A stretch of DNA of 64,000 nucleotides, taken from assembly GCA_002786025.1 (NCBI GenBank), contig NHNW01000035.1, positions 248,001-312,000 on the forward strand, in the 5' to 3' direction. The notes below the pieces were generated by a model. That model saw nothing but the letters and a program-made list of their open reading frames with translations, made no database searches and was not told the origin of the DNA. Positions 1-64,000 of this stretch are shown here, piece by piece. Made by a program: the position numbers and the translations under genes. The stretch's first letter is position 1. Every line of letters begins with the position of its first letter. Origin of the DNA: Zasmidium citrigriseum (Eukaryota > Ascomycota > Dothideomycetes > Mycosphaerellales > Mycosphaerellaceae).

Positions 1-31
1 TCGGTAGACACTTTTTCTCTTTAGCACATAG

Positions 32-1045
32 CTACAATTCCGATGCTAGAAACACCGGAACATATGCCCTCGCAGTATTCACATAAGCAGCCGCCCCAAA
101 GCTTAGGTCGCTCGTCGTTAGAACATCAAGATCCATCTCCAGGGGCTGAAGCGGGTCACCGCTTTGGATCATGTTCCCTAACTCCTCGTGAACGCCTTTC
201 CACTTCGCAATGGTAAACGCATTCGGTCCATCACAAAATTTGGGAACATTGCCTTGCCCTGATCCCTGAAAACTAGAGTCTGTTTCGGAGGGCTTGTAGA
301 TCAGGTAATATGTCCTCGTCAATCTGCCATCCGCAAGTCGGTCTCCGACATCGTCTGGAGTCCTAACCGCGAGGACAAATTCACTGTCAAGCCATTCGCT
401 CTCGGATGCTGGAGGGGGTTTTGAAGAGACATACACGTTGCCTACGCCGGTCAGCCTTGGAGCAAGATATCCGTGACCTAAATGCAACACCTTACCAAGA
501 ACAAGCACACAGAAAGACGAGCGCTCGGAGTCTTCTCCAAATCCCACTCCGCAAAGCATGGGTAAATGGACAAATTGCACCTCACTCGACAACGTCTCAG
601 GATCAGGCTGTGAAGGTTCCAACGCAGAACCATACAATCCCAGACCAACCCATTGATCCCCATAACGACCAATCACAACATCGACCTTCCCATCCGTTCC
701 AGCAAACCGCGATCTAGAAAGCCGATCCTCAAGATCTCTCCGCAAAGGCCTATACCGGGACCACTCGTCCACCGCTCGCCAGATACACTTGATCATGTCC
801 TCCTCTCCCTCATCAGGAAATCGTGGTCGTTCCCTCGGTTTCACTTGTTCGAGATACCATTTGAAAAACCTATCATACCTCTCCTTCCCAACCTTCTCCT
901 CCAGACGTTGATGGTATCCAGACTTCTCGTCGAGCGAGAGGTCTTCTTGTCGCTGGAAAGCCTCGCGATACCATTGTGGTTCTCTGTTTCCGTCGTCGGC
1001 CAGCGACAAGTCTTGGATCCTCAAGCTCTGGGTGTCGTCGGCCAT
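32..1045 (-). CDS. Hypothetical protein, 337 aa
   Basis: Single-exon reading frame from ATG at 1045 to TAG at 32-34. The open frame reaches 1075 but has no earlier ATG. The N-terminal half is charged (EKVGKERYDRFFKWYLEQVK). The C-terminal half is mixed alpha/beta-like and has no signal peptide or membrane span. I recognise no family. It might be a SUKH/SMI1-like or other globular protein, but no diagnostic motif is visible. It lies 583 bp upstream of the 3' end of the next minus-strand gene. Confidence rests on the length of the frame and ordinary protein-like composition. Confidence 0.6.
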   Translation of the reverse strand: MADDTQSLRIQDLSLADDGNREPQWYREAFQRQEDLSLDEKSGYHQRLEEKVGKERYDRFFKWYLEQVKPRERPRFPDEGEEDMIKCIWRAVDEWSRYRPLRRDLEDRLSRSRFAGTDGKVDVVIGRYGDQWVGLGLYGSALEPSQPDPETLSSEVQFVHLPMLCGVGFGEDSERSSFCVLVLGKVLHLGHGYLAPRLTGVGNVYVSSKPPPASESEWLDSEFVLAVRTPDDVGDRLADGRLTRTYYLIYKPSETDSSFQGSGQGNVPKFCDGPNAFTIAKWKGVHEELGNMIQSGDPLQPLEMDLDVLTTSDLSFGAAAYVNTARAYVPVFLASEL

Positions 1046-1628
1046 GGCGAAGTTCGGGTTCGAGGTGTTGTCCACGAAGACATAGAGCGAGAGCTCCGGA
1101 ATCCAGTCAACCTACCAGCTGAATCACCCCATCAACGAGGCGTTCGAGCTGCTGCCGTGTCACCACCACCAGCAAATCGCACAAGAGGCCATGTCACCCT
1201 GTTCAGAGCCTCGAATCCTGCCACAGGCTGAAAGAAGCAAAATCGAAAGAAACGGCCCTCGAAGATCTGCAAACAGCAGCAAAAGCAGATGTATTTACTA
1301 CCCAAAGTATCAATCGAAACACTGAAAGCAGCACACGTAAACCCGCTCTAGAAAAAGCAGCGCCCACAAAAATGCCTCGCTCGTCGCTCGCTTGCTCGCT
1401 GCATGCATATGAAAAAGTCGTTAGTCGTCATAGGCTGTTGGATGATGAACTTCTTCCGCCTGAATTCTATCGTTTGCCCTATCCCTATCCATTTCCCAGG
1501 AATTCCCAAAAACATAACTTGGTATCAAAGACGCCTTCTCGATGATCGCTTTTCCTTCAATCGTATCGTCGGTTGGTGGATGTGTACGTAAACGACGAAG
1601 ACCGTTGACGTCTCGCTCGACGGCCATC
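1046..1628. other. Intergenic region
   Basis: Lies between the start of one minus-strand gene and the stop of the next, so it should hold the first gene's promoter and the second gene's 3' UTR. Short frames here on both strands look accidental. I see no RNA gene or repeat. Confidence 0.5.
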
Positions 1629-3794
1629 CTAGCGCCATCGTCGGCCGTCTCGGTCGTAGATGTACTCGCGCTCGTAGATTCGCTCGTCGTACTTGCCACG
1701 TGGTGGTGCCGGGACTGGTGGCGGTGGAGGTGGGAGCATCTTCGGGATGCGTTCACGCTCTTCTCTCTCCCACTGGATCTCCCTGATTCGATCGCGGCGT
1801 TCGCGCTTGATGTCTTCGGTGATTTCGACAAGACGTAGGACATCCTCCTACAGATGTTGTTAGCAACCTGCTAATGTTTAAAGATCTGTCACGCAACTTA
1901 CGTATTTCAAGTACTCTATGATATAGAAGTGCTCGTCGGTTTCCTCGTAATCGTAGCCTTGCTCCTCGATGGCCTCTTTGATCACAAGATCCTTTGTGAC
2001 CTCGGTCCACATCTTGTCACGCTTGCGAGACTTCTCCTCATTCGTCCGGGTATGAGTAATCTTGATCTCTTCTTTCTCCTCGCGAGCTGCCCGCGGAGCT
2101 GGCGGTGGTGGTGGAAGAGGAGGAGGCGAATGATAGCCATTGCCGTACTCGGCCTCGTAGATTCGGTCACCAGAAATGAATCGACCTCGTCGCGATCCAG
2201 TGTAGCGATCCCAGGAGACCTCCTGAGCACCGCCTCCAACACCATCCATTCGCACACGCTCTGTGCCTGGTGGGATATCGACGAGCCCCCAATCCTTGGT
2301 AGCTCCATTCCACGCCTCACCTGGATACGCACGTGACGCGATCTTGCGATTGTAATAATCTGCCTCGGCCAGCATTTCGTCGTCGTATCGTCGGCGATAT
2401 GGCGATGGTGATCGGCGCCGCGCAACACTGACAGACCTCTCCCTGCGATCCCAACGCTGAAGCTCGCGACTTGGCTCTTCACGCTCTTTGGTGTCGTGTT
2501 CAAAAGTAATGTCTTCTTCGTAGGCTTTGCCGTTGCGAGTGCCCTTTCGCTTGATCTCAATCTCCAAACTCTCGTCCTTGGTCTCCTTTGGCGGGCTTGG
2601 AGGTGCAGGTGGCGGAGGAGGTGTAGGTGATCGAGCACGCTCAACCCCGTGATCGATGTGACGGTGATGAGTGATGACTTCCTGAATGATCGGTGGTCGG
2701 TAGATTGGCTCCGGCGGTGGTGGAGGTGGAGGTTCAGGTGTTGGCTCACGTGGTGGCTCAGGTTCTGGTGACACGCTCTTCTCCTTGCGACGAATGATGA
2801 TCTCTTCCTTTTCGTAGTCCTGCGGTGGCGGCGTCCGTGGTCTACGAACGATCCACTCCTCTTCCTTGCGAGCGATGAGATTCGGCCGGCTCACTGAACG
2901 GTGACGAGGCGGCGGGGTACTGCGCTCGCGAATGTCAATCTCCTCCTTGAAGACCTCACGACCTCGCGGCCCACGCCGAGTATCGCGAATCTCGATCTCT
3001 TCCTTATCGACCGTAGATCGCGGTGGTGCTGGAGATCGTCGCTCTCGAATATCAATCTCCTCACGATCAATCACCGTCCGTGGACGACGTGGCGGTGAGC
3101 TCTTCTCGTTGATGTCAATATCAATCTCCGTCTTCTCCACATTCGTCCGTGGAGGCGGCGGTCGTTCCCCTCCACCACGTCTGAAACGAATCTCCTCGAC
3201 TGGAATCTCTCGCGGTGGAGGTGGCCGACTCTCTTCCCGTCTGATGTTGATATCGATCTTCTCTTCTTCACGCTCTCGAGGAGGCGGCCTTGAGCGAGTG
3301 CGCTCTCTGTAGATAATCTCATCATCTTCCCTCCCTCGAAAGTCGACCTCGCTACGACCACTGCGGGGATATGGCGGGCCTCGTTCTGAGCGTTCGGTCT
3401 CTTTGAACACAAACTCGTCCTTCTCGACTCGCTCAGTCGGTGCTCGAGATCTCACTGTCTCAATGCTTCGTCGCCGTCTGGTGGGAGCCCGACTATAGAC
3501 GTCCTCATCTCGCTCCTCCCTCACCACCAACTGACCTGCACTGGACTGCTTGTCGTAATCCTCGCGCAGCACTTCCGGTAATCGAGGGCCTCTGTCGGTT
3601 CGGCGATCGCTGACGACAGTGTCCCTCTCCTTGACCACAGTCTCGGCTCGTCGAGAGCGTTCGGGGTATTCTGAGCGAGCAATGTCGAGCTCGAAGTCGT
3701 CGTAGTCTCGGTCCCGGCGTGGTCGACGGTAGAACTCGCTTTCCCGCTCGTCATAGCGGTCGGCGACCGGGTATTCTCTAGGATGGCGAGACAT
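1629..3794 (-). CDS. Disorder-rich fungal protein with EEIDIRE/PPPR repeats (DUF8035-like?), 703 aa
   Basis: Two exons, 1902-3794 and 1629-1847, separated by a 54-bp intron (GTAAGT...CTGTAG, 1848-1901) that keeps the frame. The N-terminal two-thirds is Arg/Glu/Pro-rich and repeats a unit of the type (E/D)EIDIRE-x-PPPR six or more times (about residues 160-320), followed by proline runs. The C-terminal part is the likely folded region: KDWGLVDIPPGTERVRMDG, then EVTKDLVIKEAIEEQGYDYEE..FYII and an Arg/Glu coiled-coil-like segment. A family name from memory (DUF8035) is tentative. No signal peptide or membrane span is seen, so it is probably an intracellular scaffold or RNA/protein-binding protein; the function is unknown. 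Confidence 0.8.
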
Positions 3795-5124
3795 GTCGGA
3801 TCACCTGATGTTTCGCTCGGTGGAGCGAGTGAAATGCAGGAATAGAATGTAGTCCGAAGCAGACTGGCTGCCTCTGGAGGTGAGAAGGGCAGATCAGACC
3901 GAATGGACGGCAGCGGGCGAGACAGATGCCAGCTGCCTCTTTTGCGTGGGTGGTGTCAGGTGAGGAAAGAAGCAGCGGCGCAATGCACTCCACGCGACAG
4001 CAGGGCGCGGTGGGATGTGGTGCAGTGAGTGAGTGACAGGCCGGACGAAGAGCCCCAAGCGGGAGTCGTCTGCGTTTCGTTTCACACTCGCGGATGCAGC
4101 AACGGCATGGACGGCAGGGCGCCGCGGGCCGTCTGGAGGAGGAGAAGAGAGATAATATTGAGTTACGAACTGCTCGCCGTTCAGCAGCCCGCACACAAGC
4201 AAGCAGGACGACGAGCAGCTGCTGGGGGGCGGGCGGCGGGCTCACGCTGACGACAGCGTGCAGGATTCTGGGCACCAGTCGACTCGCCTGCGACGCTGGA
4301 CGTCTTGCGGGCCACCAGTAAAAATCACAGCCCGACTGCTATTCGGCAGTGCTGGGCAGAGTTGGGTGTGAGTGGCAGAAAGTCCATATACAAGCAATGC
4401 CCGTCGTCATGGCCAGCACCCAAAGTCTATCCTGCCGTGAAGCATATCGGCCTCCCGTTGTACGGCGCGTGGAAGGCTGGGCCCGAACCGGCTCTGCCTC
4501 CTGCAAGACCCGGCCGGCGCTCTTGGGCAGAGGCGAGGCGTGTGATGCAGATGGGCGAGAGGCATCTTCCTTGTTCCATCAACCTATTCGCCCAACCTCC
4601 CCTGCTCCACGCACCATGACGTTGCAGATACACTCGTTTCATTCCAAGTTCCGTCACGAGATCTAGAGATACACTCCCACACAAAAGCAGGTTTGACACC
4701 TGGTTGACGGAGACGTTCGGCGGGAGTCTGATCAGCCAGGGCAAGCGAGCTTGTTCATGTGAAAGAGCGGGATGCGACAGCGAGGATGACTACTGCTTTT
4801 TAGAATGCAGCTCCTTCGTCCAGACCACTACTCCTACAACGACGTGAGTATACTGAAATGCTGCGTACATTTCTTGAATGCCGTTTTGGCTCTGGCGCTG
4901 TCATGGTAGGTGAGGCTGTGTCGATGCGTTCGACATTGCCATTCACGGGTGAGTCACGAGTTTCTCTTGCGACTTCTACAACACTTCGCATCTCTCCTCT
5001 GTCAAAAGCAAAGAAAACAAATCGCATCGGTCATCGACACACAACACCCTCGAGCCCGGCTCCGACTCCAAGACTGGCCACACCAAAGAACCCCACCACT
5101 CCACCTCGACCTCGAATCACGACC
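3795..5124. other. Divergent intergenic region
   Basis: About 1.3 kb between a minus-strand and a plus-strand gene, so it should carry both promoters. It is GC-rich, and the frames on either strand have unconvincing composition. An in-frame ATG at 4858 would extend the plus-strand cyclase by 89 low-complexity residues; I treat that stretch as 5' leader. Confidence 0.5.
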
Positions 5125-6445
5125 ATGGCAGGCAAACAGGAACCAATCGAACTCGACGGCCGCACCCTCGAAGGCGGCGGCCAACTCCTCCGCAACGCCC
5201 TCTGCCTCTCCGCCCTCACCAGCAAACCCCTCAGAATCACCAACATCCGAGGAAACCGCTCCGGCGGCGGAGGTCTCAAAGCCCAACACCTGGCCTGCGT
5301 CAACTGGCTCGCCCACGCAACTAAAGCCTCCGTCGAAGGAGCCGAAAAGGGATCCAAAGAGCTCCTCTTCATTCCTGGCGAAATCAAAGCTGGAGAGTTA
5401 TCCCCAGCGTTTACGGAGAAGACGCTCGAGGACGGACGGGAGGTTTATCAGGCGAAACTGGAGATCGGGACGGCGGGGAGTACGGGGTTGGCGCTGCAGG
5501 CGATTTTGCCATGGATTCTGTTTTATGAGTTTCCTGAGCCTCGACCCGTCCATTTGACGCTCTCTGGGGGAACGAACGTCTCCGGTTCGCCTTCATACGA
5601 ATAGTAAGTCCCCCTCAACCCCCCTCCAAACAAAACCCAACATCCTAACCTCTCCTCCCAGCATAACAGAAGTCCTCCTCCCAACCCTCGCAACCATCGG
5701 CCTCCCCTCCATAACCGCAACCCTGCACAAACGCGGCTGGAGCACAGGAACCACAACAATCGGCTCCTTCACGCTCGAAATCCCGCCTCGAAAAGCCAGA
5801 ACGCTCCCAGCGTTCAAACTCGCGCCTTTCACCCCCGACACCACACCACCAAAACCCACGAAAATCAAAGCAATCTTCCTCGCCCCGCAATTAACCCACG
5901 AACAATTCCGTTCCGAGCTCCCAGCGGCCATATCAAAGGCATACCCAGACACTCTCCTCGAAATCATAACCGAAGCCTCCCTCTCCGAAAAACGCCTCTA
6001 CCTCCTCCTAACCGCCACCCTCCCCCAGAACCCATCAATAAAACCCCCTGCAACATACACACTCGCATCCGACCACCTGCACCAACAAAAAATCCGCTCC
6101 CTCCCCCGCACCACGACCCAAACTCTCACATCCACCCTCGCCTCCCTCACCACCGAAATAGCCTCCGGAGCATATGTGGACGAGCACCTCCGCGACCAGT
6201 TGATCATCTTCCAAGCCCTGGCGAAGGGGAAATGCGAAGTCTGGCCTGGTCGCGAGGATGGAGGGGAGGGAGAGTTGAGGGAGCCGAGTTTGCATGCGAG
6301 GACCGCGGAGTGGGTTTGTAGACAGATGTTGGGGGTTAGGTTTGATAGTCGGGGGGTTTGTGGGGGGGTTGCGTTTGGGGATGGGGGTGATCGGGAGGGG
6401 GAGGAGGGGATTTCAAAGGGTTTGGAGGGCGTTTCGTTGGCTTGA
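5125..6445 (+). CDS. RTCA: RNA 3'-terminal phosphate cyclase (Rtc family), 420 aa
   Basis: Converts RNA 3'-phosphate to a 2',3'-cyclic phosphate using ATP. Exons 5125-5603 and 5662-6445; the 58-bp intron (GTAAGT...CCCAG) splits a Tyr codon and restores ...SPSYEYITEVLLPT. Visible family features are the N-terminal LEGGGQLLRNALCLSALT, the RGNRSGGGLKAQHL segment, GTAGSTGLALQAILPW, the insert-border motif SGGTNV..SP, and near the C-terminus VDEHLRDQLIIFQAL, whose His is the conserved active-site residue of true cyclases (the Rcl1 paralogues lack it). The length is normal for a eukaryotic RTCA. The start at 5125 (GACC-ATG-GCA) is preferred over an in-frame upstream ATG at 4858 because homology begins right after it. 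Sense-strand composition flips from C-rich to G-rich within both exons. Confidence 0.9.
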
Positions 6446-6847
6446 TCGATGGGTGGTATCTGGGTGTGAAAGTCAGCGCGTCTAGCACAACCATTTTGGA
6501 GGACCACAGGACTGGGATCCAATCATTGGACAGCACCTCGAGACAACAGACTCAGGAATCAAAAGACACAGTATCCGAAAAAGTTCCATACTCTCACAGT
6601 GTTAATTTCAAACTACCGCAAGAAAAAACGTACAACACACGTCTCTCGCTCAGCCCCGACGCGTCTCCCATGCAATATATAATGAAAGAACGCCTCCGAA
6701 CGCCGTGGTAGTTGAAAAGTATCACCGTCTATCCGCTGGAGTTTCCCATCATATCCAGCTTTCTCTCTTCTTATTCTCGCCTGACCCATGCCCTTGCACG
6801 CAATCTAGCTCTTATCATGTAGTGTCCCATTCGTCTGTCGTATGCGT
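6446..6847. other. Convergent 3' intergenic region
   Basis: Lies between the stop codons of two convergent genes. I see only the two 3' UTRs and no RNA gene or repeat. Confidence 0.5.
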
Positions 6848-8070
6848 TTAGGTGACAGTGTAGCCACCGTCGACACGGAGATCGGCACCGGTAACGTAGC
6901 CGGCGGCGTCGGAAAGGAGGAAGGTGACGGCGCCCATGAGATCCTCTGGACGGCCCATCTTACCCTGTGGGATCAGGCTGGTCCACTTCTGGGCGAGCTC
7001 GGGGTTGTCGTCCAGGATCTTCTTGGTGCTGTTTCGTAAGATGTCAGCTGCCGCTAGTGGCTTCCAATGCAATGGGTCAGACTTACAGTGCCGTGAGCAT
7101 GTAGCCCGGCGAGATGCAGTTGACGCGGATACCTGCATGGGCCCACTCGACTGCGAGGGAGCTGGCCAAGTGACGGACAGCGGCTTTGGCGGCGTTGTAG
7201 GGGGCTTGTGGTTGTGGCACGTTGACGATGGCACCGCTCATGCTGCCGATCATCACCACGCTGCCGGATGCCTTGCGCTCCATCAAATGCTTGGCCACTG
7301 CGCAGGACCAGAGGTAGGTGCCGTCGACGTTCACACCCCACAGCTTCTGCATGCGGTCGTGTGGGTACTCAATGGCGTCGAAGTTCTCGGTGAAGCCGGC
7401 GGAAGTCACCAAGTGGTCGACCTTGCCGTGGGCGTCGACGATCTCCTTCATCGCCTGGTTGACGGATTCCGGGTTCGAGACATCGCAGTAGTGAGCCGTG
7501 ACCTTGGGCACGTTGATGGCTCCTGGGTTCTCCTTCTTGAACGTCTCCATCAGCAGGTTGGCCTGCTTCTCACCCTCCTCCTCTGGTATCACATGTCAGT
7601 TCTGCTGGACGCGTCTCACTATCATCAATTGATCAAGACTCACTGTTCAGATCGACAATGGCCACATCAGATCCACTGACGACCAATGCCTGGCTCATGA
7701 CCAGACCCAAGCCTCTGGCACCGCCCGTGACGACACCGCTCCGACCCTCCAAGCTGAAGGTCGCCAGCGTCCGCCGGAAGTGGAAGCCACCGCGGCCCTG
7801 GACTGGGGCGGAGCTGGGGAGGTTCTCCTCCTCGGGGTACTCCACACGGATGCGCTTGTCCGTCCGGGAGAACTGACCCTCATGCTCGAAGGCGCCCGGC
7901 TTTCCAGCGGTGCTGTACTCGTCGTGCTTGTCCTTGTCCTCCTCTGCGTTGTTCTTGGGCGTGATGCGGAGACCACGGGTTGCCTGGCGGCTGAGGAGGG
8001 AGGTAGTTGGTGGACGGACGGCGGTGGTGGAAGCTCTTGAAACCTGCCGGAGCAGGCCAGTCTTGAACAT
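6848..8070 (-). CDS. Short-chain dehydrogenase/reductase with mitochondrial presequence, 367 aa
   Basis: Three exons (7644-8070, 7087-7582, 6848-7028) with 61- and 58-bp introns that keep the frame (DLN/KEEGEK and MLTAL/TKKIL). The NAD(P)-binding motif TGGARGLG is at about 115-122, and catalytic residues fit Asn227, Ser258, Tyr271 and Lys275 (PYNAAK). The C-terminus GYVTGADLRVDGGY is typical of classical SDRs. It most resembles polyol/sorbose reductases (D-arabinitol or mannitol dehydrogenase-like). The first ~35 residues are Arg/Ser/Thr-rich and almost free of acidic residues, as in a mitochondrial targeting sequence. A further ~65-residue acidic extension precedes the Rossmann fold, making the protein about 100 residues longer than usual for the family. 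Substrate and localisation are inferred. Confidence 0.88.
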
Positions 8071-9366
8071 GTTGGCGGTTGAAGGGACTGTTCAAGATGT
8101 GTAGGGGGTCTAGGGTGATGATGTGGTTGTGAGAAGGGGAGATTGAAGAGAGGAAGTTGGTGACGAGGTGGTGAGGTGAGAATGCTCCGATGGCAGCAGA
8201 AAAGTGACCTCGAGCTTTTGTCGGTCGAGTTCAGTCTCAGTTTCAGGGTCCGGGGCAGCTCACAGCGGTTGGAGAAATGATGTCAGCTGTTCTCCACCGC
8301 TGGGTTATCTTCTGATAAAGTGAAGAAGTTCTGTGCAAAGGATTGCCTCCGATTCTTCAGCAGTGCCGTCACTGTTCTCTCACTGCTGCTGTCACGGCGT
8401 TGAACGGCGATCCGAGCTCGTTCACTCAACAAAATCATCAGATGCAGGTCCATGAGCTTCTTGACGCCTCTCTCGCTCCCAAGCTTCCGGCATCCCTCTC
8501 CGCGTCAGCCGTGTGTTCCCCATCTTAGCCTAAGACCACGATGAACAAGCTCCCGCCGCCATTGGTTGCTCCGCGTCGTCTTGCAACGTCTCGTGTACGG
8601 CGTTGGCGACCGCCGACAGTCCACCGTGGATGAAGACCTGCCAAGGCCGGATCAAGTCCAGAACGTCTATATACGTTGTCGCTGAAAATTTATACAGACT
8701 GCGATCTCATTCCATGGCCAGCATGCCAGTACGAACGACGATCCAAAAATAAGCGGCTCTTCCAGTGTACCTTTGTATAGTGGGGCACGGATTCGTATGC
8801 CCTTCTTAGCTGACGACTTTGCTAAGAAATTACCAATGGCTGTCAGATCTTACGCTGACTGGAGGCGTGGTCAAAACCCCAAGGGAAGTTCAGTCGTTTG
8901 CCACTCGGCCCGAAGAGTGTGAAATGCGCCGAGAAGAATGTCGATGCTGATTCTTGCACACGACCACCGCACCAGAAAGACAGACCTTGAGACCGCCACT
9001 TAAGGGGCCGGGAATTGAGAGAGCACAAAATTGATGTCCTGTTCATGTGGACAAAGCAAGGCTGTACTTTGGCCTGGCGAGATCTACCACGCGATAGAAA
9101 GGTTCGGGACGGCCAGATCTGTGGAGAGCGACCCACTCGAATCTGGTTGTTCTCGACAAAGCTGGCGCGGCCTGCCCTTCCAGAACACCAGTGCCGTTGG
9201 CGTGGCATGATCACGACTCCTGTTCCTGAGCATCCGGATCAACTCTCATGCCGCCATTCTTTCTTCAAAATGGGTGTTTTCAGCAAGATCTCGCTGTTCA
9301 GATTCGAACGACCGTTGTTGTCTTTTCTGGACTGGTTTGAATGGCCTTCGTCCGCCTGGTATCTCC
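8071..9366. other. Intergenic region
   Basis: About 1.3 kb upstream of the minus-strand SDR and downstream of the next minus-strand gene. Frames of 60-160 residues occur on both strands but have atypical composition. No RNA gene or repeat recognised. Confidence 0.45.
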
Positions 9367-10125
9367 TCAGCCTTGGCCGGTATACGAAGGAGCTTGTCTG
9401 CCAGATCTCGTCCGTCGAGCCGGTCCAGCAAACGAAGACACAGCCATCGGGTCGAGCGTCTCTTCGTCCGCGTCAGACTTCTTCCGCTTCCCTACCTTGA
9501 CTGCAGGCACGTTCATCGTTGACGTCGACTTGCTCAAACCCTTCTGCGGCACAAGAGTCTCTCCCCTTGCCAACATCTCAACAAACGCCTTCGTCCTCTT
9601 CTCCCTCCCAGCATCAGTCTTGAGACTCACAAGCCTCATATACATCATATACCTGTTCCCTCGATTGAGCTGATCGAAAGTCTCCTTCGCCGCAGGATTC
9701 TCGTTAACGGCGTCCAGGAAATACTGCGGAAGCTCAGCCGTCGAAGGCGTATGGTACGCAGCATCCCATCGTCCGTCAGCTTTGGCAGACTCCACAGTCG
9801 CCATTCCAGCAGGTTGCATCCGTCCTTCGCTGACGAGACGCTCCACGAAGCCGATGTTGCGTTGGGACCACATCCCTTTTGCTGCTCGCGGGGTAAAGCG
9901 GTAGATATGCGTCGTATCATCCCGTTTCCGGCCGCGACTGTCAATCCAGCCGTAGCAGAGTGCTTCGTCCAGGGCCTCGAGGTAGGTGAGGGACGTTGGT
10001 TTTTGGATGTCTTTCTTTGCTACCGTCAGCCAGACGCCTGGGGAGGTTGAGCCTTCTCGGGCCAGCCATTGGCGCCAGAGAGTGGCGTTGGCGACTGTGA
10101 GGCTGGGTAGCTCTGGTGCGGGCAT
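9367..10125 (-). CDS. YdeI/OmdA-like protein, 252 aa
   Basis: Single exon from ATG at 10125. The N-terminal ~190 residues match the YdeI/OmpD-associated pattern common in bacteria: SPGVWLTVAKK, SLTYLEALDEALCYGWIDS, a basic RGRKRDD, FTPR..KGMWSQRNIGFVERL, GRM.PAG, then a helical region ending KRTKAFVEMLARGE. The C-terminal ~55 residues are a basic, disordered tail (KVGKRKKSD, ARRTRSGRQ) that looks nuclear-targeting. The biochemical role of the family is poorly known; bacterial members are linked to resistance to peptides or stress. Similarity to a mostly bacterial family is compatible with ancient transfer, but fungal members are common enough that this gene alone proves nothing. Confidence 0.8.
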   Translation of the reverse strand: MPAPELPSLTVANATLWRQWLAREGSTSPGVWLTVAKKDIQKPTSLTYLEALDEALCYGWIDSRGRKRDDTTHIYRFTPRAAKGMWSQRNIGFVERLVSEGRMQPAGMATVESAKADGRWDAAYHTPSTAELPQYFLDAVNENPAAKETFDQLNRGNRYMMYMRLVSLKTDAGREKRTKAFVEMLARGETLVPQKGLSKSTSTMNVPAVKVGKRKKSDADEETLDPMAVSSFAGPARRTRSGRQAPSYTGQG

Positions 10126-10937
10126 TTTGCTCCTCAGATGAAAGTGATCTTGTCAAGCTGAGGGGCACGTCCTGAGCATACTCTGTCGGTTTGGGGATGA
10201 AAGGGCCGGAGATCTTTCCAATCGGAGGTTCGTTGAATATTCTCTTGCGAATCTTATTAAGTCAGTATGAGTTGATACTACACAGCTCATCCGCCGCCGA
10301 AGTTGCGAAAGTCGACGTAGATGTAGAAAGGATGAGGAAGCAAGCGGCAAGAACGTAAGAAGAAGGCGCGTGGTTTTTACCTCAACGCTAGCAAACGTGG
10401 AGGATTGGAAGGATTAAAGGCCAAGAAGGAAGCAACCACTTCACACACTCTTCAACTTTAAGCCATCCGCCTTGTTGAGAGCACATGCAACAACAATGTA
10501 AAAACCACCTTGTAAAGCATTGCTCTCGTTGTCCAGGAAACCATCCATGGAGTCGGATTCGCATCGACTCTTCATGCGACTGTCTCTTCGTGAGGACGAT
10601 GATGAAAGTGACAAACGTGGTCTTGAAAGAGATCACAAATTACGAAAACTTTTCCAAGATTTCCTCGTCCACTTGTTCGACTTAATGGGTGAGGGGCTTC
10701 GTCCAAGGCTTCCGTTGACGATCCTGAAAGATAGAGTACGACGAAGCTTAGACATCTTTTGAAAAGTGCAGTCCATCACCCATTCGAGGAGGTCCTCTGG
10801 CAAGTTGCCTTGGAACACGCATCTCAAACACATATGAAAGGAGGAATCCATCATAAGTCATACCCTTTCATTCATACCAATCTATCTCTGTACAGACAAG
10901 CTCATCATCCCTTCAAATCCACCTGGACTCAATGCAC
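10126..10937. other. Intergenic region
   Basis: Holds the promoter of the upstream minus-strand gene and the 3' side of the RNase gene. Frames of 60-80 residues at 10388-10854 overlap on both strands and look accidental. Nothing else seen. Confidence 0.45.
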
Positions 10938-11404
<467 letters not shown>

Positions 11405-12417
11405 TTTGGCTGGCTGTGTATGGTATTGAAAGGGTTTTGGGGTGAATGAGGGACTTTTGGATGGAGAACGAGAGGCTTCTTGCTTGGGCAGGGATAAGAA
11501 AGATGGGAGGCAATGGGATACTTTATACCATGAACGGATAGTAGGTCTTCGTCGGCAACATTGAACCCAAGCCTGTACGACACGGAAGTAGCGACTGCGT
11601 TCAAATCCGCAGAGTGAACTACTCCTGCAGCAGGTCGATCAATCAACATCCCGTACGACGGCAAAGGCGACTTTTCCAGCCATAGAACCGACGTTAACGG
11701 CAGCACAAGACTGATGATCGACGTCGACCAGCTTGCGTAGCACGCATAGCTTGCTTATAGTGTCGACCGGGACAAGTCGCGCAATAGGAAGGTCATGCTT
11801 GGGTGGTATCGATAGGCCAAATGAGCATGCAGTATCTGAGCACATGTCGTCGGGATAAGCGTGCCTTGAGAGGGAGATGGGAAGCTGCCGCTGCAGGTCC
11901 TCGGTAGCATAAAATCGTAATCATGGTTGGTGTTGGTCGTGGAGGTCGCCTTTTGTCCAGTGAGAAGTGGGATGTGCCTTCAGCCCAGAGGAACTAGCGG
12001 TCGATCCCTTGTTTGTTGATCGCGTAGGCGGCTGAGCGCTAGATTCAACAGGGCAGCTCCTCCCCCTCGGGGATTTGACTTGGCCTTGCTCCGTTTCCTG
12101 CAGCTTCAGGTTGGCATATCTCGTGGCTATCAAGATGCCTCTTCATTCGCTCGTCGGCGGGGACTGAGATATGTTTCACTTGGCGCGATGGCGGATCCGG
12201 CCGCCACTGATCAGCAACAGCTCGGGGAAGGTACTCCATCGGTAGGTCCGTGGCAATGTTGGCAGCTCGGACGTCATTGGTGTTTTTCTCATTGTTGAAG
12301 TAAAGGTCGAAGTTCTGTTCAGCTGTGGGAAAGACCAAGAGCACGTGGGGTCTGAGATTGAGACGTGACTTCTCCCGACCACGACACAACTTCCATCACG
12401 CCGAACGAGTCGACACC
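11405..12417. other. Divergent intergenic region
   Basis: About 1 kb between the minus-strand RNase gene and a plus-strand gene; presumably holds both promoters. The several overlapping frames on both strands show no protein-like pattern. Confidence 0.45.
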
Positions 12418-13267
12418 ATGCCTCAAGCTGGCCTCGAGGGATCGAATACTGTGCAGCAATGCCCGCAGTATGCTGCTTTGAGCGACTTTGTGTCGAGCAA
12501 GAGTGATTTGGGAGGAGCGCTGGATAAGTTCTGTGAGCCGGCAGAGAATGAGTGGATGTCGTCGACCAATGCAGAGGAGGTCGAAGAACAGTTGACACTC
12601 TGCTGGAGATCCGTCGTCTCGCAGGCAGCACAGACATCGTTCAAGGACGCTGCTCAGCAAAAGCTCGTTGACTTTGTCCTCGGCCTGCAACGACGGCCGA
12701 TACTGCAGAAGGATGGACAGACTTGTCAAGTCCAAGACATGACTGTTTGGAGAGACCTGCCCACTTTTGGATGGTCGATACGAGACGCATGGAATCTTGG
12801 TGAGTAGGCTCGCAATGGGTCGGACCTTGAGCTGACTTGTTGTAGCCGCTGGAGCGAACAGCGATCAGACGAGCAAAGATCACTGGATCAACCTGAACGC
12901 CTTCGCGGCCCTCTTGACAGCTTCAGCACACTCGAAGACCAACGACCAACCCGACCTCTCGCTCTTCTGCATCTGGTCTGTTCGCTCAGCTCTTGAAGAG
13001 CGAGATTCCTCCGACGTCGCCATCGCTGCTGCGGCCGCGTGGTTCGTCTTTGCTGCTCCAACCATCTACGACTTCTGCCAGAATGACAAGTCTTTCGAAG
13101 GGAAAGTCGCAAAGTCCGGTTCAGCATTTCAAGACCAGCCCTGGATTGGCTTCACGCCAGACCGATGGCAAGCCTGGAAGCAAAAGATGGGAGATGTGAG
13201 CGTTTCTGACAGTACTGCCAGCCAGCTGGTCGAGCAGGCTCGGCTAGCCATTGGTGAGATTCAATGA
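12418..13267 (+). CDS. DUF3632-like fungal protein, 267 aa
   Basis: Exons 12418-12799 and 12846-13267 with a 46-bp intron (GTGAGT...TTGTAG) that restores WNLAAGANSD. The helical protein carries the pattern I associate with fungal DUF3632 proteins: VWRDLPTFGWSIRDAWN, then HWINLNAFAALLTAS, FCIWSVRSALEE and an Ala-rich helix. It has no signal peptide or membrane span and no known activity. The start at 12418 follows a CACC context; the frame is open upstream to 12325 without another ATG. Confidence 0.78.
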
Positions 13268-14875
13268 AGCGGTAGAGTTCGTCGATGAAGTCGCGGAGGA
13301 GGCATCCGTGCTGTAAAGTAAAAAGTTATGACACGCATCAATGAATCATGTCGATAAGATCCGCGAGAGAGTGATTTGGTGGAACTGCGCATTGATTCAT
13401 ATCAGGCTCTGCGTTGGCGTTTTACAACGTCCCGAACCACTCTTTAGACGCAAGGCATGGCGATAACCCAACGTTGTGGGCTGCCACATGATTGCAAGGA
13501 TGGCCTGCGTTCACGACTCCGCCTGCTCGAGCCATCCGAGCGTGCCGAAGGTGGGAGTCAGAGCATGTCATCGTCAAGCTGTCTGTCTTCACTTTTGCAA
13601 AGGATGTTGTTAGTATAATAAATGAAGAGTCTTTTGAAGATCTGTGAAGTGTCAGAAGCTGTGACAAGAGCCGCAAATCGAGACCCTTGAGTGGCTGAGG
13701 GAGGAAATTGAGTGGAGATGCAGCGGCAGCCTCAGTCCGTTTCACCACGAGCATTTCGTGTCGAAGCCACTCCAAACGAACCCTTCAACCCACCAGATGA
13801 GCGAGATTGCATGGAGGGATACGAAGACTAGTTTGCCTCTGCCGACCAGTCGAGTCGAGGTGATACAGATGGGCTGCTTCATCACGCAAAGCAGACGTTT
13901 CAGGATGCCTGTTTCAGAAACGGTCGGCGAAGGATGACTTGGCGCAATGCACTGGAGAGGCATGGTGCCTGCCAAGCGGGAGCATGCTGCACAACCTCGC
14001 CGTCTCCTTGCGCGGACGGCGGCGTCGTTCCCGATGGATGTCAAGCTGTGCTCGTGAATCGATGGGAAGAGGGTGGTGAGAGGAGGCCGGCTGCGGGCAT
14101 GCGAGACAGCGGAGCCGTATGTATGTATGTGTGTATCACGCAAATAAAGACGAGACTGGCGCGAAGGAAGCGTTCCTGAGGCGAGGTGAGATTGCGCTGC
14201 CGCAGCCGGGACTCCGCAGCCGTTTTGCCCTCGACGTTGGCGAATGTTGTGCCCTTCTCTGGTACAGCGAGGCCGTAGAAAACGAAGAAGTTGTTCGATA
14301 TTGCAGAGTTTTTGAGGAATTGGTCTAGATCGCGCACCCTCGAAGTGTTTCGCAGACTCGCGGACAGACAACCCAGCTCTTTCCAAATTTAAGGCCTGCG
14401 ACGGGGCAGGCGCGCTAGCTGACTGGCTCCTGCTGCGTGCCCGAGCGCCTTCCCTCTCTCCATCTCGAAGCGTCGCTTTCACACACCAACACCCCTCCGT
14501 CCTCCGCCCAAACACCTCCACCGCCGCCCGTTTCACTGCGACCTCGACACCCGCCGCTCTCTCCTCACCGCCCTGCGAGCGCCGCTCCGCCGTCTACCCG
14601 ACCCCCGCCTTCTTTCAGCTTCGTACGACAAAGCCCGGCGCTTCTCCTATCGCTCCCTGCGACGACAGGCCCTCCTCGCAGCCCACACCACCACACCACC
14701 CATTGAACACCACCTCGGCAACAGTCTCCACGACATCTTCTTCTCTTTCAGCTTAATTGCGCATCTCCGAGAGCCTCGCGCGCATCAACACCACACCAGA
14801 CGACGCGCGGCCGTCCTCGCTTCTACCTTCAGTCACTCGTTTAACACCACCATTCGCTCACGCGACCCGTAATTC
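13268..14875. other. Long intergenic region upstream of SHO1
   Basis: About 1.6 kb. The part nearest SHO1 (about 14440-14870) is strongly C/T-rich on the plus strand, as in long pyrimidine-rich fungal 5' leaders. A 264-codon minus-strand frame (13742-14536) is basic, low in complexity and rejected. No RNA gene seen. Confidence 0.5.
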
Positions 14876-15947
14876 ATGCCCAGCTTCGGAAGCACCACCA
14901 ACTCGCCTTCGCTGCAAAAGATGGAGATGGGCGGACGCTATGGCGCCGGCAAGAAGTTCAGCTTTGGCAACATCGCCGGCGACCCATTCTGGCTGGGCAC
15001 CATAGGCATTGGCATTGTGAGTGGGACGAGATGCGCATGGGTTTCAAGATGCTAATGAATGACAGTCTGGCTGGATCATCGCCTTCGTCAGTTCCGTCAT
15101 CGCCGACATCCAGACCGACTACCCAAACTACTCCTGGTGGTGCCTGGTCTACATGTTCTTCTGCATCATGGCCGTCATCTTTGTTGTCGGCGCCGATGCC
15201 GTCTTCACCTACCACGTCGCTCTTGCGGCCTTCCTCTCAGCTGGCCTCGTCTTCACCACCTCGTCTGTCAACTCGCTCATCTACTGGCCAGAGCCTGCCA
15301 AAGAAGCCGCTGCCGCTGGATTCATCCTACTCTCCATTGATGCTGTATGATTCAGACAAAGAAACTTCATGCTTACATTGCTAACTTTCATTGCGCAGAT
15401 CATCTGGATGTTCTACTTTGGCTCTCAGCCGCAGGCAAGCCACCGCCAGACCCTCGACTCATTCGCGTTGCACAAGGACCGTGCGCCGAGCCGCAACAGT
15501 AGGGCTATGCGCCAGTCGTACCGTCCAGAGACGACTCATTCTGGAGGCCAACCGCACCAGATGTACACTTCCAACCACCTGGCTGGCTTCGAGACCGCCT
15601 CACCAGTCACCGGATACCACGGCGGACCACCCGGAGCCTCCAACCGTGCCAGTGCCATGCCGCCGCCGCTGAACTCGCAGCCAAGTGGTGCACTGTCCCA
15701 GGGTACTAACGGTGTTTCTGCAGGGCTCGGTGGAACCAACGACGGTTCTGTCGCCGCACCTACGGAGTACCCGTACCGCGCGAAGGCTATCTACAGCTAC
15801 GAAGCCAACCCCGACGACGCCAACGAAATCTCGTTCACCAAGCACGAGATCCTGGAAGTTAGCGACGTTTCAGGCAGATGGTGGCAAGCGAAGAAAGAGA
15901 ACGGTGAGACGGGCATCGCACCGTCGAACTACCTCATCCTGCTGTAG
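14876..15947 (+). CDS. SHO1: SHO1 osmosensor, 322 aa
   Basis: Plasma-membrane adaptor of the HOG osmotic-stress pathway, which recruits the MAPKK Pbs2 through its SH3 domain. Exons 14876-15016, 15066-15344 and 15399-15947; introns of 49 and 54 bp lie between codons. The N-terminus ends [18 protein letters not shown], the conserved entry to four closely spaced transmembrane helices (about 37-58, 72-94, 96-118, 128-148) with very short loops. A polar linker of ~110 residues follows. A C-terminal SH3 domain (about 265-322) runs from [20 protein letters not shown] to [20 protein letters not shown]. Length and architecture match filamentous-fungal Sho1. The ATG at 14876 is used; an in-frame ATG 15 codons later is possible. 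Confidence 0.96.
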
Positions 15948-16720
15948 ATTGCGCCTGACGGATGGATTGTATTTGTGTCAAAGGCATAAGCGGGAGGAAT
16001 GAAACATGCTACGACTTCACGAACGCCGGCAAGAGTATGCAACTATGCAGAACGGAACGGCTGGTCATGAAAGAAGAAAGCAAGCACCAAAAGCAAGGAT
16101 TAGGCATGCATGATATGGAAGAATGGGGAGCTGCTTCTTCGGAAGCGACGAATCCCACAGAACATATGGGAGGGCGGCATGAAAGTCGAGATGTCGAGGG
16201 ACTGCGGTCATCTCACGTCCCGGCTGAAAGATGGATATGGGCAAGACGGGACTGATGGCTTTTTTCTGTTTTGGCGATGGCGTTTTCTGGATGAACAATG
16301 GGCGGGACTGACTCGCCTCTGATGATGGGTGGCGGATGAAGCCTCCTGTCGTTGTGTTTCTGTTTTTATGCGACGATACCAGAGGGCCTTGATGATTGGC
16401 CCCAGGGGAAACCTCTTTTTGCGTTTGATTGAGTGGAATGGAAAGGAAAGCTTTGTTCTTTGAGTGCTAGCGCTGAGCGAGAGTATGAGAGTTTGCAATT
16501 GAAAGTCATGGATTGAGAACGTCCTAAATTGCGTATCGTTCCAAAATCTTGAGATATGGGTCTAGGCCTTCGCTGCAAATGAGAGGCGTGCAGTCTTCTT
16601 TGTTCTCCAAGAGCTCGAGCTCAAGCCACGCTAGCGGATAATCACATGCTCCTCAACCCGAACCGTTCACCTTCATACACTAATCTCAACATTGCCTTGC
16701 CAGCTTTCATCTCACTTACA
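15948..16720. other. Intergenic region between SHO1 and the tRNA-like array
   Basis: SHO1 3' UTR and flanking DNA. Short frames on both strands are unconvincing. No extra copy of the tRNA-like unit found here. Confidence 0.45.
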
Positions 16721-16871
16721 GGCTCAACGGTGCAATGGATAGCACCTCCAACAATAGAGGAAGTATGTTGTCATCCGAGAAGGAGAGACTTTGCATCTGG
16801 TTGTATCACCTAGTGCTTGCTTCGGCGAGTGGTGTGCTTGGAAGATCTCAGTTCGATTCTGAGTTGGGCTA
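16721..16871 (+). ncRNA. tRNA-like Pol III unit, copy 1
   Basis: 151 nt with tRNA ends but no anticodon. Acceptor strands GGCTCAA / TTGGGCT pair (two G-T pairs); the D arm with an A-box (GGTGCAATGG) and the T arm CTCAG-TTCGATT-CTGAG (B-box) are intact. An anticodon-type stem TCCAA / TTGGA closes not a 7-nt loop but a ~85-nt insert. The insert ends in a hairpin with a TTCG tetraloop (CTTGC/GCGAG, 16816-16829) enclosed by CACC/GGTG and preceded by GGTTGTATC. Position 33 is A, not the nearly universal T. A T-run at 16941-16945 could terminate Pol III. Call: structured ncRNA or defunct tRNA relative, not a decoding tRNA. Confidence 0.65.
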
Positions 16872-17077
16872 CGAGTACAGAGGTGGTCGTTTTGCTGCAT
16901 GGAGCATCTTTGAAGAGACGGCTGTTGCGTGACTACTCTCTTTTTGATTGTGCTTCTTGTATCAGGTGTCGCTTTGTGCTCGCCTCCTTTGGGTTTTGCC
17001 AAACCCACTCTTCCTCTCTATGGCATATGGAGCTTCATATACCATCACTATCAATGCCTCTCCAATGTCTTGATATC

Positions 17078-17230
17078 GGCTCAATGGTGCAATGGATAGC
17101 ACCTCCGACAACTGAGGAATGATTGAGCTTCTTGAAGGGACCGCGGCCTGGACGGCTCGCACAATCTAATTCCGTTTGTATCACTGCAAAGTGTGGTTGG
17201 ATGATCTCAGTTCGATTCTGAGTTGAGCCA
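17078..17230 (+). ncRNA. tRNA-like Pol III unit, copy 2
   Basis: 153 nt. The acceptor stem is perfect (GGCTCAA/TTGAGCC), and D arm, T arm and B-box match copy 1. The stem TCCGA/TTGGA closes an insert with a first helix GGAAT/ATTCC (17116-17120 with 17069+100, i.e. 17169-17173), extended by GATTG/CAATC. The conserved GTTTGTATC follows at 17174-17182, then a hairpin CACT-GCAA-AGTG (17182-17193) with a GNRA loop. A TTTTT terminator lies at 17247-17251. No T33 or readable anticodon. Confidence 0.7.
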
Positions 17231-17246
17231 CGAACAAGGACTTTTC

Positions 17247-17251
17247 TTTTT
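17247..17251 (+). terminator. Pol III T-run after copy 2
   Basis: TTTTT 16 bases after the unit's end. Equivalent T-runs follow copy 3 (17563-17567) and copy 4 (17881-17885); copy 1 has TTTT at 16890-16893 and TTTTT at 16941-16945. Confidence 0.55.
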
Positions 17252-17389
17252 GCCGTGTCGTAGAGTCTTGATGGTGAGCGAGTTGGCGTTGGGGCCGTTC
17301 TTTTGCCGTCTTACTCACGCTGCTTCTCGGGAGTGGGTGCTGGCATTGATATATCATTCCCAACATGACCTCTCTATTGTCTCGATATC

Positions 17390-17546
17390 GGCTCGATGGT
17401 GTAATGGATAGCACCTCCAACGCCCGAGGATAGATCACGTCTCCGGGCATCCCGCGAACTACGGACTATCCGTTTGTATCACCAGATGCTTCGTGCGTCT
17501 ATTCAGGTGTGGTTGGATGATCTCAGTTCGATTCTGAGTTGGGCCA
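17390..17546 (+). ncRNA. tRNA-like Pol III unit, copy 3
   Basis: 157 nt. Acceptor GGCTCGA/TTGGGCC. Anticodon-type stem TCCAA/TTGGA. The insert has helix GGATAG (17428-17433) with CTATCC (17466-17471), then GTTTGTATC (17472-17480) and a six-pair hairpin AGATGC/GCGTCT around TTCGT (17484-17500). TTTTT at 17563-17567. The sequence after the unit, TTTTTGCCGTGTC and about 20 further bases, is almost identical to that after copy 2, so copies 2 and 3 arose by local duplication. Confidence 0.7.
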
Positions 17547-17721
17547 CGAACAACGACATTCCTTTTTGCCGTGTCTTAGAGTCTTGATGGTGAGCAACGA
17601 GTTGGAGATAAGACCGTTCTTTTTGCCATCTCCGCCCCAGCAGTCCTTCATGGTGCGGACCTTCATATTGTATTGACGTTCACAGGCTTCATACCTCGCC
17701 CATACAGAACTCGAACAACAG

Positions 17722-17868
17722 GGACTCCATGGTGCAGCGGTTTAGCACGTTCAACAACAAAGGGCCAGGTGTTGCTGAAAAGTCGCCGTAGGTGCCCGTT
17801 TGTATCCCGTGTCGCTTCGGCGGTTCGAGGTGATTGAGAGACCTGCGTTCGACTCGCAGTGGAGCCCG
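17722..17868 (+). ncRNA. tRNA-like Pol III unit, copy 4 (most diverged)
   Basis: 147 nt. Acceptor GGACTCC/GGAGCCC with one A-C mismatch, D arm GTGC/GCAC, T arm CTGCG-TTCGACT-CGCAG (different sequence from the other copies but still paired). Anticodon-type stem TTCAA/TTGAG. Insert helix GGGC (17762-17765) with GCCC (17794-17797), possibly extended by ACAAA/TTTGT. GTTTGTATC at 17798-17806, and a CGC-TTCG-GCG hairpin at 17813-17822. T-run 17881-17885. Its divergence with pairing kept is the best sign that the fold is selected. Confidence 0.62.
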
Positions 17869-18550
17869 ATGGGCGTTCTCTTTTTGCTGGGGGCATTGAC
17901 TTAGATCGAGAGATGACAGAGCTGTAGAGTACAAGCATGCTTGCTGCATCGCTGTGTCTTGTGCCTCCTTTTTGGCCGGTACGCATGAGCGAGGCTGTGT
18001 GTCGAACGGTCTGAAGAAGGAACTCTTGCCCAATGCTTACGTTTGGACGCTGTCCACTGATGCTTTGTGTCTTGCTAGAACAGCTAGAAGCTTGGTATCG
18101 TGCTTTTCGTGAGCTTGTGACTATGAAGCCAACATGGACCTGAGCCCATCTCTGCCGTGTTGCTTGGCAAAGCAAGAAATATTCCAATCCCTCCCTTGGT
18201 CGTTCGCAAGGCTGGTCAAAAGATCTGGAGCGGCCGGTTGACGTCGCCTGCCGAGACATGTCTCAATTCACTCACTACGGTGAGTCAGCCACGCTAGCAC
18301 ATGATAATGATGCCCCACTATTGTCTTGTATTGTGAGCCGCACGTCTCACTTCGCACTCACTTCACTCACAGTTCGCTAGCTGCTAGCTCCGCGTATAAG
18401 TAGCTGCCTTTGTTGACGATTCGTTCTTCTTTCAACAACCACAACGACACCAACAACGAGCACAGCCACCATCATCCGTGCTGCAGTAGCTAGACCTTGA
18501 CAAGCGAAGCCACGAAGTCAGTCGAGAGAACTCCTTCATTCAATTCACAA
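17869..18550. other. Intergenic region with TATA box
   Basis: Space between the tRNA-like array and the next gene. A TATA-like GTATAAGTAG at about 18394-18403 precedes a CAAC-rich leader (about 18433-18475), typical of a well-expressed fungal promoter. A minus-strand frame at 17663-18259 overlaps copy 4 and is rejected. Confidence 0.5.
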
Positions 18551-18620
18551 ACCGTCACGAGCTGTCACGAACTGTCACGAACCGTCGCAGACCGTCGCAG
18601 ACTGCCCTAAACCGCCGTAG
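18551..18620 (+). repeat. 10-bp tandem repeat in the 5' leader
   Basis: Seven consecutive 10-mers of the form accgtcacga / gctgtcacga / actgtcacga / accgtcgcag / accgtcgcag / actgccctaa / accgccgtag, decaying towards the 3' end. They end 17 bp before the ATG at 18638, so they are probably transcribed. The unit is close to one helical turn and is not a multiple of three. Confidence 0.75.
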
Positions 18621-18637
18621 AACTCCACTTCGAGACC

Positions 18638-19227
18638 ATGGGCTGCATCTGTGCTGCGGAACCGGCTGTTGGACCGGCTGAGGGCACTGGCGGTGGTAGC
18701 GTTGCCCTCCTCAACTACCTCATCCTTCTGAAGTCCAGCTCCATCGACTGCGCCAAGCAGTATCGCAAGTACGGCGAGCGGTATCATAAGCTGCCGCCTG
18801 GCATCCGTGATCACGATATCGTCGAGGACAGCTGGAAGGCGTATTGCAAGAAGGCCTTCATCATATCCGCCAACGACGAGTTGCCGGATCTCATCCAAGT
18901 CTTCGCCATGGCGGAGAACAAGTTCGAGGCCGTGCGGCGCTGCGTGTTCAAGGGCGAGGTGGGCATGGCTAAGCGGAACCTCTTCCTCGCCGCCGCGCTG
19001 GTGGGCGAGGCTGATGTGCGGATCAAGAATCTCCGCTACGGCGTGGGACAGTATGAGTTGCTGCTCCAGGTGGATGGCGAGGTCGGCGAGACCACGGCGG
19101 AGATGGAGGACCAGCGGGGTGGTGAGTTGGAGAAGTGGAAAGCCGCCCTGCCAAAGTGCTGTGGTGAGTTGAAATTCACCTTCAAGAATGAAGCGCGCGC
19201 GCTAACATTGTACCAGGCGCGAGCTAG
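18638..19227 (+). CDS. MGCxC protein, putatively N-acylated, 178 aa
   Basis: The N-terminus MGCICAAEPAVG has Gly2 for N-myristoylation and Cys3/Cys5 for palmitoylation, so membrane anchoring is likely. The rest is helical and Lys/Glu-rich (DCAKQYRKYGERYHKLPPG, AENKFEAVRRCVFKGEV, YGVGQYELLLQVDGEVGE). I do not recognise a family. I place an intron at 19164-19216 (GTGAGT, branch GCTAAC, ACCAG), which gives a C-terminus KCCGAS; reading through instead gives 198 residues ending at 19234. Upstream are a TATA box and a 10-bp repeat array. Anchoring is inferred from the motif alone. Confidence 0.68.
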
Positions 19228-20114
19228 GACTTGAATTCAGGGCAATGACCGAGGCTTTGAAGCCCTGATCTAAGACCCGTTCATCAGCAACCAACATGCT
19301 CAAGAGAAGTGTGTTTTCTTGGAAAGAACCAGACGTGAGATATATGACATCTGGCAAAACAGTATCCAAGGCTTCGAGAAGTTCCACGTTTCTTTTTGTT
19401 TCTTTCTTATCGCTTCCGTGTGGCAATCTTCTAGTGGCTCACGTGCTCCAGGTGGCATCGATTACGTGGGCTGTTCGTCCAGGAATTGTGAAGCAAACAG
19501 GCGTAAATTCATCGAGCAAAAGAGCTGAAGCGATACATTGAGCCAGCAAGGTGTGATGGGGGAGTTTCAAGGGCCAAAGGTGACTGTGATGGGAGGTGGA
19601 AAGGAGAAAAGGGATTGAGGGAAAGTGAAATGAAGTCGTCGCCCGTAGCCGAGTCAATCCTGAGCTTTGCCCTTTTAGTCAGAGCAGTCGACTCTACTAC
19701 CTGTCACCAATCCAACCATACCCACCCTTGCAAACTCCTCGCAATCCACCAAATCGACTCTCTGGATAGAGCGTATGTATTGTCCAGATCTCCCTCGAGA
19801 TGGCCAGCGGGTCAGCACGAGCTCGGCGACGGCAGCAGACTGACTAACATCCTCACCAGCGCTTTTTCGGAGGCACTCTCGTGTGTGCGTGGAAGAGGAG
19901 ACGGACTTTGGAGATCCATCTTGGAACATCTGCAGAGCGTCGAGGAGGTGGGAGAATCGAGGATGGCGACAGCTGCTGGTGCGTCGGGGACACTTCGCCG
20001 TCATGCTCGTCGCTTGGAGGGCCTCCCCGCTACGCTGCACACAGCGCAGAATTCTCGACCGAGGGGCGCCCAACACCCAACTTCAGTGCAGGCAAACATC
20101 GCCAGAACGCTGCA
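19228..20114. other. Intergenic region / 5' leader
   Basis: The downstream gene's frame stays open from about 19881 but has no ATG before 20115, so this part is treated as leader. An upstream coding exon joined by splicing cannot be excluded. No other feature seen. Confidence 0.4.
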
Positions 20115-22129
20115 ATGGATGCAATACGGACGGCGATGCAGCTGCTGGGGTGGATGCTGCGCGGATTGGGCAACCTGGTCTCGAGTCTTTTGCCCTGCAG
20201 AGGCGGCGGCGGGCAGCGACCTGACGAGGGGACGGCTATCAACAAGACACATTCACTGACCGGTACTACAGAATACGGCAGCGCGGGCTTCTCTCGCTCT
20301 TCCTCCATCTCGGTCGCCCGATCGCCAGACACCGCATCGCATATCTACCCCGATCGATCCATTCGCCCGCTGCCCAAGAGCAGGCTCAAGTCGAAGCTGT
20401 CTCCTGAGCAGCAAGCCTCGATAGTCTACCCTCCTGATCCGCCGCCCATCTCGCCGACGTTGAGCTTCAGTGTACAGGAGAATGGGACTCAGACTCAGCA
20501 GCGTCGGCTGACCAATGGCGACTCGCACCATCACGACCACGACCGGCGCATAGTGCATGATCACTGCACTTGTGGTGACGATCCTGACAGCGGCGATGAC
20601 GAGGTTGAGTTCGATCACCCTGACTACCGCTACCCTCCGCCTTTGCCCCCTGCGCTTGCCAATGGTAAGCCAGTGGACTCCCTACAGCGGCGGCTGATCG
20701 ATGCGACACGAGCTGCCAGCAATCAGCCCCCACCTCCAGGCTCAACAGCGTCATCAGCAGATGGGTATGAGAGTTTCGAGAATACTAGCAACAAGAAAAA
20801 GAGGAAGATACCGCTGTCAGGAGCTTCGAGCATGCATCAGAGTTCACTGAGTGCCGAGATGGCCAATATGGGCATCAGCAACACGCATGGGGACGATGGC
20901 AGTGTGAACGGGGTGGCAGGAAGTCCTGAAGACCGGCCGTACAGTCCTCAATCGGCACCTGCAGCGCCTCCAAGCTCCGGCACGGGCATCAGTGGTGCCG
21001 GTAGGGGGAGATACGGCAGGCAGGACGGGAGGCATCGGCGGCCGCTGGGAAGCAACACGATGAATGCCATTAATGGCTACAACTCACGTGCTCCCCCTCG
21101 CGGCGCCGATGCGAAGAATGGTGCAGGTAAATTCCAAACCAAACATGCGGGTTTGCTTAGATTGGCATGGCTGACGTAACCTCAAACATAGATGCAGGCG
21201 TGGAAAACACAGGAGGCATTATCTCGCAGGCCATCAAGACGGCCGCTGAACAAGGCCCTCTCACACCCGCGGGCAAAGGCCGGGATAACGTGAGCTTGCT
21301 CCAATCAGCCGCTAGCCAAAACTCCACGACACCTAAAACACAGTTCACCTTCACGTGCGAATCCGACTCCGCCACCAAGATGGTCGATCAGCAGCTCCCA
21401 CCACCTGCAGCCTACGGTACGCCCACTCCTACGCGAAATGCACCGCCGCCTGGTAAGAACGGACATGGCACGCAAACCACGAACGCGTCACGCGCTGGAC
21501 AACAACCCCCTGACAACGTGGCCCGACCACCCCCTCCGCCTGCGAACGCTGCCCCGCCTGCAGGACAGCAGCAACAGCCCGCACCGCCGCCGAAGCCAAA
21601 GCCTCGCCGAAACCCCTCGAAAGAGTACGCCCTGCAAGCTGCACAGCGAAAGAGAAACCAGCAGTATCAGAACTTCCATCATCGACCGAAGCCAGAGGAC
21701 ATGTGGGTGTGTGAGTTTTGTGAGTACGAGGACATCTATGGAGCGCCGCCGTATGCAATGATACGTCGGTACGAGATCAAGGACCGTCAGGAGCGCAAGA
21801 AGGCAGCAGAGAAGAGACGATTGCTGGAGAAGGCCAAGATGAAGGGACGCAAGAACAAGAAGGGAGCAGGCAAGGGAGGCAAGAACAACAACGCGAACAA
21901 TGCCCAGGCGCCGCCACCGCCGGCCAACGCCCAGAATTACGATCCAAATCTGCCGCCGCCGGATGGAGAAGAGTACTACGATGATGAGGACTACGAGGGA
22001 GATGACTACGATCCTGTTGGTGACGAGCCATACGATCCAGCGTACTATCCACCGCCACCTGGACCCGAGCGGCCTGCTGCCAGAGCTCCGCCCCCTGGTC
22101 CTCGGGCGGCGCCTCATCCCCATGTATAG
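20115..22129 (+). CDS. Proline-rich CxxC protein, 649 aa, unknown function
   Basis: Exons 20115-21126 and 21192-22129; a 65-bp intron (GTAAAT, branch CTGAC, CATAG) splits an Asp codon. A short hydrophobic/Cys N-terminus (AMQLLGWMLRGLGNLVSSLL-PC) is followed by a long disordered region with a His/Asp stretch (HHHDHDRR..HDHCTC). The one likely folded segment is KPEDMWVCEFCEYEDIYGAP and the following Arg/Lys-rich helix with a run of Ala/Glu/Lys (RQERKKAAEKRRLLEKAK). The tail is acidic/Tyr/Pro-rich. The WVCEFCEYE block looks metal-binding and I believe it is conserved among filamentous ascomycetes, but no function is known to me. Confidence 0.8.
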
Positions 22130-22738
22130 CTCACCGCGGGCATGGCGTCGCTGTTTCTGGCTGCGGTGCTGGGCGAACGAATCCCTCGCTGGCTGCAATA
22201 CTGTCTGTACGCTTTCCACATCGGGACCATGGGCTGGATCGCAGTCTATCTGGTCTTGAATGATGCCAAGGACACCAGCCAGCAGGATTTTCTATCGCAA
22301 CACTCCTGCCAACTTCACACGACTGTCTTGCCTGCGGATGAGGAGACTGTACATACAACCTCGCGGTGAACCAAAACCTCTCCTTCGGTCTGTTTGGGCA
22401 CGGCATGGTGGTGTTGGAGTTCTTGCTTCTTTTGGTTATCGGTTGCTCTTCTTGCATTCGGCTTGTTCTGGTTCTTGCATTTCCCCGGCGTTTTATACCT
22501 TTTACCTCCGCTCAGAATAAGAAAACTCAGACAAAAACGACACACACGAAGGAAGGAAGGATGGCGATGGAAGGGGATGATGACGATGGTTGGTGGTTGG
22601 ACGGGTGTTGATGGGAGGGAGGGTGGATGGATGTAAGTAGGTGAACACAGTGTACATGAATGAATGGAATGGAGGTGGATGCTGTGATGAAGATTTCATG
22701 TCATTCTCAGACCTTCAGAGCTTCGATCGTCTACCAAG
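22130..22738. other. Convergent 3' intergenic region
   Basis: Lies between the stop codons of a plus-strand and a minus-strand gene. A 75-codon frame at 22142-22369 right after the upstream stop has a hydrophobic stretch but no support. The rest is low-complexity (GAAGGAAGG, GATGATGACGATGG). Confidence 0.45.
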
Positions 22739-23614
22739 TCACGCCGAACTCCCCTTCTGCCTCTCCCCCAACTTCATCCCACCCAACGTCTCCGCCGCCT
22801 CCTCTTTATACTCCTCCAACCAGCGACTCTGCGGTTTGCGTTCATACACAATATCTCCCATCGTCCAGGTCATGCGTTTCCGATCCGTCTCCCAGTCTAC
22901 ATCATTATCCGGGCAGATTACGTAGAATTTGTCTTCGGACATTTTTTGGTAGAGGTAGTCGGCGACTTGGCTGGGATCCCAGGCTCCTGCGGGTTTGGGT
23001 TTGGACGTGTCGCCGCCTGTGGTTATGCCCGTGAAGGTCCAGCCGGGGACGAGGAGGTGGACACTTGTCGAAGGGGAGGATCTTTGGAGGTCGAAGTGTA
23101 GGTGTTCGGTTATTGTTTTTATGGCGGATTTGGAGGCGTTGTAGGCTGGGTTTCCTGGCGGGTTGGTGATTCCTTGCTTGGAACCTGTGACGATGATGGA
23201 TTTTTGCTCGCCGGTGTTGTTTTCGAAGTGCGGGAAGAAGGTGTTGATTCCGTAGATCACGCCGTACATATTTACGTCGAAGATTTTTTGGAAGTAGGTT
23301 GTGTCGGTCCAGTCGCCTTTGAGGCCTATGCCGGCGTTTAGGTGGAGGAAGTCCAGCTTGCGGCCGCCTTGTTCCACGGCGGACTTGAGTTTTGCCCATT
23401 GGACCAGAGAGGAGACGTCCATGTTGTGTGTCTCGATCTGGGCTTTGGTCGAGATGCTCGATTTTGCTTCCTCGAGCTTGGAGCTGTTGTCCACCAGGAT
23501 CAGGTTCATGGAGTGCGAGGCGCAAAGCTTGGCGACGGCGAGGCCTACGCCGCTGGCAGCGCCGGTGATGAGCGCATTCGCGCCGCTGCGAAAGACTTTG
23601 GTCGGGGCTGCCAT
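22739..23614 (-). CDS. Short-chain dehydrogenase/reductase, 291 aa
   Basis: Single-exon classical SDR. The cofactor loop TGAASGVG is at 17-24, followed by DVS (66-68), NAG (93-95), catalytic Asn115, Ser145, Tyr158 and Lys162 (YNASK), and PGWTFTGI after beta-6. Asp42 at the end of beta-2 suggests NAD preference. There is no targeting sequence. The C-terminal region DNDVDWETDRKRMTWTMGD is seen in fungal SDRs of unknown substrate. The gene is divergent from the GBD/FH3 gene, 490 bp away. Confidence 0.9.
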   Translation of the reverse strand: MAAPTKVFRSGANALITGAASGVGLAVAKLCASHSMNLILVDNSSKLEEAKSSISTKAQIETHNMDVSSLVQWAKLKSAVEQGGRKLDFLHLNAGIGLKGDWTDTTYFQKIFDVNMYGVIYGINTFFPHFENNTGEQKSIIVTGSKQGITNPPGNPAYNASKSAIKTITEHLHFDLQRSSPSTSVHLLVPGWTFTGITTGGDTSKPKPAGAWDPSQVADYLYQKMSEDKFYVICPDNDVDWETDRKRMTWTMGDIVYERKPQSRWLEEYKEEAAETLGGMKLGERQKGSSA

Positions 23615-24104
23615 TGTTGATGTTGTTGTTTGGTTTCAGGAAATGTCTGGTAGATGGCTTGGGAGAGAAATATGGGAGAGGAGGAGGGGCATTGGAGGGA
23701 TCGGCCTGGGCGATTTGGAAGACATGACGTTGATGGTTGGAGATGTGCACTTAACTCCGTGGATGCTCCAAGAATTGGAGGCAGGTCTTTCTAGCCAACA
23801 CGTTGTTTTATGAGGTGTTTTGTGTCGTCCAGCGTCATCGTCGATAAGATGAGGGCGTTGTTAGACGTGAGGTTTGTGGGAGGAACGAGGAAGGCGCGGT
23901 CGGGCGATTGACATGTGAAACTCGGTCGCTGTGGCAACGGCGCGCTGATCAACAGATGGAAGGCGCGAAGCCGACCACGCTTCAGCCAGCTCCAGCGCCA
24001 GCACCAGCCGAGACAATAGCAACGACCTCATATATCCGATCGACGCCCGCGCATCATTGATGTCCTCTTCCACTGTGGCATGAGACCGCCTCATCGTCGT
24101 CGCC
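23615..24104. promoter_or_regulatory. Divergent promoter region, SDR / GBD-FH3 gene
   Basis: 490 bp between two start codons on opposite strands. No convincing TATA box or known operator seen; a small frame at 23861-24187 (minus) is a shadow. Confidence 0.45.
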
Positions 24105-26766
24105 ATGGACGCTAAAAGTTCCCGTCCGCAACACCGCCGCAACCCCTCCTCCAAGTCCGGCATCCTCAAGTCGCTCGTCTCTGGCAAATCGAGGCCCGCC
24201 TCGCCGGAACCTTCACGAGAGAATACTACTCAGGCTAGAAGTCAGACCATGCCTTTTCTCCCACCAGATCATCCTCATGCTTCGGGTCGAGGTGCAGGAT
24301 TGAGAGAGCGAGCTGGCAATGTCCAGTCGCCTCCATCCTCGCCGTCTAAGAAGAAGGGAACCTTTGGACGGAATACCAAAGAGGCCAAGGCTTCGAAGGA
24401 TAAAGACAGCAAGGATGTCAAGAAGTCAAAGTCATCCACCAATTTGGGTGCGGTGTTCGCCAAGATGAACCGCTCCAGCAAGGACCTGTCGGCCCAAGTC
24501 TCGAAGGACAAGGAGAACACTACCCCGCCAGTATCTGTCAGCCGACCGCTTGAGACGCCTATCTTCGCTCAGTTCTCATCCAAAAACGACTCGAACTCCT
24601 CTCGACCAGACAGTCGCGGGAGCAAGTCGTCCAACAATCTGCAAAGTGAGATCGATCTCTACACGCCCAAGGTCTACTCGCCGAGCAAGCAGCGGAACTT
24701 CAATGGCACTGCTGATGAGCCTGGTATGAGGCCTACTCTCAGTCGGGATCGTCCTCAGAGTGCGTACTATCCAGGTCAAGACGGCTTCATGGCCGCGTTG
24801 GGAAGAAGAGCAAGTGGCAGACAGGCCAGCATGGACGAGAAGAGAAGGTCAGAAGATGCGTCGAGGAAGCAAGCTCCAACGCAAAACGGCAGAGTGTCGA
24901 TGGAAAGATCGAGGATACTACAGCGTACCAGCATGGATCGAAAGACAAGTGGCAGCAGTACAGAACAACCAGCGAAAGAGAAGCTCAACGTCACCAAGAG
25001 AGGAGGGAGGGTCATGGCTGCTGTTGCTGCTTTCCAAAGTAAGGTGAAGGATGCACCAGCTGAGCAGACCAAGAAGGATGAGTCTCTTGACCCGAAGACT
25101 GTCGACGCTGCTTTCGAAGCTGTCTTGGAGTCTCGAAACATCCCAGAGCCCATGAGGCAGAAGATGCGGACTTTGACTCTGAGAGTCAAGGCCGACTTCA
25201 TCAAGCAGGACAAGACGAGCACCACGCCTCCAGGCACCCTCACAAACAATCATGAGAAGTCATCGGTCAAGGTCGCAGAGGTCGTACCTGAGAAGAAGGA
25301 AGAAGATGACAGCAAGTCAACGAAGCGCTCGCGGACTCGCAGTCGAACGTTTACTTTCTCCAAAGGCGATCGCAAAAACAAGGGTGATTCTTCTCCATCC
25401 AAGAAGCAGAGGTCGCAGAGTAAAAGCCGGCCTCAGTCGATTGAGATCCCGAAGGAGGCGTATGTCAACTCGGACAAGACGCCAACGACTCCCACCGGCT
25501 CTTTTGGACGCAAAAGTGGTGCTCCTGCTACTCCAGCTGACTACATCTCCTACTTGAAGAAGAATCAGGACCCAACAAAAGTCGAAGTCGGCCGGCTACA
25601 CAAGCTGAGGATCTTGCTGCGAAATGAGACCGTCACTTGGGTCGATGGCTTCATTTCTCAAGGTGGCATGTCCGAGATTGTAAATCTCCTCAACAAGACC
25701 ATGGAGATTGAGTGGCGAGAGGACCATGAAGATCAAGTCCTTCATGAAGGTCTACTCTGCCTCAAAGGTCTCTGCACGACGGAGCGTGCATTGGCGGAAC
25801 TGAATAAGGTGGCCGACGTCTTGTTTCCTGCCTTGTTGGCAATGCTGTTTGATGAGGAGAAGAAGGGTCCAGCCGAATATTCGACCAGGACCATCATCAT
25901 CAACGTACTCTGTAAGTTGCCTTATCGACCTCGTGGATGATGACGTACTGACCATTGTAGTCAACTTCTTGTCAGCAGCAACGAACTCGTCCACGGAACT
26001 CGAGCAACGAGCACGCAGGATCCTTCGATATCTTGGAGAGCCTCCCAAGCCGGATGATGCTCGACCGGTCGACTTCGTACTGGGTATGCACGTCCCACGG
26101 CCGTACAAATTGTGGTGCCGAGAAGTCTCCAATGTCACGAAGGAGGTGTTCTGGATCTTCTTGCACCATCTTAATGTCGTCCCACTTCCAAAGCCGAGCA
26201 GCTCACACAGCAACACCCACGCGATGGATGACGAAGAACGGGCAAAGACTCTAGAGGCGACTTATACCCGCCGCCACTTCCCCGGTGCACGACCACCAGT
26301 GCCAGCGGCACCCTACATCGGCGGGGTAGAATGGGACGCAACGACATACATCACCGCCCATCTCGACCTTCTCAACGGCTTGATTGCCTCCCTCCCCACT
26401 AAAGACGCTCGCATCACCCTCCGCGGCGAACTTCAATACTCCGGCTTCGAAAAGGTCATGGGCGCCGTCCTCCGCACCTGCAAAGAGAAGTTCTACTCCG
26501 GCGTTCACGACGGTCTGCGGGCTTGGGTCGCCGCTGCGGCGGAAGATGGCTGGGAGACGAGGTACGTTAGAGAGGGACCTACGGAGGAAGAAGTGAAAGA
26601 GCAGGCGATGAAGTCGAGCCCGAAGAAGAGTCCTAAGAAGAAGAAGGATTTGCCGCCGCAGCTTGATGCACCGAAATTGGAGGCGCCGAAGTTGGAGTTG
26701 GGGTTGGAGTTGAGCAAGACTAAGAGTCGGGAGACGGAGGGGGATGATGATGGGTGGCTTGGATGA
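24105..26766 (+). CDS. GBD/FH3-domain protein (formin N-terminal-like, no FH1/FH2), 870 aa
   Basis: Exons 24105-25911 and 25961-26766; a 49-bp intron splits a Phe codon (NVLFNFLSAATNSS). The first ~310 residues are disordered and Ser/Lys-rich. The armadillo-like GBD/FH3 region then runs through LDPKTVDAAFEAVLESRNIP, a Ser/Arg insert, TPADYISYLKKNQDPTKVEV, LRNETVTWVDGFISQGGMSE, LLCLKGLCTTERALAELN and further helices to about residue 760. A charged Lys-rich tail follows. In formins these domains bind Rho GTPases and give cortical targeting. No FH1 proline tract or FH2 domain is present, so it cannot nucleate actin itself; a Rho-dependent scaffold role in polarity or cytokinesis is inferred. Confidence 0.85.
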
Positions 26767-27944
26767 TGACTTTCAACCGGACTAACGATTGACTGATTGA
26801 TGCTTCTTGACGGCCGATTGGGTTGGGCAATTTGTTTTGGCGTTCGCACACGTGGGCGGTGTGGGTGTTTCTTCTCTTGTTCTTTTTCGTATTGGTGTTG
26901 GTGTTGGACGGTCAAGGTGTTGGAGTGATCAATGGCAAAAGGGTACAATTGGTCGAGACAGCACTAGCATTAGCATTATTGGAAAAAGGCATAAGGTATT
27001 GAATTCGAAAAAAACGATAGACCCAATTCTTCTCGTGCTTGTATATCGGTAGAGTCGAGGACCGATTGCCAACTCATGCAAGTGGGTCCATTTTGAGCAC
27101 AGACCGCTCCGAGCTCGACTTCAGGTTTGACTTGTCTGCTTGAGAGACACAAACATCAACATGCCACAACTCCATCTCGATGGAAGCCGAAGATGCAACA
27201 ACATCGCAGGAGCCGCCTGCCATCAGTGGTAGGTCACAATGACTGCTTTCATCGATGGCGGATCACTGCACCTTCCATTGGCAGCGACCTTTCACCGCTG
27301 ATCAGGTTGGAGCCGCAGAGTGATCCATAGAAATGCTATTGGACGGTAAAGAGAAGATACTTCGATCTGATGAACGCGAGATGATCGCAACTTTCTCGTC
27401 GATGAGGCTCCAGAGTGCAATTTAGCGCGCGAAGGCCGCCCATGGGGGCAAGGTTTTGTGGCGTCTGCCACTTCACGGCCGAGACTGTGTCGAATGCATC
27501 CATGCATCCACGGTCCTCAAGGCATTGAGCTTTGTGTCAAGTTCTCGAGATGTGCCAATCCGGGTATGAGACAATTGCTAGAAACCGAGCGCACGAGCTG
27601 ACGTGCCTTTAAAGGATCAAATGCCCTTCCGTGGAGGACGCAAGAAGGAGATGCTGTCCCAGCCTTAGTGTCTTGACGCTGGACTTGTGGGTTCATTAGT
27701 GCCACGCTACTGTTTGCAGCTGAACACTTTCTGCGATACTCGACAGCCCAGGTATGCATGAGGCTGATAGACGAGGGAGGCCGCATTGACAAGAGGGAGG
27801 CTGGCCCTTCTCTCGATTACAACAAGTCGCGATCCCGCCCAAATGACAGCAGGGCTGTCAATTCTTTCGAGGTCGCCTGCAACTTTGTTCTTTTAAACAG
27901 GATCAAGTCGGCCAGTGTACAGCTTGCCCATCTGGATTACGATC
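26767..27944. other. Intergenic region
   Basis: About 1.2 kb; 3' UTR of one gene and promoter of the next. An upstream signal-peptide exon for the following gene may lie here, but I could not identify one. No RNA gene or repeat seen. Confidence 0.4.
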
Positions 27945-29715
27945 ATGTCTCTCGATTCGAATACCTGGTACTCGCTAATGAGCGATGGCAACGACTACTA
28001 CCTGAACTGGCAAAGCAACCCAAGCACCGGCGGCACAGATATCTACGCTCTATCGGCGTCCATCGCCTGGCAGTTCCTCGATAATGGCTCCGGATCCTAC
28101 ATCATGCGTCCAGAGGGAAATCCCGACTTCTGTCTAACACTCTCGAATGGCTCGCCGAGCCTTTCTCAATGCGATCCTAACAATGATATTGCCTGGCTCG
28201 TGGATGACTATAGCGACGATCTTGGCAACATGGGGATTACGATCTCAAGCCTCTCGGGGGAGGAATATCTTGAGATCACCGACCTCGAGAATCCTGCTAC
28301 TGTTACGGCGGTAGCGGCTTTACCTAGTGGGGATGCGAGTGTGGTTAACTATCTTTGGGGGACGATGAGTTTGAGTGCTATTGATGATGGGTGGTCTGCG
28401 GTTAGTGTTTCGTAGCCTTGAAATGTGTGCTCTGCTGGTGCTGATGGCTAAAAAGGTTCCGTATACGACATCGACCTCAGACGATGGCTCCTCTCTCACT
28501 ACGACTGGGGATTCTGGTGCTACTGCAACGGATAGTGGCTCCTATACGAGTTATTATACGGAGACCACGCAGGACACTTACACACCCACTGATACTTCCA
28601 TCCTGTCGGAGACCTTCACGCCTGCGGTCACGACCGAAATCACCTCGATCCAGGAATCCACTCAGGAGTCGATCCCCGCTGCAACACAGACCACGGATGA
28701 CCTACCAGCAGGCCAACCGATACCATCGTCGAACTTCGAGTACTCGGAGATAGGGAAGTCTCTGCACGACATCAACCCTATAATCGCTGCCCTCGCGCTA
28801 CCCAATGATGTGAACGTAATCTGCACCAACTGTTCCGGATCAGGCTTCTTCGACGTCGAAATCGGCAACACTGACTCTCTCGACGATTTCTACGAAGATG
28901 GATACGTCCAAATGGACTTCAGTGGCATCATGATCAACACAACGCTTCAGATCGATCTCGAACCAGGCTTCACTCCCTTGAACACCCGTATCTCCCTCTA
29001 CAATAAAACTCTCGCGTCCAAGAAGATCGGCGACGACCTCAATCTAGCCTTCGTCTTCGAGATAGGCATCCCAATAACAGTCCAACTCGACACACCCGTC
29101 TCCTTCCAAACAGGCCTCGTCTACAATCTCCCCTCAGCGGCCGCCATCTTCCTCGACCCGAGCGACGCCACGAATAGCTCCGCCACAGGTTTCGAAGCCA
29201 GCACCCTAGACGTCCTCCCCTTCAGCTACAATATCGACGACCTAACCTTCACAGTCCTCACAGGCTTCCAACCCCGCGTATACATCAACGCGACTAGCTC
29301 CGTCTCTAGCCTCACAACGACAGGAATCATCGAGATAGACCTCGATATTCCCCGCCTGAACTTCACGATCCAAGCTCTCGAGAACGTCAACGGGGACTGT
29401 AATCCACCTGCTAATGGGGAGACGAGCTATAAGCATGCGGCTAGGGTGGGGACTCAGGCTGAGGGGGATTTACATGCCCAGGGCAGTATTGAGTTACACT
29501 TTGTGGGACCTACGAAGACGTGGGCGAGTCCGGAGTTGCCGGGCGTGAGTAAGGTATTCAATGCGCCGGATCAGTGTTTGTATGGGGATCGGTTGAAGAA
29601 TGCTGGTGGTGATGGGGCTGCGAGTGGTGCGGGTGGGAGGCGAGTTGAGGCTGGCTGGATTTGGGGGCTTTTGGGGACGAGTTTGGTGGTGCTTTCGACG
29701 GCCGTAGTGTTGTGA
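27945..29715 (+). CDS. Cell-surface protein: lectin-like N-terminus, Ser/Thr linker, C-terminal anchor, 571 aa
   Basis: Exons 27945-28400 and 28456-29715, with a 55-bp intron in phase 0 (GTTAGT, branch GCTGATG, AAAAG). The N-terminus (NTWYSLMSDGNDYYLNW, PEGNPDFCLTLSNGSPSLSQ) resembles a ricin-B/beta-trefoil-like ligand-binding fold. About 80 Ser/Thr-rich residues follow (mucin-like), then a ~300-residue beta-rich domain with several N-glycosylation sites (NCS, NTT, NKT, NSS, NATS). The C-terminus is hydrophobic (WIWGLLGTSLVVLSTAVVL), either a GPI-anchor signal or a transmembrane end. No signal peptide follows the chosen ATG, which is odd for such a protein; a missed 5' exon is likely. Function unknown. 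Confidence 0.7.
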
Positions 29716-30646
29716 GTGAAAGAGAGCGGAAGAGAAGTGAGAGTCGAAGTAAAGAGAACGGAGGGAAGAAGTAGAGGGGATCAAAGTGTGAAGAAAAGGG
29801 GAACGGTGGCCGGAAGAAAGTGAAATGAATAGGAAAGTAAGAGTAGGAGCCGAGAAGAGTTGGGGAGAGGAACAGAAGGGAAGCGAAGGAATCGTCTTCT
29901 GAGAATGAGAGCCAAGAAGGGATAGGAGGTAAGAAGAGAAGGACTACAATCGAATATTTTTGGTCCGTGCTCCCAAAGGACCCACTTGCATCACGTGAAG
30001 CAGATGAATCATCGAAGCGTTCCGCCCGAAACATCAAAACACCACCTTTTTCTTTCCCAGTCATCGACACTGTCACAGGCTATCTGACCTAGTGCTAATC
30101 ACCACACATGCACTTCCTTCTTTACTCTAGTCATCAACAAACTCATATACAGCTGGACATTGGGCACCTACATTACGTGGAATCTCATCTCTCACTACGT
30201 GTATCCTGAAAACGCTCGATGTTGACACCACGGACACGACTTTGTCGCCACCCAACCCTCATCATTCTACTCGGGAACTCTCACCATGGCGACTGCCGTC
30301 CAGACTTACATTCTGGATCAAACTAATCCCAAATACAGGGCGTCGATATTTGGCCCCCAAAGCATCGGATGTGATCAGGTTGCAGGAAGCTGCAGGTACG
30401 TATTGTGCGTGTACCAGCTACTTGCGAGCCGTTGGTCAGACCATCAAGCCACGAGTTCGGCGGAGGAACAGCCTTTCAGCGGCAGACAAGATTGTCGACA
30501 GCAGATGAGGGGCGCTCACCGGCGCTGGGCTCACATTCACCCCCAATCAAGTCGGTACTGGCCGATACCGTCCGTGTTGAAGAAAATTTCATTGCCATCT
30601 TCGTGCTGAGCCCACAATACCACTTGACTCGTTCTCCAGCATCGTC
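29716..30646. other. Intergenic region
   Basis: Purine-rich low-complexity 3' UTR (29716-29940) followed by promoter DNA. A 107-codon frame with an ATG at 30286 begins plausibly (MATAVQTYILDQTNPKYRAS) but continues poorly; it could be a small upstream exon or noise. Confidence 0.4.
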
Positions 30647-32074
30647 ATGCCTTCAAGACGCTCTAAGCAGGACTATACCATCGGCATCATCTGTGCCTTG
30701 GATTTGGAGAGGACAGCAATGCAGGCGATGCTTGACTCCCGGCATGATGACCTGCCGGCTACGCCTGGCGACGACAACACCTATACGTACGGTACCATCG
30801 GCCAACACGATGTGGTCATTGCATCTCTCGGGAAGGCAGCCTACGGGATTGCGCCAGCGACACATGTGGCAACCAACATGCGCTCAACGTTTATCGACAG
30901 TCTTAGGTTTGGCCTGCTTGTAGGAATTGCTGGCGGAATACCCAGACCACTTGAGAACGATGGCGATATTCGGCTAGGCGATATTGTGGTCGGCTGCGGC
31001 ACCGGTGTGCCATCGATAGTCAATTACGACTTGGGCAAAGAGGTGGAATTCGTCGTTGGCGAAGACAGAGAAACCGAGTTTGAGATACGATCCGAGCTTG
31101 CCCAACCACCTCAACTTCTTCAGGGTGCCATCAGTGCCCTGGAAAGCGATTACAAGCAGTACGGCCCGCGTTACTTGTGCCATTTGGCAAATATGCTGGA
31201 AGATGAGAACTGGAGAGATCCCAGAGTGCGGGATACATACTATGATTTACCGAATAAGCCTGACGTCCTTTTCGAGGCCGCATGTGTTCATCCAAAAGAC
31301 TCTTCAAACTGCGATCCATGTCGCCAAAAGGTGGAAAACGAGGTCAAGAGAGCTCCCCGGAACCTCAGACAAAGACTTCCTGATGGGCTAGATGGCCATA
31401 GAATGATACGGCGAAATCCCGAGGACGGATACATCGAGTATCCAGCGATACATTATGGCACGATAGCATCTGCCAACAGGTTGATGAAGAACGCTCTCGA
31501 ACGCGATCTAGTATTTCACTTGATCCAAAAAGAAAAACGGGCGAAAGCACTATGCGTTGAGACGGAAGCAGCTGGTCTTGACGGATACTTGCCGTGTCTG
31601 GTCATACGAGGGATCTGCGACTACGCTGATTCACACAAGAATGATATCTGGCAAAATTTCGCTGCAGCCACAGCTGCATCGTATGCGAAAGACATCATCT
31701 GCAGGATCGCGCCAACGCACGTTGTACGATCGCCGACGGCGGCTGCGATTGTCGAAAGCAATGAACGGTTCAGTAGTCTTCCACTGGAAGACCTACCCAG
31801 GCAGTTGGAGCTATTCCGACAGTAAGATCGCCCGGGCCATGGAGCAAGATCCAATCTAAAAGACATTAGAGCTTCGCCGCCGAATCAGTATCTCCATGAT
31901 CTTATCGACAGGCTAAGGCAGGAGCGAAAGCTCCTCCGGCCGGGCGTCAAGTACTTTAGCCACTTGACGGCAGAAGGTTACGACATTTACGACACTATGT
32001 GGACAACTTTACACCAGAGCCACAATGCGTTCAACCGTCGGTATAACCCGTTCATCATCACAGACTCATGCTGA
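30647..32074 (+). CDS. Free-standing nucleoside phosphorylase-fold (PNP_UDP_1) protein, ~459 aa
   Basis: The first exon (30647-31821) holds a full phosphorylase-like domain: YTIGIICALDLERTAMQAML, VVIASLGKAAYGIAPATHVA, LLVGIAGGIP, then ALCVETEAAGL and VIRGICDYADSHKN near the end. In fungi this domain is most often the N-terminal effector-like part of NLR-type proteins (with NACHT/NB-ARC and ankyrin, WD40 or TPR repeats). None follows here. I place a 48-bp in-frame intron at 31822-31869 (GTAAGA...ATTAG), adding a ~67-residue helical tail (NQYLHDLIDRLRQERKLLRP) to TGA at 32072-32074. A further intron with donor near 32041 and acceptor TTTTGCAG at 32099 is possible and would change the C-terminus. 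Reading through instead stops at 31825 (392 aa). Confidence 0.75.
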
Positions 32075-32624
32075 CTGAAATAAGTAATGTCTTTTGCAGA
32101 GAGTCTCGCGAATCTTGCCCCCAAGCCAGAACATCTTCTGCGACTGTGGAGTCGCTTCGACGGCGACTACTTTAGTCCACTGTCGAAATCTCTTGTGCTG
32201 GCTTTGCTCTACATGGTTCATCTCGAGTTCTGGAGCACGGAATTTTCCCGGACGTACCGCAACGCTACGCCTTCGAACAAAACGCTGCAACGTTTCCTGC
32301 CCATGGCCGAATGGCAGTCTTGCCTCTGTCAAAAGTGCGGTCTCTCCTGGAACTTCACAGGATTCAAATATGGCATGTACCGGAGCACGGTAGACGATGC
32401 CACCACCCGAAAGGGTCGCAAGAAATGTCTCATGCTCGTATTGCACAAAGAAAAGCGGTTCGCTCATGACAGCTTCGCAGAGGGAGGCGATTATGGGACC
32501 CATTTGAGTCGAGAAGAGGAAGTAAAGGCCCAAGCCATGCATCGTCAATGCAAAAATGATTGGCGTGCTAGGGGAACTCGTTTGCAATGATGGTCTGATA
32601 AACTTGTTCATCTGATCCTCCCAC
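32075..32624. other. Ambiguous region with overlapping frames on both strands
   Basis: A 167-codon plus-strand frame (ATG 32087 to 32590) and a 190-codon minus-strand frame (32066-32638) overlap almost fully. The plus frame has some protein-like stretches (LLRLWSRFDGDYFSP) and begins next to a good splice acceptor (32091-32099). It may therefore be the real 3' part of the preceding gene, using a weak GTCGGT donor. I cannot decide from sequence alone. Confidence 0.35.
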
Positions 32625-33462
32625 TCATTCGTCATCAAGGCCAGATCTGGTTTCGCTCAACACGACACGGCGAGCCACGGGCTTCCGTGGCAAAGTACGC
32701 AGTGGCGTACCATCATACCCATTGCTAAGGTCTATCTCACTCTCATCGTCCACATAAGGATCTGGTCTGCTCGCTATTGGTCCAGACGGTCCAGTATGCC
32801 CATCTTGGCCAACTGGGCCAACTGGGCCAGGTGGGCCAGGTGGGCCAGGTCGACGTCTCCTGAAACACCACTTCTCCTTGAGAAAAGCCCAGACTATTAT
32901 TGCAACGACGATACCCACGGGCACTATGATCCCGATGACAATCCCTGCTATTGTGCCGCCGCTCAAGCCTTTGGAATTGTTCGAGGACAACAAGGAAGAG
33001 CCTGTAGTACTCGTGGACGTAGGCAAACCGTCGGTGGCTGTAGAGCCTGGCGATGAGCTGGGTGTTTCTTTCACTAGTCAGTCCAGGCAATATTGATTAG
33101 CTGCCCTCATATCGAAGGCACTTACGACTGCTTTGTACACCACCAGTAATGGACGCTGCCTGAACACCCGCTGTGCGACAGAGCTCGGAGAAGAGGCTCG
33201 AGGCTGTCGATGTCTCACCGTCGGTACATCCCGAAATACTGTACACGCTCGAGGTCATGGAGTTCAGTATCTCGGAATAATCTTTTTCGCACAAGCAGGC
33301 CGCAAACACAGCGGCAGGGTTGGCAACCTGGCAATTGGAGTAGAGTATGTCTGCCACGCCCAGAGCCGCTGTAAAGGGGCGTTGCACGCAAGATGGCGCC
33401 GTGCCATATCCGTCAACTGAGGTGACGTAGCTCGAGAATGCGAGGTTTCCGGTCGCTGTCAT
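32625..33462 (-). CDS. Single-span membrane protein, Cys-rich ectodomain and collagen-like tail, 261 aa
   Basis: Exons 33126-33462 and 32625-33073, 52-bp intron (GTAAGT...GACTAG). The ectodomain (about 1-112) has spaced cysteines (PSCVQRPF, SNCQVANP, ACLCEKDY, SGCTDGE, LCRTAGVQ) of a type common in fungal cell-wall-associated proteins, although no signal peptide is visible. A Ser/Thr/Pro-rich linker (about 113-140) leads to a strong membrane helix (GGTIAGIVIGIIVPVGIVVA). A basic stop-transfer RRRR follows, then seven Gly-X-Y triplets (GPPGPPGPVGPVGQDGHTGP) and a cytoplasmic tail. The layout suggests a wall or stress sensor-like protein, but no known sensor family is evident. Confidence 0.75.
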
Positions 33463-33955
33463 GATTGCTATTGTGTGTTGGAGGTTGTGAGAAAGACTGA
33501 GATTTCATGTTGACGGTAAGGAGTCGGAAGACGAACGTGACATGTCAAGTGCAGCGCGGCAGCCTCGTGGACAGCGCTTGAGCTGCGAGTACATCTAGAG
33601 CTCCAGATTCAGCCTCTTTCAAAGCCTCGACGACATTTCTACTTGGTTGGCGGAGATAATCCAGATTCAAAAAGCTGTTCGCAGCCATGTGATTCGGCCT
33701 GGCGTTTCGAAGGCGGTCTCCTAGCCACCGGTGTGGCCCAGCCGTTGTAGCTGCAAGCCATCGAGACATGTCACAAGTACCAGATACATCGTGCGTGCCA
33801 GCGAATGGTAGGTAGCAGCTGCGTCTGCTGTACTTCTTTCTTTGTCTTTCCCTGGGTCTTCGGTCGTCTCTCACGGTAGCATGAACGCCGAGTACGATCA
33901 TGCCGGCCTCATTGAAACTCTTTTGCATTATCACAAGCCGTATATTACACGACGT
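33463..33955. other. Intergenic region
   Basis: Promoter of the minus-strand membrane-protein gene and 3' side of the phospholipase gene. A 129-codon minus-strand frame (33545-33934) has no protein-like pattern. Confidence 0.4.
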
Positions 33956-35647
33956 CTACTGCCGATAACAGTACTTCCTAAAACAAGCCTCACAGCCCCT
34001 CGGCAGCCTATTCCCATCCTTATGCTTAATCGCACAAGCAAAACAAAACGGCCACTGCTTATCGCCATTCTGCCTCGCAATCGCATTGCCATTCTTCAAC
34101 ATCCCCTCCGTCTCAGCCCTGGAGTACTGGATCTTCAGCGTCGACTGGTTCGACGGGAACGTGTACTCTACGTTTGGCAAGTAGACAATGAAGATCGTCT
34201 CATTCGACCCACAGCCGAAGAACTGAGCTCGCTTGTTCAGACCTTTGGCAACGAAAGTGTCTGCATCGGGGATATAGGGCATCTTCGCCAGGCCAGCGGC
34301 TTTTGCGTTGAGATACGTCTGGTGGAGTTCCGTGCCGTTGGGGAAGTTGTCGTTTGTGTCGGCGGAGTTGTCGGATGTGATCAGGACGTCGACTTTCCGG
34401 CCAGGTTGGATGAAGGGCCAGATCGGGACATTTTGGCCTGCGATGCCGCCGTCGACTAAGGAGAGGATGGGGAGGTCCTTGACACGAGAGCTGCGCTGGT
34501 ACTTGTAGAACGGGTTTGGGTAGAGACCAAAGAGGTCTTTGAATTGCGGGCCTTTGGTGATGTTGACGAGGCCTTGGAGGAGGTTGGCCAGGGGCGAGTC
34601 GTTGGAGAGGAGAGGCTCAAGAGGTGCGCAGACGGATGTGAAGACGTCGCTGCTTGTACCGAAGACGTAGCCGATGTTGTCGTAGTGCTCGATACATTTC
34701 CCTGCTTGGGTTGGTCGGCCATTGGTTAGGTTGCTGCCCATGTACTTGGTCTGAGCGAATGCGGAGACGCCTCTGTCCCAAGAGCCGTACTCGTAGGGAT
34801 GGAACTCGTACTGAGTGGAGTTCACGGTGGGAGCGCACTGCCCGTCGTCGACGGCGAGAGCAGTCATGATTGGGTATGGCACGTTGAAGGAGCTGAAGTT
34901 GGAGAGTGTTGCAAGGCTCGATACGCGAATGTCGTCGCCGCCGTCGGGTCCGTAGAGAAGTCCGTAGGATAGCAGTCGGCCGTAGGAGTCCACGATGGTG
35001 TTGTCGAAACCAGCCTTGTCCTTGGCGATGAGGTCTGCCGTGATCTCGAGGTACTGGTCCGAGTTCATGACATTCGCTGGAATGAGGAAGGAGTTCTCGA
35101 AGGAGTCGTACCACAGTGCATCTCGAAGCGACGATACCGTCGGCCAGTTGTTGCCAGCTAGGGAGCTCAAGAACCATGCGCCGCCTGTGCAATGTCAGTG
35201 TCTAGACTGTCATCATCATCTGATAGTCAAACCTGATAGCCCAGACTCATAAGTCAGGCCCTGATAGATGCCACTCGTGCTGAAGTTACCATCGCGGCCA
35301 TCAAGTGCTTGCATAACACCAGCACCCTCCAGCAAGGCTCGGTAGCCGCCACCGCTCGAGGCGAGTGCCACTGATGGCAGAGAACTAGTACTGAAGCGTC
35401 CTTGATTCTTCAACCAGGCGGCCAGTCCAGCATCAGCTTTCGTCTTGCGAGAGTTGTAGTACTTGCTCTCGTCGGATCCGATACCATTCGCCGGCCTCAC
35501 CAGCGCGGTGTTTGGACACGAAGTGGGTACTGGCGCATAGTCGGCATCGAGCTCCAGTTGGCGTTCATCGAGCTGTTCAGCGGTCGGTGCAGCAAATGTG
35601 AGAGAATGAAGGGCGGTCAAGGAGAGTAGTAGCGAACGGACGACCAT
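33956..35647 (-). CDS. Secreted lysophospholipase / phospholipase B, 547 aa
   Basis: Hydrolyses acyl esters of (lyso)phospholipids outside the cell. Exons 35233-35647 and 33956-35184; the 48-bp intron (GTTTGA...GCACAG) splits the active-site region and rebuilds YESGLSGGAWFLSSLAGN with nucleophile Ser138 in GxSGG. The oxyanion Arg segment ALASSGGGYRALLEGAGVMQ and the catalytic Asp in LSLVDGGIAGQNVPIWP are present. A signal peptide (MVVRSLLLSLTALHSLTFA) starts the protein; many NxS/T sites and a Cys-rich C-terminus (CEACFRKYC) fit secreted fungal PLBs. There is no hydrophobic GPI tail, so it is probably released. Confidence 0.93.
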
Positions 35648-36590
35648 GTTGTCGGTGTTGTGGGTGTTTCCAGGTTGAGAAGATAGAAAGAAAGCTTGAC
35701 TGCGGATGAAGTTCCCTACCCATGACGACTTTACGAGGAACCGAAGTTAGGCCTGAGATATATTTCAGCCGGATCTTGGACGGTGTTGGTGCCGAGTTGC
35801 TGGTGCTCAGATCCGGGCTGGCCCTTCCTTGGCTATAGCGTGGATCAATGATAACTTGTCGCATTGCGTTGCGTGATGCTGCGACTCACAAGCCACGCAA
35901 CCATAGTCATCAGTTTCACGGATGTCTGCGATCCAATTGCCAGGCCATGTGAAAACTCTATTAGCATCTCGGTTGTCGTCGTGTGAAGGTGGTGGGCTTG
36001 TCTCATGCACGCCCAGACGCCTCATGGTACTTCGCCACCAGTGGGAAAAGACGGCAGACAAGTCTGGATTGAGGTGCTGCCGCGCATGACGGCGAGGCTG
36101 AAGCTTGAGCGGCGTGAACAGCTGCACAGTCGATGGCGTTTTTGAGATTCTGGAGGATGATTTCGAAACATGATTTGATGGATGAGAAGCTGGAAGAATC
36201 GGCCATCTGTAACGCGGTTGGAACGACCGTACTCATATGACGCGTTGACCATGGTGAGGCCGCGGAATGCAAGTAGACCAAAATCCACAGTTGCTGCTTC
36301 TCGAAGCGACAAAATAGGAAAAGTGAGGGAGTTGATGTAGATGTTGATCTCAGAGGCTTAGTCGACAAGTTGTCGCGATCTTTTGTTTTTGGATTCGAGA
36401 GCCGCCGATCACGTGCGACAATTTCACGTGCTGTGTAACCTTATCTCCCACCTGCTACAAGGTCAGGGGTCGGTAAGAAGGTGAGACCCCAGGTACTTGA
36501 GGCGAATCTTTGCTGGGTTTGCAAGCTTTGTCTTGCACAGCCACAAGTCGTCAGGAACAGTTGAGTGTTCCGCTATATCCACAGGTGAGC
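35648..36590. other. Intergenic region
   Basis: About 940 bp upstream of the phospholipase and downstream of the GH39-like gene. Minus-strand frames at 35807-36368 are short and unconvincing. No repeat or RNA gene seen. Confidence 0.45.
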
Positions 36591-38082
36591 CTAGTTGCCG
36601 ACCGCGAACTCCCATGCGTACGCCGTGGTCTTGTCAGTCTGATAGTATGGCAGCGAGATCGTGTTCCCGGAGTAAGAATGTCTGATGTATCCCAAATCCG
36701 TGGGAGCGTCCACCTTTCCATAATGTACGTCGTCTCCGACAGGGAACTTCCAGGTTCGGACATTTAGACTACCACTCGCTGGCAGACCCAATGCAGAGAG
36801 GTTGTTCATCGTCACGCTGTAGGTGCCCGTGGTTGGTGGCCTGACACCCATCAAGACTTTTGCGAAACCCCCTCCCACGGTAGCATAGGCATCGAACTTG
36901 CCGTCCGCCGACACACTGGATCCCACACGGTTGCCTGTCATGTTCTGTGCGTAGTACTTGTAGACCTGGTAGTCGCCATTAGGGAAGTAGCCAGTGCTCG
37001 CGTAGTCGTTTGGATTGGGTTTGGACAGGAGAGAAGCAGCCAAGTCGTGAAGCTGAGTCCCACCGAGCCAATTGCCACGAAGGCCAATGGCATTGTATCG
37101 CTCGAGCTGGGAGATCCAGAAAGCTGACCCTGCCGGAACTTCCTCGTCGAATATGGCGTACTCGTTGATGTTGACGGTCTTCAGTGGCAAGCCGTTCTGC
37201 TTAAGGATGTTGATGAGACCAGCGTACGATGTGGTCATGGAAGAACCATCGCCTGACTCTTCATGCCAGGCGTATTGGTCAGGAATTGAATTGTTCTTCT
37301 TTACGAAAGACGCCCAGCTTGTGAACCACTGGTTGTTGGGAACTGGTTGACCGGCGGTCGTTGGGCCGGAGATCTGAACGGTGCCTGCCTTGTATGCCGA
37401 GCTTGAATGTTGGTCAGTCTCGTTGCTCAGTATCCATACCCTGCCAATCAACACTCACCGAAGCTTGTAGAATCCACGTCCCCACATGGCTAGCCATTGG
37501 TCAATGCTGCGTCCCCAGAAGCCGCTTCCTTCGGGCTCGTTCCAGATGTCGATGATCAAGCTGCTTTGCATCTTGTTCTTGTTGATGTCTGCGATGACGG
37601 CTTTCAGAAAGCGGTCGTAACTCGACCAATCCCCGTTGTCGCCCGGTCCAGCACATGAAGAGTTCTGGGTTGTGTCAAAGCCCCACAGATCGTGCAGCAT
37701 CAACACAAAGGAGCCTCCATGCACTCGAGTCAGCTGGTAGTTGCTCAGCGCACTGGCAAATCTTTGCTGTATCAACGTCAGCCAACTCAAACGTAATGTC
37801 GAAAGTGGCTCTGCAAACCTCGTATCCAGCCTGCCCGTAGCACCACCCAGAGCCAACCTGAGCGCCGGCAGCTCTTCCATAGTTGAAGCCGAAGCCGGAG
37901 AGAAGATCCGATGGAATCTGCGCTTGGTTGTCGGGCAGACCGTACAGGATTCCCGAGGCCAGATGCTTTGGAGAGCCTGTGTTGTTGCCGAAGTTGATGG
38001 TTGGGCCAGCAGCATCCCTACTATGCAAGACTGTGGCTGTAGCCGCAGCAGTCAATGCTAGGAGGGAAAGTGCAGAATTCAT
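36591..38082 (-). CDS. Secreted glycoside hydrolase, GH39-like, 460 aa
   Basis: Exons 37819-38082, 37459-37766 and 36591-37401, with 52- and 57-bp introns that have CTGAC branch sites. A signal peptide (MNSALSLLALTAAATATV) leads to a TIM-barrel-type catalytic domain. IIDIWNEPEGSGFW carries the presumptive acid/base Glu (NEP), and TVNINEYAIFDEEVPAGSAF the presumptive nucleophile Glu. A beta-sandwich-like C-terminal region follows (GTYSVTMNNLSALGLPASGS). I recall this type annotated as GH39 in filamentous fungi; another clan GH-A family is possible. It is the outermost minus-strand member of a likely sugar-use cluster, and its upstream region has a CCG-N3-CGG site at 38277. Confidence 0.82.
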
Positions 38083-38747
38083 CCTGATATATGGGATCCG
38101 GTGATTGATGTTTGGATATTGCTGGGTTAGTTGTCGAAGGATGCAAGCACTACCATGGTCTTTAAATCTCCGCTTCTAGGAGAGCTCTCCATTGAGGCAG
38201 CATCTTCCGTCATGCGTAGCCTCTGGGTGGAGCAACCCAATTGTTCCGGTGGGATACCGTGTAAACAACTTCCTTTCCGGAGCGGAAGAACCATCATCAA
38301 ACCTACTCCACAATGCAGTAGTGCCCCATGTTTGCGGGGTAATACGAGAGTATTAGTCGGTCAAGGTGAGTGAACAAACATCGTATTGCGGCAGAAGGCG
38401 ATGTGTGTTGAACGTCCTCTTTCGTGGGTAGTTTAGCACTGGTTCCTGGGACATTGTTCCACCCGAAAGCACTCAGAACAGGACATAGAAATCTTGCGGC
38501 GACATGGATGATGGAAGTGATGCCCAGAATGAAAATGGTATGGATGGTCAAAGGCAAGTTCAAGTTCACGAAGGAATCAAGAACGACTGGCTAAATTGAC
38601 TTTCGGAAAAGCCGCTTGGAGGTCTGTGCGCAATTGCCGACGGGATTCTCGACCGTCTACGAACTCTCGTGTACATCAACAACCATCGAACACCCTCCTC
38701 GACCAACTCTTTCGGGCATGACAATGACAATAATCGCGGTTGACACG
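38083..38747. other. Intergenic region with GH39-like promoter
   Basis: Promoter of the minus-strand GH39-like gene and 3' UTR of the transporter. Contains the CCG-N3-CGG site listed separately. The CTCC/GGAG-rich stretch 38150-38300 is otherwise plain. Confidence 0.45.
38277..38285. promoter_or_regulatory. Candidate binuclear-cluster site CCG-GAG-CGG
   Basis: An everted repeat of CCG half-sites with 3-bp spacing, 195 bp upstream of the GH39-like start. Identical architecture occurs at 40777 and 43530 in the other two promoter regions of the cluster. Confidence 0.5.
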
Positions 38748-40585
38748 TCAGTCACGCTTCACTCGCTCTCCCACGGCCGCGTATGGATCAACCTCAGTCT
38801 TGGCGAACTTGCGAGCGGCTATTTTGGCGTTGAACAGGAGGTCAAGCTCCTCGTATGAGCGGTTTTGTGTCTCTGGCAGTCGGAAGAATGTCCATACGAA
38901 GCATAACGCACAGGTTCCTGCCCAGAAAAGCGCGGTCTTGCCTTGCCAGTTCGCGTTTCCTGGATTGACCATGTACGGTTCGATCACATTCCCGATGATC
39001 TGGGAGATGTAGTATGCCATTCTCGACAGGCAGACTGATTTGTTCCGAAGCCTAACTGCTGAAGTCTCGGAAATGATGGCGTAGCAGACGGGTCTGCCAA
39101 GTGAGAAAACGGAAGGTCAGCACATGTGTCAAGTGTTATCGGGCAGGCCTTCATCTCTTACCCGACTGTGAGATAATAGATCAACAACCAGACCACCACG
39201 AAACCAGCTTGAGTGTAACTGGAGGCACTCCCCTGCCAAGCGGCAGCGACGATACCGGTGATCAACAGGCAGACTGTCAGAAGCCCGAGGCCCCAAACAT
39301 ACAGCGTCCTTCGGCCAAAGCGGCTTATCAGGAACCAAGAAAGGATCGTTCCAATGGACGCTAGACCAAGCCCGCCAACGCTGAACTTGAAAGCGTTCGA
39401 AGACGAGAGCCCGGCTGAAGATGTTAGCAGTTGTCTCCGAATGCATCTATCATGATCTCTGCCGCTCACCTTGAAGAAAAAAGTATGCCGGCGTTCCGCC
39501 CAATGGAGACCCGCACCAGATCTGCGATGCAAAAGCCATACACACGATTTCAGTCCTTCGGAGGTCCACACCTTTGAAGCAGTTCCAATAGCTGGTTCCA
39601 GACTGCGTTTCTGCCTCAATCATATTTGTATGTTGGATCAATGCAAGGGTATCTTCGGGTCGCGTCGAGGTCTTGTTCGATGCGAGCCGGCGGATTGAAC
39701 GAGTTGCTTCATCGATCTTGCCTTTGCTAACCAACCACCACGGCGATTCCGGACAGAACCAGATGATGGCAAACAGCGGAAGTGGGAAGACCCACTGGAT
39801 GCCAAATGGTATGCGATATGCCCACTGGGAGGTGTTTGTTGCAAAGCCCTCCAACACGCCGGCGGCCACCAGCTGTCCAAAGGCCCAGCAGAGGTTTACA
39901 TATGTCGTCAGGAAAGGTCTCAATGTCAAGGAACTGGACTTGGTTAGCTGGTGGGCATGCCGTCTCGGTTGTCAGTCTTGACTTACCAAACCTCGGACGC
40001 AAAAGCCGGTGCCATGGTTGCGAAAACTCCCCATGGAATTCCACAGAGGATAAGACCGGCTAAGATCATGCCGAGTGATGTCGCAAAGAACAGGAGGAAG
40101 ATGAAGGCAGTGATGGCGACCAGGGATACGAGCAGAACTCGGCGGTACCCGAACTTATGCGTCAACCACCCATTCAAGAAGGCACCCAGGAGAGCACCGA
40201 TGGTTGGCGCAATGCCCAGTGCTGATTGCCATGGAGCCGGGATTTGGTATGATTTGTTGGATGGGAGGTAGGAGCCGTAACGCTCTGCGAAGGCCGGCTG
40301 GGCGAAAAGCGATGTCACCAAAACGATGTCGTATCCTTCCATGATGCTAGAACCGGGTCAGCAACTGTTCAGTGGCTATGGAGATTGACATAGTGTGGCA
40401 TACATCGCGGTGGACACTGCGACCGACCAGAGGACAGCCCTCGGCTCACTCTTCAACGCTTGCCATACAGTCTGGGAATGTTCTTCAGCAGCGGCATGGT
40501 GAGCTGCCTCCTCTTTGAAACCGTCTGTTGACAACTCTTCGACGTGCATTGGTACTCCAACTTCGGCCTCCTTTTCGAAGTCCAT
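38748..40585 (-). CDS. MFS sugar transporter, maltose/alpha-glucoside permease type, 534 aa
   Basis: Proton-coupled uptake of oligosaccharides at the plasma membrane. Five exons (40404-40585, 39987-40346, 39470-39933, 39162-39414, 38748-39093); introns of 53-68 bp keep the frame and rebuild STAIIMEGYD, ASEVCSLTLR, FLQAGLSSS and YLTVGPVCYAIISE. Family marks: the acidic N-terminus, MEGYD, HKFGYRRVLL, PESPWWLVSKGKIDEATRSI, ISRFGRRTLYVWG and PETQNRSYEELDLLF near the C-terminus, as in MAL-type permeases. Twelve helices are expected. It is divergent from the regulator gene, with only 282 bp between starts. Substrate not proven; with a GH31 neighbour an alpha-linked oligosaccharide such as isoprimeverose or maltose-like sugar is likely. 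Confidence 0.92.
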
Positions 40586-40867
40586 CTCGATTGCAAAGTT
40601 TGAAGTCGAAGGTGGAGAAAGAGATGCGAAGTGTTCGAACAACGGAACGAAACTACCAGTCTAACCTGGAGAGTGGAGATCGACCACGGGTTAATGTATG
40701 GTTCTCACGTGGCAGTAAGGTTACGGCATCCCACCCCCACAAAGGCTGATGGTTCATTGCACTTAGCCTGAATCCCCCGCTGCGGAGCATAGAAGTTCGA
40801 GACCCTCCCACAGTCGTTCCGGTATTGCCTCTCGCAACGAAGAACGACCTCGCCATTCTTGACCGAG
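40586..40867. promoter_or_regulatory. Divergent promoter, transporter / regulator
   Basis: 282 bp between opposite start codons. Contains a CCG-CTG-CGG site (40777-40785), CCCCAC at 40735-40740 (the complement fits the CreA/Mig1 consensus SYGGRG) and CACGTGG near 40707. This predicts sugar-specific activation plus carbon repression acting on both genes at once. Confidence 0.6.
40777..40785. promoter_or_regulatory. Candidate binuclear-cluster site CCG-CTG-CGG
   Basis: Same CCG-N3-CGG layout as the sites at 38277 and 43530. It lies 83 bp upstream of the regulator's own ATG, which would allow autoregulation. Confidence 0.55.
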
Positions 40868-43510
40868 ATGCCCGGAACGCCTCAAATTAGCAATACCTGT
40901 CTGCATTGCCAAAGAACCTTCATCAGACCGGAACACTTACGACGCCACATTCTTTCCGTGCATGATGAGCGAGGCACGGTTTTCCGGTGCGGAGACTGCG
41001 GCAAGACCTTTAATCGAGCGGACAGCTGCCGCCGGCACGAGCAGAGTCATCGAAGGGAGCAAGATTCCGTCAGTGCCATGACGAGAAGTGGAGAACGCGT
41101 ACGAAAGGCCTGTCGAAATTGCGCCAAAGCGAGGACCAAATGTTCCGGTGGCGACTCCTGCTCACGCTGTCATGCAAGAACTCTCACGTGTACGTATGCA
41201 CAGAGGCCCGTTCGGCAACGTATGTGCCAGACCCAAAGGCCACCTCGCGATCGTGGACCTGGATCGGGGCCAGAACACGAAGGAGAAGATCACGCAACGT
41301 CTATTGCGACTGCCTTTCCGCGGCCAACAACTATCGAAGAAGACGCTCAACCTCTCGAAATACCTATTGTAGCCAATCCTGAGCTGCCGTCTCATACCAA
41401 CAACGCCGAGCTGACGGCTCATGGCTTTGACGACACTTTCAACTGGAGCGACAGCATCAATTGGCTGCCAGTAGCCGACAATGTCGATTTCTCGCTCCTT
41501 TTCGAGGCCGGCCTCGAGCCTGGTGTTCAAGAGAATTGGCAGCCCGTCACTCCAAACACCTCGCAACCATCGCGTCACAACGAGCACGATTCACGTGATA
41601 GCTCTGATGACGATACATCTCCTGCCGAACAAGCCCTGTCGCTGTACGCCGATGGGCGAGGGGGTCGTCGATCACTTTTGACCGTTCCTAAATCCCCGCG
41701 GAGTTCGCACGTCGACGACGATGATGCATTGGCGCCAGTTCTTGAGTTTCCCATAAGAACGACATCACCATTGACTACTCGGCTCAATGGGTCTGTCTTG
41801 GACTCGAAGACATATGAAGTTCTCGTCGAACGTTTCCAACTTCTTTGTACTGGCCGATTCTTATACGGAAAAGCATTCAAGAGTGCGGCGTTTCCAACGC
41901 TCGAACATCTCAACCATTTCCTTGGCCTCTATCTATGCCACTTCCATTCTGACCTGCCTCTTGTTCACCAAAGTACGTGGTCGGATCGTACAGCACCATG
42001 GATTCTGGTCCTTGCGGCAGCCACCATCGGAGCTGGCTATGATCATGGGCCCGATTCATCTCAGACCATGTCGGCTTTTCGAGAGTTCCTACGGCGAGCT
42101 GTGCGTTGGCATCTTGAGGTGCAAACTGACTGCGACCCTCTGCCCCTGGCACAAGCGTCGCTTCTGCATGCCATTTCGCAGCTCGTTAATACGTCTGGTA
42201 CCTCTGCCAGTGCCAGTCGACATGACCTTGAACTCGCAATGGAATCGTACGAAACCAATGTCGTCTTATTCTCACCGGACCAGATCGATCTGTCACAGCC
42301 TTTGCTGAAATGGCAAGCCTGGATAGCTCAAGAGAGTCACATTCGCCTCATCTGGACCGCGTGGCTTGTACAGGCAATTTCTACTTGGACCAGCTCTCAA
42401 AAACGGCATGTAGCGCTGCCAGATCAACGTCTGACGCTGCCGTGCGAGACGGCTCTATGGGATGCGTCGAGCTTGGATGCCTGGATCACATGTTTGTCTA
42501 CGACTCGGTCATCTGGCAATCTAGCCTCAGCGCTTCAGTCACTCTTCGTCAAAAACCTCATTCCTTCACCACTCGACAACTTTGGCGAAGTCCTACTGAC
42601 TTACGCGATCTTAGCTCGGACAGATGAGGTTGCCCAAGCGACTCAACAGCCTTTGCATGCTTGGAGTCCTGCCCCTGGGGTTGACCTAGGAGCCGATGAA
42701 GACGATTCTATTGCACCAGAAAATGGCCCAATCTGGCTGCCAGCCAATCCACGGTTCGCTGCATGGCGCAACAGTGCGTGCGACTCTCTGGACGTCCTAC
42801 ATTGGAGAGCCAACGGCAACGTTGCGATGAATCACGGATCAGAAGCACCCTTGATTCTGCACTTGCATTTGTCACGGCTACTACTGCTCTGTCCGTACAG
42901 AGAGTTCCTGGACCTAGCATCTCAGCTCAAGAGACGACCCCAAACCACATATCGAGAGCTACCAACAGCCGCGCAGCTTGACGAGAGCATCCTGCGATGG
43001 CTGACGATGGACGATCACAAAGGCCGATTGAGCCTGGTCCATGCCGGTGCGCTGTTCTGGCATCTTCGAAGGTACGCAAGAGGCCACTTCTACGAGCCCT
43101 TCTCCGTCTACCTAGCAACCCTCATGATCTGGGTATATGGTGTCTATCTCCCACAAGTTCGCGGCAATCTCATCCGCATCAAGGAAATGAACGCCGCGTG
43201 TCGATCGCAGAGACTGCACCAGACTGGTCAGTCTAGACCGAGTGAAAGCAGCAGCGAGGGTGAAGATGATCTGACACCCAAGAACATCCTGCTTGATCGG
43301 CCAATTGATGATGAGATGGTACAGACATTCGTTCGACGCGGACATGCTATGCAAGCTGACATGTCCGGAGCGGGGGATATCTGCTTGTCGAGTTCGCAAA
43401 AGGTGATATTGCAAGAGGGTATAAAACTGTTGAGAAGATCTCAGTACAAAGCGTCTGGGCAGAGCCAAACGTATCGCTCGATTTTGCAGCGAATGCTTCA
43501 ATTTGGCTGA
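40868..43510 (+). CDS. Transcription factor with two C2H2 fingers and a Zn2Cys6 cluster, 880 aa
   Basis: Single exon. Residues ~9-60 hold two C2H2 fingers (CLHCQRTFIRPEHLRRHILS, then FRCGDCGKTFNRADSCRRHE). Residues ~80-115 hold a fungal binuclear cluster (RKACRNCAKARTKCSGG..CSRCHARTLTC). The middle region (FLGLYLCHFHSDLPLVHQST, EFLRRAVRW, WIAQESHIRLIWTAWLVQAI) fits the fungal-specific regulatory domain. Combined C2H2 plus Zn2Cys6 factors are known in filamentous fungi. It sits between and divergent from the transporter and immediately upstream of GH31, so it is the likely pathway-specific regulator. The start is the first ATG in the frame. Confidence 0.9.
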   Translation: MPGTPQISNTCLHCQRTFIRPEHLRRHILSVHDERGTVFRCGDCGKTFNRADSCRRHEQSHRREQDSVSAMTRSGERVRKACRNCAKARTKCSGGDSCSRCHARTLTCTYAQRPVRQRMCQTQRPPRDRGPGSGPEHEGEDHATSIATAFPRPTTIEEDAQPLEIPIVANPELPSHTNNAELTAHGFDDTFNWSDSINWLPVADNVDFSLLFEAGLEPGVQENWQPVTPNTSQPSRHNEHDSRDSSDDDTSPAEQALSLYADGRGGRRSLLTVPKSPRSSHVDDDDALAPVLEFPIRTTSPLTTRLNGSVLDSKTYEVLVERFQLLCTGRFLYGKAFKSAAFPTLEHLNHFLGLYLCHFHSDLPLVHQSTWSDRTAPWILVLAAATIGAGYDHGPDSSQTMSAFREFLRRAVRWHLEVQTDCDPLPLAQASLLHAISQLVNTSGTSASASRHDLELAMESYETNVVLFSPDQIDLSQPLLKWQAWIAQESHIRLIWTAWLVQAISTWTSSQKRHVALPDQRLTLPCETALWDASSLDAWITCLSTTRSSGNLASALQSLFVKNLIPSPLDNFGEVLLTYAILARTDEVAQATQQPLHAWSPAPGVDLGADEDDSIAPENGPIWLPANPRFAAWRNSACDSLDVLHWRANGNVAMNHGSEAPLILHLHLSRLLLLCPYREFLDLASQLKRRPQTTYRELPTAAQLDESILRWLTMDDHKGRLSLVHAGALFWHLRRYARGHFYEPFSVYLATLMIWVYGVYLPQVRGNLIRIKEMNAACRSQRLHQTGQSRPSESSSEGEDDLTPKNILLDRPIDDEMVQTFVRRGHAMQADMSGAGDICLSSSQKVILQEGIKLLRRSQYKASGQSQTYRSILQRMLQFG

Positions 43511-43529
43511 ACAGAAACGCCGCATCCCA

Positions 43530-43538
43530 CCGGACCGG
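43530..43538. promoter_or_regulatory. Candidate binuclear-cluster site CCG-GAC-CGG
   Basis: Lies in the 187-bp gap between the regulator stop and the GH31 start, with the same CCG-N3-CGG layout as in the other two cluster promoters. Confidence 0.5.
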
Positions 43539-43697
43539 CAATACGGGACATGTGGCTCAGACTCCACTACGAAGACACTCAGGCAAAAGGGAAAATACAA
43601 AAGTACAACAGTCTTTCGTAACATCTGTGCTCATGCAAGATTTGCTTTGCCACCTCATTGCTGTCTTATATCACTTCGGAAGTGGCAGAACTCCATC

Positions 43698-45791
43698 ATG
43701 TTCGTCCGAGAACCAAGGAAGCTCATCTACCGCTTCGACGACCACACCCTCTGGATAGAACCATGGGGTCCAAATGCCTTCCGCATTCGAGCCACGCGGT
43801 TATCGTCAATGCCGTCGGGAGACTACGCTGCACTCGCAGAGACCGCCCCAAACACTCCCGAAAACAACTTCAACGTCTCTGAGGAAGACTCCCAGGGCTC
43901 CATCACAGTCTCAAACGGCAATATCGAAGCGATCGTCTCCCATCGTGGGAAGCTGACCATGTACAACAAATCCACGGGCAAGAATATCCTCGAGGAGTAC
44001 GCTCGACACCGCCTTGACCTCCAAGATGAAAAATGCAGTGCTCTGCAGATCGAGGCTCGGGAATTGAAAGGCAATCTTGGGAGCGAGAGCTTCCACGTTA
44101 CGATGAGGCTGGAATCTCTCTCTCCTCAGGAGAGAATCTACGGCATGGGGCAGTATCAACAACCGTATCTCGATCTGAAGGGAACGGATATCGAACTTGC
44201 CCAAAGAAACTCCCAGGCTAGTGTTCCTTTTGCCGTTTCTTCCCTGGGATACGGGCTGCTTTGGAACAACCCGGCCATTGGCCGTGCTGTGCTTGGCAAA
44301 AACATCATGAGTTTCGAGGCATACTCGACGAAGAGTATCGACTACTGGATCGTCGCCGGGGACGAGCCAAAGGACATTCTCGAGGCGTACGCGGGTGTGA
44401 CTGGAACAGTGCCCATGATGCCAGAATACGGTCTTGGATTCTGGCAAAGCAAACTCCGCTACCAGACTCAAGAAGAACTGCTCGAGGTCGCGAGAGAATA
44501 CAAGCGGTAAGAATCTATCCCCACCGCCCTCGACGACATCGTCCCTAACAGTTATGCAGGAGAAACATCCCCCTCTCCGTCATCGTCCTCGACTTCTTCC
44601 ACTGGCCGCACCAAGGCGACTGGGACTTCGACCATCAATTCTTCCCCGATCCCCGTGCCATGGTGACCGAACTCCAGTCCCTCAACATCGAACTCATGGT
44701 CTCCGTCTGGCCGACCGTCGAGCCCGCCTCGGTGAACTATCCCGAAATGCTGCACAAAGGTCTCCTTATCCGCCACGACCGCGGTCCCCGTGTGGCGTCA
44801 GAAGTCGGCGCACATAGTACATACATCGACACCACGAATCCGGAAGCGAGGAAGTTCCTCTGGGAGACGATTAAGAAGAATTACTACGACTACGGGGTCA
44901 AGACGTTCTGGTTGGATGAAGCGGAGCCGGAGTATAGTACGTATGATTTCGAGCTGTATCGCTATCACGCAGGGACGAATTTGGAGGTAGGGAATGCGTA
45001 TCCGAGGGAGTATGCCCGGGCGTTCTATGAAGGGATGAAAGGGGAAGGACAGGAAGGAGTGGTGAATCTACTACGGTGTGCGTGGGCGGGGAGTCAGAAA
45101 TTCGGGGCGTTGGTTTGGAGCGGGGATATTGGGAGTAGTTGGGGGTCGTTTCGGAATCAGTTGGCTGCTGGGTTGAATATGGGTATGTCCATGCCCTTGA
45201 TAAGGAGGTGATTCTTGCTAACGGTTTTGGATAGGCATGGCCGGCATCCCCTGGTGGACAACCGACATAGGCGGCTTCCACGGCGGCAATCCCTCCGACC
45301 CAGCCTTCCGAGAGCTCTTCACACGTTGGTTCCAATGGGGCACTTTCTGCCCCGTGATGCGCCTGCACGGCGACCGTGAACCGAAACCTCCTGGTCAAGA
45401 CATCGCCTCTGGCGCCCCGAATGAAATCTGGTCGTACGGCGAAGAGGTCCTCGAGATCTGCACAAAGTACATCGCCATTCGCGAGGCTATGCGGGATTAT
45501 ATCAGGGAGTTGATGAGGGAGGCTCATGAGAAGGGATGGCCGGTGATGAGGACGCTGTTTTTGGAGTTTCCGAGGGATGAGAGGGCTTGGAGTGTGGAGG
45601 GGGTGTATATGTTTGGGGGGAGGTATCTTGTGGCGCCGGTTATGGAGCCGGGGGTTAGGAGGATGAGGGTTTACTTGCCTAAGGGGGCGGAGTGGAGGGG
45701 TTGGGATGGAGAGGACGTGGTTCATGGTGGGAGGGAGGTGGAGGTTGAATGTCCGATTGAGTGGATGCCGGTTTTTGTGAGGGTATCGTAG
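43698..45791 (+). CDS. GH31 alpha-xylosidase / alpha-glucosidase-type hydrolase, 662 aa
   Basis: Exons 43698-44506, 44560-45182 and 45235-45791; introns of 53 and 52 bp rebuild EYKRRNIPLSVIVLDF and LNMGMAGIPWW. No signal peptide, so probably cytosolic, acting after uptake. GH31 marks: PEYGLGFWQSKLRYQTQEEL, VIVLDFFHWPHQGDWDFD, ELMVSVWPTVEP, the nucleophile region KTFWLDEAEPEY, the acid/base region VWSGDIGSSWGSFRNQLAAG, and PWWTTDIGGFHGG. It is closer to the YicI/alpha-xylosidase branch than to secreted alpha-glucosidases. At 187 bp downstream of the regulator it completes the cluster. Each exon is C-rich at its 5' end and G-rich at its 3' end. Exact substrate is not determined by these motifs. 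Confidence 0.9.
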
Positions 45792-46366
45792 AAGCATTCG
45801 CATACTTATCATATATCTGCCAGATGGAGGGTACATGAAGGCTCCTGGTCTATCACATGCTGTGATCAACGGCTGGGATGTCGTCTCCAAAATCGGCCCG
45901 GGAGATTGGAAACGCTTTTGCCGGCGGCCACAAAGGTTCCGAGGCGGATCTGATGAGATCTCATCTCTTCGTCCATTTCCCTTCAATATTTCCATTTTGT
46001 CTCTCTTTCCCACAGTCCTCCAAGACATACACGCCATAGGCAGAATCTGGCTGGGTAGGTTCCTGGGCGTCCGTACGGTAGCGAGAAAGCAAGCTCGCCA
46101 TCCGCCGCCTGACCTGACTACTGCGCTTCTATCTTGGGACACGACGGCGTATGCAAGCTGTAACGCAGTAGTTCAGTATCCATCCCCTCTCTTCTACTTT
46201 CTTCTCTCCTTGCATCCACTTGTACACCACCACGTCTTGCGTCGAGGTGCAGCTGACAGCGCATCTCGCGTTCCCAAGCAAGCTGCGCCACAGATCGATC
46301 AGCGGAGGGAGCTTCACATGAAACGCCGTCTGCGGTGAGTTTCGTGTTCTGGACGCGCAACACGAG
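45792..46366. other. Intergenic region
   Basis: GH31 3' UTR and the promoter of the next gene. Overlapping frames on both strands are unconvincing; nothing else seen. Confidence 0.45.
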
Positions 46367-48878
46367 ATGGCGCAGAATGGGAATAACAGCGCTGGAGGAG
46401 GACTGTTAGATCTGGAGAGGGAGTTGACGTGCTCGGTATGGGAGTCTTTACCAAGACACGCGAGCGAGCGGCTAACCGTGACAGATCTGCACGGACATCC
46501 TCTACCAACCTCTCACCCTCCTCGACTGTCTACATACCTTTTGCGGCGGCTGCTTGAAAGAATGGTTCAAATGGCAGGCGACTTCGGCAGCAACGGCGCG
46601 GAACCGACGAACGACGCATCCGTATACCTGCCCATCATGTCGCGAATCGGTGAGAGGGACGAAGGCGGACTGGAGATTGAGCACGTTGTTGGAGGGGTAC
46701 CTGAAGGCGAATCCGGATAAGGGCAAGACGGAAGAGGAGAAAGAGGAGATGCGGAGACATTACACGGCCGGGGATGATGTGTTGCCGCCGGTGAGGATTG
46801 AGGCGGAGAGCGAGGATAGTGAGGATGAGAGGTTGATGGCGCAGGTCAGGGAGTTGAGTATGGCGGATGTGGATGGAGAGGCTGCGAGACGGAGGGCGGA
46901 AAGAGCGGCTAGGCATCGACAGAGGAGACGGCAGGGGAGAGAGACGCCGGAGGAGCAGGAGCGGAGTCGACATCGAGATGGGGAGGAGAGGCAGGTTGAG
47001 CATCAGCCTTCGCTAAGGAGTCTGCTCAGTGGGTCGGAGATCAATTCGGAGGATGTGCAGGCGGAGATTCTGCAATCTATCTACTCGGAGGGACTGCTCA
47101 ACGGGATCGATATCGACAATCTCACGACTGCCCAGGAAGAGGAATTGACTGAACGGATTGCGGAAGCCTATCGAAGACGACAAAGAAATAGAGAAAGGTC
47201 AAGGAATCGAGATCGATCGAGGAATGGCGAACATGCTGATAGGGCAGGTCGTTCGCCTCGAGGCCCTTCGTCAAGAACGCAGAGTCCTGCCAGAAATCAA
47301 CAGCGAGCTGGTAGTCAACCACCTCAACAACAAACACGGTCAAGGCCGCCAATCTCGAGGCCTCATCTCTTCGAGCAGCAAGCGACTGCTGGCGCTGAAC
47401 GGAACGAACGTCGATCCGCAAGTTCAACGAGCCATCGAAGGCAGACGTCTCACAGCCGGACTACTTCAACAGACAATGTTCATCCAGCGGCACGCTCAGC
47501 TACAGACCTCTCTCAACGCCCAAGTACAGACGACACCCAGCGATCGAGACCACGAGCTGTGTCTAGCAATGCTAGAAGTATCACTGATCCAACGAATATG
47601 CGGCAAGACGTTCAGCGAGTACGTAATACATCTGGAAGCCTGAGACCGGAAGCCGCCAACAACGCCAGTCGATCCAGGAGTCGAGAGTCAGACCCGGTCC
47701 GAAGACAGACGAATCCCGCGAGTACTTCAACAAGCCTGGCCCCAACATCAGTACCAGCAGCAAGCACACCACCTCAGCAATCAGTAAGGCCAGTGGTATC
47801 AACAGCGGCTTTCGCCCCCGAACCCGTCACCTCGACCTCAACCTCAACCAACAACACACCACCCTCAATATCCTGCTCCCGCTGCGAGAAGCCCTCAATC
47901 CAAACCACCCTCCACTACAACTGCCCCAAATGCAACGACGGCACCTTCAACCTCTGCCTCCAATGCTACCGCGCCGGTCGCGGCTGCAACCACTGGTTCG
48001 GCTTCGGCCTGACAGCAATGTACCGCTACGAACAATCCGCGCCACCAGAAGGCCACACCCGGAACTACGACTACCCACACATCCTCACACCCCGCCGCTA
48101 CACCCAAACCTCCTCACCCACCCCAAACGAAGGCGCCTTCTGCGAGACCTGCCACTCCCCGGCCAACGACTGCTACTGGTACTGCGAGCTCTGCCTCTCC
48201 GGCGCCTGGGGCTTCTGCAACACCTGCGTCCTGCGCGGAAAACACTGCACCCACCCCCTCCTCCCCCTCGCCCACATCTCGACTCTATCCTCCAACCCCG
48301 CTCGCGACCCTTCAACATTGCGCTTCCTCCCCGTCCCACACCTCAAACAGCACAGCTACGTCCTCCTCCCCGTCCTCACTGACTGCGATATCTGCCGTCT
48401 GCCCATTCCGCCAAACTCCACACGTTTCCACTGCTACGAATGTAGCGAGGGAGATTATGACGTGTGTAATACATGCTACACTTCCCTCGTCGCGACAGGA
48501 AAGATAACCTCCCTAAACGGACCCAACGGCTGGCGGCGCTGTCTGCAAAACCACCGCATGTCCATCATCGGATATCAAGACACGCCGCAAGGAGGTGGAC
48601 AATTACGCATCACGCTCCGCGATCCTGTTGGTGGCTTCCGACTTAAGGAGGACTCTACCACCTCTTCCTCTCAACCTCCTCCCAAGCACGGGGCAAATGG
48701 ATATACCTGCATCGCAAACTGGAGCTGGTTGCCCGACGAGGCGAATACAGATGAGTTGGCTTTTCCAAGGGGGGCGGAGGTCAGAGAGTGTGAGGATTTG
48801 AATGAGGATTGGAGTGTGGGCGTTTATGCGAGACGGGTGGGGGTGTTTCCGAGGAATCATACTCAACGCATTTCTTGA
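46367..48878 (+). CDS. RING finger E3-like protein with ZZ-type fingers and C-terminal SH3, 820 aa
   Basis: Exons 46367-46435 (23 codons) and 46485-48878; the 49-bp intron has branch GCTAAC and splits the RING: LERELTCS/ICTDILYQPLTLLDC. The C3HC4 RING (CxxC, CLHTFCGGC, CPSC) is at about 22-75, so ubiquitin ligase activity is likely. A long Arg/Ser/Glu low-complexity region follows. Three ZZ-like Cys-rich modules start near residues 487 (CSRCEKP..CPKC), 575 (FCETCHS..CELC..CNTC) and 657 (CDICRLP..CYEC..CNTC). An SH3-like end begins near 763 (YTCIANWSWLPDEANTDELA). I know of no characterised yeast orthologue with this order of domains. It may be a filamentous-fungal adaptor-ligase. Confidence 0.88.
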
Positions 48879-49350
48879 GCACGGGGAAGAAGGGATGCCT
48901 CAGTGGCGATGAAGTTCTGAGGAGGCTTGGATGGTATGATCATGATGTGATGCATGACGAGCTGATGAATGACTACGCGTATTATAGCATGCAGTATCGA
49001 AACGACAGACAAACATCAGAAGAACCAAACCTGGGATGTTACGCATGTGATGATTTGATTTGGATTTTTCGATTTCAGTTGCATTTGCACTGACGACCAG
49101 CGTCTCTTTTCTATCTCATGATCGATCGTGGAATCGGATGCAACGTCTAGGGTATGTCTCTTTACAGCCATCAAAAAGCAAACCCCCAGCGAACGCCTGT
49201 GAAGCGCCTTCGCTAATGCTATAATCCCAGCAAAGAAAACCAAACACAACTCCAAAGCCCTCCTCGTCCCATCCTGGAACATCACCGTTCCAAATCAGTC
49301 CGACAAAAGAAACCATCTGTCGTCTTGCAACAGTAACAGTGATTGCAGAT
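48879..49350. other. Convergent 3' intergenic region
   Basis: 3' UTRs of two convergent genes. A/T-richer than the surroundings; nothing else seen. Confidence 0.5.
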
Positions 49351-50286
49351 TTAGCAAGGCAATCCCTTCGACTTGCGCTCCAGCTGAACGACCTCGATGC
49401 GCGGGACTTCCGACTCACGGACTTTCTTCTCGTAGTCGACGACTTTGACTTTCATGCCGCTCCACCAGGCCTGGAACTCATCGATAACGGCGTGGTTCTC
49501 GGGCTTCTGGCCCTCCTCGACGCGCATCCGGTCGACGGTGTAGCCATAGCCACGGAAGCGGGGCCAGGCGACGGTCTTGCAGTCGTTGAGCTCGGCTTTG
49601 AAGGTGTTGAGGTACGTCTCCCAGGCGTTCTCGTCGAAGACGGGCGTGGTGGGTGGCATGGAGATGGCCGAGTCGTAGCTGACGATGGAGAGGGGGGAGA
49701 GTTGGCGGGCGAGTGCGAGGGCATCTGGCATGTTGGCGCCCTTTTCGTTGGCGGGGAAGTCTGGGGTTGGACAGGCTTTGCTGTCGACGGGCGTGAAGGG
49801 TGGCGATTCCATTCCGACCATGCGACGGGCTGGGAGGCCTTCGAAGGAGAGCTTCTCGAGCGGGAGCATGCTCGAGGACATGGACGGCGTCGGCGAGTCG
49901 GGAGAGCTCATCGGTGGCGTGTCCGTGCCGAGCATTGCGGGAGAAGGCTGGTGCGAGGGACGACGCGAAAGATGGTTCGACTTCTCAGGATAGCCGCGGT
50001 GGATGGCCTGCTTGTCGAGCTTTTTGATGCGCTCGAGAGCAGTGCAGACGGCGGCGCCGGCATACTCCCAGTCCTTGACGGCGTCGCCGAGCTGCTGGGG
50101 CAGGCGCTGGCGGAGGTCCTCGGGCATCTGCCAGAGCGCGAGGTAGTCTTCGTCGTAGGAGAAGGAGCCCATGCCGTAGTCGGAACCTGGCGAGCGGTCG
50201 GCGGCGAGGTCCTTGCGCATGTAGTACTTGTAGGATTTTTCGTTGCGGGCCCAGGATGGACGGCGGTAGGCTGGTTGGCGTTCCAT
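49351..50286 (-). CDS. Conserved-looking fungal protein, 311 aa, unknown function
   Basis: Start chosen at the ATG of MERQPAYRRPSWARNEKSYK; an in-frame upstream extension (to 50436) is His/Pro/Leu-rich and looks like leader. A basic/aromatic N-terminus and a helical block (LALWQMPEDLRQRLPQQLGD..VKDWEYAGAAVCTALERIKK) come first. A Ser/Pro linker follows, then a second folded block (NAWETYLNTFKAELNDCKTV..RFRGYGYTVDRMRVEE, EFQAWWSGMKVKVVDYEKKV). There is no signal peptide or membrane span. I do not recognise the family. Confidence 0.75.
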   Translation of the reverse strand: MERQPAYRRPSWARNEKSYKYYMRKDLAADRSPGSDYGMGSFSYDEDYLALWQMPEDLRQRLPQQLGDAVKDWEYAGAAVCTALERIKKLDKQAIHRGYPEKSNHLSRRPSHQPSPAMLGTDTPPMSSPDSPTPSMSSSMLPLEKLSFEGLPARRMVGMESPPFTPVDSKACPTPDFPANEKGANMPDALALARQLSPLSIVSYDSAISMPPTTPVFDENAWETYLNTFKAELNDCKTVAWPRFRGYGYTVDRMRVEEGQKPENHAVIDEFQAWWSGMKVKVVDYEKKVRESEVPRIEVVQLERKSKGLPC

Positions 50287-51279
50287 GGTGGATGGTCTTG
50301 TGAAGATGGTGGAGAGCTTGTGAAGGACTAGCCTTGGCGGGAGAAGGTGAATTGCGAGGACAAGATGTCGATGTCGAGGCCAAGGTGGGCGGTCGAGGTG
50401 GTCGAGTTGTTGGTAGGTGATATGGGTTTGAAGCAATGGCAGGCAATCATGGACCCGCCAATCTGCTGATGCGTTTGAAGAGTGCTGATTTTTGGTGGTT
50501 GGCGCTGACGAGCGAGTGGTGGTTGACGGACGTCAAAAAAGCAAGTGAACAGTCAAGGAGCGTGGTGCCGTCGATGGGCGGTGTTTTAAGCAGAAGGGAT
50601 TAGGTTGAGCGAGCGGAAGGTCGAGGTCGGGTCAGGTCATGGAAGAGTCTCGCGTTGGAAGGTTCCCTGCGCCGCTCACGAGACGCTCGAGGAAGCTGCT
50701 TCTAAACCTCTACCCCAGATCCGGCCCGCACCTGTTACGCTGCCGATTTGAGTTTTAGTGGGGACTTTAGCGCCGAGATAATCTGGTGAGTGAAGCGAAA
50801 AGAAGAGATGGCCCTCGATGCGCTTTGCTTCCCGCGGAGTCTGCGCCCAGCTCGCCAATGCAATCGCTGGTGATGATGAGTGTGTTGATTTCTTCTCTCC
50901 TGACTATGACGAAGCATGCTAGTAGGTGGTAGAAAGGCTGCGAATTTCCGAGTTGCTACACAAATCGTGAGAGACTCGACAGTCCATCCTTGTATCGCGC
51001 GAACGATACTTGGTACGACTTGGCTTTTGGCACACAAAGAACCCGCTAAGTAGGTCCAGATGATACCGCTTTGCCTATAGCCTTGCTTTGCTCTCGGCTA
51101 ATGACCACATCGTGGCTCCAACTCCCGCGATGCTGTTCCCAGATGCAGGCACACGCCGCAGCCCATGCTATAACGTCTTGTGACTCAGATGTGGTCGGGG
51201 CACACATTTTCCGCTGCAATACACTTTTGCAAAACACGGCACTTTCCAAAACCTCCTACACTTGGTAAGGATGGAGCAG
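50287..51279. other. Intergenic region
   Basis: Promoter of the 311-aa gene and 3' side of PIN1. Frames at 50676-51249 are short and on both strands; no RNA gene seen. Confidence 0.45.
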
Positions 51280-52126
51280 TTACTCGAGCCTGGACAAAGA
51301 ATGTCAGAGACAATGGCCGACAGGAACGCTGCATGCGAACGTGCGACGGCAATGCCGCACGCGGAAGGGCAGGGTGTCAAAACGCGCGTTTGGGTACCAC
51401 GTGAGGTCGGATGAGACGGAGGTACAAACTTACCGCTCGATGATGTGAAGTCCGGACTGGGTTTCAATGATGGGCGACACCTCACCCGGCTTGAGACCAA
51501 AAGATGCCTGCTCGAATTCGGCTTGCATGTCTCCTTTTCCGAAGAATCCACTTGAGACGTAGTCAGCAAAATGTGATTAGAGTCATTGGAAACAGAAAAT
51601 GTAGTGAAGCGTCGCACGAACGATTGAAGACAAGGGGAATGACCAGACGACTTACAGATCACCTCGCTTCCTAGCAGAGCTGCAGTCACTCTCCGTCACG
51701 GCCAGGTCACCAAGACTGGTTTCGCCACTCTTGATGCGGCTCTCGTGGCCACGAATAATGTTCATGGCTTCGTCCTTGGAGCGAGTGATTTCAGCCTCCC
51801 GCCATGACGACGGTCGTCGCGAGCCTGCGTGCTTGACTAGGAGATGCGCACAGCGGATCTTGCCCTCGAGATTCTGCTGAGTGGCCATATCAGAGCGCAG
51901 GTTGGCCGTGTGATACTGGCCCATGTAGTGCTTCAGCGTCTCGCTGTCGGTGTCTTGCGGGGGCTCCCATCGCGACTCCTTGGTGCCGGGATTGAAGTAG
52001 TACGGCAGGTTCTTGGAGTTGGAATGGCGGACCTCCCAGCCCGCGGGCAGTCCAGTAGCCTAAAGCGATGGGTGTTAATCAGGAGAGATGGGCAGAGCGA
52101 ACAAGACCGATCTGGCGGCTCACCAT
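51280..52126 (-). CDS. PIN1: Peptidyl-prolyl isomerase PIN1/ESS1, 177 aa
   Basis: Isomerises phospho-Ser/Thr-Pro bonds; Pin1/Ess1 acts on the RNA polymerase II CTD among other targets. Four exons: 52124-52126 (the ATG alone), 51656-52059, 51434-51550 and 51280-51289 (10 nt); introns of 64, 105 and 144 bp. The product runs M-ATGLPAGWEVRHSNSKNLPYY. A WW domain (both Trp present, GW..RWEPP) is followed by a parvulin domain with all key residues: the basic cluster KHAGSRRPSSW, the active-site Cys in ESDCSSARKRGDLGFF, and MQAEFEQASF. The end is HIIERLE. Exons 1 and 4 are inferred from splice consensus and frame; the middle exons are certain. Confidence 0.9.
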
Positions 52127-52506
52127 CTTCGTGTGGGGAAGGCGAGGGCGTTGCAGAGATCTGGCTGCTGAATGGATGGAGGCGTGAAAGCTTTCTGGGG
52201 GAGCTTCAATGCCAGCGCTTTGTTGAATTTTTGATGCAGTCGTCGCTTTCTTCTGCTCCTCTTCGCTCGAGCAAACACTTTTCCCGGTTGCTGTGACAGA
52301 CGAGCAGGAACTGGAGCCGCAGCAACGCAGCGACACGCGTGACTGCCCCGCACAAGAGACTTCCGGCTCGCGCCTCTCGCCGCTTCCCGTCACGAGCGGC
52401 GGTGGCGATCAACTTTCAACCTCCGACTTCAGCTTCAGATCCCTGGCCTCGACCTCGTCTTTCCACACAACTTTCCTGCTCTACAACCACCGCGCCGTGA
52501 CACAAC
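52127..52506. promoter_or_regulatory. Bidirectional promoter, PIN1 / RPB9
   Basis: 380 bp between divergent starts of a Pol II CTD isomerase gene and a Pol II subunit gene. No TATA box seen, in keeping with housekeeping promoters. Confidence 0.55.
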
Positions 52507-53367
52507 ATGGCTACCTACGACATGGAGAACTCGCCCGCTCCGGAGGACAAGGTCGACGATGCGAAGAAGATAAGCTTCCGCTTCTGTCGCGAGTGGTGAG
52601 TGCATCCAAACACAAAGGCGAAACTTGGCTGACTATCACAAGCTCCAACATGCTGTACCCAAAGGAGGACAAGATGAACAACACCCTCATGTTCGCCTGC
52701 CGTACCTGCCAGTTCAGCGAGCAGGCCAACGCGAGCTGCATCTGGCGCAACATGCTCAAGGAGAACGTCCAGGAAACCGCCGGCAACGTCGACGACGTCG
52801 CACAGGATCCTACGGTAAGAGCATCCGAGTCTTTCCAACGCGACGGCACGCCCATGGAGGATGTGATTGTGGAGGGAGAGGACGTCGTGCCTGAGCTGTG
52901 CACCCTGTGCGGCCAAGAGATCCTTTGTCCGATCTGTGAACGGCCCTCAGACGCTGGTGTCGCACTCGAGGTGGACGATCCAAATGAGTTGATTGAGGAG
53001 CAAGAGGAGGATGTGGTCGAGGCCGAGCAGCGCGAACGGCAGCAGTCGGGCGCGGGCTTTGGTGCTTCCTAGGGGAGGCAAGAGGAGGTCTACACATCTA
53101 TCTGCGTCGCAATGTCTTTGTCACGTCTGTGCAGCAACATGTGCTGACAGATGGGTTTGTCTAGCTCCCACACGCCGAAGAAGAGTGCAGCAAGTGCGGC
53201 CAGCGAGACGCCGTGTTCTTCCAGAGTCAACAGCGGACTGCCGAGACGGGAATGGTACGTATGGAATGAGAGGGGTGATGGAGCCGCCTGCTGACATTTG
53301 CTAGGCCCTGTTCTACGTCTGCTGCAACTGCCAACACGTGTGGTCGACGCTTGATGCAAAGAAGTAG
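52507..53367 (+). CDS. RPB9: RNA polymerase II subunit RPB9, 137 aa
   Basis: Pol II subunit for start-site choice, elongation and fidelity. Exons 52507-52595, 52643-52814, 53165-53254 and 53305-53367; introns 47, 350 and 50 bp. Zinc ribbon 1: RFCRECSNMLYPKEDK..FACRTC. Conserved linker: NVDDVAQDPTL. Zinc ribbon 2: EEECSKCGQRDAVFFQSQQR..ALFYVCCNCQHVW. All eight zinc-binding Cys are present, and the N-terminal extension of ~20 residues is typical of filamentous fungi. The second intron is unusually long for this window and stays open in frame for 85 codons (listed separately). Confidence 0.94.
52815..53072 (+). other. In-frame open segment inside RPB9 intron 2 (possible alternative 3' end)
   Basis: Without splicing at 52814 the RPB9 frame continues 85 codons to TAG at 53070-53072. 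The product is acidic and holds ELCTLCGQEILCPICERP, a C-x2-C-x5-C-x2-C pattern, then an Asp/Glu-rich helix. It could be an intron-retention isoform (172 aa) lacking zinc ribbon 2, a nested small protein from the ATG at 52855, or chance. No splice pair that would insert it as a cassette exon was evident. Confidence 0.4.
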
Positions 53368-53671
53368 TCTTCCTTTGAACCAGGCTCGACGCGCGCAAAG
53401 CAGCCATTCTGGAGAGGTCCTCAAGGGGTGGTAGATACACCTTTTGTCGAGACTTTCCAGGAGAACACTCGAGGAGAGAACCACCAGTAGTGATGAGATT
53501 AGCGAGGCGTTGGAGGTTTTTGGAGAACCAGAAAAAGTCGCCTGGCTGTCATGAGACCACGATGTTCCGTGGCCACGAAATCGATCAATTCAAGATGAGA
53601 TGTCCTTCCGCCAACTCCGTCGCTGATGTCTTTTCCTTTCATTCCCATATCATGCCATCCCTTTCCATATT
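53368..53671. other. Convergent 3' intergenic region
   Basis: 3' UTRs of RPB9 and uL14m. Nothing else seen. Confidence 0.5.
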
Positions 53672-54137
53672 TTACAGATGCATCGGCGCCAGACTCAGAA
53701 TCTTGCTCCACTTCTTATCCCTCAACTCCGCTCCAACGACCCCGTTTAATCTTGACCCGATGGGCTCTCCTCCCTTATTGATGAGCACGCACGCATTGTC
53801 GTCAAAGCTGACCACACTTCCGTCTTTTCGCTGATACTTCTTCTTTGTCCGCACCACCACCGCATGTCTGATATCCCCTCTCCGTACTTTGTTCGCTGCC
53901 GATACTGAGACTGATCCTCCTGGTCCTGACTCGGGGCCGAAGTTTCGCTGCTTTTGTACGACGATGATGATGCGGTCTCCCACTCGTGCGGCTCGCTTCA
54001 TTTTGAGGACTTTGATGCATTCTGCGACTGCGGCGCCGGAGTTGTCGATTACGTTCATCATGGTCTGGGAGGGGCATCAGAGGTGGGAACGAGGATTGAT
54101 CGGATTGGTGATGGTCGCATACCTTTAGTTGAATCAT
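53672..54137 (-). CDS. MRPL38: Mitochondrial ribosomal protein uL14m, 135 aa
   Basis: Large-subunit protein of the mitochondrial ribosome. Exon 1 is 15 nt (54123-54137, MIQLK); a 58-bp intron (GTATGC...CCCAG) leads to exon 2 (53672-54064). The protein is bacterial-type L14: NVIDNSGAAVAECIKVLKM, GDRIIIVVQKQ, KVRRGDIRHAVVVRTKKKYQ, the signature FDDNACVLINKGGEPIGSRL, then GVVGAELRDKKWSKILSLAP. Cytosolic uL14 is clearly different (eL/uL14 type), so the mitochondrial assignment is firm. It has no classical presequence, as in yeast Mrpl38. Confidence 0.93.
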
Positions 54138-54685
54138 CTTGAAGTTTTTGATGGGCCTGACGAGCCCTCAGGTGCAGCAGTGCGAGATGGGAGTGTGATG
54201 TTCAATGCGATCAATGCCCAAGAGCCTCCCAAGTTTCGCGATGCACGGCGGCGCTAGCGCGGCAAGATCCTTGCATTCCGAAGCGCGTTCGTGTGGCTGG
54301 GGGAAGGAGCGGGCCTGTGCGGCGGCGGTTCAATAGTAGACTCCTCGAGTTCTTCCTATTGTCCACGCGACAGTCTGACCCCATTGTCGCCGACGCAACA
54401 ATACACCGCGATTCCTTCTTAATCTCGCCCTCTCCGCCAGTTTGCTCCATCTTGCGACACACCATGTACAACAACGCCGCCGCCAAACCGATCTCATAAA
54501 GAAGCCCGCCTCTCAAAGCCGAACCCGCTGCGCGCTCTGGAATGCGGTCTATTGTGCCGCCGTGATCCTGCGTGTTTCCTTATTCCTCCCCTACCGGATC
54601 TCTATACAACGACGACGGAGTCTGTGGTTTCGCGCGCGCCTGCTTTCCTTTGCATGTCGGTCTCTACCGCTGCGCATTCTTCGCC
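54138..54685. promoter_or_regulatory. Divergent promoter region, uL14m / SET9
   Basis: 548 bp between opposite starts; no TATA box recognised. Short frames on both strands are rejected. Confidence 0.45.
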
Positions 54686-57215
54686 ATGCCTCAAGCCGCC
54701 GACCTCGAGGAGGCGCTGAACAAGAAGGGCGGCCTCACCCTCTCCCAACTCGCCAACTACGACGATATAATCACCGATGCCCTGGTCGACCGCGTACGTA
54801 TCCGCTCGAGCAAGAGGTCGCGGCAGGAGACTGACATCTGTTGCACAGGTCTATTTCTGGGCGACGATCCGTAAGCTGAAAGGCAACTACCACGCCTGTC
54901 GCGGCGTTTCCGAAGAGCACGTTTGCAAGATTCTACAAGATAATGTTGTCATAAATAAAGACTCGGCCGCCGCGCAAGAGAAGCTGTTGCAATTGCCAGG
55001 CCTGAAGAAGTACCACCGTGGTCTCAAGACCGAAGATGAGAGGGAACACTTTGTGCGCCATCTGCGCAAATACATCAACATGTACCTCCCGGACTGTCCG
55101 TTCGAGGTCAGCACCACCAATCGTTATACCATCAACACCGCCGAGGCCTGCATCATTGCTCGCAAGCATATCCGCAAGGGCGAATCCATCAAGTTCTTGT
55201 CTGGCATTCAGGTCGAGCTGTCAGAAGAAGAGGAGAAGGATCTGAACGGAGGCACAGATTTCAGCATCGTCATCTCAAGTCGGCGGAAACGACCATCGCT
55301 CTTCCTCGGCCCAGCACGCTTTGCGAACCACGACTGTCAATCCAACGCCAAACTTCAAACGACTGGACCGCATGGCATTCACATCGTTGCTCGCAAGGAC
55401 ATCGAGGTTGGCGAGGAGATTACAGTCAACTACGGCGAAGACTATTTCGGAGAGGACAACAGAGAATGCTTGTGCAACACATGCGAGAGTCTGCTTCGCA
55501 ACGGCTGGGATCCGCTTGGTCCGATTTTGCCAGAGGAGAGCAGCGATGACGATGAGGAGTCTGACGAAGAAGAGGAGGTCAAGCCTGCTCCTGCGCGCAC
55601 CCAGAGGAAGCCCGACCCAAGCCCGGCAAAGAAGAGGAAGCGCAATGACGAAGATGAAGACTCTGGAGAGGCGAAGCGACCGGTGGGTCGGCCCGCGAAA
55701 TATCACAAGAACGATCCAAGACGAAAGAAGGGCAAGGCAGTCGCGGCATTGATGGGCTCTGAAGATGACGAAGACGAAGACGAAGCGCCTTTCCAAACGA
55801 GTCCGGAATCAGCACAAGCAGAATTCGCGTCGTTTGGGTTTGGACCTCAGATGACTCCTGATCAGCGCAGCGACCCCCTCTTGGACAAGATCATTCGCAT
55901 TCTTGGAAGAGTGGCTGACAGAAACGGCAAAGAGCGTACCCAGAGCTTTGACTCGGCAATCTCATCTGCTGCTTCGGGTGTCTTGACTCCGGTCAGCGCA
56001 GAGCAAGAAGACCAAGAGATGACCGACGCCGAGGATCTCGAACACATGAGCAACGGCCGCACTGCCTTGAGGGGCCAGCGAGGTCGATTTGCAAGCACAA
56101 GACGAAACGGTCTCAGCAGGAACGACAGCACGGACTCTCTGGAAAGCCTGCACGCTTCATCGTCACAGAAGCAATCTGGGACAAAGTTGCCGTCTGTGAA
56201 GAAGGAGCGCAGTGCTTCGGGCCTTCGCTATGTCGAGAACGCAAATGAGGTCGACCCTTATAGCGTTCCACCGACGCCACCACGAGGGGATGGACAGCAG
56301 ACGAAGCGCGGGCGTGGCAGGCCACGCAAACATGCAAAGTCAGACGAGTCCGGCGAAACTACGACAACGGATCCGAGTTCGCCGTCTTCCAGCGGCACTG
56401 ACAACTCCTCTGCGGTCTCACAAGCCTCGAGCGCCACCTCAATGGACACGTCATTTAGCAAGGGCAACATCGCTCAAGGCATCTGCGACATGTTCACCAC
56501 CGGCCGCGATTCTGAAGAACGCGGCACGACTCTGAAAGAAGAGGTCAAAATCACCCAGACACGGACGGCCATCACTCGGACACGAAGCCGCACGCAGCTG
56601 TTGACGCAGCAGAAGACCGTCGACACGACCCTTCTCTCACCAGAGAAGGCCGCGCGAGGCAGAGATGCGCTACGCAAGAGCCCGCGTGGTAAAGGTGTTT
56701 CACCATCCGCGGCACCAATGCTCAGCATCGAAAAGACTGAGTCCCAAGATGATGACGAAGAGATCGTTCGTGGAGACCCCCGTACTCCAGGCGACTACCA
56801 CCTCTGCGAGGCTCTTCTCGTCGGTCAATACCACCGATGGGTGGAGTGCAGAAACTGCGATGAGCATTTCGTACAGCCAGAGGCATACCAGACCCGCATC
56901 GCCTGCCCACGATGCGAGCGTCACAGCAAGCTTTACGGCTACTACTGGCCCAAGACTGACAAGGAGGGCAAACACGATAAAGAAGAACGCATTCTCGATC
57001 ATCGGCAGATCAACCGGTTTATTGACCCAGAAGAAGAGCGATTCGAACGCAAGGGCAGAAAGGCACTTGCAGAAGTGTTACGTGAGAAAGAGGAGAAAGA
57101 GCTGAGCGCAAAGCGGGAGAGCATGGAGATGGGCGACAGGATCGAGCGATCGTTCCGCGTTTCTAAGAGACGCAGCGAGAGCCGTCGCCAGAAATCCGCA
57201 AGGATTACGATGTGA
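54686..57215 (+). CDS. SET9: Histone H4-K20 methyltransferase SET9 (Suv420 family), 824 aa
   Basis: Methylates H4 Lys20, linked to DNA-damage checkpoint signalling and heterochromatin. Exons 54686-54793 and 54849-57215; a 55-bp intron joins VDR/VYFWATIRK. The N-terminal Suv420 helical part (LTLSQLANYDDIITDALVD, KYINMYLPDCPFEV) precedes the SET domain: GESIKFLSGIQVELSEEEE, RPSLFLGPARFANHDCQSNA, VGEEITVNYGEDYFGEDN, and post-SET CLCNTC. The remaining ~540 residues are acidic/basic disordered sequence with an AT-hook-like KRGRGRPRK. A C-terminal Cys module (VECRNCDEHFVQPEAYQTRI..CPRCERHSKLYGYYWPKTD) also occurs in fungal Set9. Confidence 0.94.
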
Positions 57216-57870
57216 TGTGGACGACGAGCAACATTTTCCCAACGTCGTCAAGATGAGATGATACGCGAGAGGAGGATTCTGTACTTCTACTTTTTCAACA
57301 ACTCGACAGACACCAGCGAGCGAGCGAGTCGGCTTACTTTTTTTGCTTTGCGATGCATAGCGTGGGAGAAAAAGCGATGGATGGGCGGCAACTTTGCATA
57401 TGCTTTGCTTTACTGCATTTGCTTGGGGTTCGTGGGCGGGTCAGGCTCATCATGCTCGGGAAAGGATGGAGTGGCACAATTGCAGCTGACATCAAGGGAG
57501 GTGGTACACCATGCACATAGCCGTTCGGCGCGTGTTCTGATTAGGCTGAGGCAACTGTACGTTCCGCTTGGAAGTTTCCCACCCCTAGTCCCTTTTCTCT
57601 TTTTGCCTGCAGTCCGCACTGCTTTCTCTTCTTTGGCTCATCCACAGATTGTTTGCTACGTGGTCGTGTTGCCTTCTGATCCCTTTCATTGCTCACCGTC
57701 TCTTTGGATCGGCCGCGTCCTCGCACCGCTTCTTCTGTGCTTCCCTATCTTTCACCTCCTTTTCTCCTCGGCTGCTGCCATCACCGCTTCTCTTCTTTCT
57801 TGTTTACGCCCATTGACACACTTCACCACACACGTCGAAACCCAACAAACCCGAACAGAAGAATACGATC
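57216..57870. other. Intergenic region
   Basis: SET9 3' UTR, then a C/T-rich leader (about 57700-57870) ahead of the next gene. A long frame that spans 57258-58037 in another phase is a shadow. Confidence 0.45.
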
Positions 57871-59538
57871 ATGGGCCTCTACCCCTCCAAAACCGAACTC
57901 TTCCTCCCCTCCGAAACCCTCCTCCGCTGCTCCCCCGACCGCTGCTACTGCCGCAACGGCCACCACCGCGACTCCTCCTCGTGGTGGTACGTCGAGCGGG
58001 GCGGCGACGGACGCGAGCGATACAAATCCGCCGATGAGATGATGTCCGCTTTACTCAATGGAGGAGGTGGTGGAGGAGGAGGAGGAGGTATGTGGCCCGC
58101 GTGGAAGGACCCTTCGCAGTGGAATATTCGGGATATGGAGCGGTTTGGGGAGTTTTTTGGGGAGTGGCAGGCGAGGGAGATGGGGCGGAAGGGGAGGTTT
58201 GGTGGCGGGGGTGTTGGGAGGGGGGAGTTTGAGAGAATGCAGAGTGAAATTGAGGAGAGGTTTCGACGGATGGCGGAGGGGAATGAGGAGCGGGATGCTT
58301 TCCTTTTTGGGAGTGAGAGGGAGAGGAGGAAGGAGATGTTTCAGGGGAATGTTTTGAGGATGATTCAGGAGTTGTGGCCGCAGATGATGCAGATGGCTGC
58401 GATGGGTGGTGGTGGGCAGGGGATGGGATTGAATAACCCTTTTGGGGGAGTAGGGGGAGGGATGCCGCCGATGGGGTTCCCGACGCCGAATATCCCAACG
58501 TGTGGCACGCCGGGTATGATGGGTGGTGGAGTTGGCGGTGGTGGATGGCCTCAAACGCCTTTCCCTGGAAATGCCAACCCGTATGGTGGAGGCAACAATT
58601 TTGCGAACGGGATGTATTCTCCACCGGGAGGGATGCAATATCCGATGGATCCGAACGGATTCAACAATCGCTATACTCATCGAAGGAGGAGACCTACCCA
58701 ATTCTTCGACGAGGAGATGGAAGACGGCAATATCCACATGGCAAATCCATATCCAAATATTCACCGGCCTGCGCGGTTTGGGCGGGGCCGATATGGAGAT
58801 GACGGTGGTATCCCTGGCTTTGGAGGCGGTGAGTACGTAGAGCATGTCCCTGGGCGGCTCTCAGAGTCCCAATGCTAACTGTCAATAGCTTCCCCTATGC
58901 CGCCGCCCCGCCGACCTTCAGGTAGTGGTCCTCCTGGTGGCGATCTAGGAGGCGGTGGCCTCGCGTATGACGATCCGCTCAATGCCGGGTACGATGTCCC
59001 TCCTTATCGCCCACGAGACCCGCTGCGACCACGGCGGACGTATGCCGAGCAGCCCGATGTGCTACGACCTGATCCAGTCGCACTAGCAACATCACCGAGG
59101 ATCACCACGCCTCTAGCGGAGCCTGCTGTCGCTGCTACTTCGCCCATTATCGACCCGACTGGAGGTATCCACGTCTCACAAACCACGACCACGACCAATG
59201 CCTTTCCTGGAGTCCGGCAGAATGTCCCGTCATCCGGCATCGTTGTCGAAGAGACCTTTGGTGAGCCAGAGATGGGACCGTCAATTCGGCATGGTGCAAC
59301 ACCGACGTTCTTTGGCGTCCGCATCAGGGCCACTCCTGTTGATCCATTACGCCCTGCTCACCCGGGCCGACCACCGCCATACCCGGCTGATACAAGTCTC
59401 TCGGGGCTTGAGGGACGAGCAAACAGAGCTAAGCGGGAAGTGCGATTTGCTGATCAAGAACGAGTGAGCCGATTGGGGCAGAGTGGAAGAGTCAGGGAGG
59501 AAGACGTTGGTGAGGGTCCTTCGAGGGGTGATATTTGA
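57871..59538 (+). CDS. Gly/Met/Pro-rich protein, 535 aa, unknown function
   Basis: Exons 57871-58828 and 58889-59538; the 60-bp intron has branch GCTAAC and a TCAATAG acceptor. The N-terminal 70 residues look folded, with three Cys (LLRCSPDRCYCRNGHH). A GGGGGGGGGG run follows, then a charged helical block (WNIRDMERFGEFFGEWQARE, ERMQSEIEERFRRMAEGNEE) and a Gly/Met/Asn/Pro low-complexity region resembling prion-like or RNA-binding tails. A second exon of Pro-rich sequence completes it. No family recognised. The sense strand changes from C-rich to very G-rich at about 58060. Confidence 0.72.
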
Positions 59539-59785
59539 TCACGAGTGCTACATCTGATCTCTCCTGATCCCCCATTCTCGAGTGAAACGAATGACCAAAT
59601 ACTTGTATACTTGAGTAGGATTCTTCATCCATCCACCGTCTTCAGCCTTCACATTCCTCCGCGTACAATCCTCCAACCCAAACTTTACAGCCGCACTAGC
59701 GCAAACTTAAAACTGCCGAAGCCAACGTCAAGTGAATCCGGCTATCCGCAGCTTTTACCGACAACACCCACCACTCCTTCTCAAC

Positions 59786-60457
59786 ATGGCAGCAACGAAA
59801 GCAGAAGGTCCTCTGGGCTTTGATGTGAATATAGCGGATCCAAAAGCGAGAATAGACGCCTATATCGACAATTATCGCAATGATCCAGATTATCAGGTAC
59901 TTCCGAGGCACACACCCACTACCATGAAGCTGACATGGCACAATGAAGGGCTTCGAAGGCAACATAATGCGCAACATGAAAGTCCTCTCCGTAAACCACC
60001 ACTCCGACTCATCCAGCCTCGTCACAACCCTCTTCGAACTCCCCGTCACCAAACAACTGTGCAGTCCCATGGACAACATGCACGGCGGCTGCGTGGCCAC
60101 CCTCGCCGACATGGCCACGACTATGGCCACGGCTCCCCTCGCACAAAAAGGCTTCTGGGAATTCGGAGGCCTTTCGAGGACGTTGAATGTGACGTATTTG
60201 AAACCAGTGAAGTTGGGGTATGTTGTGAGAGTGGAGTGTCAGGTTAGGAGTATTGGGAAGAGGCTTTGTGAGTTTGAGATGAGTGAGTGGTGATTGGGAT
60301 GAGGTTGCTGACGATTGGTGATAAAGCTGTGATTCAGTGTATTGTTCGAGAGAAAAGTACGGGCGAGATGTTGGCTTTGGCAGAACACGGGAAGAGTGCG
60401 CTGCAGGATCAACAGTTCCCAATGCAGATGACAGATGGTAAGAAGGGCAATCTGTAG
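59786..60457 (+). CDS. Hotdog-fold acyl-CoA thioesterase (THEM2/ACOT13-like), 191 aa
   Basis: Exons 59786-59896, 59949-60282 and 60327-60457; introns of 52 and 44 bp restore DPDYQ/GFEGNIMR and CEFEM/TVIQCIV. The core is NMHGGCVATLADMATTMA (the hotdog helix with the HGG turn and Asp), then the strands LSRTLNVTYLKPVKLGYVVR and VECQVRSIGKRLCEFE. This is the PaaI/ACOT13 arrangement, which hydrolyses acyl-CoA thioesters. The N-terminal ~50 residues are an extra extension without a clear targeting sequence. The ATG at 59786 is the first in the frame. Confidence 0.88.
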
Positions 60458-60580
60458 AGGCTCGAGGTTGACGAAGAATATATAGTTATATACAGAAGCC
60501 TAGAATGTGTTCCCATCCCTCTTATGTTCGCCCTTTAGCCGCACTTCGCCTGGGCTTGCTCGACGCTGCGCTTGTACCTC

Positions 60581-60766
60581 TTACTCGGCCATCTGAAGGA
60601 CACAAACAGGACCCTTCATCTGCCATGGCAAGAGCTTCGCCTGGATGACACAGACAGGACCCGGCGTCTGCCACGGAAGCAGTTGCTTCTGGATGACACA
60701 GATCTTTCCGCCGGTGATGATTGGGTACCTCTTTCCGAGGACTTCGTTGTTGTGTTGGACTGCCAT
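60581..60766 (-). CDS. Small CaaX-like repeat peptide, gene A, 61 aa
   Basis: A short leader (MAVQHNNEVLGKRYPIITGG) is followed by three related units: GGKICVIQ-KQLLPWQ, GPVCVIQ-AKLLPWQ and GPVCVLQ-MAE (end). Each unit centres on Cys-aliphatic-aliphatic-Gln, a CaaX-like tetrapeptide, but only the last one is near the C-terminus and it is followed by MAE. A dibasic KR lies in the leader. No signal peptide is present. Support for it being a gene: two paralogous neighbours with the same unit, the same ending (CVLQM-x-E), a matching TATA region ~100 bp upstream and CACGTG further up. Function unknown; a repeat-type peptide precursor is my best guess. Confidence 0.7.
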   Translation of the reverse strand: MAVQHNNEVLGKRYPIITGGKICVIQKQLLPWQTPGPVCVIQAKLLPWQMKGPVCVLQMAE

Positions 60767-60862
60767 ATTGTCTGGTGTTTGGTTTAGATGTGTTGCTGCT
60801 AGCAAGCGAATGTGATGTGTTTGGTTTCGGCGAGGGCAGGAAATGAGGATAGGCTGGGCGAC

Positions 60863-61023
60863 GAGCTATTTAAGTATCTTGGCTTCGTTCTGGTGGCAAT
60901 GGCCACGTGGGTTCCAGGCATAGAAAGTCCTTTCATGTCGAAATTAGAACCGCGGCAGTTGAAAGAGGCGAAAGGGGACTCGTGGAATGCATTTCAGGGT
61001 CGTTGGCCTTAGTATTGTTCTCA
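60863..61023 (-). promoter_or_regulatory. Promoter module of repeat-peptide gene A
   Basis: Read on the plus strand: gagctatttaagtat (60863-60877), CACGTG (60904-60909) and tattgttctc (61013-61022). The same three elements occur upstream of genes B and C. Confidence 0.6.
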
Positions 61024-61752
61024 GCATGAGGAGCGGGACTGATGACAAGAGGGCGGCTTCATTGTGGATTTTGAACAAAGACGATTGTCTGTCTTACAGT
61101 AACTCCAAGGGTGAGAAAAAATGACATCAAAGCGGCAAGGAACCTAGGCCCTACGTTTGGTTCGAGTAGTCGTACAATGGATTGCGATGCTCGGGAAGCA
61201 GGATATCCGGATTACACACATAGCCCATACAGAATTGTGAAGTCAGAGAGATTTTTCTGCTCTTGTCCAAAAAAGGAAGCTGCAACTGCCATTAGTTGCT
61301 TGAGCTAAAAAACTTCGCTGGCCGTGATCGACAAGGCTTGGTTCGATGAGGAAGTTGGTGCTCGTATTGCACGTGTAGGCCGGCCGAAGTAGGGCTTTCG
61401 AAGTGCTTCCAAGTTTCAGTGATCGATGTTGACACTGTAATGGTCTGCGCTTGCTGTTAATGCGCAGACGGTGCGGCCACGTGCTGTGCTAGTCTACTCA
61501 AGCGTGCCGTCACTTCCTTAATCTTCGACCAGAAGTAATCCTCATTGATGGAAAATTGGATTTTGACAACAAATGGCATGTAACATCGACACCGATGAAG
61601 CGATCATTTGACGTCGTCTACGAGCTTGCTCGGCGACCGATCACAATCGTCATGTGCAAAACATGTGCCAAGCAAATGTATAAGAAGGAACGATGGTAGA
61701 ACTTTCAAGCCTCTAACAACAAATTGTAACAGACTTCAGTCACAAGCCCAAG
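61024..61752. other. Intergenic region
   Basis: Between the promoter of gene A and the secreted protein gene. Short frames only. The stretch directly before 61753 (CAAC-rich, 61720-61750) looks like a 5' leader. Confidence 0.4.
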
Positions 61753-62282
61753 ATGAAGCTCGTTCGATTGACCCTCATGGCCGCTGCGGCCATCCTGGCT
61801 CATGCCCAACAAGACACATCCGGCAACACCCTTGCCGAGTTCGACTGTTCTTCTGCAACCTTCCCAGGTACGTTCAATACCCCTTCAATGCCATCGAACA
61901 TCAAATCTTCTAACCCCCTTCTCCAGCCGGCATCGATGGCGACCCGCCGCCAATCTCCCAATTCTCAAGCGCCGGCTCCGTGACCATCGACGGCCAAAAA
62001 GTCACCAACGTCAACTGCCAACGCGACCCCATCAATCCCGACAACGGCCACCTGGCATACTGCGTCTTCTCGGACAGCAGACTGGACGGAGGCTCCGTGT
62101 CAATCCATTTCAATTTCACTCCCGCTGGAGGAGAATGCGCGATGAACTTCGGATACAAGGGGACGTCGTATAGTACGGGAGGGAATGGCCAGCCTGATAC
62201 GACGCCGAGCTGTGCTACGTCGAAGTGTGGCGTGGAGGCGTTTTCTTGCGATGTGCAGGCCAAGTGTTACTTTAACTACTAG
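61753..62282 (+). CDS. Small secreted cysteine-rich protein, 156 aa
   Basis: Exons 61753-61867 and 61927-62282, 59-bp intron (GTACGT...CTCCAG) splitting an Ala codon (TFP/AGIDGDPPP). A signal peptide (MKLVRLTLMAAAAILAHA) precedes ~138 mature residues with eight Cys (FDC, VNC, AYC, GEC, PSC, SKC, FSC, AKC), enough for four disulphides. The middle is beta-rich (SVTIDGQKVTNVNC, GGSVSIHFNFTPAGGEC), and it ends in CYFNY. Size, Cys content and secretion fit fungal effectors or cell-wall proteins; I do not recognise a named family. It lies between two members of the repeat-peptide family but on the opposite strand. Confidence 0.82.
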
Positions 62283-62524
62283 TGGCGATGCTCGATCGTC
62301 GGGGGTCTGAAGGATACGAGAAGGGGAGATGAGGCATGTTCGATAGTTTGCGCAGTTCACTCTTTAAACCAATTTACCAAAGATCAGACTGGCGCTTCAA
62401 ATATGTTGAAACATTGCTTGACATGAAGATCAAAGGGGCAGTGGACCATTTATGATTGCCATCTATCTATCTAGACCTGAATGCCCACCCTCTGATTGTC
62501 CCGTCGACCCTACGTTCCGGTCGT

Positions 62525-62659
62525 CTACTCGTAGTTCATCTGAAGGACACAGCCGTACTTCCCCTTTCTGGAGGAATGCTGGAGAACACAGCCGTACTTT
62601 CCCTTCCTGGAGGAGTGCTGGAGCTCACAGCCGTATTTGCCGCCCTTTGCGTAGGTCAT
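62525..62659 (-). CDS. Small CaaX-like repeat peptide, gene B, 44 aa
   Basis: Nearly the whole protein is repeats: MTYA, then KGGKYGCELQHSSR, KGKYGCVLQHSSR and KGKYGCVLQMNYE. The 13-residue unit is bounded by basic RK pairs that could be processing sites. Each unit carries a CaaX-like C-(V/E)-L-Q. The ending CVLQMNYE parallels CVLQMAE of gene A. DNA of the units has diverged while the peptide is kept (AGG/AGA Arg, GTT/GTC Val, CAC/CAT His), which argues for selection on protein. No signal peptide. A TATA-like ctataagtat lies ~100 bp upstream. Confidence 0.68.
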   Translation of the reverse strand: MTYAKGGKYGCELQHSSRKGKYGCVLQHSSRKGKYGCVLQMNYE

Positions 62660-62755
62660 GTTGATTGTGCTGGAGTTGTTGGGGTTTGTTGAAGTCTCTG
62701 TTGAAGCTCGTGTTGATTGGATGAGATGAAGTCGGAAGAGGAGACGTTCATGATA

Positions 62756-62954
62756 GAGCTATAAGTATGATCAGTGGTCCTTTGAGAGGCATCACTTGGC
62801 ATACGGGGATATTAGCGGTTGCCACGTGGGCGGCTCAGGATCAATGCATGTTTACCCCTGACGAGTCTTGGTAGTCTTGGTATTGATTGAACAATGCCTC
62901 GATAGGATGAATGTGGGAGGCTGTGCTCTCTTGATATTGTTCTCAAAGACAAAG
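62756..62954 (-). promoter_or_regulatory. Promoter module of repeat-peptide gene B
   Basis: Plus-strand reading: gagctataagtat (62756-62768), CACGTG (62823-62828) and tattgttctcaaagacaaag (62935-62954). Spacing closely matches gene A. Confidence 0.6.
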
Positions 62955-63091
62955 CAACGGTCCATTTTTATCTCCTCTAGTCGTCTATCTAGCTAGGCCT
63001 GGATGCATATTCTCTTGACAGCCGTGCGTTCTGGCCGATGTCTCCATCTCCTTCTCCGAGAGCTAGCACTTGGACATTCTCGCCCCCGTCC

Positions 63092-63301
63092 CTAGAAAAG
63101 AGGAAGATCGCTGGCAATCGGCGAGCCTTGGACCGTGCACATGTATCCAGGAGGTGCCGACATCTGAAGGGCGCACATGTAACCGGGAGGCGCCGCCATG
63201 TGAAGAACGTTCGTGTATCCCGCTCCGTGGGACTGCAACTCACACATATACCCAGGAGGGGCTGCCATCTAAAGGACGCACATATAGCCTGGTGGTGTCA
63301 T
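63092..63301 (-). pseudogene. Repeat-peptide gene C, interrupted by a nonsense codon
   Basis: From ATG at 63301 the frame reads MTPPGYMCVL and then TAG (63269-63271), where genes A and B have CAG (Gln): a single C-to-T change. The frame then continues MAAPPGYMCELQ, a decayed unit SHGAGYTNVLH, MAAPPGYMCALQ, MSAPPGYMCTVQ and GSPIASDLPLF to TAG at 63092-63094. The 12-residue unit APPGYMC-x-L-Q differs from A and B outside the C-x-(L/V)-Q core. It may be a dead copy, may initiate at the ATG right after the stop (58 aa), or may rely on readthrough. Confidence 0.62.
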
Positions 63302-63454
63302 TTTGATCGTTGGGGTTGTTTGTGTTGAGAACCTGGCAGGCGAAGATGCTAGACATGTCAACTTCAATCGTTGGAGACGTATCGAATACTTACTTTGAAG
63401 GATCTGAGTTTCGAAGCGGTTGGGGAGAAGACCTGTCTCTGTTGGGACAGAACT

Positions 63455-63704
63455 GACGCTATAAGTAAATAGATGCAAGTGGCAATCAGGCTTTGACTTT
63501 CCATCCCTTGCTTTGGGATCGATAAGAGTGCATCAGTGGCTACGGGAAGAGTACCTCGGATCCTGAAGACTCCCGCATCTCTCGTTATACTTGGCATTGT
63601 CCTTGGCAAATGCCGATGTTGATGGAGATGCCGTGTTAGTATTGTCCTTAGAGACAAAGACGTCCTTTAGGTCTCGGCATGAACATGCGTTTGGCTGCCA
63701 CGTG
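63455..63704 (-). promoter_or_regulatory. Promoter module of repeat-peptide gene C
   Basis: Plus-strand reading: gacgctataagtaaat (63455-63470), tattgtccttagagacaaag (63641-63660) and CACGTG (63699-63704). The elements match B but their order is changed and spacing is longer. Confidence 0.5.
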
Positions 63705-63877
63705 CAGGCCACGAGGTCCACTTGGCATTGTCAACGGACTGAGCAGATGCTCTACTTTGAGGTGGACGGGTATGTCGAGCGAATAGCGTCGGAGTTGAGT
63801 GTCTGACCAAAGGTAAGTAACAAAGCCTCAATCGCCACTCACACGGCAGAGGTCGAACCCAACAAAACACTCCTCGC
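63705..63877. other. Intergenic region
   Basis: Between the gene C upstream module and a partial frame at the window edge. Nothing recognised. Confidence 0.4.
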
Positions 63878-64000
63878 TCAATCATGACAAGGCTTCGAAA
63901 TCCTTCGACACCACCCACAATGATTCGTCCAAGGCACGCCGACCTTCTTGGCCCCCTCCTTCGAGTACTGCCGACACTCATGCTGATGCGGCAATCCCAA
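63878..64000 (-). CDS. Partial reading frame, C-terminus of a Cys-containing protein
   Basis: Runs off the window edge. The last 40 residues read LPHQHECRQYSKEGAKKVG, then VPWTNHCGWCRRISKPCHD and TGA at 63878-63880. The Cys/His/Trp spacing looks real, but the start is outside the window and no family is recognised. Confidence 0.35.
   Translation of the reverse strand: MGLPHQHECRQYSKEGAKKVGVPWTNHCGWCRRISKPCHD

Follow-up and report, generated by a model that had tools for sequence, protein, structure and literature searches.

What do three tiny, clustered genes encode when each carries a tandem series of Cys-aliphatic-aliphatic-Gln units? The first-pass annotation of the 64-kb window (the whole stretch of DNA analyzed) had described three minus-strand frames of this kind, and all three, here called genes A, B, and C, are found where it placed them.

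Table 1. Positions of the three genes and associated features within the window.
Feature	Position	Strand	Remarks
Gene A	60581..60766	(-)	61-aa frame MAVQHNNEVLGKRYPIITGGKICVIQKQLLPWQTPGPVCVIQAKLLPWQMKGPVCVLQMAE; three C-a-a-Q units; ATG at 60766, stop ends 60581
Gene B	62525..62659	(-)	44-aa frame MTYAKGGKYGCELQHSSRKGKYGCVLQHSSRKGKYGCVLQMNYE; three units
Gene C span, both frames	63092..63301	(-)	
Gene C first unit	63269..63301	(-)	short frame MTPPGYMCVL, closed by TAG; first ATG at 63301
Gene C longer frame	63092..63268	(-)	58 aa, PPGYMC in 11-12-aa repeats
Possible gene C 5'-UTR intron, 61 nt	63333..63393	(-)	splice signals located; splicing predicted
Gene C 3'-flank stretch	62936..63015	(-)	homologous to gene B 3' flank; local alignment
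Gene B 3'-flank stretch	62413..62493	(-)	homologous to gene C 3' flank; local alignment
CACGTGGC box, gene A	60902..60909	(-)	begins 143 nt upstream of ATG
CACGTGGC box, gene B	62821..62828	(-)	begins 169 nt upstream of ATG
CACGTGGC box, gene C	63697..63704	(-)	begins 403 nt upstream of first ATG

The units of gene A are CVIQ, CVIQ, and CVLQ, the last two lying within a 16-aa repeat that also contains LLPWQ and GPVC, and those of gene B are CELQ, CVLQ, and CVLQ within the 13-aa repeat GKYGCxLQHSSRK. In gene C, a second ATG (63268) stands immediately 3' of the TAG that closes the first unit and opens the longer frame, which encodes CELQ, a degenerate NVLH, CALQ, and CTVQ. The units previously listed for gene C are all present, and the degenerate GYTNVLH, in which Asn replaces Cys, has to be added to them; likewise, the description of X as Gln throughout is true of 9 of the 11 units, the remaining two ending at a stop and in His. 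Each gene holds three intact units (gene C having in addition the stop-ended and the degenerate one), and with Tandem Repeats Finder every one of the three yields an array, the periods being 48, 39, and 36. Upstream of gene C, the possible intron combines a GTAAGT donor at 63393, a branch-like TTGAC at 63361, and a CCAG acceptor; with the TAG ending at 63269 as an alternative acceptor, the next exon would start at the ATG at 63268.

We give roughly even chances to the proposal that A, B, and C are precursors of a-factor-type lipopeptides, in which farnesylation is predicted for every Cys and release as a separate peptide for every unit. By analogy, they would likely operate as polyprotein precursors, comparable with that of rhodotorucine A and with the repetitive a-factors known from Huntiella and Trichoderma. 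We infer that the peptides would be prenylated, cleaved, and exported and would function in mating; the pheromone role is putative. In the proposed scheme, an endoprotease would cut behind Gln and expose a C-terminal CaaQ, on which farnesyltransferase, CaaX protease, and methyltransferase would then act as on a-factor, and a Ste6-type ABC exporter would secrete the peptides. The predicted products of the later units span 8-13 residues and comprise HSSRKGKYGC from gene B, MTPPGYMC, MAAPPGYMC, and MSAPPGYMC from gene C, and KQLLPWQTPGPVC and AKLLPWQMKGPVC from gene A, for all of which the likeliest receiver would be the host STE3, whether the signal serves mating or another form of communication between cells. 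Gene C appears partly decayed and is probably losing function.

Farnesyltransferase requires a free CaaX end. The cores, as already stated in the first-pass annotation, stop short of the exact C-terminus, with 3, 4, and 11 residues following the last Gln of A (MAE), B (MNYE), and C (GSPIASDLPLF), and the residue behind Gln varies across units (K, A, M, H, H, M, S, M, G) with none in common; that no unit is C-terminal and no residue is shared after Gln weakens the a-factor-type reading. A hidden terminal exon of gene A, which has GTAAGA at its stop, yields no CaaX end by eye. Gln itself as X is accepted by yeast farnesyltransferase in the CASQ box of Ydj1 (PMC9231725), which supports the reading, and Ydj1 CASQ, though farnesylated, is then not cleaved according to the same source, which weakens it.

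The arrays were measured against chance. Three stop-to-stop frames of the 64-kb window (A, B, and C only) contain three or more C-[VAILTESGM]-[VIL]-Q motifs, a motif set picked after the finding had been seen; 150 Markov-1 sequences contain no such frame, and frames with at least two motifs average 0.03 in them. If the motif is relaxed and stops are tolerated, neighboring pairs are not rare, occurring 16 times in 94 kb with 6 of the 16 in A, B, and C. Comparison of the units with one another (2 from A, 3 from B, 5 from C) gives minimum changes of 14, 10, and 29 at codon positions 1, 2, and 3, respectively, placing 29 of 53 at the third position (one-sided binomial p = 0.0011). B (0/1/6) and C (9/6/17) account for this signal, and gene A alone (5/3/6) displays no third-position excess. 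Pairwise comparison of the 8-codon cores of gene B reveals 8 synonymous versus 2 non-synonymous codon differences in an intact frame, and in the four gene C units with an intact PPGYMC the six codons vary at third letters only, GGN occurring with all four. Because unit differences fall mostly at third codon positions, B and C, at least, look translated; the codon bias sought by the first-pass annotation is borne out for these two genes and lacking in A taken alone.

The three genes lie within 2.7 kb as a cluster of paralogous genes of the Huntiella type, with A linked more weakly. A 4HBT thioesterase gene (59943-60293) flanks the cluster on one side and a P-type ATPase gene on the other. The paralogy proposed earlier stands for B and C by virtue of their 3' flanks, whose local alignment score of 43 is equalled by none of 1000 shuffles and none of 1000 genomic stretches. 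Gene A is tied to them only by the motif, by an identity of 15 bases at its last unit, and by a weak match between the A and B 5' flanks (as high in 47 of 1000 shuffles and 5 of 1000 genomic stretches), the 5' flanks of A-C and B-C and the 3' flanks of A-B and A-C scoring not above chance. The repeats with their chance control, the third-position excess, and the B-C paralogy support the a-factor-type reading, and the missing excess in A weakens it.

The same comparisons bear on the idea that the genes are relics, former pheromone genes decaying in a lineage that no longer has sex or has transferred this role elsewhere. In gene C, the TAG that closes the first unit and the absence of Cys from the third are in keeping with this idea; gene A by itself lacks third-position bias, and a-factor paralogues of unisexual Huntiella species are likewise closed by early stops (PMC10182648). 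The clean state of gene B, with its synonymous excess and intact frame, and the retention of both STE3 and STE2 by the host argue the other way, and we consider wholesale decay distinctly improbable.

How the peptides might be released depends in part upon their N-termini and the sequences between units. A simple hydropathy count agrees with the earlier statement that signal peptides are absent, as the starts of A, B, and C are less hydrophobic (top 11-residue values of 1.61, -0.17, and 0.96) than that of secreted gene D (2.37). Gene D is Cys-rich, looks secreted, and is located between A and B. Neither KR nor RR occurs between units in A, B, or C; the dibasic sites are a single KR in A before the first unit and RK twice in B between units, with none in C. 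That no start is strongly hydrophobic and that units are not separated by KR or RR supports the a-factor-type reading. It also bears on whether the units are instead released extracellular repeat peptides without prenylation, a new fungal ribosomal peptide type with Cys engaged in disulphides or other bonds. Multi-core repeat precursors are widespread in fungi as Kex2-processed repeat proteins, and those of the ustiloxin type resemble A, B, and C in their several short core repeats (PMC7329392); the position of gene D would also suit such a product. However, what defines that class is an ER signal peptide together with Kex2 sites separating the repeats, and A, B, and C show neither (RK between B units only). 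Moreover, Cys is followed by a-a-Gln in 9 of 11 units, and disulphide formation would not call for such a context. This alternative appears unlikely.

Published multi-unit precursors offer the more instructive comparison. The parallels named in the first-pass annotation, rhodotorucine A and HPP1, are real, and the clustered repetitive a-factors of Huntiella, which it did not name, are closer. In Huntiella (Ceratocystidaceae), a genus belonging to the Sordariomycetes unlike the host, small paralogous a-factor genes are clustered and encode multiple near-identical units per protein, each of 12 aa and with a CaaX-like end (PMC10182648), and the early stops of some paralogues recall the first unit of gene C. 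The boxes in Huntiella are of the CpaX form, with descriptions of terminal ones, whereas here X is Gln and the last unit is internal; the peptide before the box starts with Arg and is alike across genes there, whereas three cores occur here. The single Kex2 mention found in the Huntiella paper refers to alpha-factor.

HPP1 of Trichoderma reesei, essential for male fertility and with orthologues known in 2010 only from Hypocreales, is likewise a small protein without a signal sequence and with three CaaX-like copies, for which up to three prenylated peptides have been suggested (PMC3068285). Unlike A, B, and C, it carries the motif (LI)GC(TS)VM, in which X is Met, and has one copy that is exactly C-terminal as well as two Kex2 sites in T. 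reesei. The genes studied here share with repetitive a-factors several CaaX-like units in a small protein without a signal peptide (judged by hydropathy only) and differ in that the last copy is in no case a C-terminal CaaX box; the terminal box of HPP1, and of the Huntiella proteins as described, weakens the a-factor-type reading. Compared by description, the rhodotorucine A precursor of Rhodosporidium toruloides also consists of tandem farnesyl peptides with CaaX-like spacers (PMC3068285), and red yeasts possess several RHA genes (PMC3236058). Under this analogy the three residues after each Cys would act as the spacer, an arrangement in which the layout fits and the chemistry is predicted, although the source there is a basidiomycete yeast. 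The rhodotorucine A spacer ends in Lys, as opposed to Gln here.

Single-copy a-factors of Sordariomycetes and Leotiomycetes are similar in being encoded by small, often unannotated genes, and their size (at most 100 aa) accommodates the 61, 44, and 58 aa found here. They bear a single box, CaaX or CpaX and mostly CTVM in Leotiomycetes, that forms the exact C-terminus, unlike A, B, and C, none of which has a terminal box. Membership in this group would further predict mating-type-dependent expression and activation of STE3. A GY motif near the box marks the Sordariomycete a-factors and 87 Leotiomycete candidates, and the N-terminus is Ser/Thr-rich (PMC10569646). Here Gly-Tyr near Cys occurs in gene C only, as GYMC, with KYGC in B and neither in A, and the N-termini are not Ser/Thr-rich by eye. 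The Gly-Tyr two residues before Cys in the C units, like that of known a-factors, supports the a-factor-type reading, and the composition of the N-termini weakens it.

Is a pheromone of this kind to be expected in the host? The host is a Mycosphaerellaceae relative, a mould with affinity to Zasmidium. Its genome contains STE3, at one place only, together with STE2 and a MAT1-1 alpha-box, and a ligand for STE3 is therefore expected. The terminus GYC[VAITM][VIM]M-stop is absent from the genome. C-T-V-M and C-V-[VIM]-M before TRR occur at 8 and 21 places (controls 7 and 12); 8 of the 29 are without a stop codon, and in the other 21 the ten residues preceding the box contain no Gly-Tyr. None of these 21 has the classic make-up of a canonical a-factor; many of the frames are shorter than 30 aa, and several resemble, by eye, the termini of long frames or of Ras/Rho/Ykt6-type proteins. 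One CaaX place belongs to a Gly/Tyr/Gln-rich small protein ending CCGLCVVM. The patterns cover uninterrupted ends with the boxes given, introns and other boxes falling outside them. Small CaaX-ended frames are absent from the 94 kb surrounding the cluster, which weakens the a-factor-type reading. For the three patterns searched, STE3 lacks a canonical a-factor and multi-unit precedents are published, both of which support the a-factor-type reading; that three different cores would face one STE3 weakens it. Cyanate lyase and EBP2, described as neighbors of Sordariomycete a-factor genes, lie on contigs C63 and C116 and the cluster on C78, a separation that also weakens the reading. The 15 kb around cyanate lyase contain one 51-aa CaaX-ended frame (CLLS), and the 10 kb around EBP2 no small one.

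Searches for relatives returned little beyond the genes themselves. Within the host's own 44.4-Mb genome, the gene A and gene B proteins detect no second copy at E <= 10, and the gene C protein detects itself, its own first unit (one TAG inside), and one chance-level match (contig C72, E 1.14, 32%, one stop), in searches that detect close copies only. A 15-letter pattern for C-V-[LF]-Q-M matches 11 places including A and B (6 for the reversed-pattern control), and none of the 3-kb loci of the other 9 carries C-[VAILTESGM]-[VIL]-Q twice in one frame. Among 5.8 billion proteins there is no homologue of A, B, or C at E <= 10 (1 and 3 candidates), which weakens the a-factor-type reading; since tiny genes are often unannotated, this null says little. 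The database does contain conserved proteins of sister species. Rfam recognizes no family anywhere in the window, and the RNA structure of gene B is ordinary (z 0.66).

No Pfam or NCBIfam family exceeds its cut-off for A, B, or C, and gene C has a weak zinc-knuckle match over 7 residues (E 0.0034, 17.6 bits against a cut-off of 27 bits). This sub-cut-off match, the lack of a visible processing site, and the internal motif, to which standard prenylation is therefore inapplicable as it stands, would accord with repeat microproteins that stay inside the cell, binding metals or membranes for instance, and whose CaaX likeness is accidental. Yet C-a-a-Q is kept while unit length and flanks vary by gene, a pattern that a processing or modification signal fits better than a fold, and the similarly built clustered genes of Huntiella are read as a-factor genes (PMC10182648); we find such microproteins quite improbable.

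As of 2023, a-factor in filamentous ascomycetes was known only from Sordariomycetes and, as a candidate, from Leotiomycetes, attempts to identify it in other classes having been unsuccessful according to PMC10569646; among the literature matches listed, titles and abstract openings contain no report of a Dothideomycete a-factor. A more specific form of the a-factor-type reading would identify the cluster as the missing a-type pheromone of the Dothideomycetes, with three farnesyl peptides from one locus and every internal CaaQ prenylatable only after a cut behind Gln; we advance it tentatively, the balance of probability lying somewhat against it. If true, the cluster would provide the first a-factor pheromone candidate for this class, in a host that retains STE3 without a known ligand, and would pose the enzymological question of how an internal CaaX box is freed. 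Screens requiring a terminal CaaX would miss internal, Gln-ended, multi-copy boxes, and the pattern therefore represents a new way to look.

The three genes also have a sequence upstream in common. CACGTGGC is the sole 8-mer present in all three 420-nt upstream stretches; as 5.65% of random triples have some 8-mer in common, it constitutes a lead and not evidence. Of its 7 copies in 74 kb, counted post hoc, 4 fall between 60909 and 63704.

Three small minus-strand frames, A, B and C, each carry tandem units ending in Cys-a-a-Gln, and Tandem Repeats Finder detects an array in each of them. The first-pass annotation, made from the sequence alone, had described such frames, and its account of their ends also holds: a terminal CaaX box is absent from all three genes, and the proteins are small and, by a hydropathy count, without a strongly hydrophobic start, in agreement with its reading that no signal peptide is present. 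Gln, which it had placed at X throughout, occupies that position in 9 of the 11 units but not in the remaining two. Neither KR nor RR lies between units, and the 94 kb surrounding the cluster contain no small frame that ends in a CaaX box. In gene C, unit 1 is closed by TAG, unit 3 has Asn in place of Cys, and the ATG directly after the unit-1 TAG starts a 58-aa frame. The TAGATG that joins unit 1 to the remainder of the gene may be a mark of decay, a site of stop-and-restart or the acceptor of an intron. On the opposite strand between A and B, gene D has a hydrophobic start, 8 Cys and no Pfam family; by this layout it would be an effector-like small secreted protein.

Features of the cluster and of related loci (window positions unless a locus is named; G000, this genome; L and C numbers, its loci and contigs)
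Feature	Position	Strand	Length	Content
Cluster of three small frames	60581-63301	minus		tandem units ending Cys-a-a-Gln
Gene A		minus	61 aa	3 units, 2 of them part of a 16-aa repeat that contains LLPWQ and GPVC
Gene B		minus	44 aa	3 units, 13-aa repeat GKYGCxLQHSSRK
Gene C		minus		5 units of 11-12 aa around PPGYMC
TAGATG in gene C	63269-63301	minus
Gene D	61753-62282 (exons 61753-61867, 61927-62282)	plus	156 aa
MAT alpha-box match	L013:5240-5374 (G000:C46:470240-470374)			30.5 bits, cut-off 28.1; 45/194 positions
Frame with CaaX end	L043, near G000:C2:889292-889306		99 aa from first ATG	KCCGLCVVM end
Large P-type ATPase frame	L002:3004-7290	minus		DKTGTLT motif

In the window, 3 stop-to-stop frames hold three or more C-[VAILTESGM]-[VIL]-Q motifs, against 0 in 150 Markov-1 sequences of like make-up; this control is no more than a guide, because the motif set was picked after the finding. 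With a looser motif and stops allowed, 6 of the 16 neighbouring pairs in 94 kb fall inside the cluster. The stronger argument against chance is the third-position excess among unit differences within genes, which stand at 14/10/29 for codon positions 1/2/3 over A, B and C together (p = 0.0011). Pairwise codon differences in B comprise 8 synonymous and 2 non-synonymous changes; in C the peptide PPGYMC is constant and its GGN codon shows all four third letters. The excess holds for the three genes jointly but not for A alone (5/3/6); the case for coding in A therefore comes from the frame, the repeat and the resemblance to B.

Paralogy had been claimed for all three genes and stands for B and C, whose 3' flanks align with a score of 43, far above chance (reached by 0 of 1000 shuffles and 0 of 1000 genomic stretches). 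By the same controls the 3' flanks of A-B and A-C give no such alignment, and the 5' flanks of A-C and B-C show no similarity above chance. Gene A is tied to B by weakly similar 5' flanks (matched by 47 of 1000 shuffles and 5 of 1000 genomic stretches) and by 15 common bases at the last unit, TGTGTCCTTCAGATG (2 of 11 genomic places matching the coding pattern). Upstream of all three lies CACGTGGC (A -143, B -169, C -403). Of its 7 copies in 74 kb, 4 fall inside the cluster, namely these three and one that precedes the gene D ATG by 270 nt, but 5.65% of random triples share some 8-mer. A protein search of the whole 44.4-Mb genome returned no further family members, and none of its 9 other C-V-[LF]-Q-M places contains repeats. 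No homologue of A, B or C occurs among 5.8 billion proteins, which do include conserved proteins of sister species; tiny genes often go without annotation, which bears on this null.

The layout of A, B and C, small, without a strongly hydrophobic start and without KR or RR between units, fits that of a-factor, which exits the cell via an ABC exporter, and counts against an alpha-factor or Kex2-repeat layout. Judged from sequence, Cys-a-a-Gln is the core of a prenylation box. In the cited section on yeast Ydj1 (CASQ), Gln is tolerated at X, yet no cleavage follows (PMC9231725). Gene C has Gly-Tyr ahead of Cys, like the Sordariomycete a-factors and 87 Leotiomycete candidates in whose cited description Gly-Tyr lies near the box (PMC10569646). 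STE3 occurs at one place in the genome, where two pieces together cover the whole profile. The genome also has STE2 and an alpha-box of MAT1-1, the latter marking the sequenced strain as MAT1-1, so a STE3 ligand should exist. A genome search for canonical a-factor C-termini (GY before Cys; C-T-V-M or C-V-[VIM]-M before TRR) gave no convincing ligand. Elsewhere, a small Gly/Tyr/Gln-rich frame at L043 has a real CaaX end; its last 60 aa match no Pfam family, and it is a possible rival CaaX protein.

If A, B and C are a-factor precursors, which we put at about even chances, their translation, the sole step with support here, would be followed by a cut behind Gln by a putative enzyme, farnesylation, removal of a-a-Gln, methylation, export and sensing of the peptide by STE3. 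The pheromone-type interpretation of the first-pass annotation is partly supported: it is favoured by the third-position excess and the a-factor-like layout, and weakened by the absent terminal box and by three cores facing one STE3. Boxes not freed by any protease would be no substrate. That a single receptor should face three cores is unexpected, except if two of the genes carry other signals or are being lost; gene C, with its stop and degenerate unit, looks like a gene on its way out. Cyanate lyase and EBP2, neighbours of Sordariomycete a-factor genes, lie elsewhere in the genome.

Rhodotorucine A, as outlined in the cited text, is made as tandem peptides with CaaX-like spacers, and the cluster would work alike (PMC3068285). 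The closest anatomy among the descriptions cited is that of the Huntiella a-factor clusters, which also have early stops in paralogues (PMC10182648). The box is terminal in HPP1, the hybrid-type precursor of Trichoderma reesei (PMC3068285), and in the Huntiella proteins as described there (PMC10182648), whereas none is terminal in A, B or C, which are therefore not classed as h-type or single-copy a-factor. The novel points would be the class, the prevalence of Gln at X, the absent terminal box and three cores at one locus. Were the a-factor reading true, it would fill a recognised pheromone-system gap for filamentous ascomycetes beyond Sordariomycetes and Leotiomycetes, which makes a direct test worthwhile.

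The window lies on contig C78 of this genome. Zasmidium belongs to the Mycosphaerellaceae, Dothideomycetes, and among named records the window's SET-domain protein is nearest to Zasmidium cellare (two records, 67 and 66%), followed by Dothistroma (58%), Lecanosticta (55%) and Pseudocercospora musae (53%); two further database proteins rank above Z. cellare (71 and 75%). To the right of the cluster, the large P-type ATPase frame, which we take to be Drs2-like, offers a usable synteny anchor.
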